A DNA stretch of 64,000 bases, from assembly GCA_019358855.1 (NCBI GenBank), contig JAHHII010000001.1, positions 124,001 through 188,000 on the forward strand, in the 5' to 3' direction. A program made the position numbers and the translations under genes. The stretch comes from Timaviella obliquedivisa GSE-PSE-MK23-08B (lineage in GTDB: Bacteria; Cyanobacteriota; Cyanobacteriia; Elainellales; Elainellaceae). The notes under the pieces were generated by a model that ran no database searches, was not told the DNA's origin, and saw nothing but the letters and a program-made list of their open reading frames with translations. Of the stretch, positions 1 through 64,000 are shown piece after piece; position 1 is the first letter of the stretch, and the number at the start of each line of letters is the position of its first letter.

Positions 1-280
1 TTATTGAATGGGTCTTCGTTTTCATTGAAAAACTGTTTGTCTGTCTTGAAATGTCTCAGCTTTAAGCAAGCCAAAGATCCTGTGCGTTACTCCTTTTAGA
101 AAGAGCCTTTGAACAGGAGAATGCTATTCTCTGACTTTGATCAACTAAACACTTTGATCAACTAAACTTTAATCAATTAAGGTGAATGCATTGCACAAAA
201 CACTTCTGTGTTTATCCGTGCTGACCGTACTGCGTACAGTTAAGATAAAACGTTGACTTGAGTTAAACGTCTTTCGGAAG
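1..280. other. Left edge, no recognisable gene
   Basis: I see no supportable gene here. An open frame enters from the left edge on the plus strand and stops at 98-100, but its residues match nothing I recognise. The stretch is AT-rich and contains a short tandem repeat, listed separately. Confidence 0.4.
134..167. repeat. Tandem 17-bp repeat, two perfect copies
   Basis: The unit actttgatcaactaaac occurs twice head to tail (134-150 and 151-167) and is followed by a degenerate third piece (tttaatcaatt). Each unit contains TGATCA. No function is evident. Confidence 0.8.
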
Positions 281-436
281 TTAGATGTCTATTTCTCTCT
301 TTAGGCTATTTCTTTTTCCAGTATGTGAGAGCACGAAAGCAGGTCTATACCCTCTCTGCTCACGTCCTTTGGTAGGATCATTTAGATAAACGGTATCTCC
401 CCGACTGGGGAGATACAAATTTTCTCGTGCTACCAA
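281..436 (-). pseudogene. MazF/PemK-type toxin remnant
   Basis: Reading the minus strand from a TTG at 436 gives 51 residues. They contain the hallmark start of MazF/PemK endoribonucleases: a GD pair, then DPTKGREQRGYRPAFVLS, which matches the family signature GDI..-(F)DP..G-E...RPA-V-S. MazF proteins are usually about 105-120 residues, so roughly the C-terminal half is gone; the frame stops at 281. The Phe normally before DP is also missing. The frame overlaps the end of the MazE-like remnant by a few bases, the usual antitoxin-toxin overlap. I infer an inactivated toxin. Confidence 0.75.
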
Positions 437-672
437 ACTTCATTTCCTACTGCTATGCCACTGTCAATCTCGGTGTAAAGATTTTCTGGTGTGATTCCTT
501 GAATAAGTTCATCAAGTGAGTAACGCTTTCGGCTTCCAGGCTTTATCACTAGCATTCCATCTACTATAGTGAGGTCTATCTCAGTGCCTTCAGCTAAGTG
601 GATTTATTTAGCTAAATTCTGTGGAATACGAATAGCTAAACGATTCCCCCACTTTGCACCGATCGCCCTCAT
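430..672 (-). pseudogene. MazE/AbrB-type antitoxin with in-frame stop
   Basis: An 81-codon frame runs from an ATG at 672 to a TAG at 430 and is interrupted by TAA at codon 23 (604-606). The N-terminus reads MRAIGAKWGNRLAIRIP, the classic MazE/SpoVT-AbrB swapped-hairpin start (K-WGNS-AVRIP). After the stop the frame continues as IHLAEGTEIDLTIVDGMLVI, equally typical. The position of the stop fits a single change of a Gln codon (CAA to TAA). The downstream partner is also truncated, so both halves of a MazEF module appear dead. Confidence 0.8.
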
Positions 673-695
673 AGCCTAAGTCTCCATCGCGCTTA

Positions 696-1277
696 CTAAA
701 CCCTCGCCAACGTCACCTTCTCCACCTGATCTTGATACTTACCATTGCGATCTTCATAGCTCACGGCACAAGGCGCACCTTCCAAAAACAGCAGTTGCAC
801 AATGCCTTCATTGGCATAAATCCGGCAGTCTGCACTGGAAGAATTAGAAAACTCTAGCGTTAAATGTCCTCGCCATCCCGCTTCAGCCGGAGTTAAATTT
901 GCAATTAAACCGATGCGAGCGTAAGTGCTTTTGCCAATGCAAATTACTGTTACATTATCTGGTACTTTTAGCTGCTCTAATGCCACACCTAAACCGTAAG
1001 AATGAGCAGGAAGAATAAAGTATTGCCCGTTCCCATCAGTGTGCAGCGTTGCGGGTTCTAAGTTGGCGGGGCTGAAGTTTTTGGGATCAACGACTGTGCC
1101 GGGAATATGTTTGAAGATACGAAACTCTGAAGCCGACAAACGCAAATCATAGCCATAGCTGCTTAAGCCATAGGAAATAACAGGTAGCCCATCCACTCGC
1201 CGCACTAACTGAGGCTCGAAGGGGCTAATCATGCCGCTTGCCGACATAGTAGTAATCCAGGTATCGTTCTTAATCAT
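696..1277 (-). CDS. dcd: dCTP deaminase
   Basis: A 193-residue protein matching dCTP deaminase, which converts dCTP to dUTP plus ammonia to feed dTMP synthesis; it acts as a cytosolic trimer. Visible motifs are YGYDLRLS (41-48), GKSTYARIG (115-123, substrate-binding Ser and Arg) and AGWRGHLTLEFSN (133-145) with the catalytic Glu at 142. Length is normal. Its ATG overlaps by one base the TAA stop of the upstream CobO-like gene (TAATG), so the two are probably translationally coupled. Whether it is monofunctional or a bifunctional Dcd-Dut cannot be settled by eye. Confidence 0.93.
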   Translation of the reverse strand: MIKNDTWITTMSASGMISPFEPQLVRRVDGLPVISYGLSSYGYDLRLSASEFRIFKHIPGTVVDPKNFSPANLEPATLHTDGNGQYFILPAHSYGLGVALEQLKVPDNVTVICIGKSTYARIGLIANLTPAEAGWRGHLTLEFSNSSSADCRIYANEGIVQLLFLEGAPCAVSYEDRNGKYQDQVEKVTLARV

Positions 1278-1810
1278 TAGGGGCGATGGCTCCGGCGAAG
1301 TTCTGTGATTTGGTCTGCGATATCGAGGATGGCTTGGGGCATTTCGGGCCCTGTCAAAATCACATCGACTTGGGCAGGACGGTTTTTTAGGAAGTCTAGC
1401 ACCTCAGCCTCTGAGATTAGCCCTAAGTTAATTGCCAAACTCAACTCATCTAACACCACTAAACAATACTGGTTTCTAGCCACGACTTCTTGGGTATACT
1501 CCCAAAGCTCTAGCAGCGCGATCGCCTCAGCCTGTTCTAAATGGGGCGTATCTAAGCAGCGAGGCAAATCGCAGCGCACCCACTCTAAATGCTGTCCGAG
1601 CTTGACGGGATTGTGAATGCCTTGCCCAATGCCGCCTTTCAAAAATTGCACAATCAGAACGGGCGTACCTTGACCCGCAATGCGCAGCGCTTGCGCCATA
1701 ACGCTAGTGAAAAAGCTGCGGTGGGGACAGGTGAAAACTTGCACCAATCCCTCTACCGTATAAGGCAAAGAACTGGGGTTACGGCTCGGCGTTTCTAGTT
1801 GGGAAACCAT
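1277..1810 (-). CDS. CobO/BtuR-like P-loop family protein, Walker A lost
   Basis: A 177-residue protein with the frame of corrinoid adenosyltransferases of the CobO/BtuR family: QVFT strand, LRIAGQGTPVLIVQFLKGG (42-60), VVLDELSLAINLGLI (118-132, Walker B-like Asp-Glu) and a C-terminal VILTGPEMP..ILDIADQITEL. The expected ATP-binding loop GNGKGKTTAA after the first strand is replaced by CPHRSFFTSV (about 28-37), with no Gly-Lys-Thr. In the classical family this loop binds ATP, so adenosyltransferase activity is doubtful. It precedes dcd with a one-base overlap. It may be a cyanobacterial paralogue with a changed role, since the rest of the fold looks conserved rather than decaying. Confidence 0.75.
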   Translation of the reverse strand: MVSQLETPSRNPSSLPYTVEGLVQVFTCPHRSFFTSVMAQALRIAGQGTPVLIVQFLKGGIGQGIHNPVKLGQHLEWVRCDLPRCLDTPHLEQAEAIALLELWEYTQEVVARNQYCLVVLDELSLAINLGLISEAEVLDFLKNRPAQVDVILTGPEMPQAILDIADQITELRRSHRP

Positions 1811-2024
1811 GAATTCACTTCCGGGTGCTTCAGGAACAGGCGATGACTAAAGGATAGTACAAAACTCTATGTTTAGACTCAGACTTGCATTAACTAAAGT
1901 GAACATATAGAGTAAGATACTCATTTTTTTATCCATCAAACACTACATATACAGAGCCGTCAATAGGCTGTATGTACTAACTTCTTACGACACGTAGCAC
2001 GGATTGGAGGCGCAAGTTTGCCTA
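1811..2024. other. Intergenic, AT-rich
   Basis: About 210 bases between the RelE-like toxin and the CobO-like gene (both minus strand). It should hold the promoter for cobO-like/dcd, but I could not pick out a convincing -10/-35 pair. Confidence 0.3.
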
Positions 2025-2402
2025 TCAACAATCCAAAATTTCTCGAATAACATCCTTCAAGTCTTTGTCTGGAGGACGTTTTGAGAACTGTTCATGGCTG
2101 TAAATCCAGAGGAGACGGATAACATAAGTGGACGAGTTGACCAAGTACATCAATCTAAGCTGCCCAGAAGCACCCTTAGAAATCCTGAACTCCAGCTTGT
2201 GAAATGTCCAGCCATCGGGCAACTGGATTTTGCTGGGCAGGGGTTCTTGACGAGAACTGAGGGGATAGGGATCTTCAATCATCCCTTCTAAGATGCCTTC
2301 AACCATTCCAAGGAACTTTCTTCGATAAACTTTTTCAAGCTTTTTGAAAGAGCGTTGGAATGAATCAGTACTTTCAATCGAGAAGGGAGGTAAGCCAGCC
2401 AC
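2025..2402 (-). CDS. RelE/ParE-like toxin
   Basis: A small basic protein, 125 residues from a GTG at 2402. That start has a strong purine-rich Shine-Dalgarno (AAGGGAGA) 5-8 bases upstream; an upstream ATG at 2450 would give 141 residues. Features of the RelE/ParE fold are visible: FQRSFKKLEKVYRRK near the N-terminus, FHKLEFRI, GQLRLMYLV and VIRLLWIYSHEQFSKRPP, followed by a C-terminal helix. Such toxins usually cut ribosome-bound mRNA or poison gyrase; which applies here is not known. It overlaps the 3' end of the Panacea-domain gene, so the two form a coupled toxin-antitoxin operon. Confidence 0.7.
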   Translation of the reverse strand: MAGLPPFSIESTDSFQRSFKKLEKVYRRKFLGMVEGILEGMIEDPYPLSSRQEPLPSKIQLPDGWTFHKLEFRISKGASGQLRLMYLVNSSTYVIRLLWIYSHEQFSKRPPDKDLKDVIREILDC

Positions 2403-2961
2403 GCACTTCTCCCTTGACAATACGGGGTGATAACTGGGAACTATCCACATCCTTCAAAATTTCAGCCATGACTAAATCGTAGGCTGGGTGCTCTCGTTCA
2501 ATAGCTCTGAGTTTCTGTTTTCCTAGCTCCTTCATATCTTCAGGAAGAATTGCCTCAGTCGAGCTTGCATTGGGATGTAAACCCCGACGAGCTTTCTTCC
2601 AAGGAAACTCTAAATGAGTCATATCGCTTAAGAGGTAAGCATGGTGTGCGCCAAAATATTCCCATACTTCTTCCAAGAGCGTTACTGCGTCGTCATGGAT
2701 TTCTGCCAAAAACTCTTTGCTGGGAATAGGAAGTTGCTTGGCTTCAAAATTGCTGTAGAAGCTATAGGCTGGAGGACAAACAGGTCCGTATCGCCACGCC
2801 TGAATCTCTTCATTAAATAAAGGTTGTTCGTACAAAGCTAAGTGTAGGCTTTGAGAGTAGTACAAAAGCTTTTGAACCTTCATGTTGGTCATTTGAGCTT
2901 CTCTACCGTCCTCATAGGCTTTGACGATAAAGTAACGAGACACGTCTAGACAGCTGACCAT
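2374..2961 (-). CDS. panA: Panacea-domain (DUF4065) antitoxin
   Basis: A 195-residue protein with the Panacea/DUF4065 signature in its first 80 residues: NMKVQKLLYYSQSLHLALY, PLFNEEIQAWRYGPV and PPAYSFY. This domain defines the PanA antitoxins, which neutralise unrelated toxins encoded next to them (PanAT systems), and occurs in related regulators such as SocA and GepA. Here the neighbour is a RelE-like toxin starting inside the last codons of this gene. The extra C-terminal part (about 100-195) is charged and helical and probably contacts the toxin. ATG start at 2961. Family confident; toxin pairing inferred from the overlap. Confidence 0.85.
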   Translation of the reverse strand: MVSCLDVSRYFIVKAYEDGREAQMTNMKVQKLLYYSQSLHLALYEQPLFNEEIQAWRYGPVCPPAYSFYSNFEAKQLPIPSKEFLAEIHDDAVTLLEEVWEYFGAHHAYLLSDMTHLEFPWKKARRGLHPNASSTEAILPEDMKELGKQKLRAIEREHPAYDLVMAEILKDVDSSQLSPRIVKGEVRGWLTSLLD

Positions 2962-3133
2962 GTTAGGACTCGCACGTCAATAATGGATCTTAAACTATAG
3001 CAGTTTTTTGTTTGCTACACCTCTAGCATATAGTAAAAAAGATAAGTAGTGCATTTGTACTCAGGCTTGTCTACTTCATTCATGTCCCGTTCCCCGCTAT
3101 CCTGATTGAGTTGAAACTTTAAGGCATATCAAC

Positions 3134-3886
3134 ATGGTTTGGCAGCGTCCCGACAATCGGCAACCCGACCAACTCCGACCGATGCGGTTTGAGCGAAACT
3201 TTACCAAGTTTGCCGCAGGATCGGTTTTGGCGCACTGCGGCGATACGCAGGTACTTTGTACGGTTAGCGTTCAGCCGGGAGTGCCACGGTTTTTAGAAGG
3301 GCAGGGGCAAGGCTGGCTGACCGCAGAGTACCGGATGTTGCCCACTGCCACCCATCCCCGGCACTCTAGAGAATTTATGAAGCTGTCGGGGCGAACGCAG
3401 GAGATTCAGCGATTAATAGGGCGGAGTTTGCGGGCGGCGTTGGATATGAAAGTATTGGGTGAGCGGACACTATTGGTGGATGCGGATGTGCTGCAGGCAG
3501 ATGCTGGGACACGAACGACTTCGATTACCGGGGGCTTTGTAGCGTTGAACGATGCGATCGCCCAACTTTTGCAATCAGGAGAATTGGAGCGATCGCCGAT
3601 TCGTCATCAAATTGCTGCCATTTCTGTGGGGTTACTCGACGGCATACCCTACCTCGACCTCAACTATCCGGAAGATGTAGCTGCCGATGTGGACTTTAAT
3701 GTAGTGCTCAATGACGAGCTTAATTTAATTGAATTGCAAGGCACGGCAGAGGAAGGCAGCTATACCCGTGTCCAATTGAACCAAATGTTAGATTTGGCAG
3801 AAAAGGGAATTGGCGAAGTGATGGAGTTGCAGCGACAGGCGTGCTCTTTGAGATACCCGCAAGAGGTCGCGTCTGAGATATCTTGA
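3134..3886 (+). CDS. rph: Ribonuclease PH
   Basis: A 250-residue phosphorolytic 3'-5' exoribonuclease that trims the 3' ends of tRNA precursors, using phosphate to release nucleoside diphosphates; the active form is a hexameric ring. Family motifs are [15 protein letters not shown] (86-100), [18 protein letters not shown] (116-133, with the phosphate-binding GTRT) and the metal-binding acidic segment [16 protein letters not shown]. Length is normal (about 240-255). The ATG lies 11 bases after a weak AAGG. It is followed by tamB on the same strand after 124 bases. Confidence 0.95.
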
Positions 3887-4010
3887 GAAGAACACCATAT
3901 TTCTGACTTCGGATTGATTGGATTATGCTGACTCCCAAGGAAAAAGGCATTGGGGTAAGATGCTTGCAAGGTAAGAGCCGTGGTCTGTTGGGTGAAAAGG
4001 TGAGTGTGAC

Positions 4011-7000
4011 ATGACGAATTCTCCGAACTCCGGTCATCAGCCTGAGAAAACACCGAGTCGCAGACGACGTTTTTTAATTCGTGCAGGTTTAGTGACGGGT
4101 GGGGTCGTTTTGGTCGGGGCGATCGCCGCTGCGTTATACGTCCGACAATTTATTCAAGAAAGATTAGCGCCATTAATTGCTGAGAGCTTAAGCGACACCT
4201 TAAACCGTCCGGTTAACGTGGGCGGCGTTGAGCGGGTTTCGCTGGTGGGCTTACGGCTGGGCGCTTCGGCATTGCCGCCTTTGAAAAATGATGCAGATCA
4301 GGTCAAAGTAGAGGCGATCGAAGTTGGGTTTAATCTGCTGGAACTTCTGTGGAGCCGGGATCTGCACTTCGACATTACGCTGGTACGTCCGGATGCCTTT
4401 ATTGATCAAGATGAAGACGGGCAATGGTTCAAGACGAAAATTACCACGAACGAATCGAATAGTTGGATTACACCCCAGCTTGACGAAATTCGGGTGCAAG
4501 AGGGCAGATTGGTTCTTGCCGCAGCGAAGCAACTAAGAAACGACGAGACAGGCGAAATTGAACAACGCCCTGTGCCTGTGTTGACTAACGTAGAAGTGCG
4601 CAACGTCAATGGCTCGGCAACGCTACAAGATAAAAATCAGCGAATTAGATTTAATGTCACCGGAAATCCCCAAACGGGCGGGGAAATGCGGCTTCGGGGC
4701 GATATCAACCAAACCACAGAGTCGAGAAAGCTAACTGTGGAAGGACAGGGCTTGCTGGCACCCACCGTTAATGTGCTGGTACCTTTGCCCGTAACGTTTT
4801 TGACAGGGCGAGCGTCAGGTAAGCTCGATATTACCTTAGGAACGGAAGAAGACCCGCTTCTCCTCAACGGTAGGGTGCGGTTTCGGGATGGGGCAATGAA
4901 AATTGGAGCAGTGCCCAACACATTCAATCGGTTGAATGGCACTGTTCTGTTTCAAGATCAGCGGATCACGTTTCAAGATGCGCAGGGGCGCTATGGCGAG
5001 ATTCCGGCGCGGGTCAGTGGCGGGTTAGACACCGAAAAGGGCTACGACATTTCGATCCAAGTGCCAAAAGTCAGCGCTTCGACGTTATTAAGAACATTTG
5101 ATCTAAACTCGCCTTTTGCCGTGGCAGGCGTGTTTGGCGGCAACGTTAAGGTATCCGGCGCGATCGCCACCCCCAAGCTGACCGGGGTAGCCACCAGCCT
5201 CGAACCTGCAAAGATTGATCAAGTGACCTTTGCTAACGCCGATACTCGCTTTACCTTAACGGCTGACGCGCTAGCCTTCGATTCTATCCGGGCAACGCCG
5301 ACCAATGGCGGTTTGGTGACAGGCAGAGGCGTGGTACGGTTTGGCGATCGCCAGTCTATCGCGTTCAATTTTCGGGGTCAAGACCTGGCAGGAGATGCGA
5401 TCGCCAGGGCATACGGTAGTGCTCCCACGTTTACCATTGGTAACGTTAACACCACCGCTCAAATATCCGGCACCTACGACAATATCCAAACTGTTGCCCA
5501 ATGGCAGGCTCCTCAAGCGACTTATCCAGCGCGAGGCACGGTCAGGGTGAGGGGAGATTTGGTGGAGTTTCGAGATACGGCGGTGCTAGTTGCAGGCGGC
5601 ATGGTGCGGGGGAACGGTGAACTGCGCCAGGGGCGATGGAATGCGGTGGTACAGGCATCGGGGATTCGGCTGAATCAATTTTCAGCAGATTTACGCGGTT
5701 TCCTGAGTGGAACGGGCAGGCTATCAGGCAGTTTGGCGGATTCGAGTTTGGCGGCAATCAAGGCAGAGGGCAATCTGCGCTTTTCAGAAGGAATTGCCTT
5801 AATTGATCAGCCCTTAGATACCGCGGTAACCTGGTTAGGCGATCGCCTGCGAGTCAACAGCGCTACGGCTCCCGGCTTTAGCGCCAATGGCTTTGTCTTT
5901 GCGCAAGTAGAAGGCACCCCAGAAATTACCAATCTTGATCTGAATGTGCGGCTTCAGGGCTATCCCGTTGCGGCACTGCCCATTCCCACGCCTGAACAAA
6001 TTGCCTTAAGGGGTAACGCCGATTTTTCTGGAAGATTGACGGGTGCGCTAGATGCCGTGAACGTTGCGGGGAACCTGAGGTTGAATCAGGCAGCAGTTAA
6101 TCAGGTGGCATTCGAGTCGGCGCTAGACGGGACTTTTCAGTACCGCGCCAATCAATTTACACGGCTTGATGTGCGCGGCGACACCGATCGCATTGCGTTT
6201 GATTTAGATGGCACTAACCGCCCTAAATCTTTCTATGTGCAGCAAGGAGACACGATCGCCACGGGCAGAGGGCAGGGCGATCGTTTGCTGGCTGATCTGC
6301 AAAATTTTCCTCTTTCAATTCTCAGTTTTTCGCCTGCTGCGGCTTATGGACTGGGGGCGATCGAGGGTCAACTCAACGGGCGGTTTGATATTAACTTGGC
6401 AAACCTGGAAAACCCGACCGTGTTGGGTGAAGTGGCGATCGCCCGTCCGGCGCTGGGCTACATTAACGCTGACGAACTGACGGGCAGTTTTCGCTACAGT
6501 AATGGTATTGCTGTTCTTAACCAGGGCGAACTGGTTCGTGCTAACAGCCGCTATCAGCTTTCGGGCAGTTTTAATGCCGCTGCCACGCAGTTTCAGGGGC
6601 AAGTGACGACTGAGCAAGGCAGAATTGAAGATATTTTGACGGCTTTTCAGTGGTTTGACCTGTCCGATTTCAACCGGGGTATTAGTCCACCCACCTATGC
6701 CAGCGCCGCCGATGTACAAGCCTCAGAAGTGGGTAGACCGGGCGATCGATTCATCAACCAACTCCGCCGCTTTTCCGAAGTCGTGGCACTGCGCAATCAA
6801 ATGATTGCGGCTCGTCAAGATGCCTCCATCATTCCTGATTTAGCCCAACTCGAAGGCGGCTTTTCGGGCAACGTCAACGTTGGTTTTTCGCCTCAAGAAG
6901 GTTTTGCCCTGGACTTTGGCATTGAGGGCAGAGATTGGACTTGGGAAGATTACGACATTAGCCTGGTGACCGCAGGCGGCAGTTTCAGAGATGGGGTTTT

Positions 7001-8798
7001 GTCACTGCGTCCTTCTCGCATCCAGTCGGGCGATTCCAGAGTAGCGTTTCAGGGGCAAATTGGAGCAGATCAACAAAATAACGGGCAGCTTGTAGCTGAG
7101 AATATTCCTGCTGATGCCGTCAGCGATCTTTTAAATTTGAACGTGCCTGTCGAAGGTAATCTTAATCTTAACGTCGGGTTGCTAGGCACCATCGGCAACC
7201 CGACGGTCAGCGGTGAACTGACCTTAGTGAATGGCAAAGTTAATAATTCTCCTGTTCCCGATCTTGGTGTTCTCATTGGTTACAACGATGCTCGTCTTAC
7301 CGTGTTTGGCAAGCGATCGAATCCATTCACATTGGTGGGTGACATTCCCTATAAATTTCCGTTCATGACTGTTGAGCCAAGCAGCGATCAGTTTGCCCTT
7401 AAGGTTGATGTAGAAAATGAAGGCATTGCCCTACTGAGCCTATTTACCGACCAAGTGGCATGGAAAGGCGGCGAGGGTCAGGTCAACCTTCAGGTCAATG
7501 GCACGCTCCGAACCTTAGCTAATGGCGCGATCGATTTTAGACCCACCGCCACAGGCAGCGCCAGGTTCAGAGACGCTCGGTTTTCAGCGGCTGCCCTGCC
7601 TGAAGAAGATATTACTAATGTCACAGGCGATGTTTTATTCGCCAACGATCGCATTCAAGTCCAAGCCCAAGGACTTTTTAGCGAGGGCACGATCGCGGCT
7701 CAGGGTGTTCTACCCATTCTCTCTCCCTTGGAGACCACTGATCCAGCAATTAATACCCCTTTATTGGTCGATCTCAGCAATATTGCCTTGCAGATGGAGG
7801 ATCTATACGATGGTGGCGTAGACGGTCAAGTGATAGTCACTGGCACCGCTTTAGCGCCTATTATTGGCGGAGAGGTTGGGCTAAGCGGTGGGCGAGTGTT
7901 CATTCCCGACGCGGCTCCAGTGGCAACTGTATCGGCTGGTGACACGGGCACCATTAGCTCCCCCCGACTCAATAACCTGGAATTGACCTTGGGCGATCGC
8001 CTCCGCGTGACCAGAGACCCCATCCTCAATTTCTATGCCAGAGGCAAGCTCAATATTAACGGCTTCCTCGATAACCTCAATGCCCAAGGCACCGTGCTGT
8101 TGCGCGGCGGACAAGTTAACCTTTTCACGACTCAATTTAGACTGGCACAAGGCTATGAGAGCAAAGCCGTTTTTGAACCCAACCGAGGGCTAGACCCGAT
8201 TCTGGATGTCCGTCTAGTGACTTCGGTTCCAGAGGTAGTTCGGTTCCCTGTTCCCGACAATTCTCCCTTCGCCGCCGCAGAAGTCCGAGATACAACCATC
8301 AACGACTTTGGCGAAATTCAAACCGTCCGAGTGCAAGCCAGCGTTACAGGTCCAGCTAGCGAGTTTTCCCAAAATCTGCGCCTGACCAGTAGCCCCAGCC
8401 GCACCGAATCAGAAATTGTAGCGTTGGTGGGAGGCAACTTCATCAACAGCTTAGGGTCAGGGGGAGATGCGCCGTTGGCGATCGTCAGCGTTGCCGGATC
8501 TGCCTTTTTAAGTGATTTCCAAAACCTGATTGCCAACACCATTGGTCTCAGCGATTTCCGCATCTTCCCGACCACGGTTCTGTCTGACAATGCGCGCAGT
8601 TCAACGCTGGAGATTGCTGGAGAAGTGGGCTTTGATGTGACTCGCAATCTCTCCGTTTCACTCCTGCAAATCCTCACTGTGCAAGAACCCACGCAGTTCA
8701 GCGTCCGCTATCGTCTCAACGATAATATTCTGCTGCGAGGCACAACCAATCTTGAAGGAGATAGTCGAGCGGTAGTAGAGTTTGAGACTAGATTTTAA
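4011..8798 (+). CDS. tamB: TamB-family outer-membrane biogenesis protein (DUF490)
   Basis: A 1595-residue protein of the TamB/YhdP/AsmA-like lipid-transfer family, which spans the periplasm as a beta-helical groove between inner and outer membranes. A basic N-terminus (RRRR about 18-21) precedes one membrane helix (about 25-47). The body is long, beta-rich and repetitive, with many GxL/GxV strands, and the C-terminal DUF490 region ends in FEF-type beta strands (VVEFETRF). Bacterial TamB proteins are about 1200-1600 residues, and cyanobacterial and plastid (TIC236) homologues are long. No Omp85/TamA partner is nearby. Its TAA overlaps the convergent cbiA stop by four bases. Confidence 0.9.
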   Translation: MTNSPNSGHQPEKTPSRRRRFLIRAGLVTGGVVLVGAIAAALYVRQFIQERLAPLIAESLSDTLNRPVNVGGVERVSLVGLRLGASALPPLKNDADQVKVEAIEVGFNLLELLWSRDLHFDITLVRPDAFIDQDEDGQWFKTKITTNESNSWITPQLDEIRVQEGRLVLAAAKQLRNDETGEIEQRPVPVLTNVEVRNVNGSATLQDKNQRIRFNVTGNPQTGGEMRLRGDINQTTESRKLTVEGQGLLAPTVNVLVPLPVTFLTGRASGKLDITLGTEEDPLLLNGRVRFRDGAMKIGAVPNTFNRLNGTVLFQDQRITFQDAQGRYGEIPARVSGGLDTEKGYDISIQVPKVSASTLLRTFDLNSPFAVAGVFGGNVKVSGAIATPKLTGVATSLEPAKIDQVTFANADTRFTLTADALAFDSIRATPTNGGLVTGRGVVRFGDRQSIAFNFRGQDLAGDAIARAYGSAPTFTIGNVNTTAQISGTYDNIQTVAQWQAPQATYPARGTVRVRGDLVEFRDTAVLVAGGMVRGNGELRQGRWNAVVQASGIRLNQFSADLRGFLSGTGRLSGSLADSSLAAIKAEGNLRFSEGIALIDQPLDTAVTWLGDRLRVNSATAPGFSANGFVFAQVEGTPEITNLDLNVRLQGYPVAALPIPTPEQIALRGNADFSGRLTGALDAVNVAGNLRLNQAAVNQVAFESALDGTFQYRANQFTRLDVRGDTDRIAFDLDGTNRPKSFYVQQGDTIATGRGQGDRLLADLQNFPLSILSFSPAAAYGLGAIEGQLNGRFDINLANLENPTVLGEVAIARPALGYINADELTGSFRYSNGIAVLNQGELVRANSRYQLSGSFNAAATQFQGQVTTEQGRIEDILTAFQWFDLSDFNRGISPPTYASAADVQASEVGRPGDRFINQLRRFSEVVALRNQMIAARQDASIIPDLAQLEGGFSGNVNVGFSPQEGFALDFGIEGRDWTWEDYDISLVTAGGSFRDGVLSLRPSRIQSGDSRVAFQGQIGADQQNNGQLVAENIPADAVSDLLNLNVPVEGNLNLNVGLLGTIGNPTVSGELTLVNGKVNNSPVPDLGVLIGYNDARLTVFGKRSNPFTLVGDIPYKFPFMTVEPSSDQFALKVDVENEGIALLSLFTDQVAWKGGEGQVNLQVNGTLRTLANGAIDFRPTATGSARFRDARFSAAALPEEDITNVTGDVLFANDRIQVQAQGLFSEGTIAAQGVLPILSPLETTDPAINTPLLVDLSNIALQMEDLYDGGVDGQVIVTGTALAPIIGGEVGLSGGRVFIPDAAPVATVSAGDTGTISSPRLNNLELTLGDRLRVTRDPILNFYARGKLNINGFLDNLNAQGTVLLRGGQVNLFTTQFRLAQGYESKAVFEPNRGLDPILDVRLVTSVPEVVRFPVPDNSPFAAAEVRDTTINDFGEIQTVRVQASVTGPASEFSQNLRLTSSPSRTESEIVALVGGNFINSLGSGGDAPLAIVSVAGSAFLSDFQNLIANTIGLSDFRIFPTTVLSDNARSSTLEIAGEVGFDVTRNLSVSLLQILTVQEPTQFSVRYRLNDNILLRGTTNLEGDSRAVVEFETRF

Positions 8799-10156
8799 GA
8801 CGTTGAATTCGATCGTTCACAATGTTCTAAGAACCTCGTTATTAATTCAGGTCGTACTCCAAAGTGAAGATGGGTATAAGAAGCATGAACTTGATAGCGC
8901 TGCCAGCCTTCTGATTTAAGGGCAATTTGCGAGTGATATCCTTGCAAATTAAAAACAGGTTGGGGCGACTCTTGGGCTAACGTGGAGCGGTGAAACTCGT
9001 GCCCCCAAAGGCGATCGCCTCTTTCTACCAACGGTGTATTTTGCAAAACAGTCGCCTGCCGATAGCCCAGAGTCAGACGGTTTCCCATCGTTGCCGTAGC
9101 TGGGAAAATGCCGACCATCGGGTAAGACTGTTCTGAGAAATCGACAATTTGCTCACACAAATACATGAGCCCCCCGCACTCGGCATAGGTCGGCATTCCG
9201 GCTTGAATAGCAGCTTTTACAGCTAAACGGGCCGATTGATTTTCGACTAATTCTGCTGCGAAAACTTCAGGGAAGCCGCCGCCAAAGTACAAGCCCTGTG
9301 TACCTTTGGGAAGATGTGAATCTGTCAGAGGACTCCAGGTCAGAAGTTCTGCGCCCAGATGTTCGAGCATTTCCAAATTGTCAGCATAATAGAAATTAAA
9401 TGCTGAATCTTGAGCGATCGCCAGCCGAATCTTAGATTTTAACCCCTGAAATTGAGAGGGTGCGACAGACGCGGATTGATCACACTTTAAAAGCGGTGTT
9501 AACTTCTCCCAATCAAAACAAGTTTCGCCTAAATTAGCAAGGCGATCGAGAACGGGCTGAAGGTTTTGTAGTTCGCCACTGGGCACTAAGCCTAAATGGC
9601 GATCGGGAATCACGATTTCTTCCTGACGACGGAGAACGCCTAAAATCGGTAGGTTCAGCGGTTCTAAGGCGGCTGTCAGCAGTTCGAGATGGCGATCGCT
9701 ACCGACACGGTTCAAGACAACGCCCGCAACCTGCACACGCAGATCGAACGAGCGATAACCGTGGGCGATCGCGGCAATGGAACGCGCCAAACTACTGCAA
9801 TTCAAAATCAACAGTACGGGCAAATGCAACAATCGAGAAACATGGGCGGTACTGGCAAAATCATCGGCTCCACTCGCTCCATCAAACAGCCCCATTACGC
9901 CTTCAATCAGGGCATATTCTGCGTCTTGAGTATTTTTTTCAAAGCATTGTTGGACATATAGTTCGGAGGTTAGAACCGGATCAAGGTTGCGGCAAGCCCT
10001 GCCTGTAACGTGGCGATGAAACATCGGGTCGATGTAATCAGGGCCCACTTTGAAAGACTGCACGTTGTGACTGCGCTGTCGCAGTGCCGCCAGTAGTGCC
10101 AACGTTACAGTAGTTTTACCAACGCCGCTACGTTCGCCCGCGATCACGATTGCCAT
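8795..10156 (-). CDS. cbiA: Cobyrinate a,c-diamide synthase
   Basis: A 453-residue glutamine-dependent amidotransferase that amidates the a and c side chains of cobyrinic acid in cobalamin synthesis (CbiA in the early-cobalt route, CobB in the aerobic route). The N-terminus carries the dethiobiotin-synthase-like P-loop GERSGVGKTT followed by KVGPDYIDP. The C-terminal class I glutaminase domain has YAECGGLMYL with the nucleophilic Cys near 327, and THLHF near the end. I chose the ATG at 10156 because the P-loop strand begins right after it; an in-frame TTG at 10177 would add seven residues. It is transcribed away from cobN and converges on tamB. Confidence 0.93.
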   Translation of the reverse strand: MAIVIAGERSGVGKTTVTLALLAALRQRSHNVQSFKVGPDYIDPMFHRHVTGRACRNLDPVLTSELYVQQCFEKNTQDAEYALIEGVMGLFDGASGADDFASTAHVSRLLHLPVLLILNCSSLARSIAAIAHGYRSFDLRVQVAGVVLNRVGSDRHLELLTAALEPLNLPILGVLRRQEEIVIPDRHLGLVPSGELQNLQPVLDRLANLGETCFDWEKLTPLLKCDQSASVAPSQFQGLKSKIRLAIAQDSAFNFYYADNLEMLEHLGAELLTWSPLTDSHLPKGTQGLYFGGGFPEVFAAELVENQSARLAVKAAIQAGMPTYAECGGLMYLCEQIVDFSEQSYPMVGIFPATATMGNRLTLGYRQATVLQNTPLVERGDRLWGHEFHRSTLAQESPQPVFNLQGYHSQIALKSEGWQRYQVHASYTHLHFGVRPELITRFLEHCERSNSTS

Positions 10157-10351
10157 GTCATTCAGTATTTCTCGCAAGATGAATATGGGTGTGATTGATC
10201 ATATCACTAGCTTTTAGGGGGTGCAGTGTGCTCTTCAAGATACTCACAAGGGGTTGCCCTGAGATACCCCTTGTGTCGTCGAACTTGAGAGTAGGATAAG
10301 CAAGGCATCGAACGAGAGGATATACTAAATCCTAGTATTGAATCTGCATTC
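10157..10351. other. Divergent promoter region cbiA / VOC remnant
   Basis: About 195 bases between the divergently oriented cbiA and the VOC-cobN side. Two copies of CCCCTTGTG/AAGGGGTTG-like sequence form a loose inverted repeat around 10245-10275 (caaggggttgccctgagataccccttg). No cobalamin riboswitch core (GCCACTG box) was recognised. Confidence 0.35.
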
Positions 10352-10510
10352 ATGAACAAGCTTATGCAACGACATGAGGCGATCGCTCAAGGCGGCAAAG
10401 ACGACAGCGCTCCGGGTCTTCGCCCTCAGTCCCACGCTGGTTATTACGCCGCCTACGTTTTTGACCCTGATAGTTACAAGATCGAAGCCGTTTGCCATAC
10501 ACCAGAATAG
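10352..10510 (+). pseudogene. VOC/glyoxalase-family C-terminal remnant
   Basis: A 52-codon frame encodes only the last third of a VOC-superfamily (glyoxalase/bleomycin-resistance-like) protein: AIAQGGKDDSAPGLRP, then HAGYYAAYVFDPDSYKIEAVCH. The final pattern (aromatic-aromatic-V-DPD-x3-IE-V) is the hallmark end with the metal-binding Glu. Full members are about 120-135 residues; nothing resembling the N-terminal part remains upstream. It sits 49 bases before cobN. I infer a decayed gene, though a tiny expressed peptide cannot be excluded. Confidence 0.7.
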
Positions 10511-10559
10511 AAAAATGCTGTAGTCTTCTTTTAACCCCCGTCCCTTTACTCAACCCTCT

Positions 10560-13500
10560 ATGCATCGTCTCGCGACCATTCCCGGCGGTTGGAACCCTAC
10601 TGCCGATGGCGTTATTTTTGTAGAGCAGCAGCCTGCCCCCATCGTCATCATTACTGCTGCGGATACCGACATTCAAACCTTTGCAGCAGCAGCTAATCAG
10701 TTGCCCGATGACTTTCCCGAACTGCGAGTCGTTAATTTGTTGCAGCTTCAACAGCAACTGACGATCGACACCTATGCCGATGATGTGTTGAGCAAGGCAG
10801 AGGTAATCGTCGTACGAGTGATTGGCGGGCGATCGTATTGGAGTTACGGGCTAGAAGTGGTTGAAGAATTGGCGCAACGCACAGGTGCAAAGCTGATCAT
10901 CTTACCAGGAGACGAACGACCTGACCCTAATTTACTCAGTCATTCAACAGTTTCGTTAACGGAAGCCAATCAAGTTTGGCAATACATGATTGAGGGAGGC
11001 GTGAATAACTATTGCAATCTTCTAAAATTCGTTGCAACTCAGTTTCTTAATCAAAACTATCAAGTTCAGCTACCGCAATCCATACCGCGAATCGGCGTTC
11101 TCTGTCAGTTTCAAAATACGTGTGCCTCTTGTACATTCGAGTTAGGTCAAGCATCAAGGGTTGCAATTCTATTTTACCGTGCTCATTACTTAGCTGGAAA
11201 CACAGCCGTTATCCATGCGCTGTGTGATGCATTAAAACAACGCAATTTAACGCCAGTTCCCATCTTTGTTTCCTCACTCAAGGAGCCGGACGTACAAAAA
11301 GAGTTGCTCAACTTTAAAGGGATTGAACTTATTCTCAATGCCACCAGTTTTTCCCTAGCGAGTTTAGATGCTAATTCTCCCCAAGTTGAACTTTGGGAAA
11401 CGCTAAATGTGCCCGTATTGCAGATTATTTTTAGTGGTGGCACCAAAGAGCAATGGGCGACGGGAGTGCAAGGGTTAGCGCCTAAGGATATGGCGATGAA
11501 TGTGGCGTTACCTGAGGTGGATGGCAGAATTATTACGCGGGCAGTTTCGTTTAAATCAGTGCAAACTGAGAACGCTAAGTTACAGGCTGATGTCGTGGTG
11601 TATGAGCCGATGGGCGATCGCATTCATTTTGTTGCCGAACTTGCTGCCAACTGGATCAAGCTGCGCCAAACACCACCGCCCGATCGCAAAATTGCCCTCA
11701 TCCTCGCCAACTATCCTACCCGTGATGGACGCTTAGCCAATGGCGTTGGACTAGACACCCCAGCCAGCTGCATCAAGATTCTTAAAGCGCTTCAGCTTGC
11801 CGGATATTATGTTGAAAATATTCCTGAGACTGATCAAGAATTGATTCGGTTACTCACAACAAGCGTGACCAATGATCCGGAGGGCTGGACGTTGCGCAAC
11901 GTTCGTCAATCACTGTCATTAGAAGATTACCAAACTCATTTCAATCAGTTGCCTATTGCCGTTCAGGCTGGCATTCAATCTCGTTGGGGAGATGCCGATA
12001 CTGACATCCCGATCGCAGGTATTCAACTCGGTAATATTTTTGTGGGTGTGCAACCTGCTAGAGGTTATGACCGCGATCCTTCACTGAACTATCACGCCCC
12101 CGAGTTAGAGCCGCCGCACAGCTACCTGGCGTTTTACCATTGGGTACGATCGCAGTTTCAATCCCAGGCGATTGTTCATGTGGGCAAACACGGCAACTTG
12201 GAATGGCTCCCTGGCAAAAGCGTGGCGTTATCTGAAACCTGCTATCCCGAAGCCGTTCTGGGGGCAATGCCTCACCTCTACCCGTTCATTGTCAATGATC
12301 CGGGTGAAGGCGCGCAGGCAAAGCGACGCGCACAAGCCGTGATTATTGACCATCTCACGCCACCGATGACTAGAGCAGAACTATATGGCAATTTGCATCA
12401 GTTGGAGGGGCTGATTGATGAGTACTATGAGGCACAAACTCTTGACCCAGTGCGGTTGCCCTTAATCCGCGATCGCCTTGCTCAACTCATCACGCAAGAA
12501 AATCTCCAGCACGATTTAGGTATTACCTGTGAAACCTTAGACGATACTAGCCTGACCAATTTTTTGACTACTGCGGACGGTTATTTGTGCGAGTTAAAAG
12601 AGGCTCAAATTCGGGATGGTTTACATATTCTGGGACAATGCCCCCCGAGTCGACAGTTACGAGATTTGATTGTAGCGATCGCTCGTAATCCAACCCCCAA
12701 TCGCGTTGGCCTGACCCGCGCCATTGCTCAAGATTGGCAGGTAGAGGTTGATCCATTGTCTGCTGATTGGGGTGAACGCTTTGATTCCACAAATCATCCT
12801 CATCTCATTCATTGCCGTATTGCAGGCGATGTGGTTGAAGTCATTGAAGAATATGCCGCGGATCTGGTAAATCAGTTGATGCAAGATTTAGAATTACCTA
12901 CGATTGGATTAGCGACAACTCAAGAATTAGCCTGGATTAGCGATCGTCTTCTCCCTGCTCTCCAAGAAACCCATCAGGAAATTCGCAACCTTCTGCGCGG
13001 GCTCAACGGCGAATATATTCCCAGCGGTGCCTCGGGCGCACCCACGCGCGGCAGACCCGAAGTATTACCCACCGGACGCAACTTTTACTCAGTCGATATC
13101 CGCGCCATTCCTACTCAAACGGCATGGGATATTGGCAGGAGAGCCGCTGCTGCATTGGTCGAACGTTACACCCAGGAGAACGGCGAATATCCTAAAACCC
13201 TAGGGCTTTCCGTCTGGGGAACTTCTACCATGCGCACCGGAGGAGATGACATTGCTGAAGCGCTGGCACTGCTAGGAGTTCAGCCCGTCTGGGATGGCGT
13301 TTCTCGACGAGTCATTGATTTTGAGATTCTGCCGATCGCCGTTTTAGGTCGTCCGCGCGTGGACGTGACGCTGCGTATTTCAGGATTCTTTCGAGATGCA
13401 TTTCCTAATTTAATTGATTTGTTTGATAGTGCGGTCACGGCGATCGCAGACTTAGAAGAACCTGATGATCAAAATCCATTATCAGCACAGGTCATGCAAG

Positions 13501-14282
13501 AGCGAACGTTTTGGCAAGCCCAAGGACTCAGTCTTGAGATGGCGGAAGAGCGATCGCTTTACCGTATTTTTGGCTCTAAACCTAGCGCCTACGGTGCAGG
13601 TTTGCAAGGACTCATTGAATCGCAAAACTGGAACGAAGAATCCGATCTAGCCCAGGCATATATCAACTGGAGCGCCTACGCCTACACCCGCAAAGCCGAA
13701 GGCAAATCTGCCCCAGAAGCCTTTAATCAGCGCCTTGGCAACATGCAAATTGTGCTGCAAAACCAAGATAACCGCGAACATGATCTGCTGGATTCCGATG
13801 ACTATTATCAGTTTCAGGGGGGCTTAAGTGCGGCGGTGCGATCGGTTTCTGGAACGCAACCCAAAGCCTACTTTGGCGATAATTCTCGCCCCGAACAACC
13901 CAAAGTTCGGGCACTTTCTGAAGAGATTGCGCGGGTGTATCGATCGCGCGTCGTCAACCCCAAATGGATTGAGGGCGTGATGCGTCATGGTTATAAAGGC
14001 GCATTTGAAATGGCAGCAACGCTTGACTTTTTATTCGGTTACGATGCCACGACTCAATGCGTTCCAGACTTTATGTATCAAGGCGTTGCAGAAGCGTATT
14101 TGTTTGATCCAGCGGTGCAAGAATTCGTTCAGAACAATAATCCTTGGGCACTGCGAGATATGTCAGAGCGATTGTTAGAGGCGCATCAACGAGAAATGTG
14201 GAAGGATGTCACAGAGGATACTTTGGAACAACTGCGGCAACTGTTTCTAGAGGCAGATGGTGTGATTGAGAATCAGATTTAA
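10560..14282 (+). CDS. cobN: Cobaltochelatase subunit CobN
   Basis: A 1240-residue large subunit of the ATP-dependent cobaltochelatase, which inserts Co2+ into hydrogenobyrinic acid a,c-diamide in the aerobic cobalamin route. It is homologous to ChlH/BchH. The N-terminus MHRLATIPGGW is characteristic of CobN. Further motifs are FYRAHYLAGNT (around 205), HGNLEWLPGKS with HLYPFIVNDPGEGAQAKRR (about 540-595) and GLSVWGTSTMRTGGDDIAEA (about 880-900). Length fits. No CobS/CobT partners are in the window; cyanobacteria are thought to use ChlI/ChlD-like subunits instead. There is no clear Shine-Dalgarno before the ATG. Confidence 0.93.
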   Translation: MHRLATIPGGWNPTADGVIFVEQQPAPIVIITAADTDIQTFAAAANQLPDDFPELRVVNLLQLQQQLTIDTYADDVLSKAEVIVVRVIGGRSYWSYGLEVVEELAQRTGAKLIILPGDERPDPNLLSHSTVSLTEANQVWQYMIEGGVNNYCNLLKFVATQFLNQNYQVQLPQSIPRIGVLCQFQNTCASCTFELGQASRVAILFYRAHYLAGNTAVIHALCDALKQRNLTPVPIFVSSLKEPDVQKELLNFKGIELILNATSFSLASLDANSPQVELWETLNVPVLQIIFSGGTKEQWATGVQGLAPKDMAMNVALPEVDGRIITRAVSFKSVQTENAKLQADVVVYEPMGDRIHFVAELAANWIKLRQTPPPDRKIALILANYPTRDGRLANGVGLDTPASCIKILKALQLAGYYVENIPETDQELIRLLTTSVTNDPEGWTLRNVRQSLSLEDYQTHFNQLPIAVQAGIQSRWGDADTDIPIAGIQLGNIFVGVQPARGYDRDPSLNYHAPELEPPHSYLAFYHWVRSQFQSQAIVHVGKHGNLEWLPGKSVALSETCYPEAVLGAMPHLYPFIVNDPGEGAQAKRRAQAVIIDHLTPPMTRAELYGNLHQLEGLIDEYYEAQTLDPVRLPLIRDRLAQLITQENLQHDLGITCETLDDTSLTNFLTTADGYLCELKEAQIRDGLHILGQCPPSRQLRDLIVAIARNPTPNRVGLTRAIAQDWQVEVDPLSADWGERFDSTNHPHLIHCRIAGDVVEVIEEYAADLVNQLMQDLELPTIGLATTQELAWISDRLLPALQETHQEIRNLLRGLNGEYIPSGASGAPTRGRPEVLPTGRNFYSVDIRAIPTQTAWDIGRRAAAALVERYTQENGEYPKTLGLSVWGTSTMRTGGDDIAEALALLGVQPVWDGVSRRVIDFEILPIAVLGRPRVDVTLRISGFFRDAFPNLIDLFDSAVTAIADLEEPDDQNPLSAQVMQERTFWQAQGLSLEMAEERSLYRIFGSKPSAYGAGLQGLIESQNWNEESDLAQAYINWSAYAYTRKAEGKSAPEAFNQRLGNMQIVLQNQDNREHDLLDSDDYYQFQGGLSAAVRSVSGTQPKAYFGDNSRPEQPKVRALSEEIARVYRSRVVNPKWIEGVMRHGYKGAFEMAATLDFLFGYDATTQCVPDFMYQGVAEAYLFDPAVQEFVQNNNPWALRDMSERLLEAHQREMWKDVTEDTLEQLRQLFLEADGVIENQI

Positions 14283-14679
14283 ACTGCTTTGTCTAATACT
14301 TGGATACGCAAAACTTCATTCTTTATTAACGGTCAATCTAAGACTCAGAAACAATTAAAACAACTATCGTTTCACCTACTGTATTAAACACTTCCAGGCT
14401 ATAACCGTCTTCTCCATCGTTTACCGAATAGCGATCGCTGTTGGGATGAATCAGTGGAATTTAAAGAGATTGGTGGATTTGTGGCGATCGTATGATAAGG
14501 ATCGGGAGCAAATGAGCTTAGTACTTCGCTCCATGGTGGATTAGTTACCTGCGATCGCCATTCACCTTACCGCAACATTCAACTTTAAGCGATCGCCCCA
14601 CTCAAAAAACTTTTGTCTGAGCAAGAAGCAATCCTTATCCGCTCTGCGAAACAACGCGCAGTTCAGTTTACTGCAACAG
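14283..14679. other. Gene-poor stretch with remnants
   Basis: About 400 bases after cobN. It holds the DUF4926-like remnant listed separately and several GCGATCGC sites. The rest shows no supportable gene; a plus-strand frame at 14613-14807 is antisense to the DUF5615 remnant and was not accepted. Confidence 0.4.
14338..14460 (-). pseudogene. Possible DUF4926-like C-terminal remnant
   Basis: A 40-residue minus-strand frame without a start, bounded upstream by an in-frame TAA (14461-14463). It reads HPNSDRYSVNDGEDGYSLEV and then FNTVGETIVVLIVSES before a TAG. The GEDGYSLEVF-x3-GETIxV pattern resembles the second half of the small DUF4926 proteins often found near toxin-antitoxin genes. The N-terminal half is missing. 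Weakly supported; it could be chance. Confidence 0.4.
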
Positions 14680-15011
14680 TTAGTACAATTCAAGGCAATG
14701 TAGAGCGGAGTTCTTCAGAAGCTCTTGGATTGATCCAGAGCCAGAGCGAAGTAATCTTTCAACTTGGCAAGTTGAAAGATTTCCACAGCGCAACCATGCG
14801 ACCTTAGACGGAGAGCCGTACAAACGGCTTCTTTCAGCAAAATCTGCATCTTGAGTCATAATGCAAAAGCCGTTCAACTTGGCAAACTCCCAAATTTCAG
14901 TATCAGTCTCTTCTGCTAATTGATGAAGCTGAACATGACTAGAATCAGGGTAAATGTCTATCAACCTTGCACCAGTTTACGGCTTAAGTTTTGGTCAAAT
15001 AACAGCTTCAA
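14680..15011 (-). pseudogene. DUF5615 PIN-like toxin, frameshifted
   Basis: DUF5615 proteins (PIN-like, VapC-type) start KLLFDQN-S-KLV and continue DIYPDSSHV...IWEFAKLNGFCIMTQDADF. Both halves are here but in different frames. From a TTG at 15011, LKLLFDQNLSRKLVQG reads in frame one and hits TGA. The next residues, LIDIYPDSSHVQLHQLAEET onward to ELY at 14680, read in another frame beginning near 14964. One missing base around 14963-14966 explains this. The conserved Asp residues (FDQN, TQDADF) survive in separate frames. It overlaps the stop of the DUF433 gene, the standard arrangement. Confidence 0.75.
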
Positions 15012-15238
15012 TCTATACCTACCAAAGCAACTAAGCGATGCTCACGGTCAGCCGCAAATTCTAAACAGGCTCTAATGTCTGCTTCTGTCAGTTCTGGAAA
15101 ATCGTCCAAGATCTCTTCGTGAGCCATCCCAACAGCTAACCAACCCAATACATCGTAAACCGTGATTCGCATTCGTCGAATGCAGGGTTTACCGCCACGT
15201 TTATCTGGCTCAATAGTGATAATGTCACGATAGGTCAT
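15008..15238 (-). CDS. DUF433 antitoxin-like protein
   Basis: A 76-residue DUF433 protein, a VapB-like helix-turn-helix family that accompanies DUF5615 PIN-like proteins. Visible signature: ITIEPDKRGGKPCIRRMRIT, then VYDVLGWLAVGMAHEEILDDFPELTEADIRACLEFA. ATG start at 15238, with AATATTACCTG upstream and no strong Shine-Dalgarno. The gene looks intact, but its toxin partner is frameshifted, so it may be a leftover antitoxin. DNA binding is presumed from family architecture. Confidence 0.85.
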   Translation of the reverse strand: MTYRDIITIEPDKRGGKPCIRRMRITVYDVLGWLAVGMAHEEILDDFPELTEADIRACLEFAADREHRLVALVGID

Positions 15239-15264
15239 GAGAAATACAGGTAATATTTCTCATT

Positions 15265-15948
15265 CTAGACAATCGCACTCTGCTTCAAAGCCTGGCGATC
15301 GCGCTCAATAGTTTGTTGCAACGCGACTAGTTCATCCATCTGTTGTTGCAAATCCTGAACCTTGCGCTTAAAGGGATAACGTCGTTCTAGGGCAGCGCGT
15401 GCTAACGGCTCTTTGCCTTGCTTGAGGGCAAGTTGGGCGGCGCGCTGCCAGGTATCCATTTCTTTTTGGGCTTGCGTAAGCTGGGCTTGAATCTCAGCGT
15501 GAGCGATCGCCAAATTCCCCAGCGCCAGCCGAAACTGTTCCATCGCCGCCACCGGGTTGCCCTGTGCTGCCTCTTCCACAAAGCCTCGATCAAACTGCTT
15601 TAATAAACCTACATCTAACCCCGCAAGCTGGACACATTCACCTTCTCCAATCTTGCACCAAGTCGCAAAGTGTTCGCAGTTGTTGGTTAATAAACTGTAC
15701 CGCCGTTCGCCCAACCGACTCTCTGCCCGCTCAATCACGACATCGGGTACATAAGAAGTCGTGTATTGCTTGGTATAGACGGGTCTACCCTGAGCAAAGG
15801 TTTCATAAGAAGTTCTACTAATCTCGGCTTCCCCAGGCTTGTAGTAATGAATGACTGTACCGTCACCACAGTCAATTCCGTGGTGTTGATACAAACTATC
15901 CAGTCCCGCCAAGGGGCGCATTACATAGATTTGGTCGCCGCGTGCCAT
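15265..15948 (-). CDS. LRAT-like (NlpC/P60 superfamily) protein with coiled-coil tail
   Basis: A 227-residue protein. The N-terminal half matches the lecithin-retinol-acyltransferase fold of permuted NlpC/P60 enzymes: YQHHGIDCGDGTVIHY (20-35, catalytic His at 22 or 23 and second His at 34) and LLTNNCEHFATWCK (86-99, nucleophilic Cys 91). Such enzymes form a thioester and act as acyltransferases, thioesterases or peptidases. The second half (about 125-225) is Ala/Gln/Glu-rich and predicted helical or coiled coil. No signal peptide or membrane segment is apparent, so it is likely cytoplasmic. Substrate unknown. Confidence 0.8.
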   Translation of the reverse strand: MARGDQIYVMRPLAGLDSLYQHHGIDCGDGTVIHYYKPGEAEISRTSYETFAQGRPVYTKQYTTSYVPDVVIERAESRLGERRYSLLTNNCEHFATWCKIGEGECVQLAGLDVGLLKQFDRGFVEEAAQGNPVAAMEQFRLALGNLAIAHAEIQAQLTQAQKEMDTWQRAAQLALKQGKEPLARAALERRYPFKRKVQDLQQQMDELVALQQTIERDRQALKQSAIV

Positions 15949-16045
15949 GAGTTGAGGGTGAAATAAATGGGCTGATCAAGACATGACAGTTATACCCTAA
16001 TACCCTACAACGCCAACGCCCTAGAAAGGGTGATTTGTCCAACCC

Positions 16046-17962
16046 TTAAACCCCAATGACATCACTCAAACGTGAAGAACCCAGGGTGTTTAGTCCGCTG
16101 GCTTGTGCCATGTGGTAAGCACAACCGCAGCGAATAAATAAGTCGTTGGAGCCGGGAGGTAAGCTTGAGATGATATTACTTGAGATAGTGTTATTGGCAG
16201 GGCTGGCAGTTCTGGAAAAGGAGAAGGGTTCAGCAGCGCCGTAATTAACGTTCCAGCCGATGTCGCGCAGAGAGGCGATCGTCAGTTGGCTGAGGGGAAT
16301 TTTAATGCCTGCGCCTTCCGCTTCAGGAGTGAGCATCTCGTTACCAAACACGGCTTCGCTCCAGTGCCCGTAGATTAAGTTGCCAGCAGAATCTTTATCT
16401 TTGGAGAGGGGAACAGCAGTGGGGGTAAAAGTGCCCGCCAAATCACCGTAGGCGCTGCCTGCATAGCTATCGGCAGTATAGGTATCGTTCTTGGTATTAA
16501 TCAAGGTGCGTCCACTATTTTCCCAAAGCGTGCCAATGCCCAACACATGGGCAAACTCGTGGGTGAGGATGGCGGTTAAATATTCGGGGTTGCTGTTAAA
16601 GGTGTTGGCGTAGCTGGTGTTAATGCGGACTCTGCCTGTGGTGGGCATCCATTTATTAGTTTTATCGGGAATGCCTTGTTTGTTAGTGGCGGCGGCGTAC
16701 CAGTTGTCGGCATTCGATTCGCCAATTACATCAACATCTAGGGTGTGGGTGCCGTTGAGACTGCTGTAGGCAATGACGTTTTCCCAAACCTTTGCGGCTT
16801 GAGCGATCGCCCCTCTCACGCTATTGTTAATGCTGCCTAACCCTGCTCCAAAATTTAGCCGAATTGAAAACTGTTTGTCATCACTTGCCGCCGCGATAAA
16901 GTTTGTATTAACGCTGTAATTAGCAGTTTGATTGTTGTAGTTCATGACCTGCAACAAATAATTACCCGTTCCTACAAACTTACGAATCGACTCACTGGCT
17001 GTACCGCGCTCCCACTGCCAAGCCAAAACTTCGCCCTGATCGATCGCCCCATTATTATTTGCATCTTGCACCAATCGCACATCTGCATCACCCGTCAATC
17101 CTGTTAAATTGGCGGTAAATACACCCGATTGATTAACGTTAAAGCGATAGAAATCACTGCTCTTCGCTGCACTCACTTGCCCCGATTGTGAAAAGATAGG
17201 AGAACTCTGCATACTGCCAGAATTAACCGTAGAATTACCATTGGGATTACTTGTTGGATTACCTGGCAACGGACTGGATGTTATCACACCTGAACTATCT
17301 GCCGCCATTGCCAGCGTATACTTGACTCGCGACGAAAAAGGAGAAACTTGAACAAAATAAGTCCCTGCTTTTAACGATTGTCGAATCGACTCATTCGATC
17401 GCCCATCAGTTGACGATCGCGCAAGTTCATTGCTGTTTTTATCCAACAATATTAAATCAGCATCTCGACGCAAATCACGGAGCGACAAATCAATTGCGCC
17501 ATCAGTTGTTAAATCAATTTGGTAAAAGTCTTGGCGATCGCTTCTACCGCCGACTCGCTGCTGGAACGTTCGCTTAACTCCGCTCAAAGTTCCGGCATCT
17601 AGCGCATCATTGATCTCATCGCCCGCATCGATCGCCCGTCCTGAACCTTTGAGGTTGAGCTTATAGCGAGCGTTGCTTTCCGTTGCCACCTGTATATAGT
17701 AATCGCCCGACTTCAAGCGACTATCAAAGGATTGCTTGCGGCTGTCTTTTGCTCGTTTCAGTTCCGAGCCATCTGCTTTAAGCAACTGCAAGCTGGATCT
17801 ACCGCTAACTTGATCGAGAGAAAAATTCAGCCGACTGGAGCGATCGAGACTAAAACGATAGAGTTGTTTCGTGCTGCCTTGGCTGCGATAGTCTGCATCG
17901 CCGTTAAGATTGCCAATGTTTTGGGCGTTGCTGAGGGCGTTGAGGGCATTGCGCGTTTTCAT
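16046..17962 (-). CDS. PPC-domain zinc metalloprotease, leishmanolysin-like
   Basis: A 638-residue protein with three bacterial pre-peptidase C-terminal (PPC) beta-sandwich repeats (about 15-107, 118-215 and 255-360), each ending in a G-Y-x-(V/I)QV strand. A metalloprotease domain (about 370-590) follows, with the zinc motif HEFAHVLGIGTLW (His 468, 472). The HExxHxxGxxxLW pattern and the N-terminal FSIRLNFG start resemble leishmanolysin-like/M10-like proteases. The third PPC repeat contains DANNNGAIDQGE, a calcium-loop-like segment. No classical signal peptide is visible, although PPC proteins are normally exported. The C-terminal 40 residues are Ser/Gly/Leu-rich and could be a type I secretion signal (inference). 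Confidence 0.75.
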   Translation of the reverse strand: MKTRNALNALSNAQNIGNLNGDADYRSQGSTKQLYRFSLDRSSRLNFSLDQVSGRSSLQLLKADGSELKRAKDSRKQSFDSRLKSGDYYIQVATESNARYKLNLKGSGRAIDAGDEINDALDAGTLSGVKRTFQQRVGGRSDRQDFYQIDLTTDGAIDLSLRDLRRDADLILLDKNSNELARSSTDGRSNESIRQSLKAGTYFVQVSPFSSRVKYTLAMAADSSGVITSSPLPGNPTSNPNGNSTVNSGSMQSSPIFSQSGQVSAAKSSDFYRFNVNQSGVFTANLTGLTGDADVRLVQDANNNGAIDQGEVLAWQWERGTASESIRKFVGTGNYLLQVMNYNNQTANYSVNTNFIAAASDDKQFSIRLNFGAGLGSINNSVRGAIAQAAKVWENVIAYSSLNGTHTLDVDVIGESNADNWYAAATNKQGIPDKTNKWMPTTGRVRINTSYANTFNSNPEYLTAILTHEFAHVLGIGTLWENSGRTLINTKNDTYTADSYAGSAYGDLAGTFTPTAVPLSKDKDSAGNLIYGHWSEAVFGNEMLTPEAEGAGIKIPLSQLTIASLRDIGWNVNYGAAEPFSFSRTASPANNTISSNIISSLPPGSNDLFIRCGCAYHMAQASGLNTLGSSRLSDVIGV

Positions 17963-18144
17963 AATGACAATCCTTGAGGGAGAAATGCAGACGTGACAAA
18001 ATAGGGGTGTATTGCCCCATGCTACGAATGCGATTGTAGTTAATGACTGGCGATCGCCGTTTGAGTTCCGCGATCGCTTTTCACCCGATGATGGCTTGGC
18101 GATCGGGCTGTGTCACCTGCAATTGAGCCAGTTTCTCAATTGAG

Positions 18145-18546
18145 TCATTTCAGCAAACAAGTCTCTAGTTCAGAATATTGAGCAAACGAGCGATCGACAC
18201 TGGCAAGCTTTGCCCCATATTCTAAAGCCGTAGCAATAATGAGGCGATCGAATGGATCTTTGTGAGTGGGAGACAAATCAACAGCACGAGCCGCGATCGC
18301 TTCGGTCATTGGCAACACCTCAACTCCCGCAGGTGTTAAAGCCTCACGAAACCAATCTTGCGCAGTAGAGGGGAGTCTAATACGTCCCTTTTTATGAGCC
18401 AGGGCAATTTCATAGCATGAGATTGGGGAAACCCCGACACAAGCCGCAGCCTTAATAGAGTCAAGCCAGCGAGACGGAAATTGATCAAAGTTAGCATTGA
18501 TCAGCCAAAGCCAAATATGAGTATCAAGAACAATTATTTCAGACAT
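18145..18546 (-). CDS. vapC: VapC-type PIN-domain toxin
   Basis: A 133-residue PIN-domain ribonuclease. The acidic metal-binding residues expected of VapC are present: Asp 8 in IIVLDTHIW, the Glu in ISCYEIA, and the Asp residues in HKDPFDRLIIATAL and KLASVDRSF. Such toxins cleave tRNA or rRNA. I start it at the ATG at 18546; a TTG two codons earlier is less likely. It overlaps the preceding antitoxin gene by 13 bases, a typical VapBC operon. The module looks intact. Confidence 0.88.
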   Translation of the reverse strand: MSEIIVLDTHIWLWLINANFDQFPSRWLDSIKAAACVGVSPISCYEIALAHKKGRIRLPSTAQDWFREALTPAGVEVLPMTEAIAARAVDLSPTHKDPFDRLIIATALEYGAKLASVDRSFAQYSELETCLLK

Positions 18547-18770
18547 TCCCAATCTTCTTCATCCACAATCGGACTGACAATATCTCCTAAAATTTCCACT
18601 TTCCCTGCCATGTCAGTCGGAAAAGTGCGCCGTTTTACAGGTAATGTTTTCTCCTCCAGAACTGTCACCTCCAAAACTGTCACAATTAGACGTGCTGATT
18701 CTACTGAGGGCTGTTCCCCTAGCCACTTCACTTGACCATTTTCGTAAATTGCTTCATAGCTTTTTAGCAT
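18534..18770 (-). CDS. vapB: VapB-like antitoxin
   Basis: A 78-residue protein directly upstream of, and overlapping, the VapC-type toxin. The N-terminus (KSYEAIYENGQVKWLGEQP) resembles the antitoxins with an AF2212/VapB-like beta fold that start with a short 'Y-NG-(I/V)-W' strand. The acidic C-terminus (PIVDEEDWECLK) would wrap the toxin. Function is inferred from operon position and size. Confidence 0.75.
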   Translation of the reverse strand: MLKSYEAIYENGQVKWLGEQPSVESARLIVTVLEVTVLEEKTLPVKRRTFPTDMAGKVEILGDIVSPIVDEEDWECLK

Positions 18771-18791
18771 GGCTGGTTTCCTCTGTATAAA

Positions 18792-19070
18792 TTAAGGCTG
18801 CGATCGCGTTAAGACATATTGATGAATTACACTTGCGGCAAAAATTGGCACGGAAAGACCTGCCTGTTGTGCCAAAACTTGAAGCGATCGCAAATCACTC
18901 GCAGGGAGTTCAATCTTGACTTCCTCTAACCCTGCTGATAATTCTGCTACATAGGCTTGAGCATAGCTTTGGTAGCGTTGCATCTCTTGTGATCTATCCG
19001 GCACAGAATTCCACTCATCGGCTTCTATAGATTCTAGGACTGCCTGTTCTTCAGGATCTAAAAGGAGCAT
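18792..19070 (-). CDS. CopG-like antitoxin without adjacent toxin
   Basis: A 92-residue protein. The acidic N-terminal half (LDPEEQAVLESIEADEW) and the C-terminal ribbon-helix-helix-like part (VKIELPASDLRSLQVLAQQA, then GLSVPIFAASVIHQYV) match CopG/BrnA-type antitoxins. A GGGAG Shine-Dalgarno lies about ten bases before the ATG. No toxin gene adjoins it: the next gene downstream is the VapB antitoxin. It is either an orphan antitoxin or part of a three-gene set with VapBC. Confidence 0.65.
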   Translation of the reverse strand: MLLLDPEEQAVLESIEADEWNSVPDRSQEMQRYQSYAQAYVAELSAGLEEVKIELPASDLRSLQVLAQQAGLSVPIFAASVIHQYVLTRSQP

Positions 19071-19138
19071 AGTTTTAGTCTCCCAAGTATTTTTTCTTCA
19101 TCTTACGGCATGGATATCAGTTACAGAAATCAGCCAAT

Positions 19139-19164
19139 AAAAAAGGTGGACTCGTTAGCCCACC
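19139..19164 (-). terminator. Intrinsic terminator of the pil operon
   Basis: On the minus strand an 8-bp stem (ggtgggct / agtccacc, one G-U pair) with loop AACG is followed directly by six T residues (19144-19139). It lies 34 bases after the pilQ stop and closes the pilMNOQ transcript. Confidence 0.85.
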
Positions 19165-19197
19165 CAAAAAAGGAGTCAGTTGTTCCAGTTAGCCTGT

Positions 19198-21582
19198 TTA
19201 GGGCTGCACACCTTGACGTTGTAAAAGCTGCTGAGTTTCTGGCATGGGCGTATAGCGATAGCCAAAGTTAGAAGTGTCATCATCATTCAAGATCTGGGGG
19301 GTGAGAAGCACAATCACTTCACGCCGACTGTTTTCTCGGCTGGTGCTTCTAAACAGTGCGCCCAGAATGGGAATGTCACCTAAAATTGGCACCTTGGTAA
19401 TGGTGGTGCGATCGCTGTCTTGGATAATTCCCGAAACAATCAGGGTTTGACCATCGCGGAGACGTAGCCGCCCAGTGTCTAAATTTCGCCGATTCAAAAG
19501 CGTAATCGTGTTTGAGCCACCATTACCCAACCGAATTTCGCGGGTTTCAAAAGGCGATGTTACAGAAGGATTGATGTTCAAAGAAACAAAGCCGTTGTCA
19601 TCAATGCGATCGACTGCAACCGTTAGTGTTAATCCCGCGTTAGCCTTCTCAATCTCTGTATTTGTAACGGTTTCGTTATTGGTAGAGGTTCGTGTTTCGA
19701 GAACGTTAGTGATCACTTCCTGTCCTAGCTCTACCTGTGCCTGTTCCCCTTCCTGAATGACCAACGTTGGATCAGTCAGAATTTTGGCATTGCCACTCAC
19801 AACCTGTGCTTGCAAACCTGCCAAGAACCGAGAGGGGTATTGGAACAGACTTGGCAAAGCCGATTGAACTGTAGACGCAGTGCCCTGAGTAAAAGTAATT
19901 TCTCCAGTCTGAGCATTACGGGCAATTACCGTTGGCGTTCCAGGCTCAAAATCAGTGACACCAGGACGCAATGGGTTATCGTTCTGACCTAGGGGGGGAA
20001 CGGGTTGAAGAAAGGTCGCATCGGTATTGGTAAAGCGTCCCTGATCGACTACGCCGCCACCACCACCCGGAACAACTAACTGTTGAGTCGCATCCAAGAA
20101 TGGCGCATTTCCTGCGTAGGGATTATTAATGGTTGGCGGGCTATTCAAGCTGTTGCGCGCTTGATCTGCTGTTGCTGGATTAGTCCGACCGTAGTTGAAA
20201 ACTGCCGCGCCTCGGTCAACTAAAAAGAAGCCATTCCCGGCACCAAACGAAAAGCTGGTGCTGAAGTTATCGGTTGCAAGCAAATTAATATCGACGATTT
20301 TAACGTTGACTGCAACTTGACGTTGGCGTAAGTCGAGCTGTCCTAGCATTGAGGCAGCCATTGCAACCTGATTAGGGCTGCCGACTAAAGTCACAGAGTT
20401 GAGCCGGGGGTCAGCCGTGACTGACAAACCTCGAAGCACTAAGGGACTTATTCCCTGCTCAACTGAAACAGTATCAACACGGGGAGGGTTAGGCTCTCTA
20501 ATTGTGCGGCTCAACCCGGTTTCTTCATCTCGTTCTGTAACAATCCGCTCTCCACCTTCAAAAAACTGTCTTGTCTCAGCTCCTAAAGTTGCGAGGTAAG
20601 TCGCAGCACTAAGAGCCGTAGTTTGATTAACTCGAATCGTCCGAGTAAGAACGTTACGTGCAGAATCGGGCAATCGAGGACTGACAAAAATAGTTCTTCC
20701 TGCTCGGTTTGCTTCTAATCCTGCAACCCGCAAAACATAGTTAAAGACGTTCTGGACAGGTTCGTTCTCAATATCAAGTGAGATTTTAGCCCCCGCGCTA
20801 GTTGTAGAACCGTCGGAAGGCGCAGTAGGTGCAGCGGCAGCAGATTGATCGGCTGCAACGCTTTCATCTATGTAAGCAACATTCATGCCAGCGGCACGGG
20901 CAAGGAGAGACAGGACATCGCGCACGGGTGCATCGCGCAGCACCAAACGAGGAACAACTTCATTGGTTCCCAAGTTAATTTCTGAAGGAGAAGAATCGAT
21001 GCTTGATACCGACTGGTCGCCTAAAGGAGGCGCGATCGCCCTCGGTTGAGTCGGCGGTACACTTTGCCCCGGTGCAACTCCAGGAGAACCCGGTAATGCT
21101 GGTGGCGGCTGACTCTGGGCAATTTGATTCGGAACAGACTGGTTCGGTAGAGGCAGACTAGGCGATGCAGCGGCACTGCCTGCGCCACCCACATTTAGCG
21201 TAATCAAACCCGAATCTTGACTCACCTGACCCGATGGGGCAGCATTCTCTCCGCTGACTTCCACCCGCACACTGTTACCATCCAACTGCGTTACCGACAC
21301 CGAACTAATGCCGGGAGCCGGATCGTTCTTCAAAAAGCCATTGCCAGCAGAGAGTTTTAGCTCCGTGTTAATAATGTCGGCAATCAAGGCATTGCCTCGG
21401 CTGACGGTAAAGACCTGGGGGCGATCGCCATTCTTGGTTTGCAGTACCACCTGAACGCCGCCATCTGTCTGCTTCAACTGCACATCAGTAATCTGCGTTG
21501 AAGCAGCCTGGGCAGCCTGAGATGCCATCATCACCAAAGCTACACCACCAATTACACTACCAAATCCAAGATGCCGTTTCAC
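19198..21582 (-). CDS. pilQ: Type IV pilus secretin PilQ
   Basis: A 794-residue outer-membrane secretin through which the pilus fibre passes and which also supports DNA uptake. Signal peptide about 1-26 (ending AAQA), an AMIN domain (about 28-130) that anchors to peptidoglycan, a Pro/Ser linker, STN/secretin N0-N1 domains (about 210-430), and the C-terminal secretin barrel (about 590-780) with the family signature VPILGDIPILGALFR (about 730-745) and EVIVLLTPQIL. The start is GTG at 21582, supported by an excellent AAGGAGGAG six bases upstream. Last gene of pilMNOQ. Confidence 0.95.
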   Translation of the reverse strand: MKRHLGFGSVIGGVALVMMASQAAQAASTQITDVQLKQTDGGVQVVLQTKNGDRPQVFTVSRGNALIADIINTELKLSAGNGFLKNDPAPGISSVSVTQLDGNSVRVEVSGENAAPSGQVSQDSGLITLNVGGAGSAAASPSLPLPNQSVPNQIAQSQPPPALPGSPGVAPGQSVPPTQPRAIAPPLGDQSVSSIDSSPSEINLGTNEVVPRLVLRDAPVRDVLSLLARAAGMNVAYIDESVAADQSAAAAPTAPSDGSTTSAGAKISLDIENEPVQNVFNYVLRVAGLEANRAGRTIFVSPRLPDSARNVLTRTIRVNQTTALSAATYLATLGAETRQFFEGGERIVTERDEETGLSRTIREPNPPRVDTVSVEQGISPLVLRGLSVTADPRLNSVTLVGSPNQVAMAASMLGQLDLRQRQVAVNVKIVDINLLATDNFSTSFSFGAGNGFFLVDRGAAVFNYGRTNPATADQARNSLNSPPTINNPYAGNAPFLDATQQLVVPGGGGGVVDQGRFTNTDATFLQPVPPLGQNDNPLRPGVTDFEPGTPTVIARNAQTGEITFTQGTASTVQSALPSLFQYPSRFLAGLQAQVVSGNAKILTDPTLVIQEGEQAQVELGQEVITNVLETRTSTNNETVTNTEIEKANAGLTLTVAVDRIDDNGFVSLNINPSVTSPFETREIRLGNGGSNTITLLNRRNLDTGRLRLRDGQTLIVSGIIQDSDRTTITKVPILGDIPILGALFRSTSRENSRREVIVLLTPQILNDDDTSNFGYRYTPMPETQQLLQRQGVQP

Positions 21583-21624
21583 GGAACACTCCTCCTTAAA
21601 TATCAGACTGCTGTGGGGTTAGAG

Positions 21625-22470
21625 TTAGGGGCTGGGGGACGGGTTGGGGACTACCGTCGGGACTGCCGCAGGAGCCGCGCCTGCTGGATCATTAACTGCT
21701 GGGGCATTAGCTGCTGGGACATCTGCTGGAGCACTCACTGTAGGAGCAGACTCTTGCTCGATCGGCACTAGAGCAGCAAGCTGAAACCCAGTTATGATTC
21801 GGGTTTCGGGTTGTCCAAGCAATCTGCCCTGCTCGTTGAATAGTACTTCTTGGGTCGAACTATCTAAGTCTGTCTTAAAGTTACTAATCACCAAGAGCGG
21901 CTGTAATCGCTCAATGTTGCGAATAATCGACTGAGTTTGAGGATACGATCCTCTGATTTCTACCTGGTAAACTCGCCGTTCTAAACGGTTATCAACCTCA
22001 GCACCTAAAGACCCATCAGTTACTGGGCCTGAAGCTTCGGCATCCAAATCAAACTTAGAAAGCGTTGCCCGTTTATCGGGGTCAGTAATGCCTGCATTAA
22101 CCGACTGAACCCGCTCATTCACATCTAAAAGCAAAGTATCTACACTTTTTTCAGAAGCAAACAAACTCAAAACATCTGCCCGCAACTGCTCAGCATCTTT
22201 CAGCCTCACGCGGGCATCTTCTATTTGCTTTTTAAATTGCTCTAGGTTTTGCCGTTGCGCTTCTTTAACGGCAATATCTTGGCTTAACTCTTGGTTGCGT
22301 TCCAGGGCAGGCTGCACCAAGTTAGAGAATAAGAGATAGGCTCCTACCAACCCCACCAATGCGACTAGAACACCATTCACCGTTGGGGTTAAAGACAGCC
22401 CGAACAGCTTAGGAAAATCGGGGGTGTCTGCTGTTTCTCCCGAAGGAACAAAATCTCCACCGTAGCTCAT
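21625..22470 (-). CDS. pilO: Type IV pilus inner-membrane protein PilO
   Basis: A 281-residue alignment-subcomplex protein. One membrane helix (about 31-53, GVLVALVGLVGAYLLF) is followed by a coiled coil (55-105) and a ferredoxin-like PilO domain (about 110-230) with YQVEIRGSYPQTQSIIRNIE. The Pro/Ala-rich C-terminus (about 235-281) extends beyond typical PilO. It overlaps pilN by four bases (ATGA), so translation is coupled. Confidence 0.9.
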   Translation of the reverse strand: MSYGGDFVPSGETADTPDFPKLFGLSLTPTVNGVLVALVGLVGAYLLFSNLVQPALERNQELSQDIAVKEAQRQNLEQFKKQIEDARVRLKDAEQLRADVLSLFASEKSVDTLLLDVNERVQSVNAGITDPDKRATLSKFDLDAEASGPVTDGSLGAEVDNRLERRVYQVEIRGSYPQTQSIIRNIERLQPLLVISNFKTDLDSSTQEVLFNEQGRLLGQPETRIITGFQLAALVPIEQESAPTVSAPADVPAANAPAVNDPAGAAPAAVPTVVPNPSPSP

Positions 22471-23318
22471 GGCTTTAAAACTCCTCTATCCCTGAGTGCT
22501 TGAATTCTGCTGGCTAACCCTACCGATAAGGTGCGCTCCAAATCCTGTAGTAGGGCAGAAGCAGGTAACTCGGTCAACGTTGTATCAATGGTATATTCCA
22601 CAACTGGTGGAAATTTAACTTCAACTTGATCGCTAGAGGCAGTTTGTCCTTCTTCTGCCTCAAACGAGATTTTAGTAGGATTTTCGATCAGCTTCGAGGT
22701 TGCTAATTTAGTGTCTTCACTGGTTAAGAATGGCGATCGCTGCAACGTCAGTATGAAATCATTGACTTCGCTAAACGACTTGGCTCGACCCGTCACCCGA
22801 ATTCTTTGAGGTTGAGGAGAAGCCGCTACAACCGGAACCTCAGGCACACCAGGAGAGGGGCTGGCTCCAGGACTGGGGCTAGGACTGGCGGTAACCGGAG
22901 CCGTCACGGGAATCTCTTCGGGCGGCAATTGTTCGATCAGGCTAATTTGTACACCGTTGGGAACGCGATCGCGGATGTCTTGCAGGATGCCCGACCAAGG
23001 CTTAATCCGGTCAAAGACCGTTGCCAGTGCCGTGTTGTCATCTTCGTAGTCTTTCACCCGTTGGGTAATCGCATCCACCTCAGCTTGCTGAGTTTGAATT
23101 ATGGCTAGTTCGCTATCGAGTGCCGCTTGCCGTTGCTCTAGCGTGCCGTTTTGTGACTGCAACAGCGCCCATGCTCCTAGCGCTAAAGCAGGTAGAGCGA
23201 TCGCCACTGCTAACCCAAGATAAAAAGGAGTCTGATTAACAGGGCCTTTTGGCTTAAGAGGGCTTTCAGATTGCCGCTCCGTCCGGTCATTGAGAAAATT
23301 AATATCTAGCGCGTACAT
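22467..23318 (-). CDS. pilN: Type IV pilus inner-membrane protein PilN
   Basis: A 283-residue protein. The N-terminus (MYALDINFLNDR) is the PilM-binding peptide typical of PilN (INLLPxR-like). It is followed by a membrane helix (about 31-53), a coiled coil and a periplasmic domain with TGRAKSFSEVNDFILTLQRS. A Pro/Ser-rich insertion (about 140-165) is unusual. Its ATG follows the pilM stop immediately and its end overlaps pilO. Confidence 0.9.
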   Translation of the reverse strand: MYALDINFLNDRTERQSESPLKPKGPVNQTPFYLGLAVAIALPALALGAWALLQSQNGTLEQRQAALDSELAIIQTQQAEVDAITQRVKDYEDDNTALATVFDRIKPWSGILQDIRDRVPNGVQISLIEQLPPEEIPVTAPVTASPSPSPGASPSPGVPEVPVVAASPQPQRIRVTGRAKSFSEVNDFILTLQRSPFLTSEDTKLATSKLIENPTKISFEAEEGQTASSDQVEVKFPPVVEYTIDTTLTELPASALLQDLERTLSVGLASRIQALRDRGVLKP

Positions 23319-24437
23319 TTACCATGCCTCCCGTAATCCCAAACCCAGAACTACACCCAACCCCGATCGCTGCGCCAACGGAATTTCCTGCGCTACCTCC
23401 AACGACATCGCGGCGATCGGATCAATCGGCGTGGTCGGCAAGCTCAACCGCTGAGAGAAGAACTCATCTAACTGCCCGATCGCTGCCCCCGGCCCCGCTA
23501 GCAAAAGCTGCGCCACCTCAGTGTTTTCACCCTGATTATGGTAAAAGTCGATGGAGCGGCGTAATTCATCCGCCAAATCGCCCAAAATTCGCAGCATCGC
23601 CGTTATCGCTGGGTTAGTGCCGCCTTTAGCAGGCGCATCCATAGAGTGATCCATGGGGCTAGAAGCCGGAACCGTCATGCCTTGCAGTAACTCGGTATTG
23701 CGTGAAGGCGGTAAGTTCATGGCTCGACTCAGCGAGGTTTGAATTTGATAGGTGCCAATCGGAACCGTCCGAGAAAACTGAGGCACTCCATCTACAGCGA
23801 TCGAAATTTCGGTACTTTCAAACTGAATATCCACCAGCGCCACCGCTTCTTGAGGCGAGAACTGCCGCAACTGAGGACGAATGGTTCTAATCAATGAAAA
23901 GCTACTAATTTCTAAAACATCGACCATCAATCCTGCTTGCCGAAATGTTTCTAAATAAGAATTCGTGACATCTTTGCGGGTGGCAACCAGCAACACCTGC
24001 ACTTTCTCAATGCCATCCTCATCCACAAACAAACCCAGCTTTTGGTAATCCACATCTGCCTCTTCCCGAGGGAACGGAAGATACAAACCTGCTTCTTGGT
24101 TCAACACCATTTCTCGCAGTTCGCGGTCATCCAACTCAGCCGGAACCGGAATGATGCGCGTCACCGTGTCTCGACCGCTAGGAATAGCAGTAGCAGCATG
24201 TTTTACCTTTAACTTGCTCTCTGTCAAAATCGATTGGATGATCTCAGCCATGGCTACCGTATCTGCAATCTGACCATCTTGAAAAATGCCTTCCGGCACC
24301 TCTGCCGAAGCCAAGGTCATGAGTTGAAACCCTTGCCCCTTCTTTTTAAGACGCGCTAAATTCACTCGGTCGGGGGTCAGTTCGACACCGACTCCTTTGT
24401 TCTTTTTTGAGAATAAACTTCGGAGGCTACTAACCAC
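23319..24437 (-). CDS. pilM: Type IV pilus assembly protein PilM
   Basis: A 372-residue actin-like cytoplasmic ATPase-fold protein that binds the PilN N-terminus and links the pilus motor to the membrane complex. Visible segments are GVGVELTPDRVNLARLK (16-32), HAATAIPSG, ALVDIQFESTEISI (about 198-211) and LLLAGPGAAIGQLDEF near the C-terminus. First gene of pilMNOQ; the long untranscribed or leader region upstream (24438-25353) presumably carries its promoter. Confidence 0.93.
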   Translation of the reverse strand: MVSSLRSLFSKKNKGVGVELTPDRVNLARLKKKGQGFQLMTLASAEVPEGIFQDGQIADTVAMAEIIQSILTESKLKVKHAATAIPSGRDTVTRIIPVPAELDDRELREMVLNQEAGLYLPFPREEADVDYQKLGLFVDEDGIEKVQVLLVATRKDVTNSYLETFRQAGLMVDVLEISSFSLIRTIRPQLRQFSPQEAVALVDIQFESTEISIAVDGVPQFSRTVPIGTYQIQTSLSRAMNLPPSRNTELLQGMTVPASSPMDHSMDAPAKGGTNPAITAMLRILGDLADELRRSIDFYHNQGENTEVAQLLLAGPGAAIGQLDEFFSQRLSLPTTPIDPIAAMSLEVAQEIPLAQRSGLGVVLGLGLREAW

Positions 24438-25353
24438 AGTTTTTTGTCCGTTAACGCATGAGTTTTAGAAGTGTCAGATCCGCAAAAGCGAGAAAATATG
24501 GGATTGATGCTGTTCAGAATACCCGCTTTAAAGTGAATTGAGCTATTGCCCCAAATTTATTATTTGATGACGCGGGTAACTTGTTTAACAGGAAGGATAC
24601 AAAGCTTAGAAATCCTCTACTTCTCAAGATCCTGTTTAACTAAAGCCAAACGCGATCGCTTTTCTATCTACACTTTGTCGTTAGAGTCGAAACCGGCTTC
24701 CTGAAGGAACTTAGGTTGAGTCTTTTTACTCTACCCCTGGAGGTAACCATTAGTGACAGTCTTAGAGATAGCGTTCTGGCTAAATAGCCTGCATCTGCTG
24801 TCTGCTTGACTTTGACCAATGGCGAACACGATTTATTCTTCCTAATTAAAGAAACAAATCTCTACAGCATTCCCTTATAGACTTTAGATAGGTATGTCAA
24901 ATTTTAGACTTTAAAAATAGGTTTTTAAGGTCACAATTGCACTACTGTGGATGGCTTATCGAAGGCTTAGCGAATAAGCTGCTCAAAGAATAACAGAGGT
25001 TCTGAAAAAGGGATCACGCTGAAGCAAAGGATATGAGCGGCGATCGCTCTACTGAAGCTTACTGAGAAACAATGACTACATCCAATAAATAACCGCAGCG
25101 ATCGCACTTCTATAATATTTTAGTGAACAGTGAAAATTTGCTTCCCGATCTGCCTCAGTAAACTGGTCAGCAAAGCATCAGTAAGACTCTTTACTCTGTT
25201 GCAAATAATACATTGAGCAAAGCTGAAGATAAGGGCAAGAATAGTTCTATGAAAGCTAAAATCCTGTTCCACGAACGCAATAATCTCAGTAAAAAGCATT
25301 AGCATCTTCAACAACAAGTAACAATTAGCACAATACAGACGTAAACTAAATTT
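24438..25353. other. Long gene-free region between pilM and the LpxB-related gene
   Basis: About 915 bases, AT-rich, between two divergent genes. It should hold both promoters. A 65-codon minus-strand frame (25120-25317) is hydrophobic at its N-terminus, but I cannot assign it to a family; it could be a decayed transposase or noise. A plus-strand stretch near 24675-24770 (GGCTTCCTGAAGGAACTTAGG and a following GTTGAGTC/ACTCTAC pair) could fold, but no known RNA family was recognised. Confidence 0.3.
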
Positions 25354-26799
25354 ATGGCTCGTCCATCAATCGATCGCTCATCAGATCATCTCCCCCTAGA
25401 CATTCTGATTCTCTCCAACGGCCCCGGTGAGATCACGACCTGGGTACGCCCTGTTGTCAAAGCGCTGCGTCAACAGCTTGGCGAAGATCGGCAACAGGTT
25501 CGTATTTCTCTCATCTTGTCCCCTTGTCCCAATGCCAGCGGAAGCGAGGCAGCGATCGCCCAGACTTATCCCGAAATCGATCGCATTCAAAGCGCCGATC
25601 GGTTTTTCCCTTTTTTGTTGTGGGGGCAAACAGCCGAGCCTTGGGATTGGCGAAAACAGGGCGTGACGCTTTTTTTAGGGGGCGATCAAATCTTTACCGT
25701 CATCATTGGCAAACGGTTAGGATATCGCACCGTGGTTTACGGCGAGTGGGAAACCCGCTGGCATCGGTGGATCGATCGGTTTGGGGTTATGAAGCCTGAA
25801 CTGATTGAGCGGGTACAATCCCAACACGCGCATAAATTCAGTGTGGTCGGAGATTTAATGGCAGATATTGAGGCAGGCGACTCAACTCAGGATCTTTCTG
25901 AGAGGATGTCCGAGAAGTCTAAATTGCTGTCTGATCCGCCCCCTAAATCCCCCATTCGGGGGGACTTTGAAGGAGGGCTGATGCAGAAGTCCCCCAGAAT
26001 GGGGGGTTGGGGGGCGAGTGCAAGAATCTTTGATACTTCTCAGACATCCTCTGAAGCAAAGGAAGAAATCATCGGCATATTGCCTGGTTCTAAAGGGGCA
26101 AAGCTGGCGCAGGGATTACCCCTAGGATTGGCGATCGCTCACTCCATTTATGGCGATCGTCCTCAAACCCGGTTCGTCATTCCCGTCGCTCCTACCCTTC
26201 ATTTATCGACGCTGGCGAAATTTGCTGACCCGGCACAAAATCCCCTCATTGAACACTTTGGTAATTTCTCCGCAGACCTTATTCAAGATCAAGGACAGCC
26301 TTTTCTACAGATCAAAAAAGAGGGACAACCCACCCCAGTTCGCATCGAACTTTACACCCAATCTCCTGCCTATCCTTTATTAATAAAATGTCGTTTTTGC
26401 TTAACAACCGTTGGAGCCAATACTGCCGAGCTTGGCGCACTAGCAGTTCCCATGATTGTTTTGCTTCCTACTCAACAACTTGATGCCATGCGTTCCTGGG
26501 ATGGTATACCCGGACTTTTAGCAAACCTGCCTGGAGTGGGCACTCTCTTTGCCCGCCTGATTAATCGCTGGTTTCTGCGTAAAACTCGGCTACTGGCTTG
26601 GCCCAACATTTGGGCAGGAAAGATGATTGTGCCAGAACTCGTCGGACACCTAATTCCGCAAGATTTGGCAGAACTGGCGATCGACTGGCTAGATCACCCT
26701 GAAAAGTTAACTTACATTCAAACCCAACTTCGCCAAGTGAGAGGCGATCGGGGTGCAGCACAAAAACTAGCTCAATTAGTGGTGGATTGCTTAAAGTGA
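25354..26799 (+). CDS. LpxB-related glycosyltransferase with in-frame repeat insertion
   Basis: A 481-residue member of the cyanobacterial lipid-A-disaccharide-synthase-related family (GT-B fold). It opens with LDILILSNGPGEITTWVRPV (15-34). FLGGDQIFTVIIGKRLGYRTVVYGEW (about 105-130) and FSVVGDLMADI follow. After the insertion come IIGILPGSKGAKLAQGLPL and, later, LTTVGANTAELGALAVPMIVLLP, all typical of LpxB-like proteins. The donor and acceptor are unknown; the true lpxB acts in lipid A synthesis. Residues about 183-233 derive from an interspersed DNA repeat and look foreign (PPPKSPIRGDFEGG). Without them the protein would be about 430 residues. Confidence 0.75.
   Translation: MARPSIDRSSDHLPLDILILSNGPGEITTWVRPVVKALRQQLGEDRQQVRISLILSPCPNASGSEAAIAQTYPEIDRIQSADRFFPFLLWGQTAEPWDWRKQGVTLFLGGDQIFTVIIGKRLGYRTVVYGEWETRWHRWIDRFGVMKPELIERVQSQHAHKFSVVGDLMADIEAGDSTQDLSERMSEKSKLLSDPPPKSPIRGDFEGGLMQKSPRMGGWGASARIFDTSQTSSEAKEEIIGILPGSKGAKLAQGLPLGLAIAHSIYGDRPQTRFVIPVAPTLHLSTLAKFADPAQNPLIEHFGNFSADLIQDQGQPFLQIKKEGQPTPVRIELYTQSPAYPLLIKCRFCLTTVGANTAELGALAVPMIVLLPTQQLDAMRSWDGIPGLLANLPGVGTLFARLINRWFLRKTRLLAWPNIWAGKMIVPELVGHLIPQDLAELAIDWLDHPEKLTYIQTQLRQVRGDRGAAQKLAQLVVDCLK
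25901..26052 (+). repeat. Palindromic interspersed repeat, copy A, inside a coding region
   Basis: Terminal inverted repeats agaggatgtccgagaagt (25901-25918) and acttctcagacatcctct (26035-26052) match at 17 of 18 positions. Inside is CCCCCTAAATCCCCCATTC, then GACTTTGAAGGAG, then AAGTCCCCCAGAATGGGGGG, a second inverted repeat. Related copies lie at 31050-31140 and 53054-53129. The element is read in frame through the LpxB-related gene. Confidence 0.85.
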
Positions 26800-26904
26800 A
26801 AGGTGTGCGAAAATCGGATAGTCATGGATTGAATCAAACGAGATCCCAACCCTGATTCATTCTGCTCACTTCATGAATGTCGGTTCTTCATCGGTTCTTC
26901 AACA

Positions 26905-27360
26905 GTGAAAAAGGTTCCTTGGCTGTCTCTTGGCATTTTGTTTTCTGCTTATGCTACCTTCAGTTGGTTTCTAACCCATTGGGTTATCTCTCGGATCAGC
27001 ACAGGGCCAGCAGTTTGGACAGCCTGGGCAATTGTTCTGTTCTGTACTCTCCTGCAAGCCCTACTGCTCACTACGTTATTTGATGGACTAAAACTCTTTT
27101 TTAGAAAGTGGTTAAAGTCAGATATAGGATATTTTTCGCTCATCATGCTTGGCTCAATGGGAGTGACTGCTGCACTGGTTTGGTTCAAGATGTTTGGGTA
27201 TGTTTTGGTTTTGGTTTCAGCCGAAATTCTGGCGCGCCTAGATTTGCAGAATGCTCACCTCAACCGTTGGCAATCCTTGATTGTTCTGACCCTGGTTTCT
27301 GTCGCTGGATTAGCAGTGGGTTGGGGGGCAAGGCTAACTCCACTTTTCTTACAGATTTAG
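26905..27360 (+). CDS. Small integral membrane protein, unknown function
   Basis: A 151-residue protein from a GTG at 26905 with about four membrane helices (about 4-26, 35-58, 77-100 and 125-145). The loops are short and basic (LFFRKWLKSD at about 65-74). I do not recognise a family. It follows the LpxB-related gene on the same strand by about 105 bases and could share its transcript. No clear Shine-Dalgarno, so the start is uncertain. Confidence 0.6.
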   Translation: MKKVPWLSLGILFSAYATFSWFLTHWVISRISTGPAVWTAWAIVLFCTLLQALLLTTLFDGLKLFFRKWLKSDIGYFSLIMLGSMGVTAALVWFKMFGYVLVLVSAEILARLDLQNAHLNRWQSLIVLTLVSVAGLAVGWGARLTPLFLQI

Positions 27361-28325
27361 ATCATTAATTTTGCACTAAAAAACTTAGCTCAAAAAAGGC
27401 ATCTCTGAATGAAAGGATGAATCTGCTCAGCGCCCCTATCCTGAAGGAAAGGGGTTGGGGGAGAGGTCTACTGAAACCCGAGTAGAACATTACTAGCTCA
27501 ATGGGTGTTAATTGGATCACATCTGACGTTAATTTATATTAAGTTCGATAGACGTTTGGCTTGGGTTGAGGATAAACTTCTGCCTTCATGGTTCTGCCTT
27601 TATGGCAATCTATGAAAACTTAATCTATTGTAAGACCGAATTATTCAGCGCGACCCCTTGCAGGTGTCTCGAACGATCGCTTCAAATTGTTAAATCTTGT
27701 TGAAGATCGACTGAAATAATTTTCTAGGCTGATGGGTGCAAATCATTTTTGGGAATCCTTCCTAGCATCAACAAACTTTTAGTTTGCATTTTAGAGAGTT
27801 ATCCATTACCCTGTAGCTGAACCATCAATGCCCTCAACACTCTCAGCAATTTCAGTATTTTCACTGGATCTGATTCTTGGCTTTCATAGTATCGTCAACA
27901 TCAAAAATCAAAGCCAATTAGTTATGCAAAGTTAAAAGTGTAATCAGGGACATGGCGATCGTCGTCATTTGGCAGAAACCTAGTTGATGCAAGCTCGAGT
28001 CTCTCAGCTTGTTCGCTAACGGTCTGTTTTCGTTTGTGGTTGGTTCTATTTCGGTTGTTCCCTACAATTCCCGCTTTGGTCAACATGGCATTGTTTGCTA
28101 GCTTATTGCTTCAGATCAATGTATTTAAAAAAGTCTGATCAAAAGCCGCTTGGTATCTGGGTTAAACGCTTAGTAGAACAGAACGCGCAAAGAATTCATG
28201 GGGTAAATCTGGGTTTTCGTTAGAGCACCTATCCCACCTATTCTAGTTCAATTTCAGGTGAGTGAATCAAGGTTTTTAACCGTCATTTCATTCCATTAGC
28301 GTCCTTATCCATCGGCATAGCGATC
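27361..28325. other. Long gene-free region upstream of the sigma factor
   Basis: About 965 bases. The first 110 hold interspersed repeat family 2 (27407-27468). The remainder is AT-rich and has no supportable gene; it is long enough for a complex promoter or a non-coding RNA, but I see no recognisable structure. Confidence 0.35.
27407..27468 (+). repeat. Interspersed repeat family 2, copy 1
   Basis: gaatgaaaggatgaatctgctcag (24 bases) at 27407-27430, followed by a variable part and GGGGTTGGGGGAGAGGTC to 27468. The reverse complement of the same 24-base core occurs at 38980-39003, with the matching GACCTAACCCCCAACCC flank. Confidence 0.85.
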
Positions 28326-29528
28326 ATGACTGCATTATTCAATTACAAATTAGGACAGGCGATGAGCAGATCCACCTTAGACACGGCTAATTCTTCAGAG
28401 CTTCTGGCAGGTGCCGAAGATGATTTTCTAAACCCAACACCAATTGATTTGCGAACCGTGAATGATTTCAAGGATCGCTCGGACAAGGAGAGCGGGTCGG
28501 GTCTCAATACTGAATTTGGCTCTGAAGAAGATATTGATGATTTGCTAGAAAATCGGGCATCGGGCTATCGCAAAACTGTGACGGATGATGCGGTTGGAGC
28601 CTTTTTTAAGGAAATGGCGCGTTACCCGTTGCTCAAACCTTGTGAGGAAGTGGAGCTAGCTCGTCGGGTCAAGTTTTTGGGAGAAGTGGAAGAACTGCGG
28701 GAACGGCTGCAAACAGAGTTAGGTCGTCCGGCAAACAAGGCAGATTTGTGTCAGTCGATGAACGTTACTGAGCGTCAGCTTGAGCATCGTCTTTACCTGA
28801 GCCGTGTTGCCAAGCGCAAAATGATTCGCTCTAATCTGCGGCTGGTGGTGTCGATCGCCAAGCGTTATCTCAACCGGGGTGTGCCATTCCTAGATTTAAT
28901 TCAAGAGGGAGCACTCGGACTAAACCGCGCTACCGAAAAGTTTGATCCAGATAAAGGATATAAATTCTCGACCTATGCTTACTGGTGGATTCGCCAGGGC
29001 ATTACCCGAACGATCGCCAACGATGCGCGCACCATTCGTTTACCCATTCACATTGTTGAAAAACTGAATAAGCTGAAAAAAGCTCACCGTGAGTTGCGTA
29101 AAGATCTGAACCGTAACCCTACCGATGTAGAACTAGCAGCCTCTTTGGATATGACTCCAGAGCAGTTGCGTAATCTGCAACAAGTGCGACGGCGATCGCT
29201 TTCGTTGAACCATCGCGTTGGCAAAGGCGAAGACACCGAGCTAATGGAGCTATTGGAAGACAACAGCACCCAATCGCCCGAAGCGCAAATGAACGAAACC
29301 ATGATGCGCCAAGAAATTTATGCCGTGCTAGGCGAAGTGCTAACAGAACGGGAGCGTGACATCATTGCGCTGCGCTATGGGTTGACCACTGGCGAAACCA
29401 ACACCTTAGAAGAAGTAGGCGGTATGTTTAATCTTTCCCGCGAACGAGTCCGCCAAATTCAAACCAAGGCAATGCGCAAACTGCGTCGCCCTCAAGTTGC
29501 AGGCAGACTAAAGAACTGGCTGCGCTAA
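28326..29528 (+). CDS. sigC: Group 2 RNA polymerase sigma factor, SigC-like
   Basis: A 400-residue sigma-70 family factor. Region 1.2 lies about 86-116 (DAVGAFFKEMARYPLL). Region 2 (about 170-235) has RLVVSIAKRYLNRGVPFLDL and KFSTYAYWWIRQGITRTI, region 3 covers about 240-310, and region 4 (about 335-395) has LTERERDIIALRYGL and LSRERVRQIQTKAMRKLR. Such factors redirect RNA polymerase under stress or nitrogen and carbon shifts. The length and long acidic N-terminal extension (about 85 residues) fit cyanobacterial SigC best; the exact subgroup needs a tree. The first ATG (28326) lacks a Shine-Dalgarno, and an ATG at 28362 with AGGACAGG upstream is a good alternative. Confidence 0.88.
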   Translation: MTALFNYKLGQAMSRSTLDTANSSELLAGAEDDFLNPTPIDLRTVNDFKDRSDKESGSGLNTEFGSEEDIDDLLENRASGYRKTVTDDAVGAFFKEMARYPLLKPCEEVELARRVKFLGEVEELRERLQTELGRPANKADLCQSMNVTERQLEHRLYLSRVAKRKMIRSNLRLVVSIAKRYLNRGVPFLDLIQEGALGLNRATEKFDPDKGYKFSTYAYWWIRQGITRTIANDARTIRLPIHIVEKLNKLKKAHRELRKDLNRNPTDVELAASLDMTPEQLRNLQQVRRRSLSLNHRVGKGEDTELMELLEDNSTQSPEAQMNETMMRQEIYAVLGEVLTERERDIIALRYGLTTGETNTLEEVGGMFNLSRERVRQIQTKAMRKLRRPQVAGRLKNWLR

Positions 29529-29550
29529 ATTCTATTCCATGGGTCTGTGT

Positions 29551-29585
29551 ATTCCCGGCTTTCCAAAAAAGTCGGGAATCTTTTA
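29551..29585 (+). terminator. Intrinsic terminator after the sigma factor
   Basis: A 12-bp stem (attcccggcttt / aaaagtcgggaat with one G-U pair) with a short loop, followed by CTTTT, 22 bases after the sigma factor stop. Confidence 0.85.
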
Positions 29586-29635
29586 CGAAGATCTATTCTT
29601 GGAAGATCTATTCTTGATGGAATGCCATCTTTTTT

Positions 29636-30130
29636 ATGAACGATATTGAGATTCGTCCGGCAAAATCTGAAGATGTAGAAACCATCTTTCAACTGATTCA
29701 AGCCTTAGCCGACTATGCGCAGCTTTCTCACCAAGTTACAGGCACAGTAGCGCTATTGCACGAACATTTGTTTGGCGCACATCCCTGCATTGAGGCACTT
29801 TTGGCAGATCATCAAGGGAAGTCTATTGGGTTCGCACTATTTTTCACAAACTATTCTACTTTCCTAACCAAACCTGGTATTTATTTGGAAGATTTGTTTG
29901 TTATGCCAGAATACCGAAGCAAGGGTATTGGCAAAGCACTTCTTGCGGCTTTAGCGCGGCTAGCATTAGATCGCAACTGTGGACGCTTGGAGTGGAGCGT
30001 GTTGGATTGGAATGAGCCAGCGATCGCGTTTTATCAACGCATTGGGGCAACAATTTTACCTGAATGGCGAATTTGTCGAGTAACGGGAGAAGCGATCGCT
30101 CAATTAGGAAATAGTTCGTTTGGCATATAG
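29636..30130 (+). CDS. GNAT-family N-acetyltransferase
   Basis: A 164-residue GCN5-related acetyltransferase. The acetyl-CoA-binding motif A is LEDLFVMPEYRSKGIGKALL (about 82-101, with the R/Q-x-x-G-x-G/A core RSKGIG), followed by EWSVLDWNEPAIAFYQRIGA (motif B). Overall it resembles the diamine/polyamine (SSAT-like) acetyltransferase subgroup, which also starts IRPA...DV..I..LI..LA. The substrate is not determinable. It follows the sigma-factor terminator as a separate unit; a possible ATG is preceded by no clear Shine-Dalgarno. Confidence 0.85.
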   Translation: MNDIEIRPAKSEDVETIFQLIQALADYAQLSHQVTGTVALLHEHLFGAHPCIEALLADHQGKSIGFALFFTNYSTFLTKPGIYLEDLFVMPEYRSKGIGKALLAALARLALDRNCGRLEWSVLDWNEPAIAFYQRIGATILPEWRICRVTGEAIAQLGNSSFGI

Positions 30131-30222
30131 TTTCGCAAACAAATAGTTTCGCAAACAAATCTTGCTTTCACTCTAGCTCTCTTGTACAACGAAGTTAACC
30201 GTTCTCATTGAAAGGAGTTTCC

Positions 30223-30426
30223 ATGATTTGGGTTAATGAACAAATTGACGAATCAGGCATCATTCGCGCCTGTATTGCCTGCGTCAATCAACTTCAGGCA
30301 CAAGAATGCCATGATTCTTTCACCACTAATCTAACGGCTCAACAGAAAGCAGAGGGCTGGATTGCCCGAATTCGCACCGTTGGCTCGTGGGATGAAGTGC
30401 CTGTGAACTCGCTCAAGCTGGATTAA
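30223..30426 (+). CDS. Small conserved-looking protein, unknown
   Basis: A 67-residue protein from an ATG at 30223, supported by AAAGGAGTTTCC just upstream (Shine-Dalgarno AAGGAG, spacing 6). The sequence starts MIWVNEQIDESGIIRACIAC and has three Cys residues, two as CIAC. I do not recognise a family. The good ribosome site and normal codon use argue that it is real. Confidence 0.6.
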   Translation: MIWVNEQIDESGIIRACIACVNQLQAQECHDSFTTNLTAQQKAEGWIARIRTVGSWDEVPVNSLKLD

Positions 30427-30585
30427 TTCAATCTAAGCTAGATTAATCCAAGTCTCTCTCAACTTCAAGTCTCGGCGACAGTTCAGTACAAACGACTTGA
30501 TCAAGTTGGGTTGAGAATAGTGAAAACGATGCTATAGACAAGTCTATTCATCCCTCAATGGTGATATTTTCCATCTATTACTCCA

Positions 30586-30613
30586 TTGGCATAGAAGGGT
30601 TGAGTGCTACAAT
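30586..30613 (+). promoter_or_regulatory. Candidate sigma-70 promoter for the ArsR gene
   Basis: TTGGCA (30586-30591) and TACAAT (30608-30613) are separated by 16 bases, about 47 bases before the chosen ATG. A second possible pair (TTGAGA at 30511, TATAGA at 30533) lies upstream. Prediction by eye only. Confidence 0.4.
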
Positions 30614-30659
30614 ATTGGGGATCAACCCTCATGCTGGGGATCGCTCAGCTAAGTTTCTT

Positions 30660-31010
30660 ATGCAATTATCGGAATCTGTACCTTCTGAGGTTATCCAGCA
30701 AGTTTCAGAATATTTCAGCGTTTTGGGTGAACCCATGCGCTTACGAATTCTAAACTTGTTGAAAGATGGAGAAAAATGCGTTCAAGACTTAGTGGAATCG
30801 ACTTCTACTAGCCAAGCTAATGTCTCCAAGCACCTTAAAGTGATGCTGCAAGCGGGAATATTAACTCGGCGGAGCGAGGGTACTTCTGCTTACTACAGTG
30901 TGGCAGATGACTTAACCTATGATTTGTGCCATTTAGTCTGCGATCGCCTCGCGACCCGCATTGAGCAACAAGCTAGACACTTCCGCGCTTTTAGCCTCAC
31001 CGGACGCTAA
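30660..31010 (+). CDS. ArsR/SmtB-family transcriptional regulator
   Basis: A 116-residue winged-helix repressor from the ATG at 30660; an upstream in-frame ATG at 30558 would add 34 residues that do not fit the family. The DNA-binding part reads FSVLGEPMRLRILNLLKDGE, then LVESTSTSQANVSKHLKVML and a wing GTSAYYSV. In metal-sensing ArsR proteins the helix holds ELCVCDL; here it is EKCVQDL, so only one of the two Cys residues remains and the inducer is likely different. No metal efflux gene is adjacent. Confidence 0.88.
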   Translation: MQLSESVPSEVIQQVSEYFSVLGEPMRLRILNLLKDGEKCVQDLVESTSTSQANVSKHLKVMLQAGILTRRSEGTSAYYSVADDLTYDLCHLVCDRLATRIEQQARHFRAFSLTGR

Positions 31011-31049
31011 AGCCTCAGATGCTTACTGTTTAATTAGCTGCCTCAGACG

Positions 31050-31140
31050 TTATCTAAAAAGTCTAGATTGCTGCCCGATTCGCCCCCTAAATCCCCCATT
31101 CTGAGGGACTTTGAAGGAGAACGGGTTCGGAAGTCACCCA
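31050..31140 (+). repeat. Palindromic interspersed repeat, copy B (degenerate)
   Basis: Matches copy A across AAGTCTAGATTGCTGCCCGA and then CGCCCCCTAAATCCCCCATT and GACTTTGAAGGAG. The right arm (AAGTCACCCAAACTTTC) has diverged. It lies between the convergent ArsR and GerMN genes. Confidence 0.8.
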
Positions 31141-31155
31141 AACTTTCAAGAGGCT

Positions 31156-31830
31156 CTAAAGAGAAAAATTCTGATCAAATTCTTGTCGAGTCATCGGTTG
31201 GTCAATTACCAATCCTTCACCGCCTAAAACCTCTAATGGCTCATCGTCAATTGAAATCCAAACGGGAGCATCAGGGTCTAATGTTGTGGCAGTGTAAATG
31301 ACCTGAGCCACTCTGCCCATCATGGCTGTGCTGCCGCCGCCTGTCATGAATTCGGACGACAAATCCACATGAACGCCATCTGGCTGGATTTTTAGCTCCT
31401 GAAGTTTGGTATTGGCAGGAATTGTTGATGTTAGGGTTGGATCGGTTGAGCCTTGTAGCATTTTTTCAAATGCGGCTTTGAGGACGACGTTGGGTTGGGC
31501 TTCATTCAAGGCGATCGGAGCAGCAGCTAGCTCAATTTCGTTGCCTACTGCTTTAAGCCAATAAATTTGTACTGACTTCTCAGTCGGTGCTTTTGTAGGA
31601 GCAGGAGCCGTAAACTGATTCGGCTTAATGGGCTGAAGCGAGTTGGCACTGACCGAAGGCTTAGGGCTGGGCGTATTCGTCCACCAAGCAAGTCCACTTC
31701 CAACAGCAAAGGCGATCGCTGAGAAACCTGCCGCTAAGTAGAGAGGAAATGTCCGTCGCGATCGGAGTTCGGTGACGGGGGTTTGAGGAGAAATAGGTTG
31801 CTTTTTGCTAGGCTTGTCATCATGCATCAT
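31156..31830 (-). CDS. GerMN-domain membrane-anchored protein
   Basis: A 224-residue protein with a short basic cytoplasmic N-terminus, one membrane helix (about 27-49) and a Pro/Ala/Ser linker. The GerMN domain lies about 85-200, with VQIYWLKAVGNEIELAAAPI, PANTKLQELKI, VHVDLSSEFMTGGGSTAMMG and VAQVIYTATTL. The domain is named after spore germination protein GerM, but in cyanobacteria it occurs on periplasmic or lipoprotein-like proteins, perhaps binding peptidoglycan. Length fits. Precise role unknown. Confidence 0.85.
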   Translation of the reverse strand: MMHDDKPSKKQPISPQTPVTELRSRRTFPLYLAAGFSAIAFAVGSGLAWWTNTPSPKPSVSANSLQPIKPNQFTAPAPTKAPTEKSVQIYWLKAVGNEIELAAAPIALNEAQPNVVLKAAFEKMLQGSTDPTLTSTIPANTKLQELKIQPDGVHVDLSSEFMTGGGSTAMMGRVAQVIYTATTLDPDAPVWISIDDEPLEVLGGEGLVIDQPMTRQEFDQNFSL

Positions 31831-32004
31831 AGAGTTCCTCGGCTAAGTCATTCGCCCCAGACTACATCTGGAGAGTCCAACTAAGGCTGCTGGATGAGTT
31901 GCAGCTACACCAGGATAGAGAGGGTTTCCAGAATTTCCTTGTACTTTTTATTCTAAAGGTTTTTAAGGGAAGTCAGGTATTGCTCGGAATAGGTATCTTT
32001 TGAA

Positions 32005-32796
32005 CTAACGACGAGTTAGGAATTTAGGCTCTACTTGTACAAACGCTGCTAAATCTAACTGGTCGTCTTGAATTTGAAAATTTAGCACCCTAGAAGTCAA
32101 CCCTGACTCTTCTAATCTCCCTAGATCTAATTGTTGAAGTAAGCCAGCGGTGAGCAGCATGATAATCTCGGCAGGTACCGCTGTCTCGCCAAACATGACT
32201 TGGGGGTCAACAAGTTGCAGCCGTCGCCCAGCAGTGACTGTAAATCCAGATTCTGCGGTAATCCCCGATTGGGTGCCCGATCGCTGTCCTTGAAGCGTTG
32301 TCCAAACCTTCAGCCGATTGTTAGCTAAAAAATCGACTTGAATTTTTTTAACATTGTAGGGCTCAGCTGGTTCGCTGCTGCTACTAGGCAGATTAAGGCT
32401 CATCTCCTCCAAGCGTTCTCCGACTGCCGCAGACTGCAAAAAACGGTTGATGTCTGTCTCGGTAATTTCCATGCGGATGCCTGCTTGCAACGGTTCTTCT
32501 AGCTGGGGGTTGTCTTGGCGAAGGCTAGCGAGATTTAGGGCGATCGCAGCGGTTTCCAGTTCCAAGACGGCTATTCTGAGATCGGGTTGGGGCACAATGC
32601 CTCGACCGGCAATACGCACGCGCTGCACTTTGCCTTGTAAAAGCTGATAGCTAGGGGCATTATCAATCCGCACTGCTAATGTTTCAGCAGAATTGAGGCG
32701 ATCGCGGATAGCACGAGTTGCCAGGCGATCGCTGACGAAGCCGATGGGGGCTAGCAGACCTAGCAAGCCCGAGAGAAGAATTGTGATGAGTTCCAT
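32005..32796 (-). CDS. DUF2993 (LmeA-like) protein
   Basis: A 263-residue DUF2993 protein. An N-terminal hydrophobic segment (about 3-22) serves as signal or anchor. The beta-rich body has DRLNSAETLAVRIDNAPSYQ, LLQGKVQRVRIAGRGIV and LELETAAIALNLASL. LmeA of mycobacteria, a member of this family, binds phospholipid and takes part in lipomannan elongation; in cyanobacteria the function is not established. It lies in tandem with GerMN and the EAL gene on the minus strand, but the gaps (about 170 and 50 bases) make a shared operon uncertain. Confidence 0.82.
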   Translation of the reverse strand: MELITILLSGLLGLLAPIGFVSDRLATRAIRDRLNSAETLAVRIDNAPSYQLLQGKVQRVRIAGRGIVPQPDLRIAVLELETAAIALNLASLRQDNPQLEEPLQAGIRMEITETDINRFLQSAAVGERLEEMSLNLPSSSSEPAEPYNVKKIQVDFLANNRLKVWTTLQGQRSGTQSGITAESGFTVTAGRRLQLVDPQVMFGETAVPAEIIMLLTAGLLQQLDLGRLEESGLTSRVLNFQIQDDQLDLAAFVQVEPKFLTRR

Positions 32797-32846
32797 CTAA
32801 TCCATTTCCATCTAACCCAGTTCCTAACAAGTGCCATGATTTTATG

Positions 32847-34340
32847 TCATGGCAGCGTTCCACTCTCTTGAATTAGCTGCCTCAAATAAGTCGTGTGGTC
32901 TCTTCCTAAGCGATTCAGGTCTGGACTAGCTTTGCCAATAATATGCCCTTGTACATAGCGGATGCCGACTCGATAGAGTTGTCCTAGCGTGATGGGGCAA
33001 CCATCATCAAATCCTTCTACTACGACTTTGGGCGCACGGAGGCGAGTGCTACTCGCAAGATCTAGGACAAAGCGCAAGGTAATCTCGGTAGCCTCTTGCT
33101 CTTGATACAGCAACTCGCGATCGATCTTAACATGGGAAGGATTGAGCCTGGTCAACCGGGAAACCGAGGCATGTCCTGCCCCAAAGTCATCGATCGAAAA
33201 GCCAACCTTTAAATCGCGCACATATCGACCGAGTTGCCTTCTGAACGCTTCCATGGGAGAGACACGGTGAATCGATTCGGGTAAGGGAAGCTTTTCAGAA
33301 ATTTCTAAAATCAGCTTTTCGGGTTGAATTAACTTATCTTGAACAACATGACGAATCGACTCAAAATACTCGTCTTGCATGAGAGAAGGCGGATACACGT
33401 TCACCGAAAGCTCTCGAATATCCTCTTGTCTGCGCCCCGAATGAAACTGACAGGCATAGCGGTAGCGCTCAACGGATTGGCGCATCAGGTATGCATCTAA
33501 ATGCACCATGAAGCGATCGCCCCATAGTTCTGCTGCTTCAAACAAATCAATAGGAGCGCAGTCAATCATGGGATCACGGGCAAGCGCTTCCCAACTATCG
33601 ATATAAGGATAATCTGGATCGAGGCGCAGCACAGGTTCAAAGTGAATATGCATGTGGGAAAGGCGATCGCAAAATAACTCAAACCGACGATGGTAAAGAG
33701 ACGAAGGCGCAAACCCATAGGTACGCCGCAAATCATCTAAAATTGCAGCTTCCACACAGGACAGTTGCAAGGTGCTGAACCCACAAGTAGCAACGTCTAG
33801 CGAAATTAAAATTTGACCACAAACATCACTGAGAATAATAGACTCCGGCGGCGCTCCTCCAATGACCATCAAGGTCTTGCTTTGACGAGACAAGAGCGGC
33901 ACAAGGGCAGAAAATTTAGCAATTCCATCCTCTTCATAAGACTGAAAAATCCCATGGGCTTGATGAGTATTACGCTCTAGTGAATGAAAAGAGACGCGAT
34001 CCGATACTTGTGTAAAAATAGCCTCTTTCCACTCTGGGTTGAGGCTGCTGTCTTTGTTATTAGATTGGCTTTGTTCGATGAGATCCCACCGACCCGACTC
34101 TTGTCTTAATACTGCTACAAAGTCTACATTTAATGCACAACGAATGGCTTCTAAAATTTGGCTGGGTGATTCGATCGGCAGACTGCACTCACCCAAAAAT
34201 TGCATCAATCTTTTGATAAAAGGTGCGTAAGGTTCTAACGGATGATTTAAGGGAGTTGCTCTCAGCGGTTGCCTGCGGTCAATCACAATCACTATTCCAT
34301 GCCACCCTATCTTTGCAGCGGTATTAACTTTGTCTGACAC
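32847..34340 (-). CDS. EAL-domain cyclic-di-GMP phosphodiesterase
   Basis: A 497-residue protein. The C-terminal EAL domain (about 220-475) keeps the residues needed for hydrolysis: EAL at 251-253, Asn 314 (VNVYPPS), Glu 346 (LILEISEK), DDFGAG at 384-389, Lys 405 (HVKIDRE), Glu 442 (VVVEGFDD) and Gln 464 (YVQGHIIGKA). It should linearise c-di-GMP to pGpG. The N-terminal about 200 residues look like a GAF-type sensor, with no GGDEF domain. The start given is GTG at 34340 and has no Shine-Dalgarno, so the true start may be further in. A c-di-GMP target, the PilZ-tailed cellulose synthase, lies at the far end of the window. Confidence 0.88.
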   Translation of the reverse strand: MSDKVNTAAKIGWHGIVIVIDRRQPLRATPLNHPLEPYAPFIKRLMQFLGECSLPIESPSQILEAIRCALNVDFVAVLRQESGRWDLIEQSQSNNKDSSLNPEWKEAIFTQVSDRVSFHSLERNTHQAHGIFQSYEEDGIAKFSALVPLLSRQSKTLMVIGGAPPESIILSDVCGQILISLDVATCGFSTLQLSCVEAAILDDLRRTYGFAPSSLYHRRFELFCDRLSHMHIHFEPVLRLDPDYPYIDSWEALARDPMIDCAPIDLFEAAELWGDRFMVHLDAYLMRQSVERYRYACQFHSGRRQEDIRELSVNVYPPSLMQDEYFESIRHVVQDKLIQPEKLILEISEKLPLPESIHRVSPMEAFRRQLGRYVRDLKVGFSIDDFGAGHASVSRLTRLNPSHVKIDRELLYQEQEATEITLRFVLDLASSTRLRAPKVVVEGFDDGCPITLGQLYRVGIRYVQGHIIGKASPDLNRLGRDHTTYLRQLIQESGTLP

Positions 34341-34526
34341 TAAGCTACAAGAAATAGGTTGTCAAAGGAAGGTTTTTAGATAATCTTTCTATCTTCCACA
34401 CAAAACCAACCTGATTCCAATCAAAAACAAGAGACATCGTATTTCATCATTTAATGCAATGATTCAAATTCAGCCCATTCATCTGTCCATTCCTTTTGTA
34501 AAGACTGACTCAATTAAAAATATTCT
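34341..34526. other. Divergent intergenic region, EAL / phzF
   Basis: 186 bases between two divergent genes; it should hold both promoters. No clear operator was recognised. Confidence 0.3.
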
Positions 34527-35327
34527 ATGCCTCTCATCATTCAAGTAGATGCTTTCACATCCCAACCTTTTGCAGGCAACCCTGCCGCAGTCTGCATACT
34601 GCCTACCGTTAAAGACTCGCAGTGGATGCAGAATGTTGCCCAAGAAATGAACTTATCGGAAACAGCGTTTTTGGTTAAGCAGGCAGATGGGTTTGATTTG
34701 CGTTGGTTTACTCCAACAACAGAAGTTGATTTATGTGGTCATGCCACCCTTGCCAGTGCGCATGTTTTGTGGTCGGAAGGACATTTAAAGCCCGATGTTG
34801 AAGCCCGATTTCAGACGCGCAGTGGTTTGCTAACTGCCAATTTCCAAGAGCAATCTTCAGGGGAAAACTGGATTGAACTTAATTTTCCTGCAATTCCGAC
34901 TGTTGCTGTCCCCGTTCCTGCCAATCTGTCCACAGCGTTAGGAGTACCTGTTCGCCAAGTTTATGAAGGTTCGGTGGGGTTGGTCATAGAAGTAGATTCA
35001 GAGAGGACGGTGCGCAACATCCAACCTAATTTTGAATTGCTAAAAACCATTCCTTGCCAAGGCGTTATTGTGACTAGTCGAGCCGATTTTCAGTTCGATT
35101 TTGTTTCGCGGTATTTTGCACCTAGTTTTGGCATTGACGAAGATCCGGTGACTGGCTCAGCCCACTGTTGTTTGGCAACGTTTTGGCACGATCGCCTCCA
35201 AAAGACGGAGTTTTTAGCTTATCAAGCTTCTGCCAGAGGCGGCGTTGTTAAAGTACGTTATGAGGGCGATCGCGTGTTTTTGGGTGGACAAGCCATCACA
35301 GTGCTACGCGGAGAACTGATGGTCTAA
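34527..35327 (+). CDS. PhzF-family isomerase/epimerase
   Basis: A 266-residue member of the PhzF/diaminopimelate-epimerase-like fold. The N-terminus VDAFTSQPFAGNPAAVC (7-23) and NLSETAFL with the conserved Glu 45 (the catalytic residue in PhzF) are typical, as are DLCGHATLASAHVLW and DPVTGSAHCCLATFWHDRL in the two half-domains. PhzF itself isomerises a phenazine precursor, but no phenazine genes are here, so the substrate is unknown. ATG start; standard length (about 260-300). Confidence 0.88.
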   Translation: MPLIIQVDAFTSQPFAGNPAAVCILPTVKDSQWMQNVAQEMNLSETAFLVKQADGFDLRWFTPTTEVDLCGHATLASAHVLWSEGHLKPDVEARFQTRSGLLTANFQEQSSGENWIELNFPAIPTVAVPVPANLSTALGVPVRQVYEGSVGLVIEVDSERTVRNIQPNFELLKTIPCQGVIVTSRADFQFDFVSRYFAPSFGIDEDPVTGSAHCCLATFWHDRLQKTEFLAYQASARGGVVKVRYEGDRVFLGGQAITVLRGELMV

Positions 35328-35462
35328 AATCACAGGTACGTTTATCTTTAGTTCAGCTATCAGTCAAAATAAACTAGCTCTTGTCGTACCGGCTTGCCCG
35401 GTTCAAATCAACACCTTTATCCCATAGTTTTCATATTTCATAAGTGCATTAGCAGGAAAATC

Positions 35463-37226
35463 ATGATGAAGTGGGTTAGATTTTTTTGGAATGTGCTGGT
35501 TCAAATCATCCGTCGCAAGGGGCGACCCATTGCCGATATCTCGAAGCGATCGTTCAGTTTGACTGCTCTTGTGACTGCGACCCTGCTAATTCTTAGCGCC
35601 TGTCTGAGTTCACCTCATTCGGCTCAATTCTCGTCAGGGTCATCTGCCCTGGCAGCACTGCCCACATCAGTTGGCACCAACCTAAATGGCATTGCCGATT
35701 GGTCAACCCAGCAGCCTTTTATCGATGCTTTCAAATCTTCTAGAAGCTGGATTACCCAGTGCCAAACTGGCGAACCCGGCTGCAAAGGTAACTGGTCTAC
35801 TGATGAATTCGGTAAGCTTAACCTCGATCAAAGTGGCTGGGTTAAGTCGCTTCCTGCTCCCGCCGATCCTGCCGAATACACCCGCGTTAGCACCCTATTG
35901 TTCCGTGACTTAGCCGGACAATATCCTAGTGGCAAATATCTTGTGCTTTACGCGGGTGAAGGCACGATCGAATATGGCTTTGATGCCCGCAAAGATGAAT
36001 CAACTTCTAAGCGCGGCAGAGACGTTCTCCTCGTTACGCCTTCTGATGCGGGCATTCTACTCACTATTACCGCAACCGATCCTCGCAAAACTGGTAACTA
36101 TATTCGCAATATTCAGGTCATTCCTGAGCAATACGAGCAAACCTATCGCACCCAGATATTCAACCCTGTGTTTTTGGAGCGTGTTAAAAAATTTAAAACC
36201 TTTCGGTTTATGGATTGGATGCAAACCAATGGTTCTGAACAGGGTAACTGGGACACCCGCGCTAAAGTAACCGATGCGACCTACGCCACAGGTAAGGGCG
36301 TGCCTTTAGAAGTAATGCTGGATTTGGCAAACCGCATGGGGGTTGATCCGTGGTTCACCATGCCGCACAAAGCCTCTGATTTATACATGACCAATTTTGC
36401 TAAATTGGTTCGCGATCGCCTTAATGAGAATCGCAAAGTTTACGTCGAATACTCCAACGAAGTCTGGAACTGGCAGTTTCCACAAGCCCAATTTGCGTTG
36501 CAAGAAGGTAAATCTCGATGGTCGGTAGAGGGCGATGTGTTTGCCCAGTGGTACGGCTTCCGCACGGCACAAATGTCTGATATTTGGAAGCAGGTGTTTG
36601 GGCGGCAACGCAGCCGCGTAGTCTCGGTGATGGGAACCCAAACTGCTTGGCGCGGCTTAGAAAATGCTGCCCTTGACTGTCCGCTTTGGGTGGCAGAAGG
36701 CAACAAGCCTTGCTACCAGCATGGTATTGATGTTTTGGCGATCGCGGGTTACTTTGGCGGCAGCTTGGGGCAAGGAGCCAGTCAAGCCACCGTCGAAGCT
36801 TGGAGCAACGAGGGTGAAGTGGGCTTTAAAAAAGCGATCGCCCAACTCAATCAAGGCAGCCTCCTCCCCTCCGAAGGCTACGACGATAGCATTAAGGGAT
36901 TAACTGACTCGTTTCGCTATTACCAAAACGTCGCTCGTTCCCGTGGGCTGCAATTGGTCGCATACGAAGGAGGACAACACTTAGTCAATTCCAACAACCC
37001 CAAGCTTTCAGAGTTCTTTATTAGCCTCAACCGCCGCCCTGAAATGACGGATTTATACACTCAGCTATTAGAGGCTTGGAAGCAAGCTGGCGGCACTGTG
37101 TTCATGAATTTTTCAGATATTGCTCGTCCGGGTAAGTGGGGAAGTTGGGGTGCTTTGGAGTACGTTGGGCAGGAGCGATCGCCTAAGTACAATGCGCTCA
37201 TTCAATTCATCGATCGTAACTCTTAG
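35463..37226 (+). CDS. Secreted glycoside-hydrolase-like lipoprotein
   Basis: A 587-residue protein starting at the ATG at 35463, behind AGGAAAATC. A long basic N-terminus precedes a hydrophobic segment ending in LILSAC, a lipobox, so a lipoprotein is likely. The mature part resembles clan GH-A (TIM-barrel) glycoside hydrolases: VYVEYSNEVWNWQF holds the Asn-Glu pair expected for the acid/base, and LQLVAYEGGQH holds a Glu at the place of the nucleophile. Similar cyanobacterial proteins are annotated as cellulose-binding. The substrate is unknown; the residue roles are inference. Confidence 0.65.
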   Translation: MMKWVRFFWNVLVQIIRRKGRPIADISKRSFSLTALVTATLLILSACLSSPHSAQFSSGSSALAALPTSVGTNLNGIADWSTQQPFIDAFKSSRSWITQCQTGEPGCKGNWSTDEFGKLNLDQSGWVKSLPAPADPAEYTRVSTLLFRDLAGQYPSGKYLVLYAGEGTIEYGFDARKDESTSKRGRDVLLVTPSDAGILLTITATDPRKTGNYIRNIQVIPEQYEQTYRTQIFNPVFLERVKKFKTFRFMDWMQTNGSEQGNWDTRAKVTDATYATGKGVPLEVMLDLANRMGVDPWFTMPHKASDLYMTNFAKLVRDRLNENRKVYVEYSNEVWNWQFPQAQFALQEGKSRWSVEGDVFAQWYGFRTAQMSDIWKQVFGRQRSRVVSVMGTQTAWRGLENAALDCPLWVAEGNKPCYQHGIDVLAIAGYFGGSLGQGASQATVEAWSNEGEVGFKKAIAQLNQGSLLPSEGYDDSIKGLTDSFRYYQNVARSRGLQLVAYEGGQHLVNSNNPKLSEFFISLNRRPEMTDLYTQLLEAWKQAGGTVFMNFSDIARPGKWGSWGALEYVGQERSPKYNALIQFIDRNS

Positions 37227-37331
37227 GGCAAAACGTGCTTTATGACACATTAAGTCTTGCTGCAAACGGTTACGCGATTTGCCGTAATCAGAGAGAATAA
37301 TTGAGTTTTCTTGGCGTTTATGGAGTTAGCT

Positions 37332-37841
37332 ATGATAAGTACTCGTTGGCGTAGAGTATTTGCCTCTCTCTTGCTCAGCTTGGTGTTGCTGGTGACTGCT
37401 TGCAGTGCTCCACCTGCCTCACGCTATGATCAAACTCAGAAAGAGACGACTGAAAGAGGTGCGGCTCCAGCAGTTGCTAAGGCGGCTGAACAAGGCAGCA
37501 GTTTTAACAAGTTCTTTCCCAAAGGACAAAAAGGCTTCGAGGTCGTTCCGGCTCAAGAGAAAAAAGGCTTTGCTGAGTACAAAGTCAACCAAGGCGGCAA
37601 AAACGTTGCCATGTTAGCTATTACTGACACAACAGGTACAACCGCAGCGAACAAGTTTCAAGCCAGCACCTTCACGGTGAAGGGCTATCCTGCCGTTGAG
37701 CAAGGGCAAACCGCTACAGCCGTTTTGATTGGCGATCGCTATCAGGTCAAAGTCCTTTCTCGGGACGCATCCTTCACCAAAGAGAACCGTGCCGCATGGC
37801 TGGAAAAGTTTGACCTAAAAGGGTTAGAGCAGTTGAAGTAA
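37332..37841 (+). CDS. Small lipoprotein, unknown function
   Basis: A 169-residue lipoprotein: signal LLLSLVLLVTAC with lipobox VTAC (Cys about 23), then a soluble domain with FNKFFPKGQKGFEVVPAQEK and QASTFTVKGYPAVEQGQTAT. I start at the ATG at 37332, with GGAG six bases before it. It lies 46 bases before the next gene on the same strand and may share its transcript and the terminator after it. No family recognised. Confidence 0.7.
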   Translation: MISTRWRRVFASLLLSLVLLVTACSAPPASRYDQTQKETTERGAAPAVAKAAEQGSSFNKFFPKGQKGFEVVPAQEKKGFAEYKVNQGGKNVAMLAITDTTGTTAANKFQASTFTVKGYPAVEQGQTATAVLIGDRYQVKVLSRDASFTKENRAAWLEKFDLKGLEQLK

Positions 37842-37887
37842 AACCTCGCTCCCCGTTTACTTAGTATTTATTTAAGGAGATTAGACT

Positions 37888-38775
37888 GTGAGCAAACCGA
37901 TTTTTGAATTGGTCGATAGTCTACCCACGGGTGGCATTACGGTCATGGCGCTAAAGTCTCTAGATTTTACGCTACCCGGTCAATGGCAAAATTTGGTCGG
38001 GTTCGATAACACCATTCGAGCCGTGACGGGCGAAACTGACGATGAATTGATTCAGCAAATTGGCGATCGCGCTGTGACTCTTTTCAACGATAAATCTCAG
38101 GGATACCAGCGAGCGCTCTGGCTCTATCAAACCGTCAGTTCTGCATCGGGTGCCCTCGGGACGGCAGCATTAGCGAACAAAATTGGACAAGACATCTCCT
38201 TCCTGGGGATTTTGAAAAACCTCACCCCAAAGCCCGAAAAAGCCCAAAGCATTGACCTCTGTGTCAAACTCGTCGCTGAGATCGTGGCGTTCTGCCAAAT
38301 CAACGGTATTCCTGGCGATAGCGTCGGTGACTTCCTGGCAGCATTGAAGGATTATGGCGGTGAGTCATTGGTGCGGATGGCAGCGCTGGTGTGTTTTGAT
38401 GGACTGATTCCTTTAGGGCCCGACTTTGCCCGCAAAGGCTTAGACTCTCTCAAAACAACCTCGCCCTCTGACCTGGAAAAGAACCAAACTTTTAAAGGTA
38501 TTCAAGAGTTAATTCCAGGGAACAACCCGGAAGGCAAGCTAGGGTTTATTACAGAAAGCTTTGAATCTACCAAAGGGTGGATGGATGGGTTCGTCTCTGC
38601 TAATGGTTTGACCCCTGAAAAGGTAGTTGATAACTTAGGAAAGTTTGTCGATATCTCTAAGGACAAACTGGATTACCTCGGCGCGTTTTTAGACATGTAT
38701 GTGAAGTCTTACGAGCATACGGGTATCCAAACTTTGGCACGGCGGCTGATTGAGCGGGCAGTCGCAGAAATCTAG
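37888..38775 (+). CDS. Hypothetical protein, alpha-helical
   Basis: A 295-residue cytoplasmic protein from a GTG at 37888 with Shine-Dalgarno TAAGGAGA about nine bases upstream. No signal or membrane segment; composition suggests mostly helices (for example VKLVAEIVAFCQINGIPGDS and YLGAFLDMYVKSYEHTGIQ). I do not recognise a family. It follows the lipoprotein gene by 46 bases and ends before a perfect terminator. Confidence 0.6.
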   Translation: MSKPIFELVDSLPTGGITVMALKSLDFTLPGQWQNLVGFDNTIRAVTGETDDELIQQIGDRAVTLFNDKSQGYQRALWLYQTVSSASGALGTAALANKIGQDISFLGILKNLTPKPEKAQSIDLCVKLVAEIVAFCQINGIPGDSVGDFLAALKDYGGESLVRMAALVCFDGLIPLGPDFARKGLDSLKTTSPSDLEKNQTFKGIQELIPGNNPEGKLGFITESFESTKGWMDGFVSANGLTPEKVVDNLGKFVDISKDKLDYLGAFLDMYVKSYEHTGIQTLARRLIERAVAEI

Positions 38776-38820
38776 GGATTAGAAAATTTAGAGATGACAA
38801 TGGAGTCTCTAAAAAAGACG

Positions 38821-38850
38821 ATCGCCCTCATGACATTGAGGGCGATTTTT
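38821..38850 (+). terminator. Intrinsic terminator, perfect 10-bp stem
   Basis: ATCGCCCTCA and TGAGGGCGAT form a perfect 10-bp stem with loop TGACAT, followed by a run of T (38846-38850). It ends the lipoprotein-hypothetical unit. Confidence 0.92.
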
Positions 38851-38941
38851 GATATTGCTGGATCGTAGTTTGAAAATCTGGTTCTCCTGCCCTGTTAGGA
38901 AAGAGGCTAGGGGTTAGGTTGAGTCGATAACTCAGCGAGGC

Positions 38942-39003
38942 GACCTAACCCCCAACCCGTCTCCCGAAGAAAAGGGACTCTGAGCAGATTCATCCTTTCA
39001 TTC
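38942..39003 (-). repeat. Interspersed repeat family 2, copy 2 (inverted)
   Basis: The reverse complement of copy 1: a 24-base perfect core at 38980-39003 and GACCTAACCCCCAACCC at 38942-38958. The part between has diverged, which points to conserved ends with a variable middle. Confidence 0.85.
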
Positions 39004-39209
39004 GGCAACGCCCGATTTTTTATACCAGAAAAACTCTCTTGAAAATATTGATACCGATCGATTTCTTCATAACTACGTATTTTCCGTGGAACTTATTTAC
39101 TTATCCTTAATATGGTTATAAAGAAACGATGTAGGTTGCTGTAGGTTACGGTTATAGAGTATTACCACTAGATAGATTTAGAGAAATCAATCAAAAGTGG
39201 TGAGGTCGT

Positions 39210-40451
39210 ATGCGCCTGCTCATCGTTCAATATGCTGGTGATTACCGAGAAGCTTTTTACAACTTAACAGAAGGTAGAGGTGAAACTTACTACGCGCAAC
39301 AATATTCTGTCGATACTGTATCGAAGCTTGCTGAACAGGTTGATGAAGTCGCTACCTTAAGTTTCTTGAGTAATGACCGCTATAACGAAGTTTTACCGAA
39401 TGGCGTTAGGGCGATCGGGGCAGGCTTTCACCACAAAGTTGACAGCCAAACTATCTTAGAAATCATCAAAGCTCAAAATCCAACTCACATTGTTCTGAGA
39501 ACTCCCAATCGGACGGTGCTGCAATGGGCAATTAAAAATAATGTTCAGGTCGTGGTCACCCTGGCAGATTCCTTCAACAGTCCTAGCCTCCGCGATCGGG
39601 TAGATCACTATTTCCTTGCCAATCTTCTTAACCATCCTCAAATAAGCTGGGTTGCCAATCATGGTGTTACAGCCTCCCAGTCTCTTGAGTCAATTGGTGT
39701 TAACCCTGAAAAGATTATTCCTTGGGATTGGCCCCACGCCGTTACTCCAGACCTCTACTCGCCGAAAACTCTTCGCCAGCCTTCAGACTGCTGGAAAATT
39801 CTATATGCAGGGCATATTAGCGAGGCAAAGGGCCTAGGAGATGTATTAGAAGCGATCGCTTTACTCAAAGCTCGGCATTTCCCTGTCCATCTCAAAATAG
39901 CGGGTAAGGGCGATATTGATTTCTTTCAAGCCAAGGTGCATCAGCTTCAAATTGAGGACTGCGTAGAGTTTTTGGGAATGGTCAAAAATACGGATGTCAT
40001 TGGGCTGATGCGGGATGCTGACCTCGTGACGGTGCCTAGTCATCATGACTACCCAGAAGGATTCCCCATGACAATTTATGAGTCCCTTTGCTCTCGAACC
40101 CCCATCGTGGCTTCTAATCACCCCATGTTTGTGCGGCAGTTGCGCCACGAACAAAACGCCATGATTTTTCCAGATGGTGAGGCAACAGCATGTGCCTTGC
40201 AAATCGAGACGATTCTGACTCAGCCCGCTCTGTACGAAAAAATCTCCTACGCTACCCATGCCACTTGGAAAAACTTACAGGTTCCCGTGAAATGGGGCGA
40301 TTTGCTTACATCCTGGTTGAAAAATTCTCCTGAAGACCAAAAGTGGCTGTTCCAACATCGCCTTTCATCAGGGCGTTACGGGAATCTCAACGTTGCTGCT
40401 CCCTCTCGATTCTCGTTGTACTTTGGTCAGCGGCAGGTTCGGCAAGCATAA
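39210..40451 (+). CDS. GT4-family glycosyltransferase
   Basis: A 413-residue retaining GT-B glycosyltransferase. The C-terminal nucleotide-sugar domain shows ILYAGHISEAKGLGDVLEAI (about 197-216), LKIAGKGD, VEFLGMV and HDYPEGFPMTIYESLCSRTP. The last holds the E-x7-E motif (Glu in PEGF and YES) that binds the donor sugar. The N-terminal acceptor domain starts MRLLIVQYAGDYREAFYN. Cytoplasmic; probably assembles a glycan or glycolipid. Donor and acceptor unknown. A solitary unit. Confidence 0.87.
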   Translation: MRLLIVQYAGDYREAFYNLTEGRGETYYAQQYSVDTVSKLAEQVDEVATLSFLSNDRYNEVLPNGVRAIGAGFHHKVDSQTILEIIKAQNPTHIVLRTPNRTVLQWAIKNNVQVVVTLADSFNSPSLRDRVDHYFLANLLNHPQISWVANHGVTASQSLESIGVNPEKIIPWDWPHAVTPDLYSPKTLRQPSDCWKILYAGHISEAKGLGDVLEAIALLKARHFPVHLKIAGKGDIDFFQAKVHQLQIEDCVEFLGMVKNTDVIGLMRDADLVTVPSHHDYPEGFPMTIYESLCSRTPIVASNHPMFVRQLRHEQNAMIFPDGEATACALQIETILTQPALYEKISYATHATWKNLQVPVKWGDLLTSWLKNSPEDQKWLFQHRLSSGRYGNLNVAAPSRFSLYFGQRQVRQA

Positions 40452-40631
40452 GGGCGATCGCCCCCAGCAAAAAAAGATAGGTAGCAAAAGAGGGTAGGTC
40501 TAGTGTTCTATTCTTGCGGCAATTTCAGCACCTAGAGGCTTGAGTCAGGGAATTCTTAAATAAATTCAAATTTTGGATGCCATCTCAGTCTGTACACTGT
40601 GATAGATGGACGCGATAGGTGAAGACCGCTT

Positions 40632-42218
40632 ATGGATGCTGCTACACTCTGGCAACGTTATCAGGACTGGCTATATTTCCATGAAGGGTTAGGGTTTTAT
40701 CTTGATGTGAGCCGAATGCGGTTTGATGATGCCTTTGTGACTCAGATCCAGCCCAGGTTAGAAAAAGCATTCCAAGCCATGGTGGCACTAGAGGCAGGGG
40801 CGATCGCTAACCCTGACGAAAATCGCATGGTCGGGCATTACTGGCTGCGCGATCCTAGCCTGGCACCCACCCCAGAGATCAAGCAAGACGTTACCCAGAC
40901 CTTGGCGCAAATTCACACTTTCGTGAGTAAAGTCCATAGCGGCGAAATCCACCCGCCCGATGCGGCAAAGTTCACCGATATTTTGTCGATTGGGATTGGA
41001 GGCTCGGCGTTAGGGCCGCAATTTGTGGCGGAGGCACTCTCCCCAGTCGATGCACCCCTAACCATACAGTTTATTGATAATACTGACCCCGCAGGCATCG
41101 ATCGCGTGTTAGCTCAGCTTAAGGATCGGTTGGCTTCTACCCTCGTTTTGGTCATTTCTAAATCGGGTGGAACGCCCGAACCCCGCAACGGCATGGTTGA
41201 GGTTAAACATTTCTATGAAAAGCAGGGGCTAAACTTTGCTCAACATGCTGCTGCGATCACAGGCAACGGTAGCAATTTGGATAAAGTCGCTAAAGCCGAA
41301 GGCTGGTTAGAAACCTTTCCTATGTATGACTGGATTGGCGGACGAACTTCTGAGCTTTCTGCGGTGGGGCTGTTACCAGCCGCGCTGCAAGGCATTGATA
41401 TTAACGCGATGCTGGCTGGGGCAAAGGCAATGGATGAGGCGACTCGCGTGCCCAGTCTCAAGGAGAACCCGGCAGCGCTGTTGGCAATAAGCTGGTACTT
41501 TGCTGGCAATGGCAAAGGTGAAAAAGATATGGTAGTGTTGCCTTACAAAGACAGCCTACTGCTGTTTTCGCGCTATTTACAACAGTTGGTCATGGAGTCT
41601 TTAGGCAAAGAGGAAGATTTAGACGGCAACAAGGTTTACCAGGGTATCGCGGTTTACGGCAACAAGGGCAGCACCGACCAACACGCCTATGTCCAGCAAT
41701 TGCGAGAAGGGATTCCCAACTTTTTTGCTACGTTAATTGAGGTACTAGAAGACCGCCAAGGTGCCTCTATTGAGGTAGAGACGGGAGCGACTTCCGGAGA
41801 CTATCTTTCGGGACTATTGCAGGGCACCCGGCAGGCGCTCTACGAAAATCATCGAGACTCTATCACTGTTACTATTCCTCAAGTGAATCCGCGCACGGTG
41901 GGGGCATTGATTGCTCTGTATGAGCGGGCGGTGGGGCTGTATGGCTGTATGGTTAACGTCAATGCCTACCATCAGCCGGGAGTAGAGGCGGGTAAGAAAG
42001 CAGCCGCAGCCGTGTTGGAGTTGCAGCAGCGAGTTGTTAAAGCCCTTAAAGAGGGAAGTGTGCCCATGTCATTAACCGAACTGGCAAGCTGTGCGGGTGC
42101 GCCTGACCAGGTAGAGGCAATTTACAAAATTGTTCGCCATTTGCAGGAAAATCATCGTGAGGTGGCGGTGACTGGAGATCTGAGTAAACCTGGAAGTTTG
42201 GCGATCGCCGCCTTATAG
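40632..42218 (+). CDS. pgi: Glucose-6-phosphate isomerase
   Basis: A 528-residue enzyme interconverting glucose 6-phosphate and fructose 6-phosphate. Visible signatures are [15 protein letters not shown] (about 117-131), [28 protein letters not shown] (about 238-248), [11 protein letters not shown] with the catalytic-pair region, and [15 protein letters not shown]. Length matches cyanobacterial Pgi. Central to glycolysis, the oxidative pentose phosphate cycle and glycogen turnover. rimM follows after only five bases, so the two are co-transcribed. Confidence 0.96.
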
Positions 42219-42223
42219 CCCCT

Positions 42224-42820
42224 ATGGACGACTGGTTAAAAATTGGAAAAATTGTGGCTGCTCAGGGCTTGAAGGGTGAAATGCGAGTTTATCCTGACTC
42301 TGACTTTCCTCAACGGTTTGAGCAGCCTGGAGAGCGCTGGCTGTTGCGCCCTGGAGCAACAGAACCCGAAAAGGTTCAGCTTGTTTCAGGGCGATCGCTA
42401 GCCGGTAAGGGGTTGTATGTCCTCAGCTTTGCAGGGGTCAATAGCCGTGAGCAGGCAGAGGCATTACGAAATAGCTACCTCGTAGTGAAAGAGAGCGATC
42501 GCCCTCCGCTGGAGGAAGGCGAGTTTCATGTGATGGATCTGATTGGGTTAGAAGTTTTTGATCAAGCCAGTCAAGCCAAAGTCGGCACAGTCACCGATGT
42601 CTTTGCAGCAGGAAACGACTTGTTGGAGGTAGCACTGACAAGATTAGGGGGATCAAAAGTGTTGGTTCCCTTTGTAGAAGCGATCGTTCCTGTCGTTGAT
42701 TTGCTCAGTCGCCGCATTGAAATCACGCCACCCTCAGGGCTAATTCCAGCGCCAACTGAGGAAGAGAAACCTAGCCAATTCAGTAATGCCAATCTAGAAA
42801 AGGAAACGCTGGAAAAATAG
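42224..42820 (+). CDS. rimM: Ribosome maturation factor RimM
   Basis: A 198-residue factor for 16S rRNA 3' major-domain (head) maturation of the 30S subunit; it binds ribosomal protein S19. N-terminal RimM beta-barrel: [25 protein letters not shown] (5-29), with the [10 protein letters not shown] helix. C-terminal PRC barrel: [43 protein letters not shown]. The last about 25 residues are charged and dispensable-looking. In the same operon as pgi. Confidence 0.94.
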
Positions 42821-43119
42821 GGACATGATCAAAACCTGGTAAACCCTACTAGATAGACTAATCTACCCGAACAATCAATATAGTGTAAGTCTTGTTACCG
42901 TGGGCTGACTGGCAACAAAATGGCGATCGCTTGAAAGGCAAGAGATGATAAAAACTTAGTTGTAACAACTTCCACTTGACCGAACTTTAAACTCCTGAGA
43001 ACCGAACCTTCTCTCAATAAGGAATTCTCGATCGCCTCTGTGAAGCATAGTTCATAGACCGCTCTAGACTAGAAACTTTCGTCATGGTTTAGAGGTCTAT
43101 CTCTCTACTACCAGACAAT

Positions 43120-43977
43120 ATGAGAACTTCTATGAACCTTAAATCGATCGCCCTTGCTACCTTAATTGCCATTACTGCCGCTGCTTGTGGCGATCAAACC
43201 AAGGCTCCTACTCCCCAAGCCAATAATTCCCAGCCTCTCGTTCAACCCCAAGTGCCATTGGGCGGCAAAACTGAAGCTCAAAAGCCAGTTTCAAGTATCC
43301 CCGTTAAACCGTCACAAAGTAATACTCCAGGCAGTCAGAACTTGGGTAGAGGTGTCGCATCCCAGCATCCTACCGAGCTACCGTCTGATACACCCATTGC
43401 GCCTCCTCCTAAAATTGAAGCTCGTAGTACCTCAGAAGTACCCCTCCGTCCGGCTACAGACTCAGCTAACGGTGCGAAGCTAGGCAACATCGAATATCGT
43501 TCCTCGGAAACTACGCCCGATGCCGAAATTGAGCAGGCAATTGTAGAAAGCCTGGATGGCGATCGCATTGCTTTACAACAAACCCGCTATTACTACGATC
43601 GCATTGATCTAAACGGCGACGGCAAGCCCGAAGCTTTGGTTTATTTGAGTGGCTTCTACACTTGCGGCACGGGCGGTTGCAAGATGTTGGTTTTAGAACA
43701 GTCGGGACAACGGTATCAAGTAGTTTCTAAAATGACCCTAGTTAACGCCCCTGTGATTGTTTCTTCTGAAAGGTCAGCAGGTTGGAATGATTTGGTGCTG
43801 GAAGTCGCAGGTGGTGGCACAGTCAAACACTATGCCCAGATGAAGTTTGATGGCAGCACTTACCCTGTTAATCCTTCTACTGCGCCGGAAGTTGCTCCTA
43901 ATACTATTAACGGTACGGCTGTCCTGAATGATAGTGTTACGGCGGATGGAGGTATTGCATTACAAGGAGAAGGGTAA
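43120..43977 (+). CDS. Lipoprotein with FG-GAP-like Asp-Gly loop, unknown function
   Basis: A 285-residue lipoprotein: signal LATLIAITAAACG with the Cys at about 23. A long Pro/Thr/Ser-rich linker covers about 28-125, and a C-terminal globular domain (about 135-245) contains YYDRIDLNGDGKPEALVYLS, an FG-GAP/calcium-loop-like segment (DLNGDGKPE), then FYTCGTGGCKMLVLEQSG with two Cys. Similar C-terminal domains occur on cyanobacterial secreted proteins. Start M1 or an ATG four codons later. About 300 bases before it hold nothing recognisable. Confidence 0.65.
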   Translation: MRTSMNLKSIALATLIAITAAACGDQTKAPTPQANNSQPLVQPQVPLGGKTEAQKPVSSIPVKPSQSNTPGSQNLGRGVASQHPTELPSDTPIAPPPKIEARSTSEVPLRPATDSANGAKLGNIEYRSSETTPDAEIEQAIVESLDGDRIALQQTRYYYDRIDLNGDGKPEALVYLSGFYTCGTGGCKMLVLEQSGQRYQVVSKMTLVNAPVIVSSERSAGWNDLVLEVAGGGTVKHYAQMKFDGSTYPVNPSTAPEVAPNTINGTAVLNDSVTADGGIALQGEG

Positions 43978-44069
43978 CCTTATACCTTCGTCAAGGTTTC
44001 CTCAACAAAATTTTGCATTTCTTAAGGATTGTTGTTAGATTGCAGGGATATCCCTCCTCCCACATCCTC

Positions 44070-44438
44070 ATGAAACTACTGTTTGGCATTATTCCAACCC
44101 CAACGCCGCTAAAGCCCAAGTCTCGTGTTTATGATCTGAAAGCTCGGTTAGACTGGGGCGAGCCTGCTCTGACCATTATTGATGTGCGCGATCGCCAGGA
44201 ATTTGCGGTCAACCATGTGATGGGTGCAGTCAATTTGCCAATGGCTGAACTTGTAGAGCGAGCGTCAGTTAACTTTGAGTTGACCCGTGATCTGTATGTC
44301 TGTGGTGATACGGACGAGGAGATTGCCGTAGGAGCCGCAAAGCTACGGGCTGCGGGATTTAGAAGCGTTTCAGAGGTACAAGGTGGCTTGCCCGCTTGGA
44401 AAGCAGTTGGATATCCGGTTGAAGCGGGCAGATCCTAA
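44070..44438 (+). CDS. Rhodanese-like sulfurtransferase
   Basis: A 122-residue single-domain rhodanese from the ATG at 44070. The CH2A/CH2B regions are visible: IIDVRDRQEFAVNHVMGAVN (36-55) and the active-site loop VCGDTDEE with Cys 78, which would carry persulfide. VQGGLPAWKAVGYPV closes the fold. Rhodaneses shuttle sulfane sulfur for cofactor or tRNA modification, or act in redox signalling; the partner is unknown. A TTG start 19 codons earlier is less likely. Confidence 0.87.
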   Translation: MKLLFGIIPTPTPLKPKSRVYDLKARLDWGEPALTIIDVRDRQEFAVNHVMGAVNLPMAELVERASVNFELTRDLYVCGDTDEEIAVGAAKLRAAGFRSVSEVQGGLPAWKAVGYPVEAGRS

Positions 44439-44553
44439 ACTGATTAGCTCCTCAGTCGATCATTGATCAATGGATCATGAACAGATCAAGAATTATTGAA
44501 GGCTTAAAGCCCGTCTGCTCTATTATTCAGGAGAACTGGATAGGAAAGAAAAG

Positions 44554-46347
44554 ATGGGCTTTGATTTGTTAAGGAGCTTCAAAGGCAAGCTAAGTGTAGG
44601 AATCATAGCAGTTGTAATAGGGATGGCGATCGCGTTGACAGGCTGTAATCTCAGCATTCGTACTGCCGCCGCCCGCATGCCTCAGTTGGTCTTTGCCAGT
44701 CCTAGTGATCCTTCCACCTTTAACTATCCTCTCAATGACTCATTGTTCAGCCTATTTGTCTACGGCTACCTTTACGAGGGGTTACTACGCGAAAACGGAC
44801 TGACCCGCGAACTAGAGCCAGTTCTGGCAGAATCTTGGAAAATTTCGGACGATAAGCTGCGAGTTGAGTTTACCCTAAAAAATGGGCTGCAATGGTCGGA
44901 TGGACAGCCTTTGACGGCAGACGATGTGATGTTCTCCTTTCAAGAAGTATATCTTAACCCCAAGATTCCAACGTCGGTTAGAGATATTTTGCAAGTAGGC
45001 GACAATGGCGCGTTACCCACTCTTCGGCAAATTGATCAGCAGCGCGTTGAGTTTAGAGTGCCAGAACCCTTTGCGCCTTTTTTAAGAAATGTAGGCGGAC
45101 TGCCGATCCTCCCTGCCCACATTTTGCGAGAGTCTACTCAGCAACAGGACAGTAAGGGCAACCTAAAGTACCTTTCTACGTGGGGCACCGATACCGACCC
45201 CCGAAAAATTATTGCCAACGGCCCTTACGTCATGGAGAGCTACACCTCGGGGCAGCGGGTGATTTTTCGGCGAAACCCCTACTACTGGCGCAAAGACGCA
45301 GCAGGACAGCCCCAGCCTTACATTGAGCGAATTGTGACCCAGATCGTGGGTTCAGAAGACGGGCAGTTATTGAGCTTTCGCTCAGGGGATTTAGATGAGT
45401 TCTCTGTTAAGCCTGAGTCTTTCCAATTGATGAAACAAGAGGAGAAACGCGGCAAGTATCAGATCTACAATGCAGGGCCCGAAACTGGTTCTCGGTTTAT
45501 TACCTTCAATCTTAATAAGGCAAAAAATGCTAAAGGACAACCCTTTGTAGACCCGATTCACTCGCAGTGGTTTAACAATCTGGCTTTTCGCAAGGCAGTT
45601 GCTCATGGGATCGATCGGGAACGGATGAGAACTAGCATTTATCAGGGTATTGGTGACTTACAAAACTCTCCCCTTGATAGCAAGAATCCTTTTTACCTGT
45701 CTCCAGAAAAGGGGGGTAAGGCTTATGATTACGATCCAGAGTTATCTAAAAAACTTTTAAAGGACGCTGGCTTTCAGACGAATGCTAAAGGTGAATTGTT
45801 GGATCAGTTGGGTAACCGCGTGCAGTTTGTACTACTGGTGAAGTCTGAGGAAAAATCGCGGGTCAGCGCTGCGGCACAGATTCAGCAAGATCTGACCCAA
45901 CTGGGCATGAAGGTTGACTTGCAAATTTTGGCATTTAACTCGGTTCTTAAAAGGCTGATGAGTCGCAACTGGGAGTGTTATGTTGGGGGTTTTGGCGGGG
46001 GCGGTGCTGACCCGCACAGCGGTTCTAACATCTGGAGAGTCAATGGTTCGGCTCATCAATTTAACCAGGGTCCCGAACCTGGAGAGCCACCTATTAGCGG
46101 CTGGGAAACGAGCAAGTGGGAGCAGGAGATCGATCGCCTCTTTGCCGCAGGTGCCCGAGAGCTAGACGATAGCAAGCGAACAGTATTCTATAACAAGTAT
46201 CAACAAATTGCTCAAGAACAACTGCCGTTTATCCATCTGGTTAACCCTCTGAGCTTGGATGCAGTCCGCGATCGCATTCAAAATATCAAGTTCTCTCCCT
46301 CTAGTGGAGCCTTCTGGAATCTGTATGAGTTGAAGGTGGCAAATTAA
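44554..46347 (+). CDS. ABC transporter family 5 (peptide/nickel) binding protein, copy 1
   Basis: A 597-residue lipoprotein (lipobox ALTGC, Cys about 31) of the DppA/OppA SBP_bac_5 family, which captures oligopeptides or similar ligands in the periplasm. Signatures are LEPVLAESWKISDDK, FTLKNGLQWSDGQPLTADDV (about 107-126), IIANGPYVMESYTSGQRVIF and FRKAVAHGIDRERM. Immediately followed by a paralogue; no permease or ATPase genes are close, so the transporter must be encoded elsewhere or shared. Confidence 0.9.
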   Translation: MGFDLLRSFKGKLSVGIIAVVIGMAIALTGCNLSIRTAAARMPQLVFASPSDPSTFNYPLNDSLFSLFVYGYLYEGLLRENGLTRELEPVLAESWKISDDKLRVEFTLKNGLQWSDGQPLTADDVMFSFQEVYLNPKIPTSVRDILQVGDNGALPTLRQIDQQRVEFRVPEPFAPFLRNVGGLPILPAHILRESTQQQDSKGNLKYLSTWGTDTDPRKIIANGPYVMESYTSGQRVIFRRNPYYWRKDAAGQPQPYIERIVTQIVGSEDGQLLSFRSGDLDEFSVKPESFQLMKQEEKRGKYQIYNAGPETGSRFITFNLNKAKNAKGQPFVDPIHSQWFNNLAFRKAVAHGIDRERMRTSIYQGIGDLQNSPLDSKNPFYLSPEKGGKAYDYDPELSKKLLKDAGFQTNAKGELLDQLGNRVQFVLLVKSEEKSRVSAAAQIQQDLTQLGMKVDLQILAFNSVLKRLMSRNWECYVGGFGGGGADPHSGSNIWRVNGSAHQFNQGPEPGEPPISGWETSKWEQEIDRLFAAGARELDDSKRTVFYNKYQQIAQEQLPFIHLVNPLSLDAVRDRIQNIKFSPSSGAFWNLYELKVAN

Positions 46348-46382
46348 AATAGATACTTCTGCATTGACGAGGGTTTTTCATA

Positions 46383-48182
46383 ATGGGTTCTGTATTTCTT
46401 AGGCTGCGCCTCAGGTGGCAATATTTAGGTTGGCAACAGGCGATCGCCCTCATTCTTCTTTGTCTTCTCACCTTGCCCCTCACTGCCTGCGACATCAGCA
46501 ACTTTCGCACCCGATCGGCACAGGCATCTCGGCTAGTCGTTAGCACCCTCAGCGATCCCAAATCCTTCAACCCCATCACCGAATCGAATGAAGTAACAGG
46601 AATGCTGTTTGATGGGCTGCTTTCTACCAATGGAGTCACGGGCAAGTTAGAGCCAGGATTAGCAGAATCTTGGGAAATTTCGCCTGATCAGCGCACCATT
46701 ACCTACAAGCTGCGGGAAGGGCTGAAATGGTCGGATGGCGTGCCTATGACCGTGGATGATGTCGTGTTTTACTACAACAAAATTCTATTTAACGAAAAAA
46801 TTCCTAATAGCTCGGTTGATTTATTTCGCATTGGCGAGAAAGGGCTGTTCCCAATTGTGCGTCAAGTGGACGATCGCCGCGTAGAATTTATCTCTCCTGA
46901 ACCCTTTGCCCCACTCCTCCGATTTGCAGGCGGCAGTGTTTTGCCCAAACACGCCTTAGAAAAATATGTGACTCAAGTGGATGACGAAGGCGTACCGTTG
47001 GTTGCCTCAGTTTGGGGAACCGACACTGATCCGAAACAACTAGTGGGCAATGGCGCTTACGTGTTGAAAAGCTATGAACCCGGACAGCGCCTGATGTTTG
47101 AGCGCAACCCTTATTATTGGAAAAAAGATCCCCAGGGTCAGCAGTTGCCCTACATTGATCAGTATGTGGTGCAGGTGATTGAGTCTACTGATGCTTCTCT
47201 TAGTCAGTTTCGGGCAGGTGGGTCTGATGTAGAATCCATTACCCCTGAGTATTTTGCGCTGATGAAGCGGGAGGAGAAACGAGGAAAATTCAAGATTTCT
47301 AATGGGGGCCCGGCGCTGAGTTCTTTGTTTGTGACGTTCAACCTTAACCAAGGCAAGCGTAACGGCAAGCCTCTGATTGAGCCGATTAAATCCCGTTGGT
47401 TTAACACGCTGGACTTTCGTAAGGCGATCGCCCACGCTATCGATCGCCCTAGCCTCATTAACAACATCTACCAGGGTTTAGGCGTGCCCCAGCATTCGCC
47501 CATCTACATTCAAAGCCCCTACTATTTCCCGCCGGAAAAGGGTTTGCCCACCTACGACTACAACCCCAGCAAAGCCAAGGAACTGCTTTTGGGGGCAGGC
47601 TTCAAATACAATGCTGCTAGCCAGCTTGTCGATGCTGAAGGCAATCGGGTGCGCTTCACCATGGCAACCAATGCAGGCAATAAAGTGCGAGAAGCCACAG
47701 GGTCGCAGATTAAATCTGACCTGGCAAAAATTGGCATCCAGGTTGATTTTCAGCCGATCGCGTTCAATACCCTGGTCGATAAGATGAGTAATACTCTCGA
47801 TTGGGAAGCCATCATCATGGGGTTGGGTGGAGCCGGAACTGAGCCAGATGGTGGTAGAAACGTTTGGTCGCCCAATGGGCGGCTGCACTTTTTTAATCAA
47901 ATTCCTGCACCGGGACAAGCGCCTGTTGAAGGTCGCCAAGTTGCAGACTGGGAAACCGAAATTGGTCGCCTTTACATTCAGGGTGGGCAGCAGCTAATTG
48001 ACGAAAAGCGCAAAGAAATTTATGCCCAAATTCAGCGGCAGGCACAGGCGCAGGTGCCGTTCATCTATTTGGTCAATCCGCTCTTGTTGTCGGCAGTGCG
48101 CGATCGCGTGCAGGGTGTTAAGTTCTCTGCTTTGGGCGGCTCGCTGTGGAACCTTCCAGAGCTAAAACTTACAGAAGAATAA
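46383..48182 (+). CDS. ABC transporter family 5 (peptide/nickel) binding protein, copy 2
   Basis: A 599-residue paralogue of the previous gene, 35 bases downstream on the same strand. Lipobox region LPLTACDIS; signatures LEPGLAESWEISPDQ, YKLREGLKWSDGVPMTVDDV and LDFRKAIAHAIDRPSL. The two proteins align along the full length, suggesting tandem duplication and possibly different ligand ranges. They likely form one transcript with the thioredoxin-fold gene that follows 24 bases later. Confidence 0.9.
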   Translation: MGSVFLRLRLRWQYLGWQQAIALILLCLLTLPLTACDISNFRTRSAQASRLVVSTLSDPKSFNPITESNEVTGMLFDGLLSTNGVTGKLEPGLAESWEISPDQRTITYKLREGLKWSDGVPMTVDDVVFYYNKILFNEKIPNSSVDLFRIGEKGLFPIVRQVDDRRVEFISPEPFAPLLRFAGGSVLPKHALEKYVTQVDDEGVPLVASVWGTDTDPKQLVGNGAYVLKSYEPGQRLMFERNPYYWKKDPQGQQLPYIDQYVVQVIESTDASLSQFRAGGSDVESITPEYFALMKREEKRGKFKISNGGPALSSLFVTFNLNQGKRNGKPLIEPIKSRWFNTLDFRKAIAHAIDRPSLINNIYQGLGVPQHSPIYIQSPYYFPPEKGLPTYDYNPSKAKELLLGAGFKYNAASQLVDAEGNRVRFTMATNAGNKVREATGSQIKSDLAKIGIQVDFQPIAFNTLVDKMSNTLDWEAIIMGLGGAGTEPDGGRNVWSPNGRLHFFNQIPAPGQAPVEGRQVADWETEIGRLYIQGGQQLIDEKRKEIYAQIQRQAQAQVPFIYLVNPLLLSAVRDRVQGVKFSALGGSLWNLPELKLTEE

Positions 48183-48206
48183 GACCCGAAGAACCCGAGG
48201 GCACAG

Positions 48207-48827
48207 ATGTCAGGGATAATGGCAAGAGCAGTTCTCTTACAGAAATCCTTAACGAGTCCGATGGTGTTTTCAAGAATTAGGTCTATTTGGCAAACCGCGA
48301 TCGCCCTCAGCGTCGCCCTTTTCCTCAGCTTTCTCTTCATCAGCTTTCCTGCCGGGGCAGTCCTGACCGATGATCACTTCGATGGCAATATTTTCCCCCT
48401 ATATGCAGGCAATGGCTCTCTAGTTCCCCCTAGAGTTAGCCTAGTTGAAACTTTGCGGGAGCATAGACCCGCATTGCTGGTTTTTTATGCGGATGACAGT
48501 AGCGATTGCAAGAAATATGTTTCTGTTGTCTCCTACCTGGACTCCTTCTACGGTCGGGAGGCTAACTTTATTCCAGTGATTGTTGATGCGATCCCGCTCA
48601 AGTCTAGCTATGCGCCCACTGAAGCAGGCTATTACTACAAGGGCTATTTGCCCCAAACTGTTCTGCTCGACCAATCAGGTAAGGTGGTGCTAGATGCTGA
48701 GGGTGTGCTGCCGTTTGAGCAAGTTGATGATGCGTTTCGGGAAGTGTTTAACCTGCTGCCTCGCACTGAGTCTGTTGAGTTAAGACGACGACCTGTAAAT
48801 GAGGTCAATACAGAACTCACAAATTAA
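48207..48827 (+). CDS. Thioredoxin-fold thylakoid protein, photosystem I accumulation factor-like
   Basis: A 206-residue protein with an N-terminal hydrophobic segment (about 28-50) and a thioredoxin-like fold: PALLVFYADDSSDCKKYVSV (88-107), IPVIVDAIP and LPQTVLLDQSGKVVLDAEG. The usual CxxC is reduced to SSDC, leaving only Cys 101. It closely resembles cyanobacterial proteins annotated as thylakoid membrane photosystem I accumulation factor; that name is from memory of the family, not proved here. The start may be the ATG at 48261 (MVFSRIRS), which gives a cleaner signal segment. It follows the binding proteins. Confidence 0.7.
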   Translation: MSGIMARAVLLQKSLTSPMVFSRIRSIWQTAIALSVALFLSFLFISFPAGAVLTDDHFDGNIFPLYAGNGSLVPPRVSLVETLREHRPALLVFYADDSSDCKKYVSVVSYLDSFYGREANFIPVIVDAIPLKSSYAPTEAGYYYKGYLPQTVLLDQSGKVVLDAEGVLPFEQVDDAFREVFNLLPRTESVELRRRPVNEVNTELTN

Positions 48828-49183
48828 TTCCTTTCTAGAGAATTAAGAATTTCTACAGTTGCATCTTAAAACACCTGTGGTCTTGGGTCATTAGGGCTGT
48901 CTATAAAAGGTTTTCATAAATCAAGGTCTTAAGAAACCTAAGGGGCGATCGCCCCATTGATTTTTATCACAAGGCAGCCCAAGATACAAAAGTCGAACTA
49001 GGATTAAGTGTAAATACTGGTTAATCAGAGCATCGCATTGCTGGTGAGGAATCTGGAGGGGTGATAGAGTACATAGTGCATCTACGATCCATGCTGGTAA
49101 GCATACGTGTCAGTCTCAGGCAAAGACTCTAAACCCATCCAGGGCTTGATGGATAGAAGAAATTTGATGAAGCCAATGTAAAC
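48828..49183. other. Intergenic region upstream of the kinase
   Basis: About 355 bases. A 14-base perfect palindrome GGGGCGATCGCCCC (48943-48956), an extended HIP1 site, is followed by ATTGATTTTT and might act as a weak terminator. Otherwise no recognisable feature; the promoter for the kinase gene should be here. Confidence 0.35.
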
Positions 49184-51115
49184 ATGAGTCTCTCATTGCC
49201 CCAAAGCAGTTCAGAAATTCCTCTGGGCGGACGTTACAAAATTATTAGCCATCTCGGTGCAGGTGGATTTGGTCAGACTTTTCTGGCAGAAGATCTGCAT
49301 TTGCCAGGGCATCCTGTTTGTGTGCTGAAGCAGCTTAAGCCCGAGATCAGCAACGACAATACCCTTCAAATGGCGAGACGCTGCTTCAACACTGAGGCAA
49401 AAGTTCTCTATCAGCTTGGCATCCACGAGCAAATCCCTCGGTTGCTGGCTCACTTTGAGCAAGACAAAGAGTTTTATTTGGCTCAAGAGTTTATCGAAGG
49501 CAATTCTTTAACTGAAGAGTTAACTGAAGGAAAGGTTTGGTCAGAAGACTACGTGATCAATCTGCTGAAGGAGATTCTTCATATCCTCAGCTTTGTTCAT
49601 CAACAGCAAGTGATTCACCGCGACATCAAGCCGTCTAATTTGATTCGCCGTAAAAAAGACGATCGCATCGAACTGATTGATTTTGGAGCGGTTAAGCAGG
49701 TTGGCACGCTAGAAGCGATCGATGCAGAAAGCGGGCTCACGAATGTCACGATTTCGATCGGCACGAAAGGATACATGCCCAGTGAGCAGTTGGCAGGCAA
49801 GCCTCGCTTTAGCAGTGATATCTACGCTGTAGGCATTCTAGGCATCCAGGCACTGACTGGGGTACATCCTCGGCACTTTGAGGAAGATACTCAAGGCGAA
49901 ATTGCCTGGCATCATCGAGTGGCTCAGGTTAGTCCTGCCTTAAGGGCAGTGCTCGATCGCATGGTCAACTATGACTTTCGATCGCGTTATCTCGACGCTC
50001 TAGAAGCTCTGGAAGCCTTAGAAGTCCTAGAAACTCTAGAAACGTTGCCGCTGCCAGCATCGGCAGTGCCCAAGACGGCAGGCAGGTTGAATTCGGCAAC
50101 TGTTTTGCAAAACTTGACTCAGTTTCAATCTAAAAACGGCTCTACTGGGAGAGCCTCTAGGGGCAAGTCGGTAGAGCCACAGGGACAAGACGACGAATCT
50201 CCAGCCACTGCCATTTGGCTGACAGCCAGTTCAGAGAGTGGTGTCATGGAGCGCTCTGATTTAACGCATTTAACCACCCACGCGATCGGTCGATCGCGCC
50301 CTAGCACTGTCTCTACTAGGGTTGCTAGAGCAATGGGCGCTAGCGCTGGATCTGATGCTACGTCTATGATGGCTGAGGATAACGATCATCGGCGGCAACA
50401 GGCTTGGATTGGGCTTGGAGCGATCGCCCTGTTGGGTCTTGCTTACACCCTAGCCCAACTGTTTGTGCCCAACTGGAGCGAGCAGTTTTTGAACCCCGCC
50501 CAAACGCCTGATGCGCTCGCTCAGACTGATAAGGACGCGCTGACACCCGAAGAGCAAGCGATCGAATTCTTAAAACAAGCCAATCTAAAAATGCAGGCAG
50601 GCGAGTCCGCTGCCTCGTTGAAGCTGTACGACAAGTCGCTTGCCCTTAAAGCCGACTCCCCTGAGGCGAATGCAGGACGATGTGAAGCACTCAATCATCT
50701 CAACCGTCCTGATGAGGCGATCGTTTTTTGCAACGATGCTCTGGCATACAAGCCCAACTACTCTCAAGCTCTTTGGAGCAAGGGTAATGCCCTCTTCCTT
50801 CAGAAACGGCAATTTGAGGCGCTCAAGCTCTATGAAGAAGTGACGGAACGCAAGCCAGAGTTTGCCCCTGGTTGGGTAAGACTGGGTATGACTTTGCAAG
50901 CCCTGGGACGCTCTGCTGAAGCGCTGAATGCATTAGACAAAGGGATCGCGCTTTATCGCAACTCTGCTGAAGCGTGGGGAGCAAAGGGTAAAGCTTTGCT
51001 AAATCTGCAACGCTATGAACAGGCAGTGATTGCGTTTAATAAGGCGCTTCAGATTCAGCCTGACGATCTTCAGTGGCTGAAGCTAAAAGAGCAAGCGCGA
51101 TCGCGCCAAAGATAG
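49184..51115 (+). CDS. Membrane-anchored Ser/Thr protein kinase with TPR sensor
   Basis: A 643-residue Hanks-type kinase. The kinase domain (about 15-280) has GAGGFGQTFLAED (glycine loop 25-37), Lys 49 (VCVLKQLKP), HRDIKPSNL (145-153), DFGAVKQ (166-172) and YMPSEQLAG as activation segment. A Ser/Thr/Ala-rich linker includes EALEALEALEVLE (Glu-Ala-Leu repeat about 270-283). One membrane helix lies about 408-430. The extracytoplasmic part (about 455-640) holds four to five TPR repeats such as AEAWGAKGKALLNLQRYEQA, which bind partners. Typical cyanobacterial Spk architecture; ligand unknown. Confidence 0.92.
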   Translation: MSLSLPQSSSEIPLGGRYKIISHLGAGGFGQTFLAEDLHLPGHPVCVLKQLKPEISNDNTLQMARRCFNTEAKVLYQLGIHEQIPRLLAHFEQDKEFYLAQEFIEGNSLTEELTEGKVWSEDYVINLLKEILHILSFVHQQQVIHRDIKPSNLIRRKKDDRIELIDFGAVKQVGTLEAIDAESGLTNVTISIGTKGYMPSEQLAGKPRFSSDIYAVGILGIQALTGVHPRHFEEDTQGEIAWHHRVAQVSPALRAVLDRMVNYDFRSRYLDALEALEALEVLETLETLPLPASAVPKTAGRLNSATVLQNLTQFQSKNGSTGRASRGKSVEPQGQDDESPATAIWLTASSESGVMERSDLTHLTTHAIGRSRPSTVSTRVARAMGASAGSDATSMMAEDNDHRRQQAWIGLGAIALLGLAYTLAQLFVPNWSEQFLNPAQTPDALAQTDKDALTPEEQAIEFLKQANLKMQAGESAASLKLYDKSLALKADSPEANAGRCEALNHLNRPDEAIVFCNDALAYKPNYSQALWSKGNALFLQKRQFEALKLYEEVTERKPEFAPGWVRLGMTLQALGRSAEALNALDKGIALYRNSAEAWGAKGKALLNLQRYEQAVIAFNKALQIQPDDLQWLKLKEQARSRQR

Positions 51116-51225
51116 TAAACCCTACAGGAGCAAGAAGAACCCGCATTACACAAGGCATCTATCCACTCATTGGGCATCTCTACACTGTAGAAATACCAAT
51201 TCTTTTATTATCTAGGGGTGACATT

Positions 51226-51852
51226 GTGTTAGAACAATCAGCGCTGGCAAATCCTTTGCTCGGCAGTCTTACCTCTCCAAACAATGACCTTAGTGGTTTA
51301 GGATATCGTACTACTGTACTACACGATATTTTAATCGTAACTTGGGGCTTGAACCTGATTAACTGGGTTTTTCTAGGCAATGCGCTCCATTGGTTTGGGC
51401 TGCGCCCTAGAACCTTGGTTGGATTGCTGGGCATTGTCTTTAGTCCATTTCTGCACAGCAGTATCGTGCATTTGTTAGGAAACTCTCTGGTTTTCTTTGT
51501 GCTGGGGTGGATGGTTCTCTATCGGGGTTCCGCTGATTTTGTCATCGTTACGATGATTGTGGCATTGGCTGAAGGGCTGGGCGTATGGCTATTTGGGCGA
51601 TCGGCTAACCACATCGGCGGCAGCGGGGTCATCTTCGGCTACTTTGGCTTTTTGCTGTTTGGCAGTTTTTTTGACCAAGACTTGACGGCGCTAGTTTTAT
51701 CACTGGCAGTGGGCATTTTCTACTGGTGGATGCTGCCCGGCATCATGCCAAGTGACGATCGCAGCATTTCCTGGGAAGGACATCTGTTTGGTTTTTTAGG
51801 TGGCGTAGTAGCCGCCCAACTTTTGCCTTTGATTCGTGGCTTTTATATCTAA
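51226..51852 (+). CDS. Rhomboid-family intramembrane serine protease
   Basis: A 208-residue polytopic protein with about six membrane helices. The catalytic dyad is visible: GGSGVIFGYFGF with Ser 133 and EGHLFGFLGG with His 186; HLLGNSLVFFVLGW (82-95) supplies the conserved His-Asn oxyanion region. I start at the GTG at 51226 (AGGGG seven bases upstream); an earlier GTG at 51073 overlaps the kinase gene and adds 51 residues that are not rhomboid-like. Probably cleaves membrane proteins; substrate unknown. Confidence 0.82.
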   Translation: MLEQSALANPLLGSLTSPNNDLSGLGYRTTVLHDILIVTWGLNLINWVFLGNALHWFGLRPRTLVGLLGIVFSPFLHSSIVHLLGNSLVFFVLGWMVLYRGSADFVIVTMIVALAEGLGVWLFGRSANHIGGSGVIFGYFGFLLFGSFFDQDLTALVLSLAVGIFYWWMLPGIMPSDDRSISWEGHLFGFLGGVVAAQLLPLIRGFYI

Positions 51853-51897
51853 ACTAGAAGGTGACGCAATTAAGGCAGATGCAATTTAAGGAAGACT

Positions 51898-52560
51898 ATG
51901 ACAGAAGCAAAGGGAAATGACCAAGCCCGTGAGATTTTTCGGGCGGCTTACGAAAACCGCTATACCTGGGATCATAACTTTCCAGGCTATACTGCCGATG
52001 TGAGCTTGAAGCGAGGAGATGAGGTTTATACCGGGCAAGTGCGCCTACCTGCTGATGGAATGAAGGCAGAGGTCACGAATGTAGCTGATGAGCAAGCTAA
52101 AAAAGAGATTGCTGAGCAGGCTTGGGAAATTGGGGTTCATCGCGTGCGGCGCACCTTTGAGCAAACCCACGGACAAAATGTATTCAAGCTAGGCGAAACT
52201 GATAAAACGGGCGCTGTAGAAATATTTGTAGAAGGAAAGGCGATGGGCGATCGCTACAAAGTCCGCGATAACGAAGTGTGCTTAGTTCATCGCCACATTG
52301 GCAATGTTGTCGTGACCATTAACACCTACACTAGCCACAAAACGGGCGAAGGCTACCTTTCTCACCGCTATGACTCGGCTTACCACGATGCGGCAACAGG
52401 CGAAGCTAAGGGCGAAAGTGACTTTGAAGATACCTACGAAAAAGTAGGAGATTACTACATTTTGACCAAGCGACTCATTTGCTCAACTCAAAATGGAGAA
52501 GACGTAACTCACGAGTACAGCTTCTCCAATGTTCGCTTGCTTCAGCCTGCGATCGTTTAA
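51898..52560 (+). CDS. DUF3386 protein
   Basis: A 220-residue cyanobacterial DUF3386 protein. It opens AREIFRAAYENRYTWDHNFPGY (about 10-31) and shows repeated charged beta strands (DGMKAEVTNVADEQAKKEI; YLSHRYDSAYHDAATG). No signal, membrane segment or catalytic motif is obvious. Function unknown. It follows the rhomboid gene by 45 bases; an AAGGAAG Shine-Dalgarno lies just before the ATG. Confidence 0.85.
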   Translation: MTEAKGNDQAREIFRAAYENRYTWDHNFPGYTADVSLKRGDEVYTGQVRLPADGMKAEVTNVADEQAKKEIAEQAWEIGVHRVRRTFEQTHGQNVFKLGETDKTGAVEIFVEGKAMGDRYKVRDNEVCLVHRHIGNVVVTINTYTSHKTGEGYLSHRYDSAYHDAATGEAKGESDFEDTYEKVGDYYILTKRLICSTQNGEDVTHEYSFSNVRLLQPAIV

Positions 52561-52583
52561 GGCGGGTATTACGGCTGCTGTAG

Positions 52584-52621
52584 ATAAACGGCTGTTCTAG
52601 ATATAAACGGCTGTTCTAGAT
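52584..52621. repeat. Tandem 19-bp repeat, two perfect copies, before nfu
   Basis: ataaacggctgttctagat occurs at 52584-52602 and 52603-52621, followed by a third partial ATAA. Each unit contains a TCTAGA palindrome. It lies about 45-80 bases upstream of the nfu ATG, a position suited to regulation. Confidence 0.9.
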
Positions 52622-52664
52622 ATAACCTACAATTGATGTAACGCGATTTTCTGCAAGGTGAACT

Positions 52665-52904
52665 ATGCAAACATTGGAACTCACGTCTGAAAACGTGGAA
52701 AAGGTTTTGGATGAAATGCGCCCCTACCTGATTTCAGATGGTGGCAACGTGGAATTGGTGGAGTTGGAAGGTCCAATCGTAAAGCTACGGCTTCAGGGCG
52801 CTTGCGGCTCTTGTCCAAGTTCGGCAATGACGTTGCGAATGGGGATTGAGCGGAAGCTACGGGAAACGATCCCTGAGATTGCTGAGGTTGAACAAGTTTT
52901 TTAA
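52665..52904 (+). CDS. nfu: NifU-like Fe-S scaffold protein
   Basis: A 79-residue protein consisting of the NifU C-terminal (Nfu) domain only. [20 protein letters not shown] (35-54) includes the CGSC motif (Cys 47 and 50) that holds a 4Fe-4S cluster between two monomers and hands it to apoproteins such as photosystem I subunits. Length and sequence are typical of cyanobacterial Nfu, an essential scaffold. An AAGG Shine-Dalgarno precedes the ATG. Confidence 0.94.
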
Positions 52905-52963
52905 GGAATCTTAAGATATCTGGGTTCTAGGTCACTGGGTGATACTGGAACTGTAGAGTTTAG

Positions 52964-53000
52964 AGCAGGGAGAACTTAAGGTTTTTCCTGCTTATTTTTT
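52964..53000 (+). terminator. Intrinsic terminator after nfu
   Basis: AGCAGGGAGAAC... pairs with ...GTTTTTCCTGCT around a short loop, followed by TATTTTTT (52995-53000). The stem has G-U pairs but is strong at its base (AGCAGG/CCTGCT). Confidence 0.8.
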
Positions 53001-53053
53001 GCTAAGGGAGTTGCGTGAAAATAAAACACCAGTGAAATGCATTGACTTTTCAG

Positions 53054-53129
53054 CCCCCTAAATCCCCCATTCTGGAGCAGGACTTCCGAACCTTTCAAAG
53101 TCCCCCAGAATGGGGGATTTAGAAGGCGG
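53054..53129 (-). repeat. Palindromic interspersed repeat, copy C
   Basis: CCCCCTAAATCCCCCATTC (53054-53072) and GAATGGGGGATTTAGAAGG form the arms; the loop reads GACTTCCGAACCTTTCAAAG. Its reverse complement aligns with copy A through GACTTTGAA and AAGTC. Free-standing, not in a gene. Confidence 0.85.
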
Positions 53130-53321
53130 TTCAGGGCGTTATTTAATTGCAACTCCCTAATTATGGCAGTTTGAGGTACGCATAGGGGTGCTGCTCCTGC
53201 GATTTTCCATAGCGGATGACGATCGCCCAGCGATCGCCCAGCGATCGCCTGAGTGATTCGGCAGCGATCGCTTTTCGCCAAGTTATGACCAGATTTTTGT
53301 CGTTTTTCTTGATCTTGACTC

Positions 53322-55556
53322 ATGCCGCATCCTCTTTATGTCGCTTTCATTTGGCATCAGCATCAGCCGCTTTACAAGAGCCGCCTAGCGGGAGAATATC
53401 GCCTTCCTTGGGTGCGATTGCATGGTACGAAGGATTATTTAGATTTGGTGCTGATGTTGGAGCGGTATCCGAAGTTGCACCAAACGGTAAATTTGGTGCC
53501 TTCGTTGATGATGCAAATTGAAGATTATGTAGCAGGAACAGCGTTTGATCCCTACCTATCATTGGCGTTGATGCCGACAGAGATGTTAGAGCGGCAGCAA
53601 CGACGGTTTATTGTTGAACATTTTTTTGATGCTAATTATCGGACGTTGATTGCGCCCCATCCGCGCTATGCCGAACTGTACAATCAGCGGCAAGATAAAG
53701 GTCAGGATTGGTGTTTAGAGAATTGGACTTTGCAGGATTTTGGAGATCTGCTGGCTTGGCACAACTTGGCGTGGATTGATCCCCTATTTTGGCATGACCC
53801 AGAAATTGCTCAATGGCTAGAGCAGGGTAAAGGGTTTAACTTGAGCGATCGCCAGCGCATTTATTCCAAGCAACGCGAAATCCTCAGCCGCATCATTCCT
53901 CAACATCGCCTGATGCAAGAAACAGGACAGCTTGAGGTCACTACGACTCCTTATACTCACCCCATTCTGCCGCTGTTAGCCGATACTAATGCTGGACGAG
54001 TGGCAGTACCCAATATGACCTTGCCCCAGCAGCGCTTTCAATGGGAGGAGGATATTCCTCGGCATTTGAGCAAAGCCAAGGTTATGTACCAAGAGCGATT
54101 CGGCTGCAACCCTAGGGGGCTATGGCCTTCTGAACAGTCGGTTAGCCCGATTATTTTGCCCTATGTTGCGGAACAGGGTTTCCAATGGCTGTGTTCTGAT
54201 GAGGCGGTTTTGGGCTGGACGACGCAGCATTTCTTCCATCGAGATGGGTCGGGGACTGTCGAAGATCCAGAGTTGCTTTACCGTCCGTATCGTCTCAACA
54301 CGCCCAACGGTGATTTGTCGATCGTCTTCCGCGACCACCGCTTGTCTGACCTAGTAGGCTTTACCTACAGCGCTATGGAGCCGCAGAAGGCAGCAGCAGA
54401 TTTGGTAGGACATTTAGAATCGATCGCCCGTTCTCTGAAACATCATCAGCTTGAACAAAGCACGGTTTTAGAAAATCCTTGGCTGGTAACGATCGCCCTG
54501 GATGGCGAAAACTGCTGGGAATATTATGCGCAAGATGGTAAGCCGTTTTTAGAATCGCTCTACCAAAAGTTGAGCGACCATGACACTGTTGAACTAGTGA
54601 CGGTTTCAGAGTTTATTGAGAAATTTCCGGCAACCGTGACCCTGCCGAGCGATCGCCTCCACAGCGGCTCTTGGGTCGATGGCAACTTTACGACTTGGAT
54701 TGGTGATCCCGCCAAGAATCGCGCCTGGGATCTGCTAACCACTGCTCGCCAAGTATTAGCCAACCATCCCGAAGCCACTGAAGAAAATAATCCTGATGCC
54801 TGGGAAGCGTTGTATGCCGCAGAAGGCTCGGACTGGTTCTGGTGGTTTGGAGTGGGGCATAGCTCTAACCAAGATGCCATGTTCGACCAGCTATTCCGCG
54901 AACATTTGGCGGCTTTGTACGAATCTCTGAATGAACCTGTCCCTGTCGAAATTCGTCGCCCTATAGAAGTTCACACCGCCCAAGGTGCTCACAACCCTAG
55001 CGGCTTCATTCACCCTATCGTGGATGGCAATGGCAATGAGCAAGATTGGGATAAAGCCGGGCGCATTGATATTGGCGGTACTCGGGGCACGATGCACCAA
55101 AGCAGCACTGTTCAGCGCCTCTGGTATGGGGTCGATCACCTCAACCTGTATTTGCGCCTGGACTTTAAGCCTGGAGCCAAGCCCGGAGCCGATTTTCCGC
55201 CTGAGCTTCATCTGCTTTGGTTTTATCCCGATCGCCAGATGAAGAATAGTCCCGCCCCGATCGCCGAACTGCCCGACGAACTACCTGTCAGCTATCTATT
55301 CCACCACCATCTGGGTGTTCATCTCACAACTCAATCAACCTGGTTTCAAGAAGCCGTCGAGAATTATCAGTGGCACTCACGCCCCACTCGCGCCCAGGTT
55401 GCTTTCAACACCTGCCTAGAGATTGCCTTGCCTTGGGCAGATCTGCATCAGGTCGAACCAGACTGGGCGCTCCGTCTAGTTGTCGTTTTAGCCGATGAGG
55501 GGCGCTACATCGGATCAATTCCAGAAGATTCACTGCTTTCCATAGATGTTCCTTAA
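53322..55556 (+). CDS. Glycoside hydrolase family 57 protein
   Basis: A 744-residue GH57 enzyme (alpha-amylase/4-alpha-glucanotransferase/branching enzyme family). The five family motifs can be followed: AFIWHQHQPLY (8-18), a TTPYTHPILPLL block (about 208-219), GLWPSEQSV with the likely nucleophile Glu (about 264-272), WLCSDEAVLGW and IALDGENCWEYY with the acid/base Asp (about 390-401). Residues about 540-744 form a C-terminal beta-rich domain with DUF1925/1926-like features. Probably acts on glycogen or a related glucan. The stop overlaps the convergent gene by four bases. Confidence 0.9.
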   Translation: MPHPLYVAFIWHQHQPLYKSRLAGEYRLPWVRLHGTKDYLDLVLMLERYPKLHQTVNLVPSLMMQIEDYVAGTAFDPYLSLALMPTEMLERQQRRFIVEHFFDANYRTLIAPHPRYAELYNQRQDKGQDWCLENWTLQDFGDLLAWHNLAWIDPLFWHDPEIAQWLEQGKGFNLSDRQRIYSKQREILSRIIPQHRLMQETGQLEVTTTPYTHPILPLLADTNAGRVAVPNMTLPQQRFQWEEDIPRHLSKAKVMYQERFGCNPRGLWPSEQSVSPIILPYVAEQGFQWLCSDEAVLGWTTQHFFHRDGSGTVEDPELLYRPYRLNTPNGDLSIVFRDHRLSDLVGFTYSAMEPQKAAADLVGHLESIARSLKHHQLEQSTVLENPWLVTIALDGENCWEYYAQDGKPFLESLYQKLSDHDTVELVTVSEFIEKFPATVTLPSDRLHSGSWVDGNFTTWIGDPAKNRAWDLLTTARQVLANHPEATEENNPDAWEALYAAEGSDWFWWFGVGHSSNQDAMFDQLFREHLAALYESLNEPVPVEIRRPIEVHTAQGAHNPSGFIHPIVDGNGNEQDWDKAGRIDIGGTRGTMHQSSTVQRLWYGVDHLNLYLRLDFKPGAKPGADFPPELHLLWFYPDRQMKNSPAPIAELPDELPVSYLFHHHLGVHLTTQSTWFQEAVENYQWHSRPTRAQVAFNTCLEIALPWADLHQVEPDWALRLVVVLADEGRYIGSIPEDSLLSIDVP

Positions 55557-58500
55557 ATTCCCCAGTTACCCCACTCGTCTTGTGCTTCTTCCTTCGTATT
55601 GGTATTGCGGGAAGGAGTTTCACGTTTGAAGTTGAGATGGACAGAGCGATTCTGTTCGCCATCGGCGGCGATCGCCATGATTGGGAAATCTAAAACGCCA
55701 TCTTGGAAGGATAGTTGAATTCGGAAGGTGCCATCTGGGTTAAGTTGAATCGGCTGACCGCCAATGGTTAACTTTGCATCTGGTTCAGTGGCACCGTAAA
55801 CGATGAGTTCGGCATCGGCTACCAGCCAGAACTGGCGAGGACGAATAGGTGGAATAGAGGCAAAGCCAATCCCCGACATCATGCCAATTCCTGACATGCC
55901 AATCCCCGACATATTCTGCCCTGACATCATCCCAATACCTGACATCCCTACTCCCGACATGCCCATTCCGATTCCAACCCCCGACATCCCTACTCCTGAC
56001 ATGCCCATTCCGATTCCAACCCCCGACATCCCTACTCCTGACATGCCCATTCCGATTCCAACCCCAGACATCCCCACTCCTGACATGCCCATCCCGATTC
56101 CAATCCCCGACATCCCTACTCCCGACATGCCCATTCCAATTCCAACCCCAGACATCCCTACTCCCGACATGCCCATCCCAATTCCAACCCCAGACATCCC
56201 CACTCCCGACATGCCAACGCCTGACTGTGTGACAAATGAGCTAACCGAGGGAACCTGTTGCACAGAGCCAAAGATAGAGCCTGCGACCCGCTGAGCCTCG
56301 GCAGCCTGAGCTAAGTGATAGGTGGTGGGAATGGTTTGGAAAGTGCGGCTGCTTCTAGGAGGAGAGAGTTCTAAGAAGGTTTTGTCTTTAAGAGTGTCAT
56401 CCCAATTCAGGGTTATTTCCTGATCATCCACCCAATCGGAAGGATAGACAGGTGGAATGCGGATGGGGAGCGATCGCGCCAGCAACAACCACTGACCATC
56501 GGCAGTCAGATAACCAATCTCGGCTCGATAATCGCGATCGCTTACAGGCACTGGCAAGTACCAATCGCGCGCAAACTCTTCGCACTCAAACTGCTGCAAG
56601 CTGTGAGAATTGGTCACCGTCAGGTCAATATCGGTCACATCATAAAGCCGTAACGCCAACCGTGTACCGCCTTGCCGCCGCACTTCTTCCCGGTGCGACT
56701 GAGGCACATCCCAGTAGGCATAAGCCCAATGAGGATCACGAGGGATCAGAACAATCTGGCTTTCACCATAGCCATCGGGCAGGTCAGGCAGACCTACATC
56801 AACTGCTGCTAGTTCTTCGCGGGTTAAGTCGTTTTGCCCCACGTCAAACCTGGCAGCTTCGACAGCAGATTGAGCATCGTCTAGGGTGGCTGAAGGGGGC
56901 TGGACTGATTGAGAGGACGGTGATAGAGAGGACGGTGATGGAGAGGACGGTGATGGAGAGGACGGTGTAAAACGAGAAGTAATAGCGGCTCCTGCGATCG
57001 CCGCACCCGCCACGCCCGTTACATCCGCCAAGTCAGTATTCCAAAGAGGTTCTTCACTTGCAGATTCTTCAATAGGTGTTGGAACAGAAGCTTCTGCTGC
57101 TGACGTTTCCATCTCAATGGGAACCTCAGCTATAGGCTCCTGCACAACAGGCTCCTGCACTACGGGTGATACAGGTTCTTCTACTTTAGGCTCTTGTCCC
57201 ACGGACGCTTCTACTAAAGGCGCTTGCGCAGATCCTTCAGTCTCTACTACCACTGCCTCAGGCGTAGACTCTTCAGGCAGAGGTGCTTCGTCGTCCCAAG
57301 GATTCGCTTCAACAGGGACATCTCTTCGAGGAATTGCCGACAGACCCGCGATCGCAGCGGCTCCAGCCGCTGCACCCATTGCTAACCCACTGACTCCAAA
57401 CCTCTGAGATTCCTCACTTGCAGGCACCTCTCCTGAAGGCTCGCTTGTCAAAGGCTCGCTTGTCAAAGGCTCGCTTGTCAAAGGCTCGCTTGTCAAAGGC
57501 TCACTTGTTGAAGACTGAGTCGTCGATGTTTCTGGATGATTTCCACCATTCACACCATTAATTGCCACCCGATCGGCAGAAATAACCGATCCGGCTCTTT
57601 CTGCCAAACCCGCTCCATCAGTTGTGTTAGGAGGAGGTTCCACACTGACTGACTCTGTAGGTAACGGAGAGGTCGTTGCCTGAACCGAGGTGCGGCGGCG
57701 CTTAAGCCACCATCCCAGCAACAAGCCCAGTAAGGGTAATAGCAACCATCCTAACCAGGATGGTGTGTCTGCCGAATCGGGAGGTAGGGTGGCGACGGGC
57801 GCAGGTGCCTGGGTGACAACAGTATTTGGGTCAGTATTTGGGTCAGGAGTGGCAACAGCATTGGGATCAGGAGTGACAGAGGCTACTAGAGGCTGATCTG
57901 CTGGGGAAGTTCCTGCTGCTGGGGAAGCCCCTGAATTGGTTGCGGGGTCAGATGCGATCGCAGCAGCCTGTGCCGATCCGATGGCGGCTTGTCCTATGGC
58001 AGCCGTTGCCAGACCCAAGAACGTGGCTGCTGCTGGGCTGGGTGCAGTGCCCTGATAGACATACGCAAGCGGTTGGGAAAAAGGATAGCGTTGGTCAGAG
58101 GGCAGAACATCGTGCATCGGTACAATGCGCGCGCCTGGATAATCTTCTGGGCTAGCGTTTGGGTTGGCGATCGCGTAGCCAATTCCATCTGAGCCTAATT
58201 CTTTTAAGACCGTTGCTGTCGTATCATCAGTAAGCTTGACAGCGCTGGTTGCCGACTCAAACGGGCGGTTCTTAAAGACAGGATAGCGGCTGAAGGCGGT
58301 GCGAGTATCGCTGGAAACAGGGCGATCGACCACTCGAATAGCACCGGGAGCGCCTCCCACTTGTGACCAGTCTGTAATTTCGCCACGGAAAATTTGGGCA
58401 AATTGTGAGGTCGTTAAACTGCCTTGAAAAGCATTCTCTTCACCCACCAAGATCGCAATTTTGTTGCGACTCACGGGAATTTCTACCAACCCCTGAGCCT

Positions 58501-58852
58501 TTTCAGCATCGGTCAAAGGACGACCGATCGCCGCTAAGTCAACGTTGCCAGCTAACAAAGCCTGAATGCCTTCATCAGTTCCGGTGTATTTCACATCAAC
58601 CGTTGTTCCTGCATACTGACTCTCAAACTTTTGTTTAAGCGCAGTATTGGCGATCGTCATGCTAGTAGAACCCTCAATTTTGACGGTTGTCTCAGGCGAC
58701 ACCGAAGGTTGCAGTGGGAAAGGAGGGGTAGATTGCGCTAAGAGCGGACTCGTCAACAGAGGCAGACGATTTGCTAAAGCTTTGGGCACTCCTGCAACTG
58801 AAAGCAGCAGAGCCAACGTCAATACAGAGGAACTTCTTTTTTGAAAGGTCAT
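55553..58852 (-). CDS. Mosaic protein: phosphate-binding-like domain, membrane anchor, DUF4912, Gly-Met repeats
   Basis: A 1099-residue protein. Signal peptide about 1-28. A PstS-like periplasmic-binding domain (about 55-290) has VKIEGSTSMTIANTALKQKF and VDLAAIGRPLTDAEKAQG, but the phosphate loop SGSGT is replaced by PVSSDTRTAF. A membrane helix (about 365-386) is followed by an Arg stop. A low-complexity stalk carries SEPLT and SPSSP repeats (about 430-680). DUF4912 lies about 690-815 (IVLIPRDPHWAYAYWDVP). Gly-Met repeats (about 880-996) consist of six copies of 14 residues, and a beta-rich tail (about 1010-1075) has AELIVYGATEPDAKLTIGG. DUF4912 proteins are common in cyanobacteria, but the assembly is unusual. 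If the receptor domain faces the periplasm, DUF4912 should lie in the cytoplasm. Function unknown. Confidence 0.8.
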   Translation of the reverse strand: MTFQKRSSSVLTLALLLSVAGVPKALANRLPLLTSPLLAQSTPPFPLQPSVSPETTVKIEGSTSMTIANTALKQKFESQYAGTTVDVKYTGTDEGIQALLAGNVDLAAIGRPLTDAEKAQGLVEIPVSRNKIAILVGEENAFQGSLTTSQFAQIFRGEITDWSQVGGAPGAIRVVDRPVSSDTRTAFSRYPVFKNRPFESATSAVKLTDDTTATVLKELGSDGIGYAIANPNASPEDYPGARIVPMHDVLPSDQRYPFSQPLAYVYQGTAPSPAAATFLGLATAAIGQAAIGSAQAAAIASDPATNSGASPAAGTSPADQPLVASVTPDPNAVATPDPNTDPNTVVTQAPAPVATLPPDSADTPSWLGWLLLPLLGLLLGWWLKRRRTSVQATTSPLPTESVSVEPPPNTTDGAGLAERAGSVISADRVAINGVNGGNHPETSTTQSSTSEPLTSEPLTSEPLTSEPLTSEPSGEVPASEESQRFGVSGLAMGAAAGAAAIAGLSAIPRRDVPVEANPWDDEAPLPEESTPEAVVVETEGSAQAPLVEASVGQEPKVEEPVSPVVQEPVVQEPIAEVPIEMETSAAEASVPTPIEESASEEPLWNTDLADVTGVAGAAIAGAAITSRFTPSSPSPSSPSPSSLSPSSQSVQPPSATLDDAQSAVEAARFDVGQNDLTREELAAVDVGLPDLPDGYGESQIVLIPRDPHWAYAYWDVPQSHREEVRRQGGTRLALRLYDVTDIDLTVTNSHSLQQFECEEFARDWYLPVPVSDRDYRAEIGYLTADGQWLLLARSLPIRIPPVYPSDWVDDQEITLNWDDTLKDKTFLELSPPRSSRTFQTIPTTYHLAQAAEAQRVAGSIFGSVQQVPSVSSFVTQSGVGMSGVGMSGVGIGMGMSGVGMSGVGIGMGMSGVGMSGIGIGMGMSGVGMSGVGIGMGMSGVGMSGVGIGMGMSGVGMSGVGIGMGMSGVGMSGIGMMSGQNMSGIGMSGIGMMSGIGFASIPPIRPRQFWLVADAELIVYGATEPDAKLTIGGQPIQLNPDGTFRIQLSFQDGVLDFPIMAIAADGEQNRSVHLNFKRETPSRNTNTKEEAQDEWGNWGI
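55959..56210 (-). repeat. 42-bp coding tandem repeat (Gly-Met), six copies
   Basis: Six head-to-tail units begin at 55959, 56001, 56043, 56085, 56127 and 56169. Each encodes GVGMSGVGIGMGMS with a few Val/Ile changes. Synonymous differences between units show that they have been kept by selection or have had time to diverge. Confidence 0.95.
56911..56968 (-). repeat. 15-bp coding tandem repeat (Ser-Pro-Ser-Ser-Pro)
   Basis: The unit gagaggacggtgatg occurs about four times (56911, 56926, 56941, then a partial at 56956), encoding a SPSSP stalk segment. Confidence 0.9.
57436..57510 (-). repeat. 15-bp coding tandem repeat (Ser-Glu-Pro-Leu-Thr), five copies
   Basis: The unit aaggctcgcttgtca occurs five times from 57436, the last with two changes, encoding SEPLT repeats in the stalk after the membrane anchor. 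Near identity suggests recent expansion. Confidence 0.95.
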
Positions 58853-58890
58853 AAAGAATATACAGGCGAAATTTAGATAGCTCTATTAGC

Positions 58891-58937
58891 AGTTAATTTT
58901 TGCACAAGGTCATTGTAAAAAAGTTAATTTTTACACA
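58891..58937 (-). promoter_or_regulatory. Direct repeats upstream of the mosaic gene
   Basis: agttaatttttgcaca (58891-58906) and agttaatttttacaca (58922-58937) match at 15 of 16 positions and start 31 bases apart, about three helical turns. They lie 39-85 bases before the start codon at 58852, on the minus strand reading TGTG(C/T)AAAAATTAACT. Likely binding sites for a regulator; a PhoB (Pho box) role is suggested by the PstS-like domain but the spacing does not match the usual Pho box. Confidence 0.5.
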
Positions 58938-59013
58938 TCAATTTGCGAACTAATTAATTTTCCGTCTATTTTGATAGCGTTATGGGCCGCTTTCCCTTCG
59001 TGTCACGCTGTAT

Positions 59014-59424
59014 ATGACTCGCCCCGAAGACTTACCCAAAGAATTACTACCAGATTCTCAAACCCAATTTCAACAGCAAGTTCTTAGACTGCATCAGGTT
59101 ACAGTGTATAGCCGCTGGTTGTTTGTCGCCCTGCTTTGGCTGTTCATTGCTCCACTTTGCTTGTGGCATTTACGCTCTGAAATTGAGCTATGGCTCGATT
59201 ATTTTACCTGGACGGCTGTCCGTTATACGATCATCTACAATCGGGTTGCCTCGATTGGACTGGCGCTCTGTGTGGCTTGGACAATGAGCGTTTTACTGTG
59301 GCAAAGCCGTAATATTGTGCAAGGAATTTCGGCAGAGGAATGGCGATCGCTAGAAAAACAGGTTCTCAGAATTCGCCAACAAGGTAAAAGTCATCCTCTT
59401 TGGAAATGGGTTTGTAAACCCTAA
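59014..59424 (+). CDS. Small two-helix membrane protein, unknown function
   Basis: A 136-residue protein from an ATG at 59014, with two membrane helices (about 34-52, SRWLFVALLWLFIAPLCLW, and about 78-98) and a C-terminal charged helix (EEWRSLEKQVLRIRQQG). It looks like a conserved cyanobacterial membrane protein, but I do not recognise a family name. It is divergent from the mosaic gene. Confidence 0.6.
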   Translation: MTRPEDLPKELLPDSQTQFQQQVLRLHQVTVYSRWLFVALLWLFIAPLCLWHLRSEIELWLDYFTWTAVRYTIIYNRVASIGLALCVAWTMSVLLWQSRNIVQGISAEEWRSLEKQVLRIRQQGKSHPLWKWVCKP

Positions 59425-59463
59425 AAACTGCTGGCTTGGGCGGGGATTTAATAGAACTAGAAT

Positions 59464-60162
59464 TTATGGCGGACAAATCAATTTTGTAAAATCGCACTTA
59501 TAGAGATGAGTTTGTTGCCAACTGAGCGGAATTTCTAACAAGTCGCGAGTTCCGGTGAAGGCTTGCCCCACAAACAGCAACAGCGCAATACAGTTAAGTA
59601 CGATGTGAATATTGCGCCAGCGATTTGTCCGATCTTGGTAGATGTCAGGAAAAATGGCAAGGGAAAAAATCATCAGCATTGCTGCGGCAATGCCGTAGTA
59701 GTAGTGCGAGACATACCACTCGTAGCCCCGTCGAAAGACCTCGGGTTGGCAACCCAGCAAAATCAGCCCCATGCTTGTTAATGAGGCAAAGATTCCTCTC
59801 CAAAGTTTGGGACGCGCCTGGTTGAGAATGACGAGAGAGGCGATCGTCAGGGGGAAAAGCAAGACCACGAAGGTAAAGCGAGTTGCGTCTTTTGTCCAGG
59901 TTTGATCGGGGATCATTTTGGAGAAAATAGGATGCGCTACTCCAATTAACACTAGCCCCACGACTGAATTGCTAAGCCATTGCCCTAACTTAAGATGTTC
60001 AGAACCGACGTTAGACGGAATTTTTCCTTTGGTGCCGTCTGCTGCTTTAAGGCGACGTTGGCGGGTTTGCCAAGCGTAGTTAACCACTATGCCAATAATA
60101 GGAAATACAAAAAAGATGGCGATCGCCGGATGAACTAACCCTGCAATATCTTTCGCGCCCAT
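59464..60162 (-). CDS. DUF4079 membrane protein
   Basis: A 232-residue DUF4079 protein with about six membrane helices (for example GLVHPAIAIFFVFPIIGIVV at 8-27). Some cyanobacterial members resemble b-type cytochrome fragments; His residues occur in the first and later helices (LVHPA, GVAHPIF, VSHYYYG), which might bind haem, but that is inference. I start at the ATG at 60162 (GAAGAGG upstream), since earlier codons run through the hairpin at 60206-60257. Downstream of the DM13 gene on the same strand. Confidence 0.8.
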   Translation of the reverse strand: MGAKDIAGLVHPAIAIFFVFPIIGIVVNYAWQTRQRRLKAADGTKGKIPSNVGSEHLKLGQWLSNSVVGLVLIGVAHPIFSKMIPDQTWTKDATRFTFVVLLFPLTIASLVILNQARPKLWRGIFASLTSMGLILLGCQPEVFRRGYEWYVSHYYYGIAAAMLMIFSLAIFPDIYQDRTNRWRNIHIVLNCIALLLFVGQAFTGTRDLLEIPLSWQQTHLYKCDFTKLICPP

Positions 60163-60205
60163 ATCAAGCCTCTTCGTCTCAAAAGTGTTCTCGTTCCCAG
60201 CATTC

Positions 60206-60257
60206 ATGCTTCCAGCAGGTGCTTTTGCGAAATCACAAAAGCACCTGCTGGAAGCAT
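60206..60257. repeat. Perfect 22-bp inverted repeat (hairpin)
   Basis: Two 22-base arms, atgcttccagcaggtgcttttg (60206-60227) and its exact complement (60236-60257), are separated by eight bases (cgaaatca). It lies between DM13 and DUF4079. There is no T-tract on the minus strand, so it is not a canonical terminator; it may be an RNA-stability element or a mobile-element remnant. Confidence 0.93.
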
Positions 60258-60285
60258 AGCGCAATCAATACTTATAATGATCCAC

Positions 60286-60777
60286 TTACAATGAAGTAAA
60301 GGGTGCGTAGCCGAACGTAGCGTTAAATTGACGACACCAGATTACCGCTGATTGAAAGTTGGCTAAGTCTACATCATCGGGAATGGCATAGCGCTGTTCG
60401 CCTTTAACGCTTTGTAATCTGCCCAAACTAATATAGTTCTGCGCATCATAAGTTTGGGGCATTTGATCTCGGTGCAGCAACACAAATAAATCGGGACCTT
60501 CATCCGACTTAAACGCTTGATCAAACACCAAATAACGCTTGCCGTTTTCTGTCACAATCCTCGCTGTGCCCTCAGTTGGATGCTCGGAGGCAACGAATTG
60601 ACCGGATTGAGCTACCGGAGATGCAGCAAATATCTGCGGTTGAGTTGGGTTTGAGATCACAGACGAGGGGGTGACTGCCTCTGTAGGCTGAAGGGCGGCT
60701 TCATTTCGAGTGCAAGCTATGGTAAGGGTAGCAACAGCGACGATCGCTCCTAGCGTCAGGTACTTTAATGTCATCAT
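60286..60777 (-). CDS. DM13-domain lipoprotein
   Basis: A 163-residue lipoprotein (signal ending TLTIAC, Cys about 22) with a C-terminal DM13 domain (about 58-160): GQFVASEHPTEGTARIVTEN, YLVFDQAFKSDEGPDLFVLL and AVIWCRQFNATFGYAPF with Cys 148. DM13 is proposed to act in electron transfer through its conserved Cys; cytochrome-like DUF4079 lies next to it on the same strand. ATG start at 60777 with AGGGAA upstream. Confidence 0.88.
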   Translation of the reverse strand: MMTLKYLTLGAIVAVATLTIACTRNEAALQPTEAVTPSSVISNPTQPQIFAASPVAQSGQFVASEHPTEGTARIVTENGKRYLVFDQAFKSDEGPDLFVLLHRDQMPQTYDAQNYISLGRLQSVKGEQRYAIPDDVDLANFQSAVIWCRQFNATFGYAPFTSL

Positions 60778-60988
60778 GATTCAATTTCCCTAGTTCAGTT
60801 TTTAGTTAATTCTTCGTGTATCTCTCGGTTCTATTACAGCCGTAAGTAAACTTTAAGCAGTCAGGTTAAACCTAGAATGATTTTTAGCTGAGAAATAAAA
60901 GGAAAATTTTCGCTCGTTTTCTCAGATAATTTTCATCGGGTTCTCATCTTGATTTGAGAGCTTGAGAATTTGATTAAGGACAAATTTA

Positions 60989-63277
60989 ATGAGAACAACC
61001 CCCCTCGACCGCCCTACCGATCCACCCGGCGATCGCTCCAGCCCAGCGCTGTCTCGACCTAAAAAATTTTTACGTCCACAAGCTGCTACTTTAGTCATGC
61101 TGGCGGTAATTGCGGTATCAGGGGCGATCGCGGCTGCCTGGTTTGCCGGACAAGGGAACATTCTCAAAATTTTTGCTCATCTCAACGAAATTCAGCAAAG
61201 CCCGCCCCTGTGGTTAGAAGTGCCCATGGTAGCCGGAGAATTTCTTGTTTTTCCGACCGTGGCACTGTTCTTAATTGTGTTAGGGGTGATGAAAGCCTCA
61301 CCGCGACCCAAAGATTGGTCGCGGGTGGTAGTCGTTACAATTTTGCTGTTCCTGACTATTCGCTATTTACTGTGGCGATCGGCTTCTACACTTAATGTCA
61401 GCACGCCTCTAGATGGAGTCGTTAGCCTGGGATTATTTTTCCTAGAGCTATTCATGCTGCTAAGCAACTGCATTCTTATGTTTTTGATGCTACGTGTTCC
61501 CGATCGTCGTCGTCAAGCTGATCAAGTTTCTCTAGATGTGATGACGGGCACGTTCACGCCTACGGTAGATGTTCTGATTCCGACCTACGACGAACCTATG
61601 TTCATTTTGCAGCGGACAATCATGGGCTGTCAGGCGTTAGATTATCCTTGCAAAAAAGTTTATTTGCTAGATGACACCCATCGTTCTGAAGTTAGGGCAT
61701 TAGCAGCAGAGTTGGGCTGTGAATACATTTCTCGTCCTGATAACAACTACGCCAAAGCTGGGAATTTGAACCATGCGATCGCCCAGACGACAGGCGAACT
61801 CATCGTCGTGTTCGATGCTGACTTTGTCCCGACTACAAACTTCCTCACCCGCACTGTTGGCTTTTTTCAAGATGCTCAGCTTGCTCTGGTTCAAACGCCC
61901 CAAAGCTTTTATAACCCAGACCCGATCGCCCGTAACCTCGGCTTAGAAAATGTTCTAACTCCCGAAGAAGAAGTCTTTTATCGCCAAATTCAACCTATCC
62001 GCGATGGGGCTGGTAGCGTGATTTGCGCAGGCACCTCTTTTGTCATGCGTCGCAGCGCCTTAGCCGCCGCTGGAGGCTTTGTCACCGACTCTCTTAGCGA
62101 AGACTATTTTACTGGCATTCGCATTGCCGCTCAAGGCTATCGACTGATTTATCTCGACGAAAAACTTAGCGCTGGATTGGCTGCCGAAAATATTACTGCC
62201 CATGCTATCCAACGCCTTCGTTGGGCAAGAGGCACGCTGCAAGCCTTCTTTATTAAAGCCAATCCTCTTACCATTCCAGGGCTCAACCTGGTGCAACGCT
62301 TAGCGCATTTAGAAGGTTTACTGCACTGGTTTACCAGCATTTCTAGGATCGGGTTTTTACTGGTACCGTTAGCGTATTCTTTTTTTGGTGTCATTCCCAT
62401 TCGAGCCAGTACTGCTGAAATTCTTTACTTTTTTCTACCCTATTACCTGGTGCAACTCTCGGTGTTTTCCTGGCTCAATCATCGATCGCGTTCTGCACTC
62501 CTTTCAGATATTTATTCATTGGTGCTATGTTTTCCCTTGGCAGTAACGGTCATACGGGTAATGCTTAATCCGTTCTCACGAGGGTTTAAAGTAACGCCTA
62601 AAGGGACGGCAAGCGATCGTTTTTCCTACAACTGGAGATTGGCTTTACCGCTGCTCATTCTCTTTGTTGCCTCTGCCATTAGCCTTTGGATTAACTTTGG
62701 CAACTGCATGATTCAAGGCGGCTGGACAGAGGGCTACGATACTTCTTCTAAAGGGCTCGGCTTGGGCTGGATTTGGAGCATCTACAACCTGGTTATGATT
62801 GGTACAGCGCTATTGATTCTGCTAGATGTACCCAGACCTAGCCCCTATGAATGGTTTGATCTGCGGCGGACGGTGCAACTTAACTTAGGCAATGCAACAT
62901 TCTGGGGTGTTACTACCATGATTTCGGAAATTGGGGTGGAAGTTGCCCTAACTCAACCAGGTTTCCCGGAACTAGCAACAGAAAGCTTACCGCTTACTTT
63001 GGAAATTTTAGAACATGGTCTCTCTATCGCAGGACAGGTGATTCGCACTGACTTTAGTCACGAGTTTCCAACGGTGCGCGTCATATTTCAGCAACCCAAT
63101 TTAGAACAACAGCGACAATTAGTCAAAATACTATTTTGTCGTCCAGGTCAGTGGAAGCGGCGGCATACGCCTGGGGAGTTCCAGTCGATCTGGATTCTGT
63201 TTCGAGTGCTGTTACGTCCGCGTGTATTGTTCGATCGCCATGCTGATGTTAATGCAGTTTCGGTCGCGCAGATTTAA
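60989..63277 (+). CDS. Cellulose-synthase-like GT2 (BcsA/Tll0007 type) with PilZ-like tail
   Basis: A 762-residue membrane glycosyltransferase. About four helices lie before the GT2 domain. The catalytic D,D,D,QxxRW residues are seen: DDTHR (228-232), DADF (276-279), SEDYF (Asp 372) and QRLRW (408-412). Four to five helices follow. The C-terminal region (about 635-740) resembles PilZ, but the c-di-GMP-binding RxxxR...D/NxSxxG is degenerate (LRRTVQL; MISEIGVEV). It resembles cyanobacterial cellulose synthases such as Tll0007. Neighbours do not include BcsB or BcsZ. The stop is seven bases from the convergent mnmG stop. Confidence 0.85.
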   Translation: MRTTPLDRPTDPPGDRSSPALSRPKKFLRPQAATLVMLAVIAVSGAIAAAWFAGQGNILKIFAHLNEIQQSPPLWLEVPMVAGEFLVFPTVALFLIVLGVMKASPRPKDWSRVVVVTILLFLTIRYLLWRSASTLNVSTPLDGVVSLGLFFLELFMLLSNCILMFLMLRVPDRRRQADQVSLDVMTGTFTPTVDVLIPTYDEPMFILQRTIMGCQALDYPCKKVYLLDDTHRSEVRALAAELGCEYISRPDNNYAKAGNLNHAIAQTTGELIVVFDADFVPTTNFLTRTVGFFQDAQLALVQTPQSFYNPDPIARNLGLENVLTPEEEVFYRQIQPIRDGAGSVICAGTSFVMRRSALAAAGGFVTDSLSEDYFTGIRIAAQGYRLIYLDEKLSAGLAAENITAHAIQRLRWARGTLQAFFIKANPLTIPGLNLVQRLAHLEGLLHWFTSISRIGFLLVPLAYSFFGVIPIRASTAEILYFFLPYYLVQLSVFSWLNHRSRSALLSDIYSLVLCFPLAVTVIRVMLNPFSRGFKVTPKGTASDRFSYNWRLALPLLILFVASAISLWINFGNCMIQGGWTEGYDTSSKGLGLGWIWSIYNLVMIGTALLILLDVPRPSPYEWFDLRRTVQLNLGNATFWGVTTMISEIGVEVALTQPGFPELATESLPLTLEILEHGLSIAGQVIRTDFSHEFPTVRVIFQQPNLEQQRQLVKILFCRPGQWKRRHTPGEFQSIWILFRVLLRPRVLFDRHADVNAVSVAQI

Positions 63278-63283
63278 TAGTTG

Positions 63284-64000
63284 TTATTGCACTGCCATCT
63301 GCCGCGATCGCACTTCTAAATGAACTAACAGCGCATTCACATCTGCCGGGTTTACCCCGCCAATTCGAGTCGCCTGCCCAATGGTGAGAGGCTTGACCTT
63401 CGCCAGTTTTTCACGGGATTCCTTTGACAGGGTGAGGATGGCGGCATAGTCTAAATCAGCAGGCAAAGCCCGGTTAGCCTGACGCGCAACCTGGTCTATT
63501 TGGGCTTGTTGGCGCTGAATGTAGCCGGAGTATTTGATATCGATTTCTGCGCCTTCGCGCTCGGATTGAGTGAGAGACGGATTGCTAAGACGATAGCGAT
63601 CGAGATCAACGTAATGGAACCCAGGGCGACGCAGTAAATCGGCAAGGGTAACGGAGCCTTTGATCGTTTGCTGCGTATCCGCCGCAATTTGTTGCCCAAT
63701 GGGATCGTGTTCCTTGACGCGCATTTCGTGAAGACGCTCTTTTTCAGCAATAATGTTGGCTTGTTTGTGGGTAAAGAGTGACCAACGGCGATCGTCAATT
63801 AAGCCGACCTCACGCCCCAAGGTTGTTAAGCGTTGGTCAGCATTATCCGATCGCAACAGCAGCCGATATTCCGACCGAGAAGTCAGCATTCGATAAGGCT
63901 CTCGCAGGTCTTTAGTACAAAGATCATCTAGTAAAGTACCCAAGTAGCTATATTCACGGGGGAAGATGATCATTTCTTGTCCCTTAACCATTCGGGCAGC
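63284..64000 (-). CDS. mnmG: tRNA uridine 5-carboxymethylaminomethyl modification enzyme MnmG, 3' part
   Basis: The C-terminal about 238 residues of MnmG (GidA), which with MnmE modifies U34 of tRNA; the gene runs off the right edge. Visible is the conserved segment [20 protein letters not shown] (about 34 residues from the first Met in the window), then GLIDDRRW and the C-terminal helical domain with [10 protein letters not shown]-like [33 protein letters not shown]. Full-length is about 630-640 residues, so roughly 400 residues are missing to the right. Confidence 0.93.

Follow-up and report, generated by a model that had tools for sequence, protein, structure and literature searches.

A widespread family of putative membrane receptors carries a PstS-like binding domain and a DUF4912 tail shared with a Rho_N protein

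Architecture, predicted folds and membrane topology

A single reading frame of 1099 residues (ATG start; 55553-58852, minus strand) encodes a PstS-like binding domain (PBP), a predicted membrane helix and a DUF4912 domain, and belongs to a widespread cyanobacterial family whose tail recurs in a second, Rho_N-containing protein; the lengths of the pentapeptide arrays in the two tend to vary together. Tentatively, and with somewhat less than even confidence, the protein is read as a receptor, or a tethered scaffold, that crosses the membrane once and whose tail would self-associate and act together with the Rho_N protein. The frame lies in a 64,000-nucleotide stretch of the genome of Timaviella obliquedivisa GSE-PSE-MK23-08B (the window, to which all positions refer).

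The frame opens with a signal-peptide-like segment (residues 1-27, hydrophobic at 9-27; 58772-58852), called from hydrophobicity only and not by a dedicated predictor. The Sll0540/PstS-like domain follows (residues 53-295; 57968-58696), identified by profile and structure-sequence matches, including PBP_like_2 (PF12849) at residues 55-279 (E 3.2e-34; 119.4 bits against a cut-off of 27). A membrane helix is predicted from hydrophobicity at residues 365-383 (57704-57760) and is followed by KRRR. The linker includes SEPLT repeats (a 15-bp tandem repeat, 4.9 copies; 57436-57508) and Ser/Pro repeats (15 bp, 4.1 copies; 56906-56967), and leads to DUF4912 (PF16258; residues 695-810; 56423-56770; E 1.9e-41, 141.4 bits against a curated cut-off of 29.4), an SG(V/I)GM pentapeptide array (residues 877-996; 55865-56224) and, at the C-terminus, an Ig-like domain (core 1011-1075; 55628-55822) recognized by conservation and fold search, all on the minus strand. 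Signal-like start, PstS-like domain, anchor helix and DUF4912 were thus found in one frame, as the first-pass annotation had described; its list of parts did not include the conserved C-terminal domain or an Ala/Gly-rich, moderately hydrophobic segment at residues 489-507 (57332-57388). Pfam and NCBIfam scans of the receptor returned no recognized enzymatic output domain such as a kinase or cyclase.

The same annotation had considered the protein an unusual mosaic, a description that gives way to that of a common family. PBP and DUF4912 share an ORF in 67 cases in a first genome set and in 70 of 82 PBP-holding ORFs in a second (80 loci); 23 of these 70 duplicate fusions of the first set, leaving 114 distinct fused domains overall. 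The architecture recurs across many genera, and an assembly fusion is rejected on that ground. Relatives with the gene include Nodosilinea nodulosa PCC 7104 and Calothrix sp. PCC 7716. It should be noted that the fusions seen at 38 of 40 loci do not represent a frequency, because those loci came from the top of a ranked list. DUF4912 proteins were present in 60 of 60 relatives examined, and the T. obliquedivisa genome has three DUF4912 genes; its paralogue L068 carries neither the array nor the end domain. In a DUF4912 tree, inner and array-adjacent copies group apart, yet eight label changes are needed and they therefore do not form two clean clades. A plasmid search with the receptor tail as query gave no match. 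The proposal that the system had not been described before agrees with the literature searches made, which returned no publication on the protein and named DUF4912 only within a cotton expression table.

The predicted model of DUF4912 resembles FN3 domains, with Z scores reaching 10.3 (rmsd 3.1 for 94 aligned residues) and a Foldseek E of 1.7e-4, and AF2 pLDDT is 94-97 in most DUF4912 blocks, suggesting an FN3-like beta-sandwich. The array, at pLDDT below 50, is probably disordered, as judged from this low-confidence AF2 result only. Since the model of residues 670-1099 reached a pTM of 0.38, no domain arrangement was read from it. Matches of the end domain to Ig-like folds were weak (best Z 6.8, to glucodextranase 1ug9) and no family is therefore named; the tail profile gave one chance-level match among solved structures (E 0.9).

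A hydrophobic N-terminal segment is present in 52 of the 67 fusions. A helix could be scored near the PBP in 53 and no such helix was found in 14, and among the 53 the Lys/Arg excess lies on the C-terminal side in 50, is equal in three and is never on the N-terminal side. This charge bias predicts that the binding domain is outside and DUF4912 in the cytoplasm, one of the arrangements raised by the first-pass annotation. The moderately hydrophobic segment at 489-507 accompanies this single-helix layout in the receptor and could be a second membrane contact. In the binding-protein-type receptors BvgS and LuxP/LuxQ, a binding-protein fold serves as the sensor and the output spans the membrane. 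The receptor would share this plan, as predicted, but differs in that no enzymatic output was found. Elsewhere in the T. obliquedivisa genome, L273 joins a kinase-like part to a PBP, the kinase match falling below the Pfam cut-off.

A shared tail whose arrays co-vary in length

The cyanobacterial Rho_N-DUF4912 protein (L067 in the window's genome) has DUF4912, SG(V/I)GM units and the end domain in the receptor's order, with Rho_N in place of the binding domain and helix. It begins without a signal-like stretch and is probably soluble. In Rho, this type of domain binds nucleic acid. The shared half is mostly 56-70% identical to that of the window's receptor, in a comparison that mixes receptor and Rho_N forms, and Rho_N and DUF4912 matches adjoin in 32 of 36 own-family genomes, apart from one broken case. 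Rho_N-DUF4912 proteins have 1-4 units in 20 of 22 cases, mostly from other families, and 7-48 units in many members of the own family.

Pentad counts in the receptor and in the Rho_N protein of the same genome are correlated (rho 0.82, n = 42 genomes, SGxGx units). With expansion set at 7 units, a cut-off chosen after the data were seen, arrays are expanded in both proteins in 17 genomes and in neither in 24, and one genome is discordant (agreement 41/42). A looser unit pattern gives rho 0.74 and agreement in 40/42; G009 and G025 become discordant, and G199, whose receptor tail has tandem SGLTM units that the SGxGx count misses, becomes concordant. The 42 pairs comprise 23 complete pairs from 29 own-family genomes and 19 from a further 20, hand-picked among genomes with receptor loci already retrieved. 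Genomes dropped from the own family were G012, G021 and G023 (25/22, 4/0 and 23/33 Rho_N/receptor units; receptor ORF running off the contig), G016 (no complete Rho_N frame), and G030 and G035 (11/18 and 4/47; Rho_N frame without an end domain); among the further 20, G141 had no receptor with an end domain in the loci used. The receptor ORF holds the PBP in the same frame in 39 of the 42 pairs and not in the other 3. Random repeat length and absence from close relatives, which the first-pass annotation would have taken as evidence against its reading, were borne out only in part. Copy number does vary widely, and several relatives have few units or none (8 of 49 receptor forms with an end domain have zero), but the variation tracks the second protein.

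This co-variation could also arise from lineage-wide drift, by repeat slippage or composition, in two or three clades, the array being neutral filler. It goes back to no more than two or three independent expansions, one of three being weakened by the looser count, so that the effective sample is small; the few origins fit drift, as does the dependence on how units are defined. G037 also fits: its Rho_N protein (L072) has 13 units, yet a close receptor domain is missing from the genome (best E 4.5e-10). Repeat content of the flanks shows a weak positive trend in the direction that drift would give (rho 0.27, p 0.08 and rho 0.23, p 0.14), and correlates less than the arrays do. We nevertheless consider drift fairly unlikely. 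In addition to the concordance under either unit definition, codon differences among the six array copies are mostly synonymous (15 pairs compared; 42 synonymous and 5 non-synonymous differences). Nor have the receptor and Rho_N tails within a genome been homogenized: they are not copies, the own partner being the most similar in 4 of 14 cases. Gene conversion was rejected as a cause on this result and on a mean 4-mer overlap of 0.137 within genomes against 0.112 between them.

The pentad array

The six-copy Gly-Met repeat that had been reported for this gene is real: the array DNA (55941-56215) holds 6.5 copies of a 42-bp unit at 93% matches, the array including six such copies, and 17 pentads were counted from residue 877 to residue 991. 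The accompanying idea that it binds copper or another soft metal is not favoured, since Met occupies position 5 in 429 of 665 units and elsewhere gives way mainly to Leu (94), Phe (53) or Ile (38). The pentads are hydrophobic but not strictly Met, and invariant Met (or Cys/His) ligands are absent.

The elastin pentapeptide is GVGVP. The receptor array has in common with it the pentad periodicity, two Gly and hydrophobic residues, and differs in having no Pro, in carrying Ser and Met/Leu/Ile instead and in its predicted intracellular position; no homology is claimed. The resemblance, clearest when the pentad is read as GVGMS, lends some appeal to a quite unlikely alternative in which the protein is an envelope or scaffold protein with an elastin- or silk-like mechanical tail, the PBP an adhesin and the co-variation a product of shared mechanical assembly. 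Scaffolds often contain FN3- and Ig-like modules, and fold does not give function. Yet the charge bias places the tail inside, a sister protein sharing this tail bears Rho_N and has no signal-like start, and the conserved pocket residues of the binding domain suggest ligand binding.

The binding domain and its altered anion loop

Within the binding domain, the first-pass annotation had noted an altered phosphate loop, which reads SSDTR (residues 180-184; 58301-58315), with SDT where PstS has the SGT anion loop. The substitution is fixed across the family: of the 114 distinct fused domains, 111 have the loop Asp and 100 have Thr next, and two pocket Arg positions are kept in all 114. This conservation suggests a pocket under constraint and points to ligand binding. 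Since Gly is replaced by Asp in 111 of 114, plain phosphate is a doubtful ligand, and the altered loop suggests another. The closest solved relative is Sll0540 of Synechocystis (PDB 9l8j; phmmer E 4e-52, residues 3-242 of 243), which, unlike the receptor, retains SGT. Sll0540 is termed a PstS homologue in a published paper; a literature search found no publication on 9l8j itself.

A tethered solute-binding protein that picks up phosphate, or an anion related to it, for delivery to a Pst-type importer, the tail being a mere anchor, would account for the kinship to PstS and Sll0540, namely the PBP_like_2 domain and the conserved Ser and Arg positions of the anion site. Several observations make this improbable. 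First, the receptor fails both PstS models (TIGR02136, 92.4 against 206.6 bits; TIGR00975, 35 against 205 bits), whereas L269 and L272, the PstS proteins encoded at the genome's two pst loci, pass TIGR00975 with 338 and 330 bits, though failing TIGR02136. As further yardsticks from this genome, L267 passes TIGR02136 and L268 fails both. Second, the loop substitution contrasts with the SGT read by eye in four other PBPs of the genome. Third, the pst loci sit on other contigs than the receptor, each with its own PstS, and in a profile search of the genome's contigs PstC exceeded its cut-off on C6 and C5 alone, with no match on C1 and no Pst permease genes beside the receptor gene. Finally, the fused tail sets the receptor apart from PstS, and a plain anchor would not call for DUF4912 and the end domain to be conserved.

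Upstream element and gene neighbourhood

The direct repeats reported upstream of the gene were confirmed as AGTTAATTTTT[G/A]CACA at 58891 and 58922, 31 bp apart, and resemble an element, TTTTGCAAAAATTAAC, conserved directly after the -10 box in relatives. One copy (58891-58906, minus strand) follows a -10-like box in the placement seen by comparison with relatives, and the other (58922-58937, minus strand) lies in the -35/-10-like spacer of a promoter-like TTGATG-18-TACAAT (58912-58941, minus strand; 9/12 matches). This promoter-like site is weak by itself, because the region contains 4 sites of 9/12 quality where 3.2 would be expected. The strict element pattern occurs in 12 of 36 genomes, at one place in each and in all 12 just upstream of the receptor gene (reversed control 0), a distribution that speaks against a regulon. 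A looser search of the own genome (up to 2 mismatches) gave 8 matches against 7 in the control, and only the two exact copies therefore count there.

Downstream, a GH57 ORF (53322-55556, plus strand) converges on the receptor ORF and overlaps it by 4 bp at 55553-55556, confirming the overlapping stops noted before. A role for the receptor in glycogen or glucan metabolism with this enzyme, to which the overlap and a second GH57 gene beside the relative L060 might point, is scarcely credible and a conserved link is largely refuted, since GH57 adjoins DUF4912 genes at only 2 of 101 loci (about 25 of which carry the Rho_N-type protein alone, and some of which are cut by contig ends) and at 0 of 80 loci of the second set. 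A small divergent membrane protein neighbours 11 loci, and at 11 of 25 loci the Rho_N form has a different protein as its neighbour; both are lineage-local. A 19-locus group of signalling neighbours came about by single-linkage clustering of common domains and was left unused.

Proposed function and implications

Under the receptor or scaffold reading that we tentatively favour, a PstS/Sll0540-class domain on the secreted side would recognize a small ligand, probably not plain phosphate, and one helix would join it to a cytoplasmic tail made up of a flexible linker, the FN3-like DUF4912, the probably disordered array and the Ig-like end domain. This tail corresponds to the C-terminal half of the Rho_N-DUF4912 protein minus its Rho_N domain. 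The pentad arrays would most likely act as hydrophobic stickers that cluster the two proteins, and the state of the ligand outside could then lead to the Rho_N protein being recruited to the membrane or released from it. Besides the small effective sample and G037, the receptor forms with no unit, the paralogue L068 and the 14 fusions with no scored helix weigh against this reading. A bolder version, which we regard as unlikely, is that the outside ligand controls a condensate-like assembly inside, where receptor tail and Rho_N-type protein would co-assemble through matched arrays and so keep the handling of RNA or DNA tethered at the membrane; the matched lengths would then be an evolutionary trace of their contact.

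What appeared to be an odd reading frame becomes a member of a defined family, for which there are predictions of fold and topology, a changed loop in the binding domain, a promoter element that is conserved, and a partner open to testing. If the link to that partner is true, the family would represent a new bacterial way to couple chemistry outside the cell to nucleic-acid proteins inside it.

Distribution of the receptor family

The single 1099-residue reading frame at 55553-58852 (reverse strand) was borne out as the first-pass annotation gave it, and domain scans placed both a PBP_like_2 domain and DUF4912 in its product. That annotation regarded the protein as an unusual mosaic; however, the architecture recurs widely and is no freak of one genome. 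DUF4912 was found in all 60 relatives examined, and the first locus set (window included) held 67 ORFs in which the PstS/Sll0540-like binding domain (PBP) and DUF4912 share one frame. These included 28 with one DUF4912 and the Ig-like C-terminal domain (hereafter end domain), 13 with two DUF4912, 8 with three, and 18 without the end domain. In a second genome scan, 401 of 423 pattern-matched stretches encoded binding-domain relatives; among the best 80 of these 401, DUF4912 was also present in 70 of 82 PBP-holding ORFs. Of these 70 fusions, 23 duplicate first-set domains, giving a total of 114 distinct fused domains.

Three DUF4912 genes occur in the window's genome, including L067, a Rho_N-DUF4912 protein with 10 array units and an end domain as in the window receptor, and L068, a PBP-helix-DUF4912 protein with neither array nor end domain. 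In G001, a genome of the same genus (assembly coverage 2.39), the receptor copy is split over several frames and reaches the contig end. Several variants were also recorded. A protein of G050 (L036:6911-10096) carries a WD40-like stretch between the PBP domain and its DUF4912 copies, of which 374-399 passes the Pfam cut-off (E 4.6e-7). At L147:6331-8763 and L160:4978-7455, an end of ~130 residues, similar by eye and without a Pfam match, replaces the Ig-like end, and L147:6331-10035 is a tandem pair of binding-domain genes, one with DUF4912 and one without. The 1.7-Mb genome G036, of the same class, encodes one diverged DUF4912 protein (L073:7109-8305) that keeps the end domain and nearly lacks the array.

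Topology and ligand site

Hydropathy supported the signal-type start (segment 9-27) and the membrane anchor (helix 365-383, followed by KRRR) that had been read from the sequence. An Ala/Gly segment (489-507) is more weakly hydrophobic, and such segments could make further membrane contacts. Among the 67 fused proteins, a hydrophobic segment precedes the binding domain in 52 and a scored helix follows it within 160 residues in 53; Lys+Arg content around this helix favors the C-side in 50 of these 53, is the same on both sides in 3, and favors the N-side in none. This bias predicts a binding domain outside the membrane and a tail inside, in keeping with the earlier argument that DUF4912 would be cytoplasmic if the binding domain were external. 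At the N terminus of the Rho_N sister protein is a conserved charged ERPPLEEMTLRQLR stretch that lacks signal-like hydrophobicity, consistent with DUF4912 residing in the cytoplasm.

The nearest solved relative of the binding domain is Sll0540 (PDB 9l8j), whose loop reads SGT, as does that of 1twy; in contrast, Asp replaces Gly in 111 of the 114 distinct fused domains, and two Arg positions near the loop are present in all 114 (134 and 137 of 137, respectively, with duplicates still in). The altered phosphate loop noted for the window protein thus extends to the family. By eye, the loops of four other PBPs in the window's genome read SGT. In Escherichia coli PstS this loop contacts phosphate, and a fixed Asp there argues, from sequence comparison, for a ligand other than phosphate. 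The pst loci of the genome lie on contigs other than that of the receptor; the PstS proteins they encode score above the TIGR00975 cut-off, and the window protein scores below it. The same genome encodes, on contig C25, a 744-aa protein (L273:1021-3255) with a kinase-like domain (Pkinase E 2.6e-5, under the Pfam cut-off) and a C-terminal PBP domain, separated by a stretch that looks hydrophobic by eye, possibly another sensor use of this fold.

The array and the fold of the tail

The Gly-Met repeat (residues 877-996) was confirmed as a tandem array, a 42-bp unit repeated 6.5 times with 93% matches, composed of SG(V/I)GM-type pentads. Pairwise comparison of six aligned copies (non-independent pairs) gave 42 synonymous versus 5 non-synonymous codon differences, with non-synonymous sites ~3 times as many as synonymous ones; this synonymous excess indicates selection at the protein level. 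In 79 proteins having DUF4912 and the end domain, 665 SGxGx units were counted, with V, I, A, or M at position 3 in 644 and M (429), L (94), F (53), or I (38) at position 5. The rule is therefore Gly alternating with hydrophobic residues, and Met itself is not invariant. Receptors fall into forms with 0 (8 proteins), 2-4 (23), and 14-43 (18) units; Rho_N forms in this set, mostly from other families, have 1-4 units in 20 of 22 cases, then 10 and 13.

A conserved domain that the first-pass annotation did not list follows the array (core 1011-1075). An AlphaFold2 run on residues 670-1099 with 53 sequences modeled both DUF4912 and the end domain confidently, most DUF4912 blocks scoring 94-97 and two scoring less, with pLDDT < 50 for residues 835-999. 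In fold comparisons, the DUF4912 model was similar to FN3 domains, with Foldseek E-values reaching 1.7e-4 and a top VIA Z of 10.3 (94 residues, rmsd 3.1). Folded alone, the end domain had a mean pLDDT of 90 and weak Ig-like matches. A sequence search for a solved relative of the tail found none.

Promoter element and neighboring genes

The direct repeats reported upstream correspond to a duplicated motif, TGTG[TC]AAAAATTAACT when read along the gene's strand, with a spacing of 31 bp (~three helical turns); one copy falls within a -35/-10-like spacer and the other past the -10-like box. The same two copies precede the G001 gene. Relatives have a single copy, TCTTTTGCAAAAATTAAC, ~10 bases after a TATAAT box, in 22 of 76 PBP genes, a set that includes members without the end domain and distant families; the window gene, with another spacing and other first bases, is not counted in the 22. 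A strict pattern occurred in 12 of 36 genomes, at one place each and always at the receptor gene (reversed control, 0). The element appears to be an operator or leader element specific to this gene.

The convergent GH57 gene (53322-55556, forward strand) does adjoin the receptor gene in the window, yet it does so in only 2 of 101 loci (the window and L060). A small membrane-type protein without a Pfam match (59014-59424, forward strand) is divergent to the receptor gene and recurs in that position in 11 loci, which all belong to the window's own family. Further upstream are DUF4079 (59464-60264) and DM13 (60286-60777) proteins, both on the reverse strand; a DUF4079-type neighbor recurs in 8 loci.

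Co-variation with the Rho_N protein

Of the 36 genomes in the window's own family, 34 had a Rho_N match, including all 27 near-complete ones, and comparison of match positions put it inside the DUF4912 frame in 32 of the 36; in G016 the two share a contig with the frame broken, and in G033 they lie apart. All 20 Rho_N loci retrieved from other families encode a complete Rho_N-DUF4912-end-domain protein. When units were counted per genome in both proteins, the first 23 complete pairs gave a rho of 0.81, and 42 pairs (19 added from other families) gave 0.82. With expansion set at 7 units, a cut-off chosen after the data were seen, both arrays were expanded in 17 pairs, neither in 24, and one pair was discordant. 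A looser unit definition gave a rho of 0.74 and agreement in 40 of 42 pairs: G199 then agrees, and G009 and G025, which make up one of the three expansions, no longer do.

The co-variation is most simply explained if the two arrays function jointly via self-association. Among the controls, flank tandem-repeat content correlates weakly (0.27 and 0.23), the length of the rest of the receptor shows no correlation (-0.18, n=39), and the two tails compared within one genome were not copies of each other. Against this reading, G037 has an expanded Rho_N protein and no close receptor domain. A lineage effect may also lie behind the co-variation: on the array-free Rho_N protein tree the expanded label needs three changes, two of which the well-supported branches make unavoidable, and with so few changes a nominal p-value is not quoted.

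In the open-licence literature, DUF4912 appeared in one paper, as a single entry in a table of cotton expression data, and the sole match for PstS-receptor was a Nodularia genome paper, the matched text of which lists a gene resembling sll0540 as encoding a potential phosphate-binding protein; searches there for PF16258, for 9L8J, and for a cyanobacterial Rho termination factor together with a domain of unknown function found none. The receptor-like family is real, widespread, and apparently unstudied, and its suggestive link to a second protein makes its function testable.
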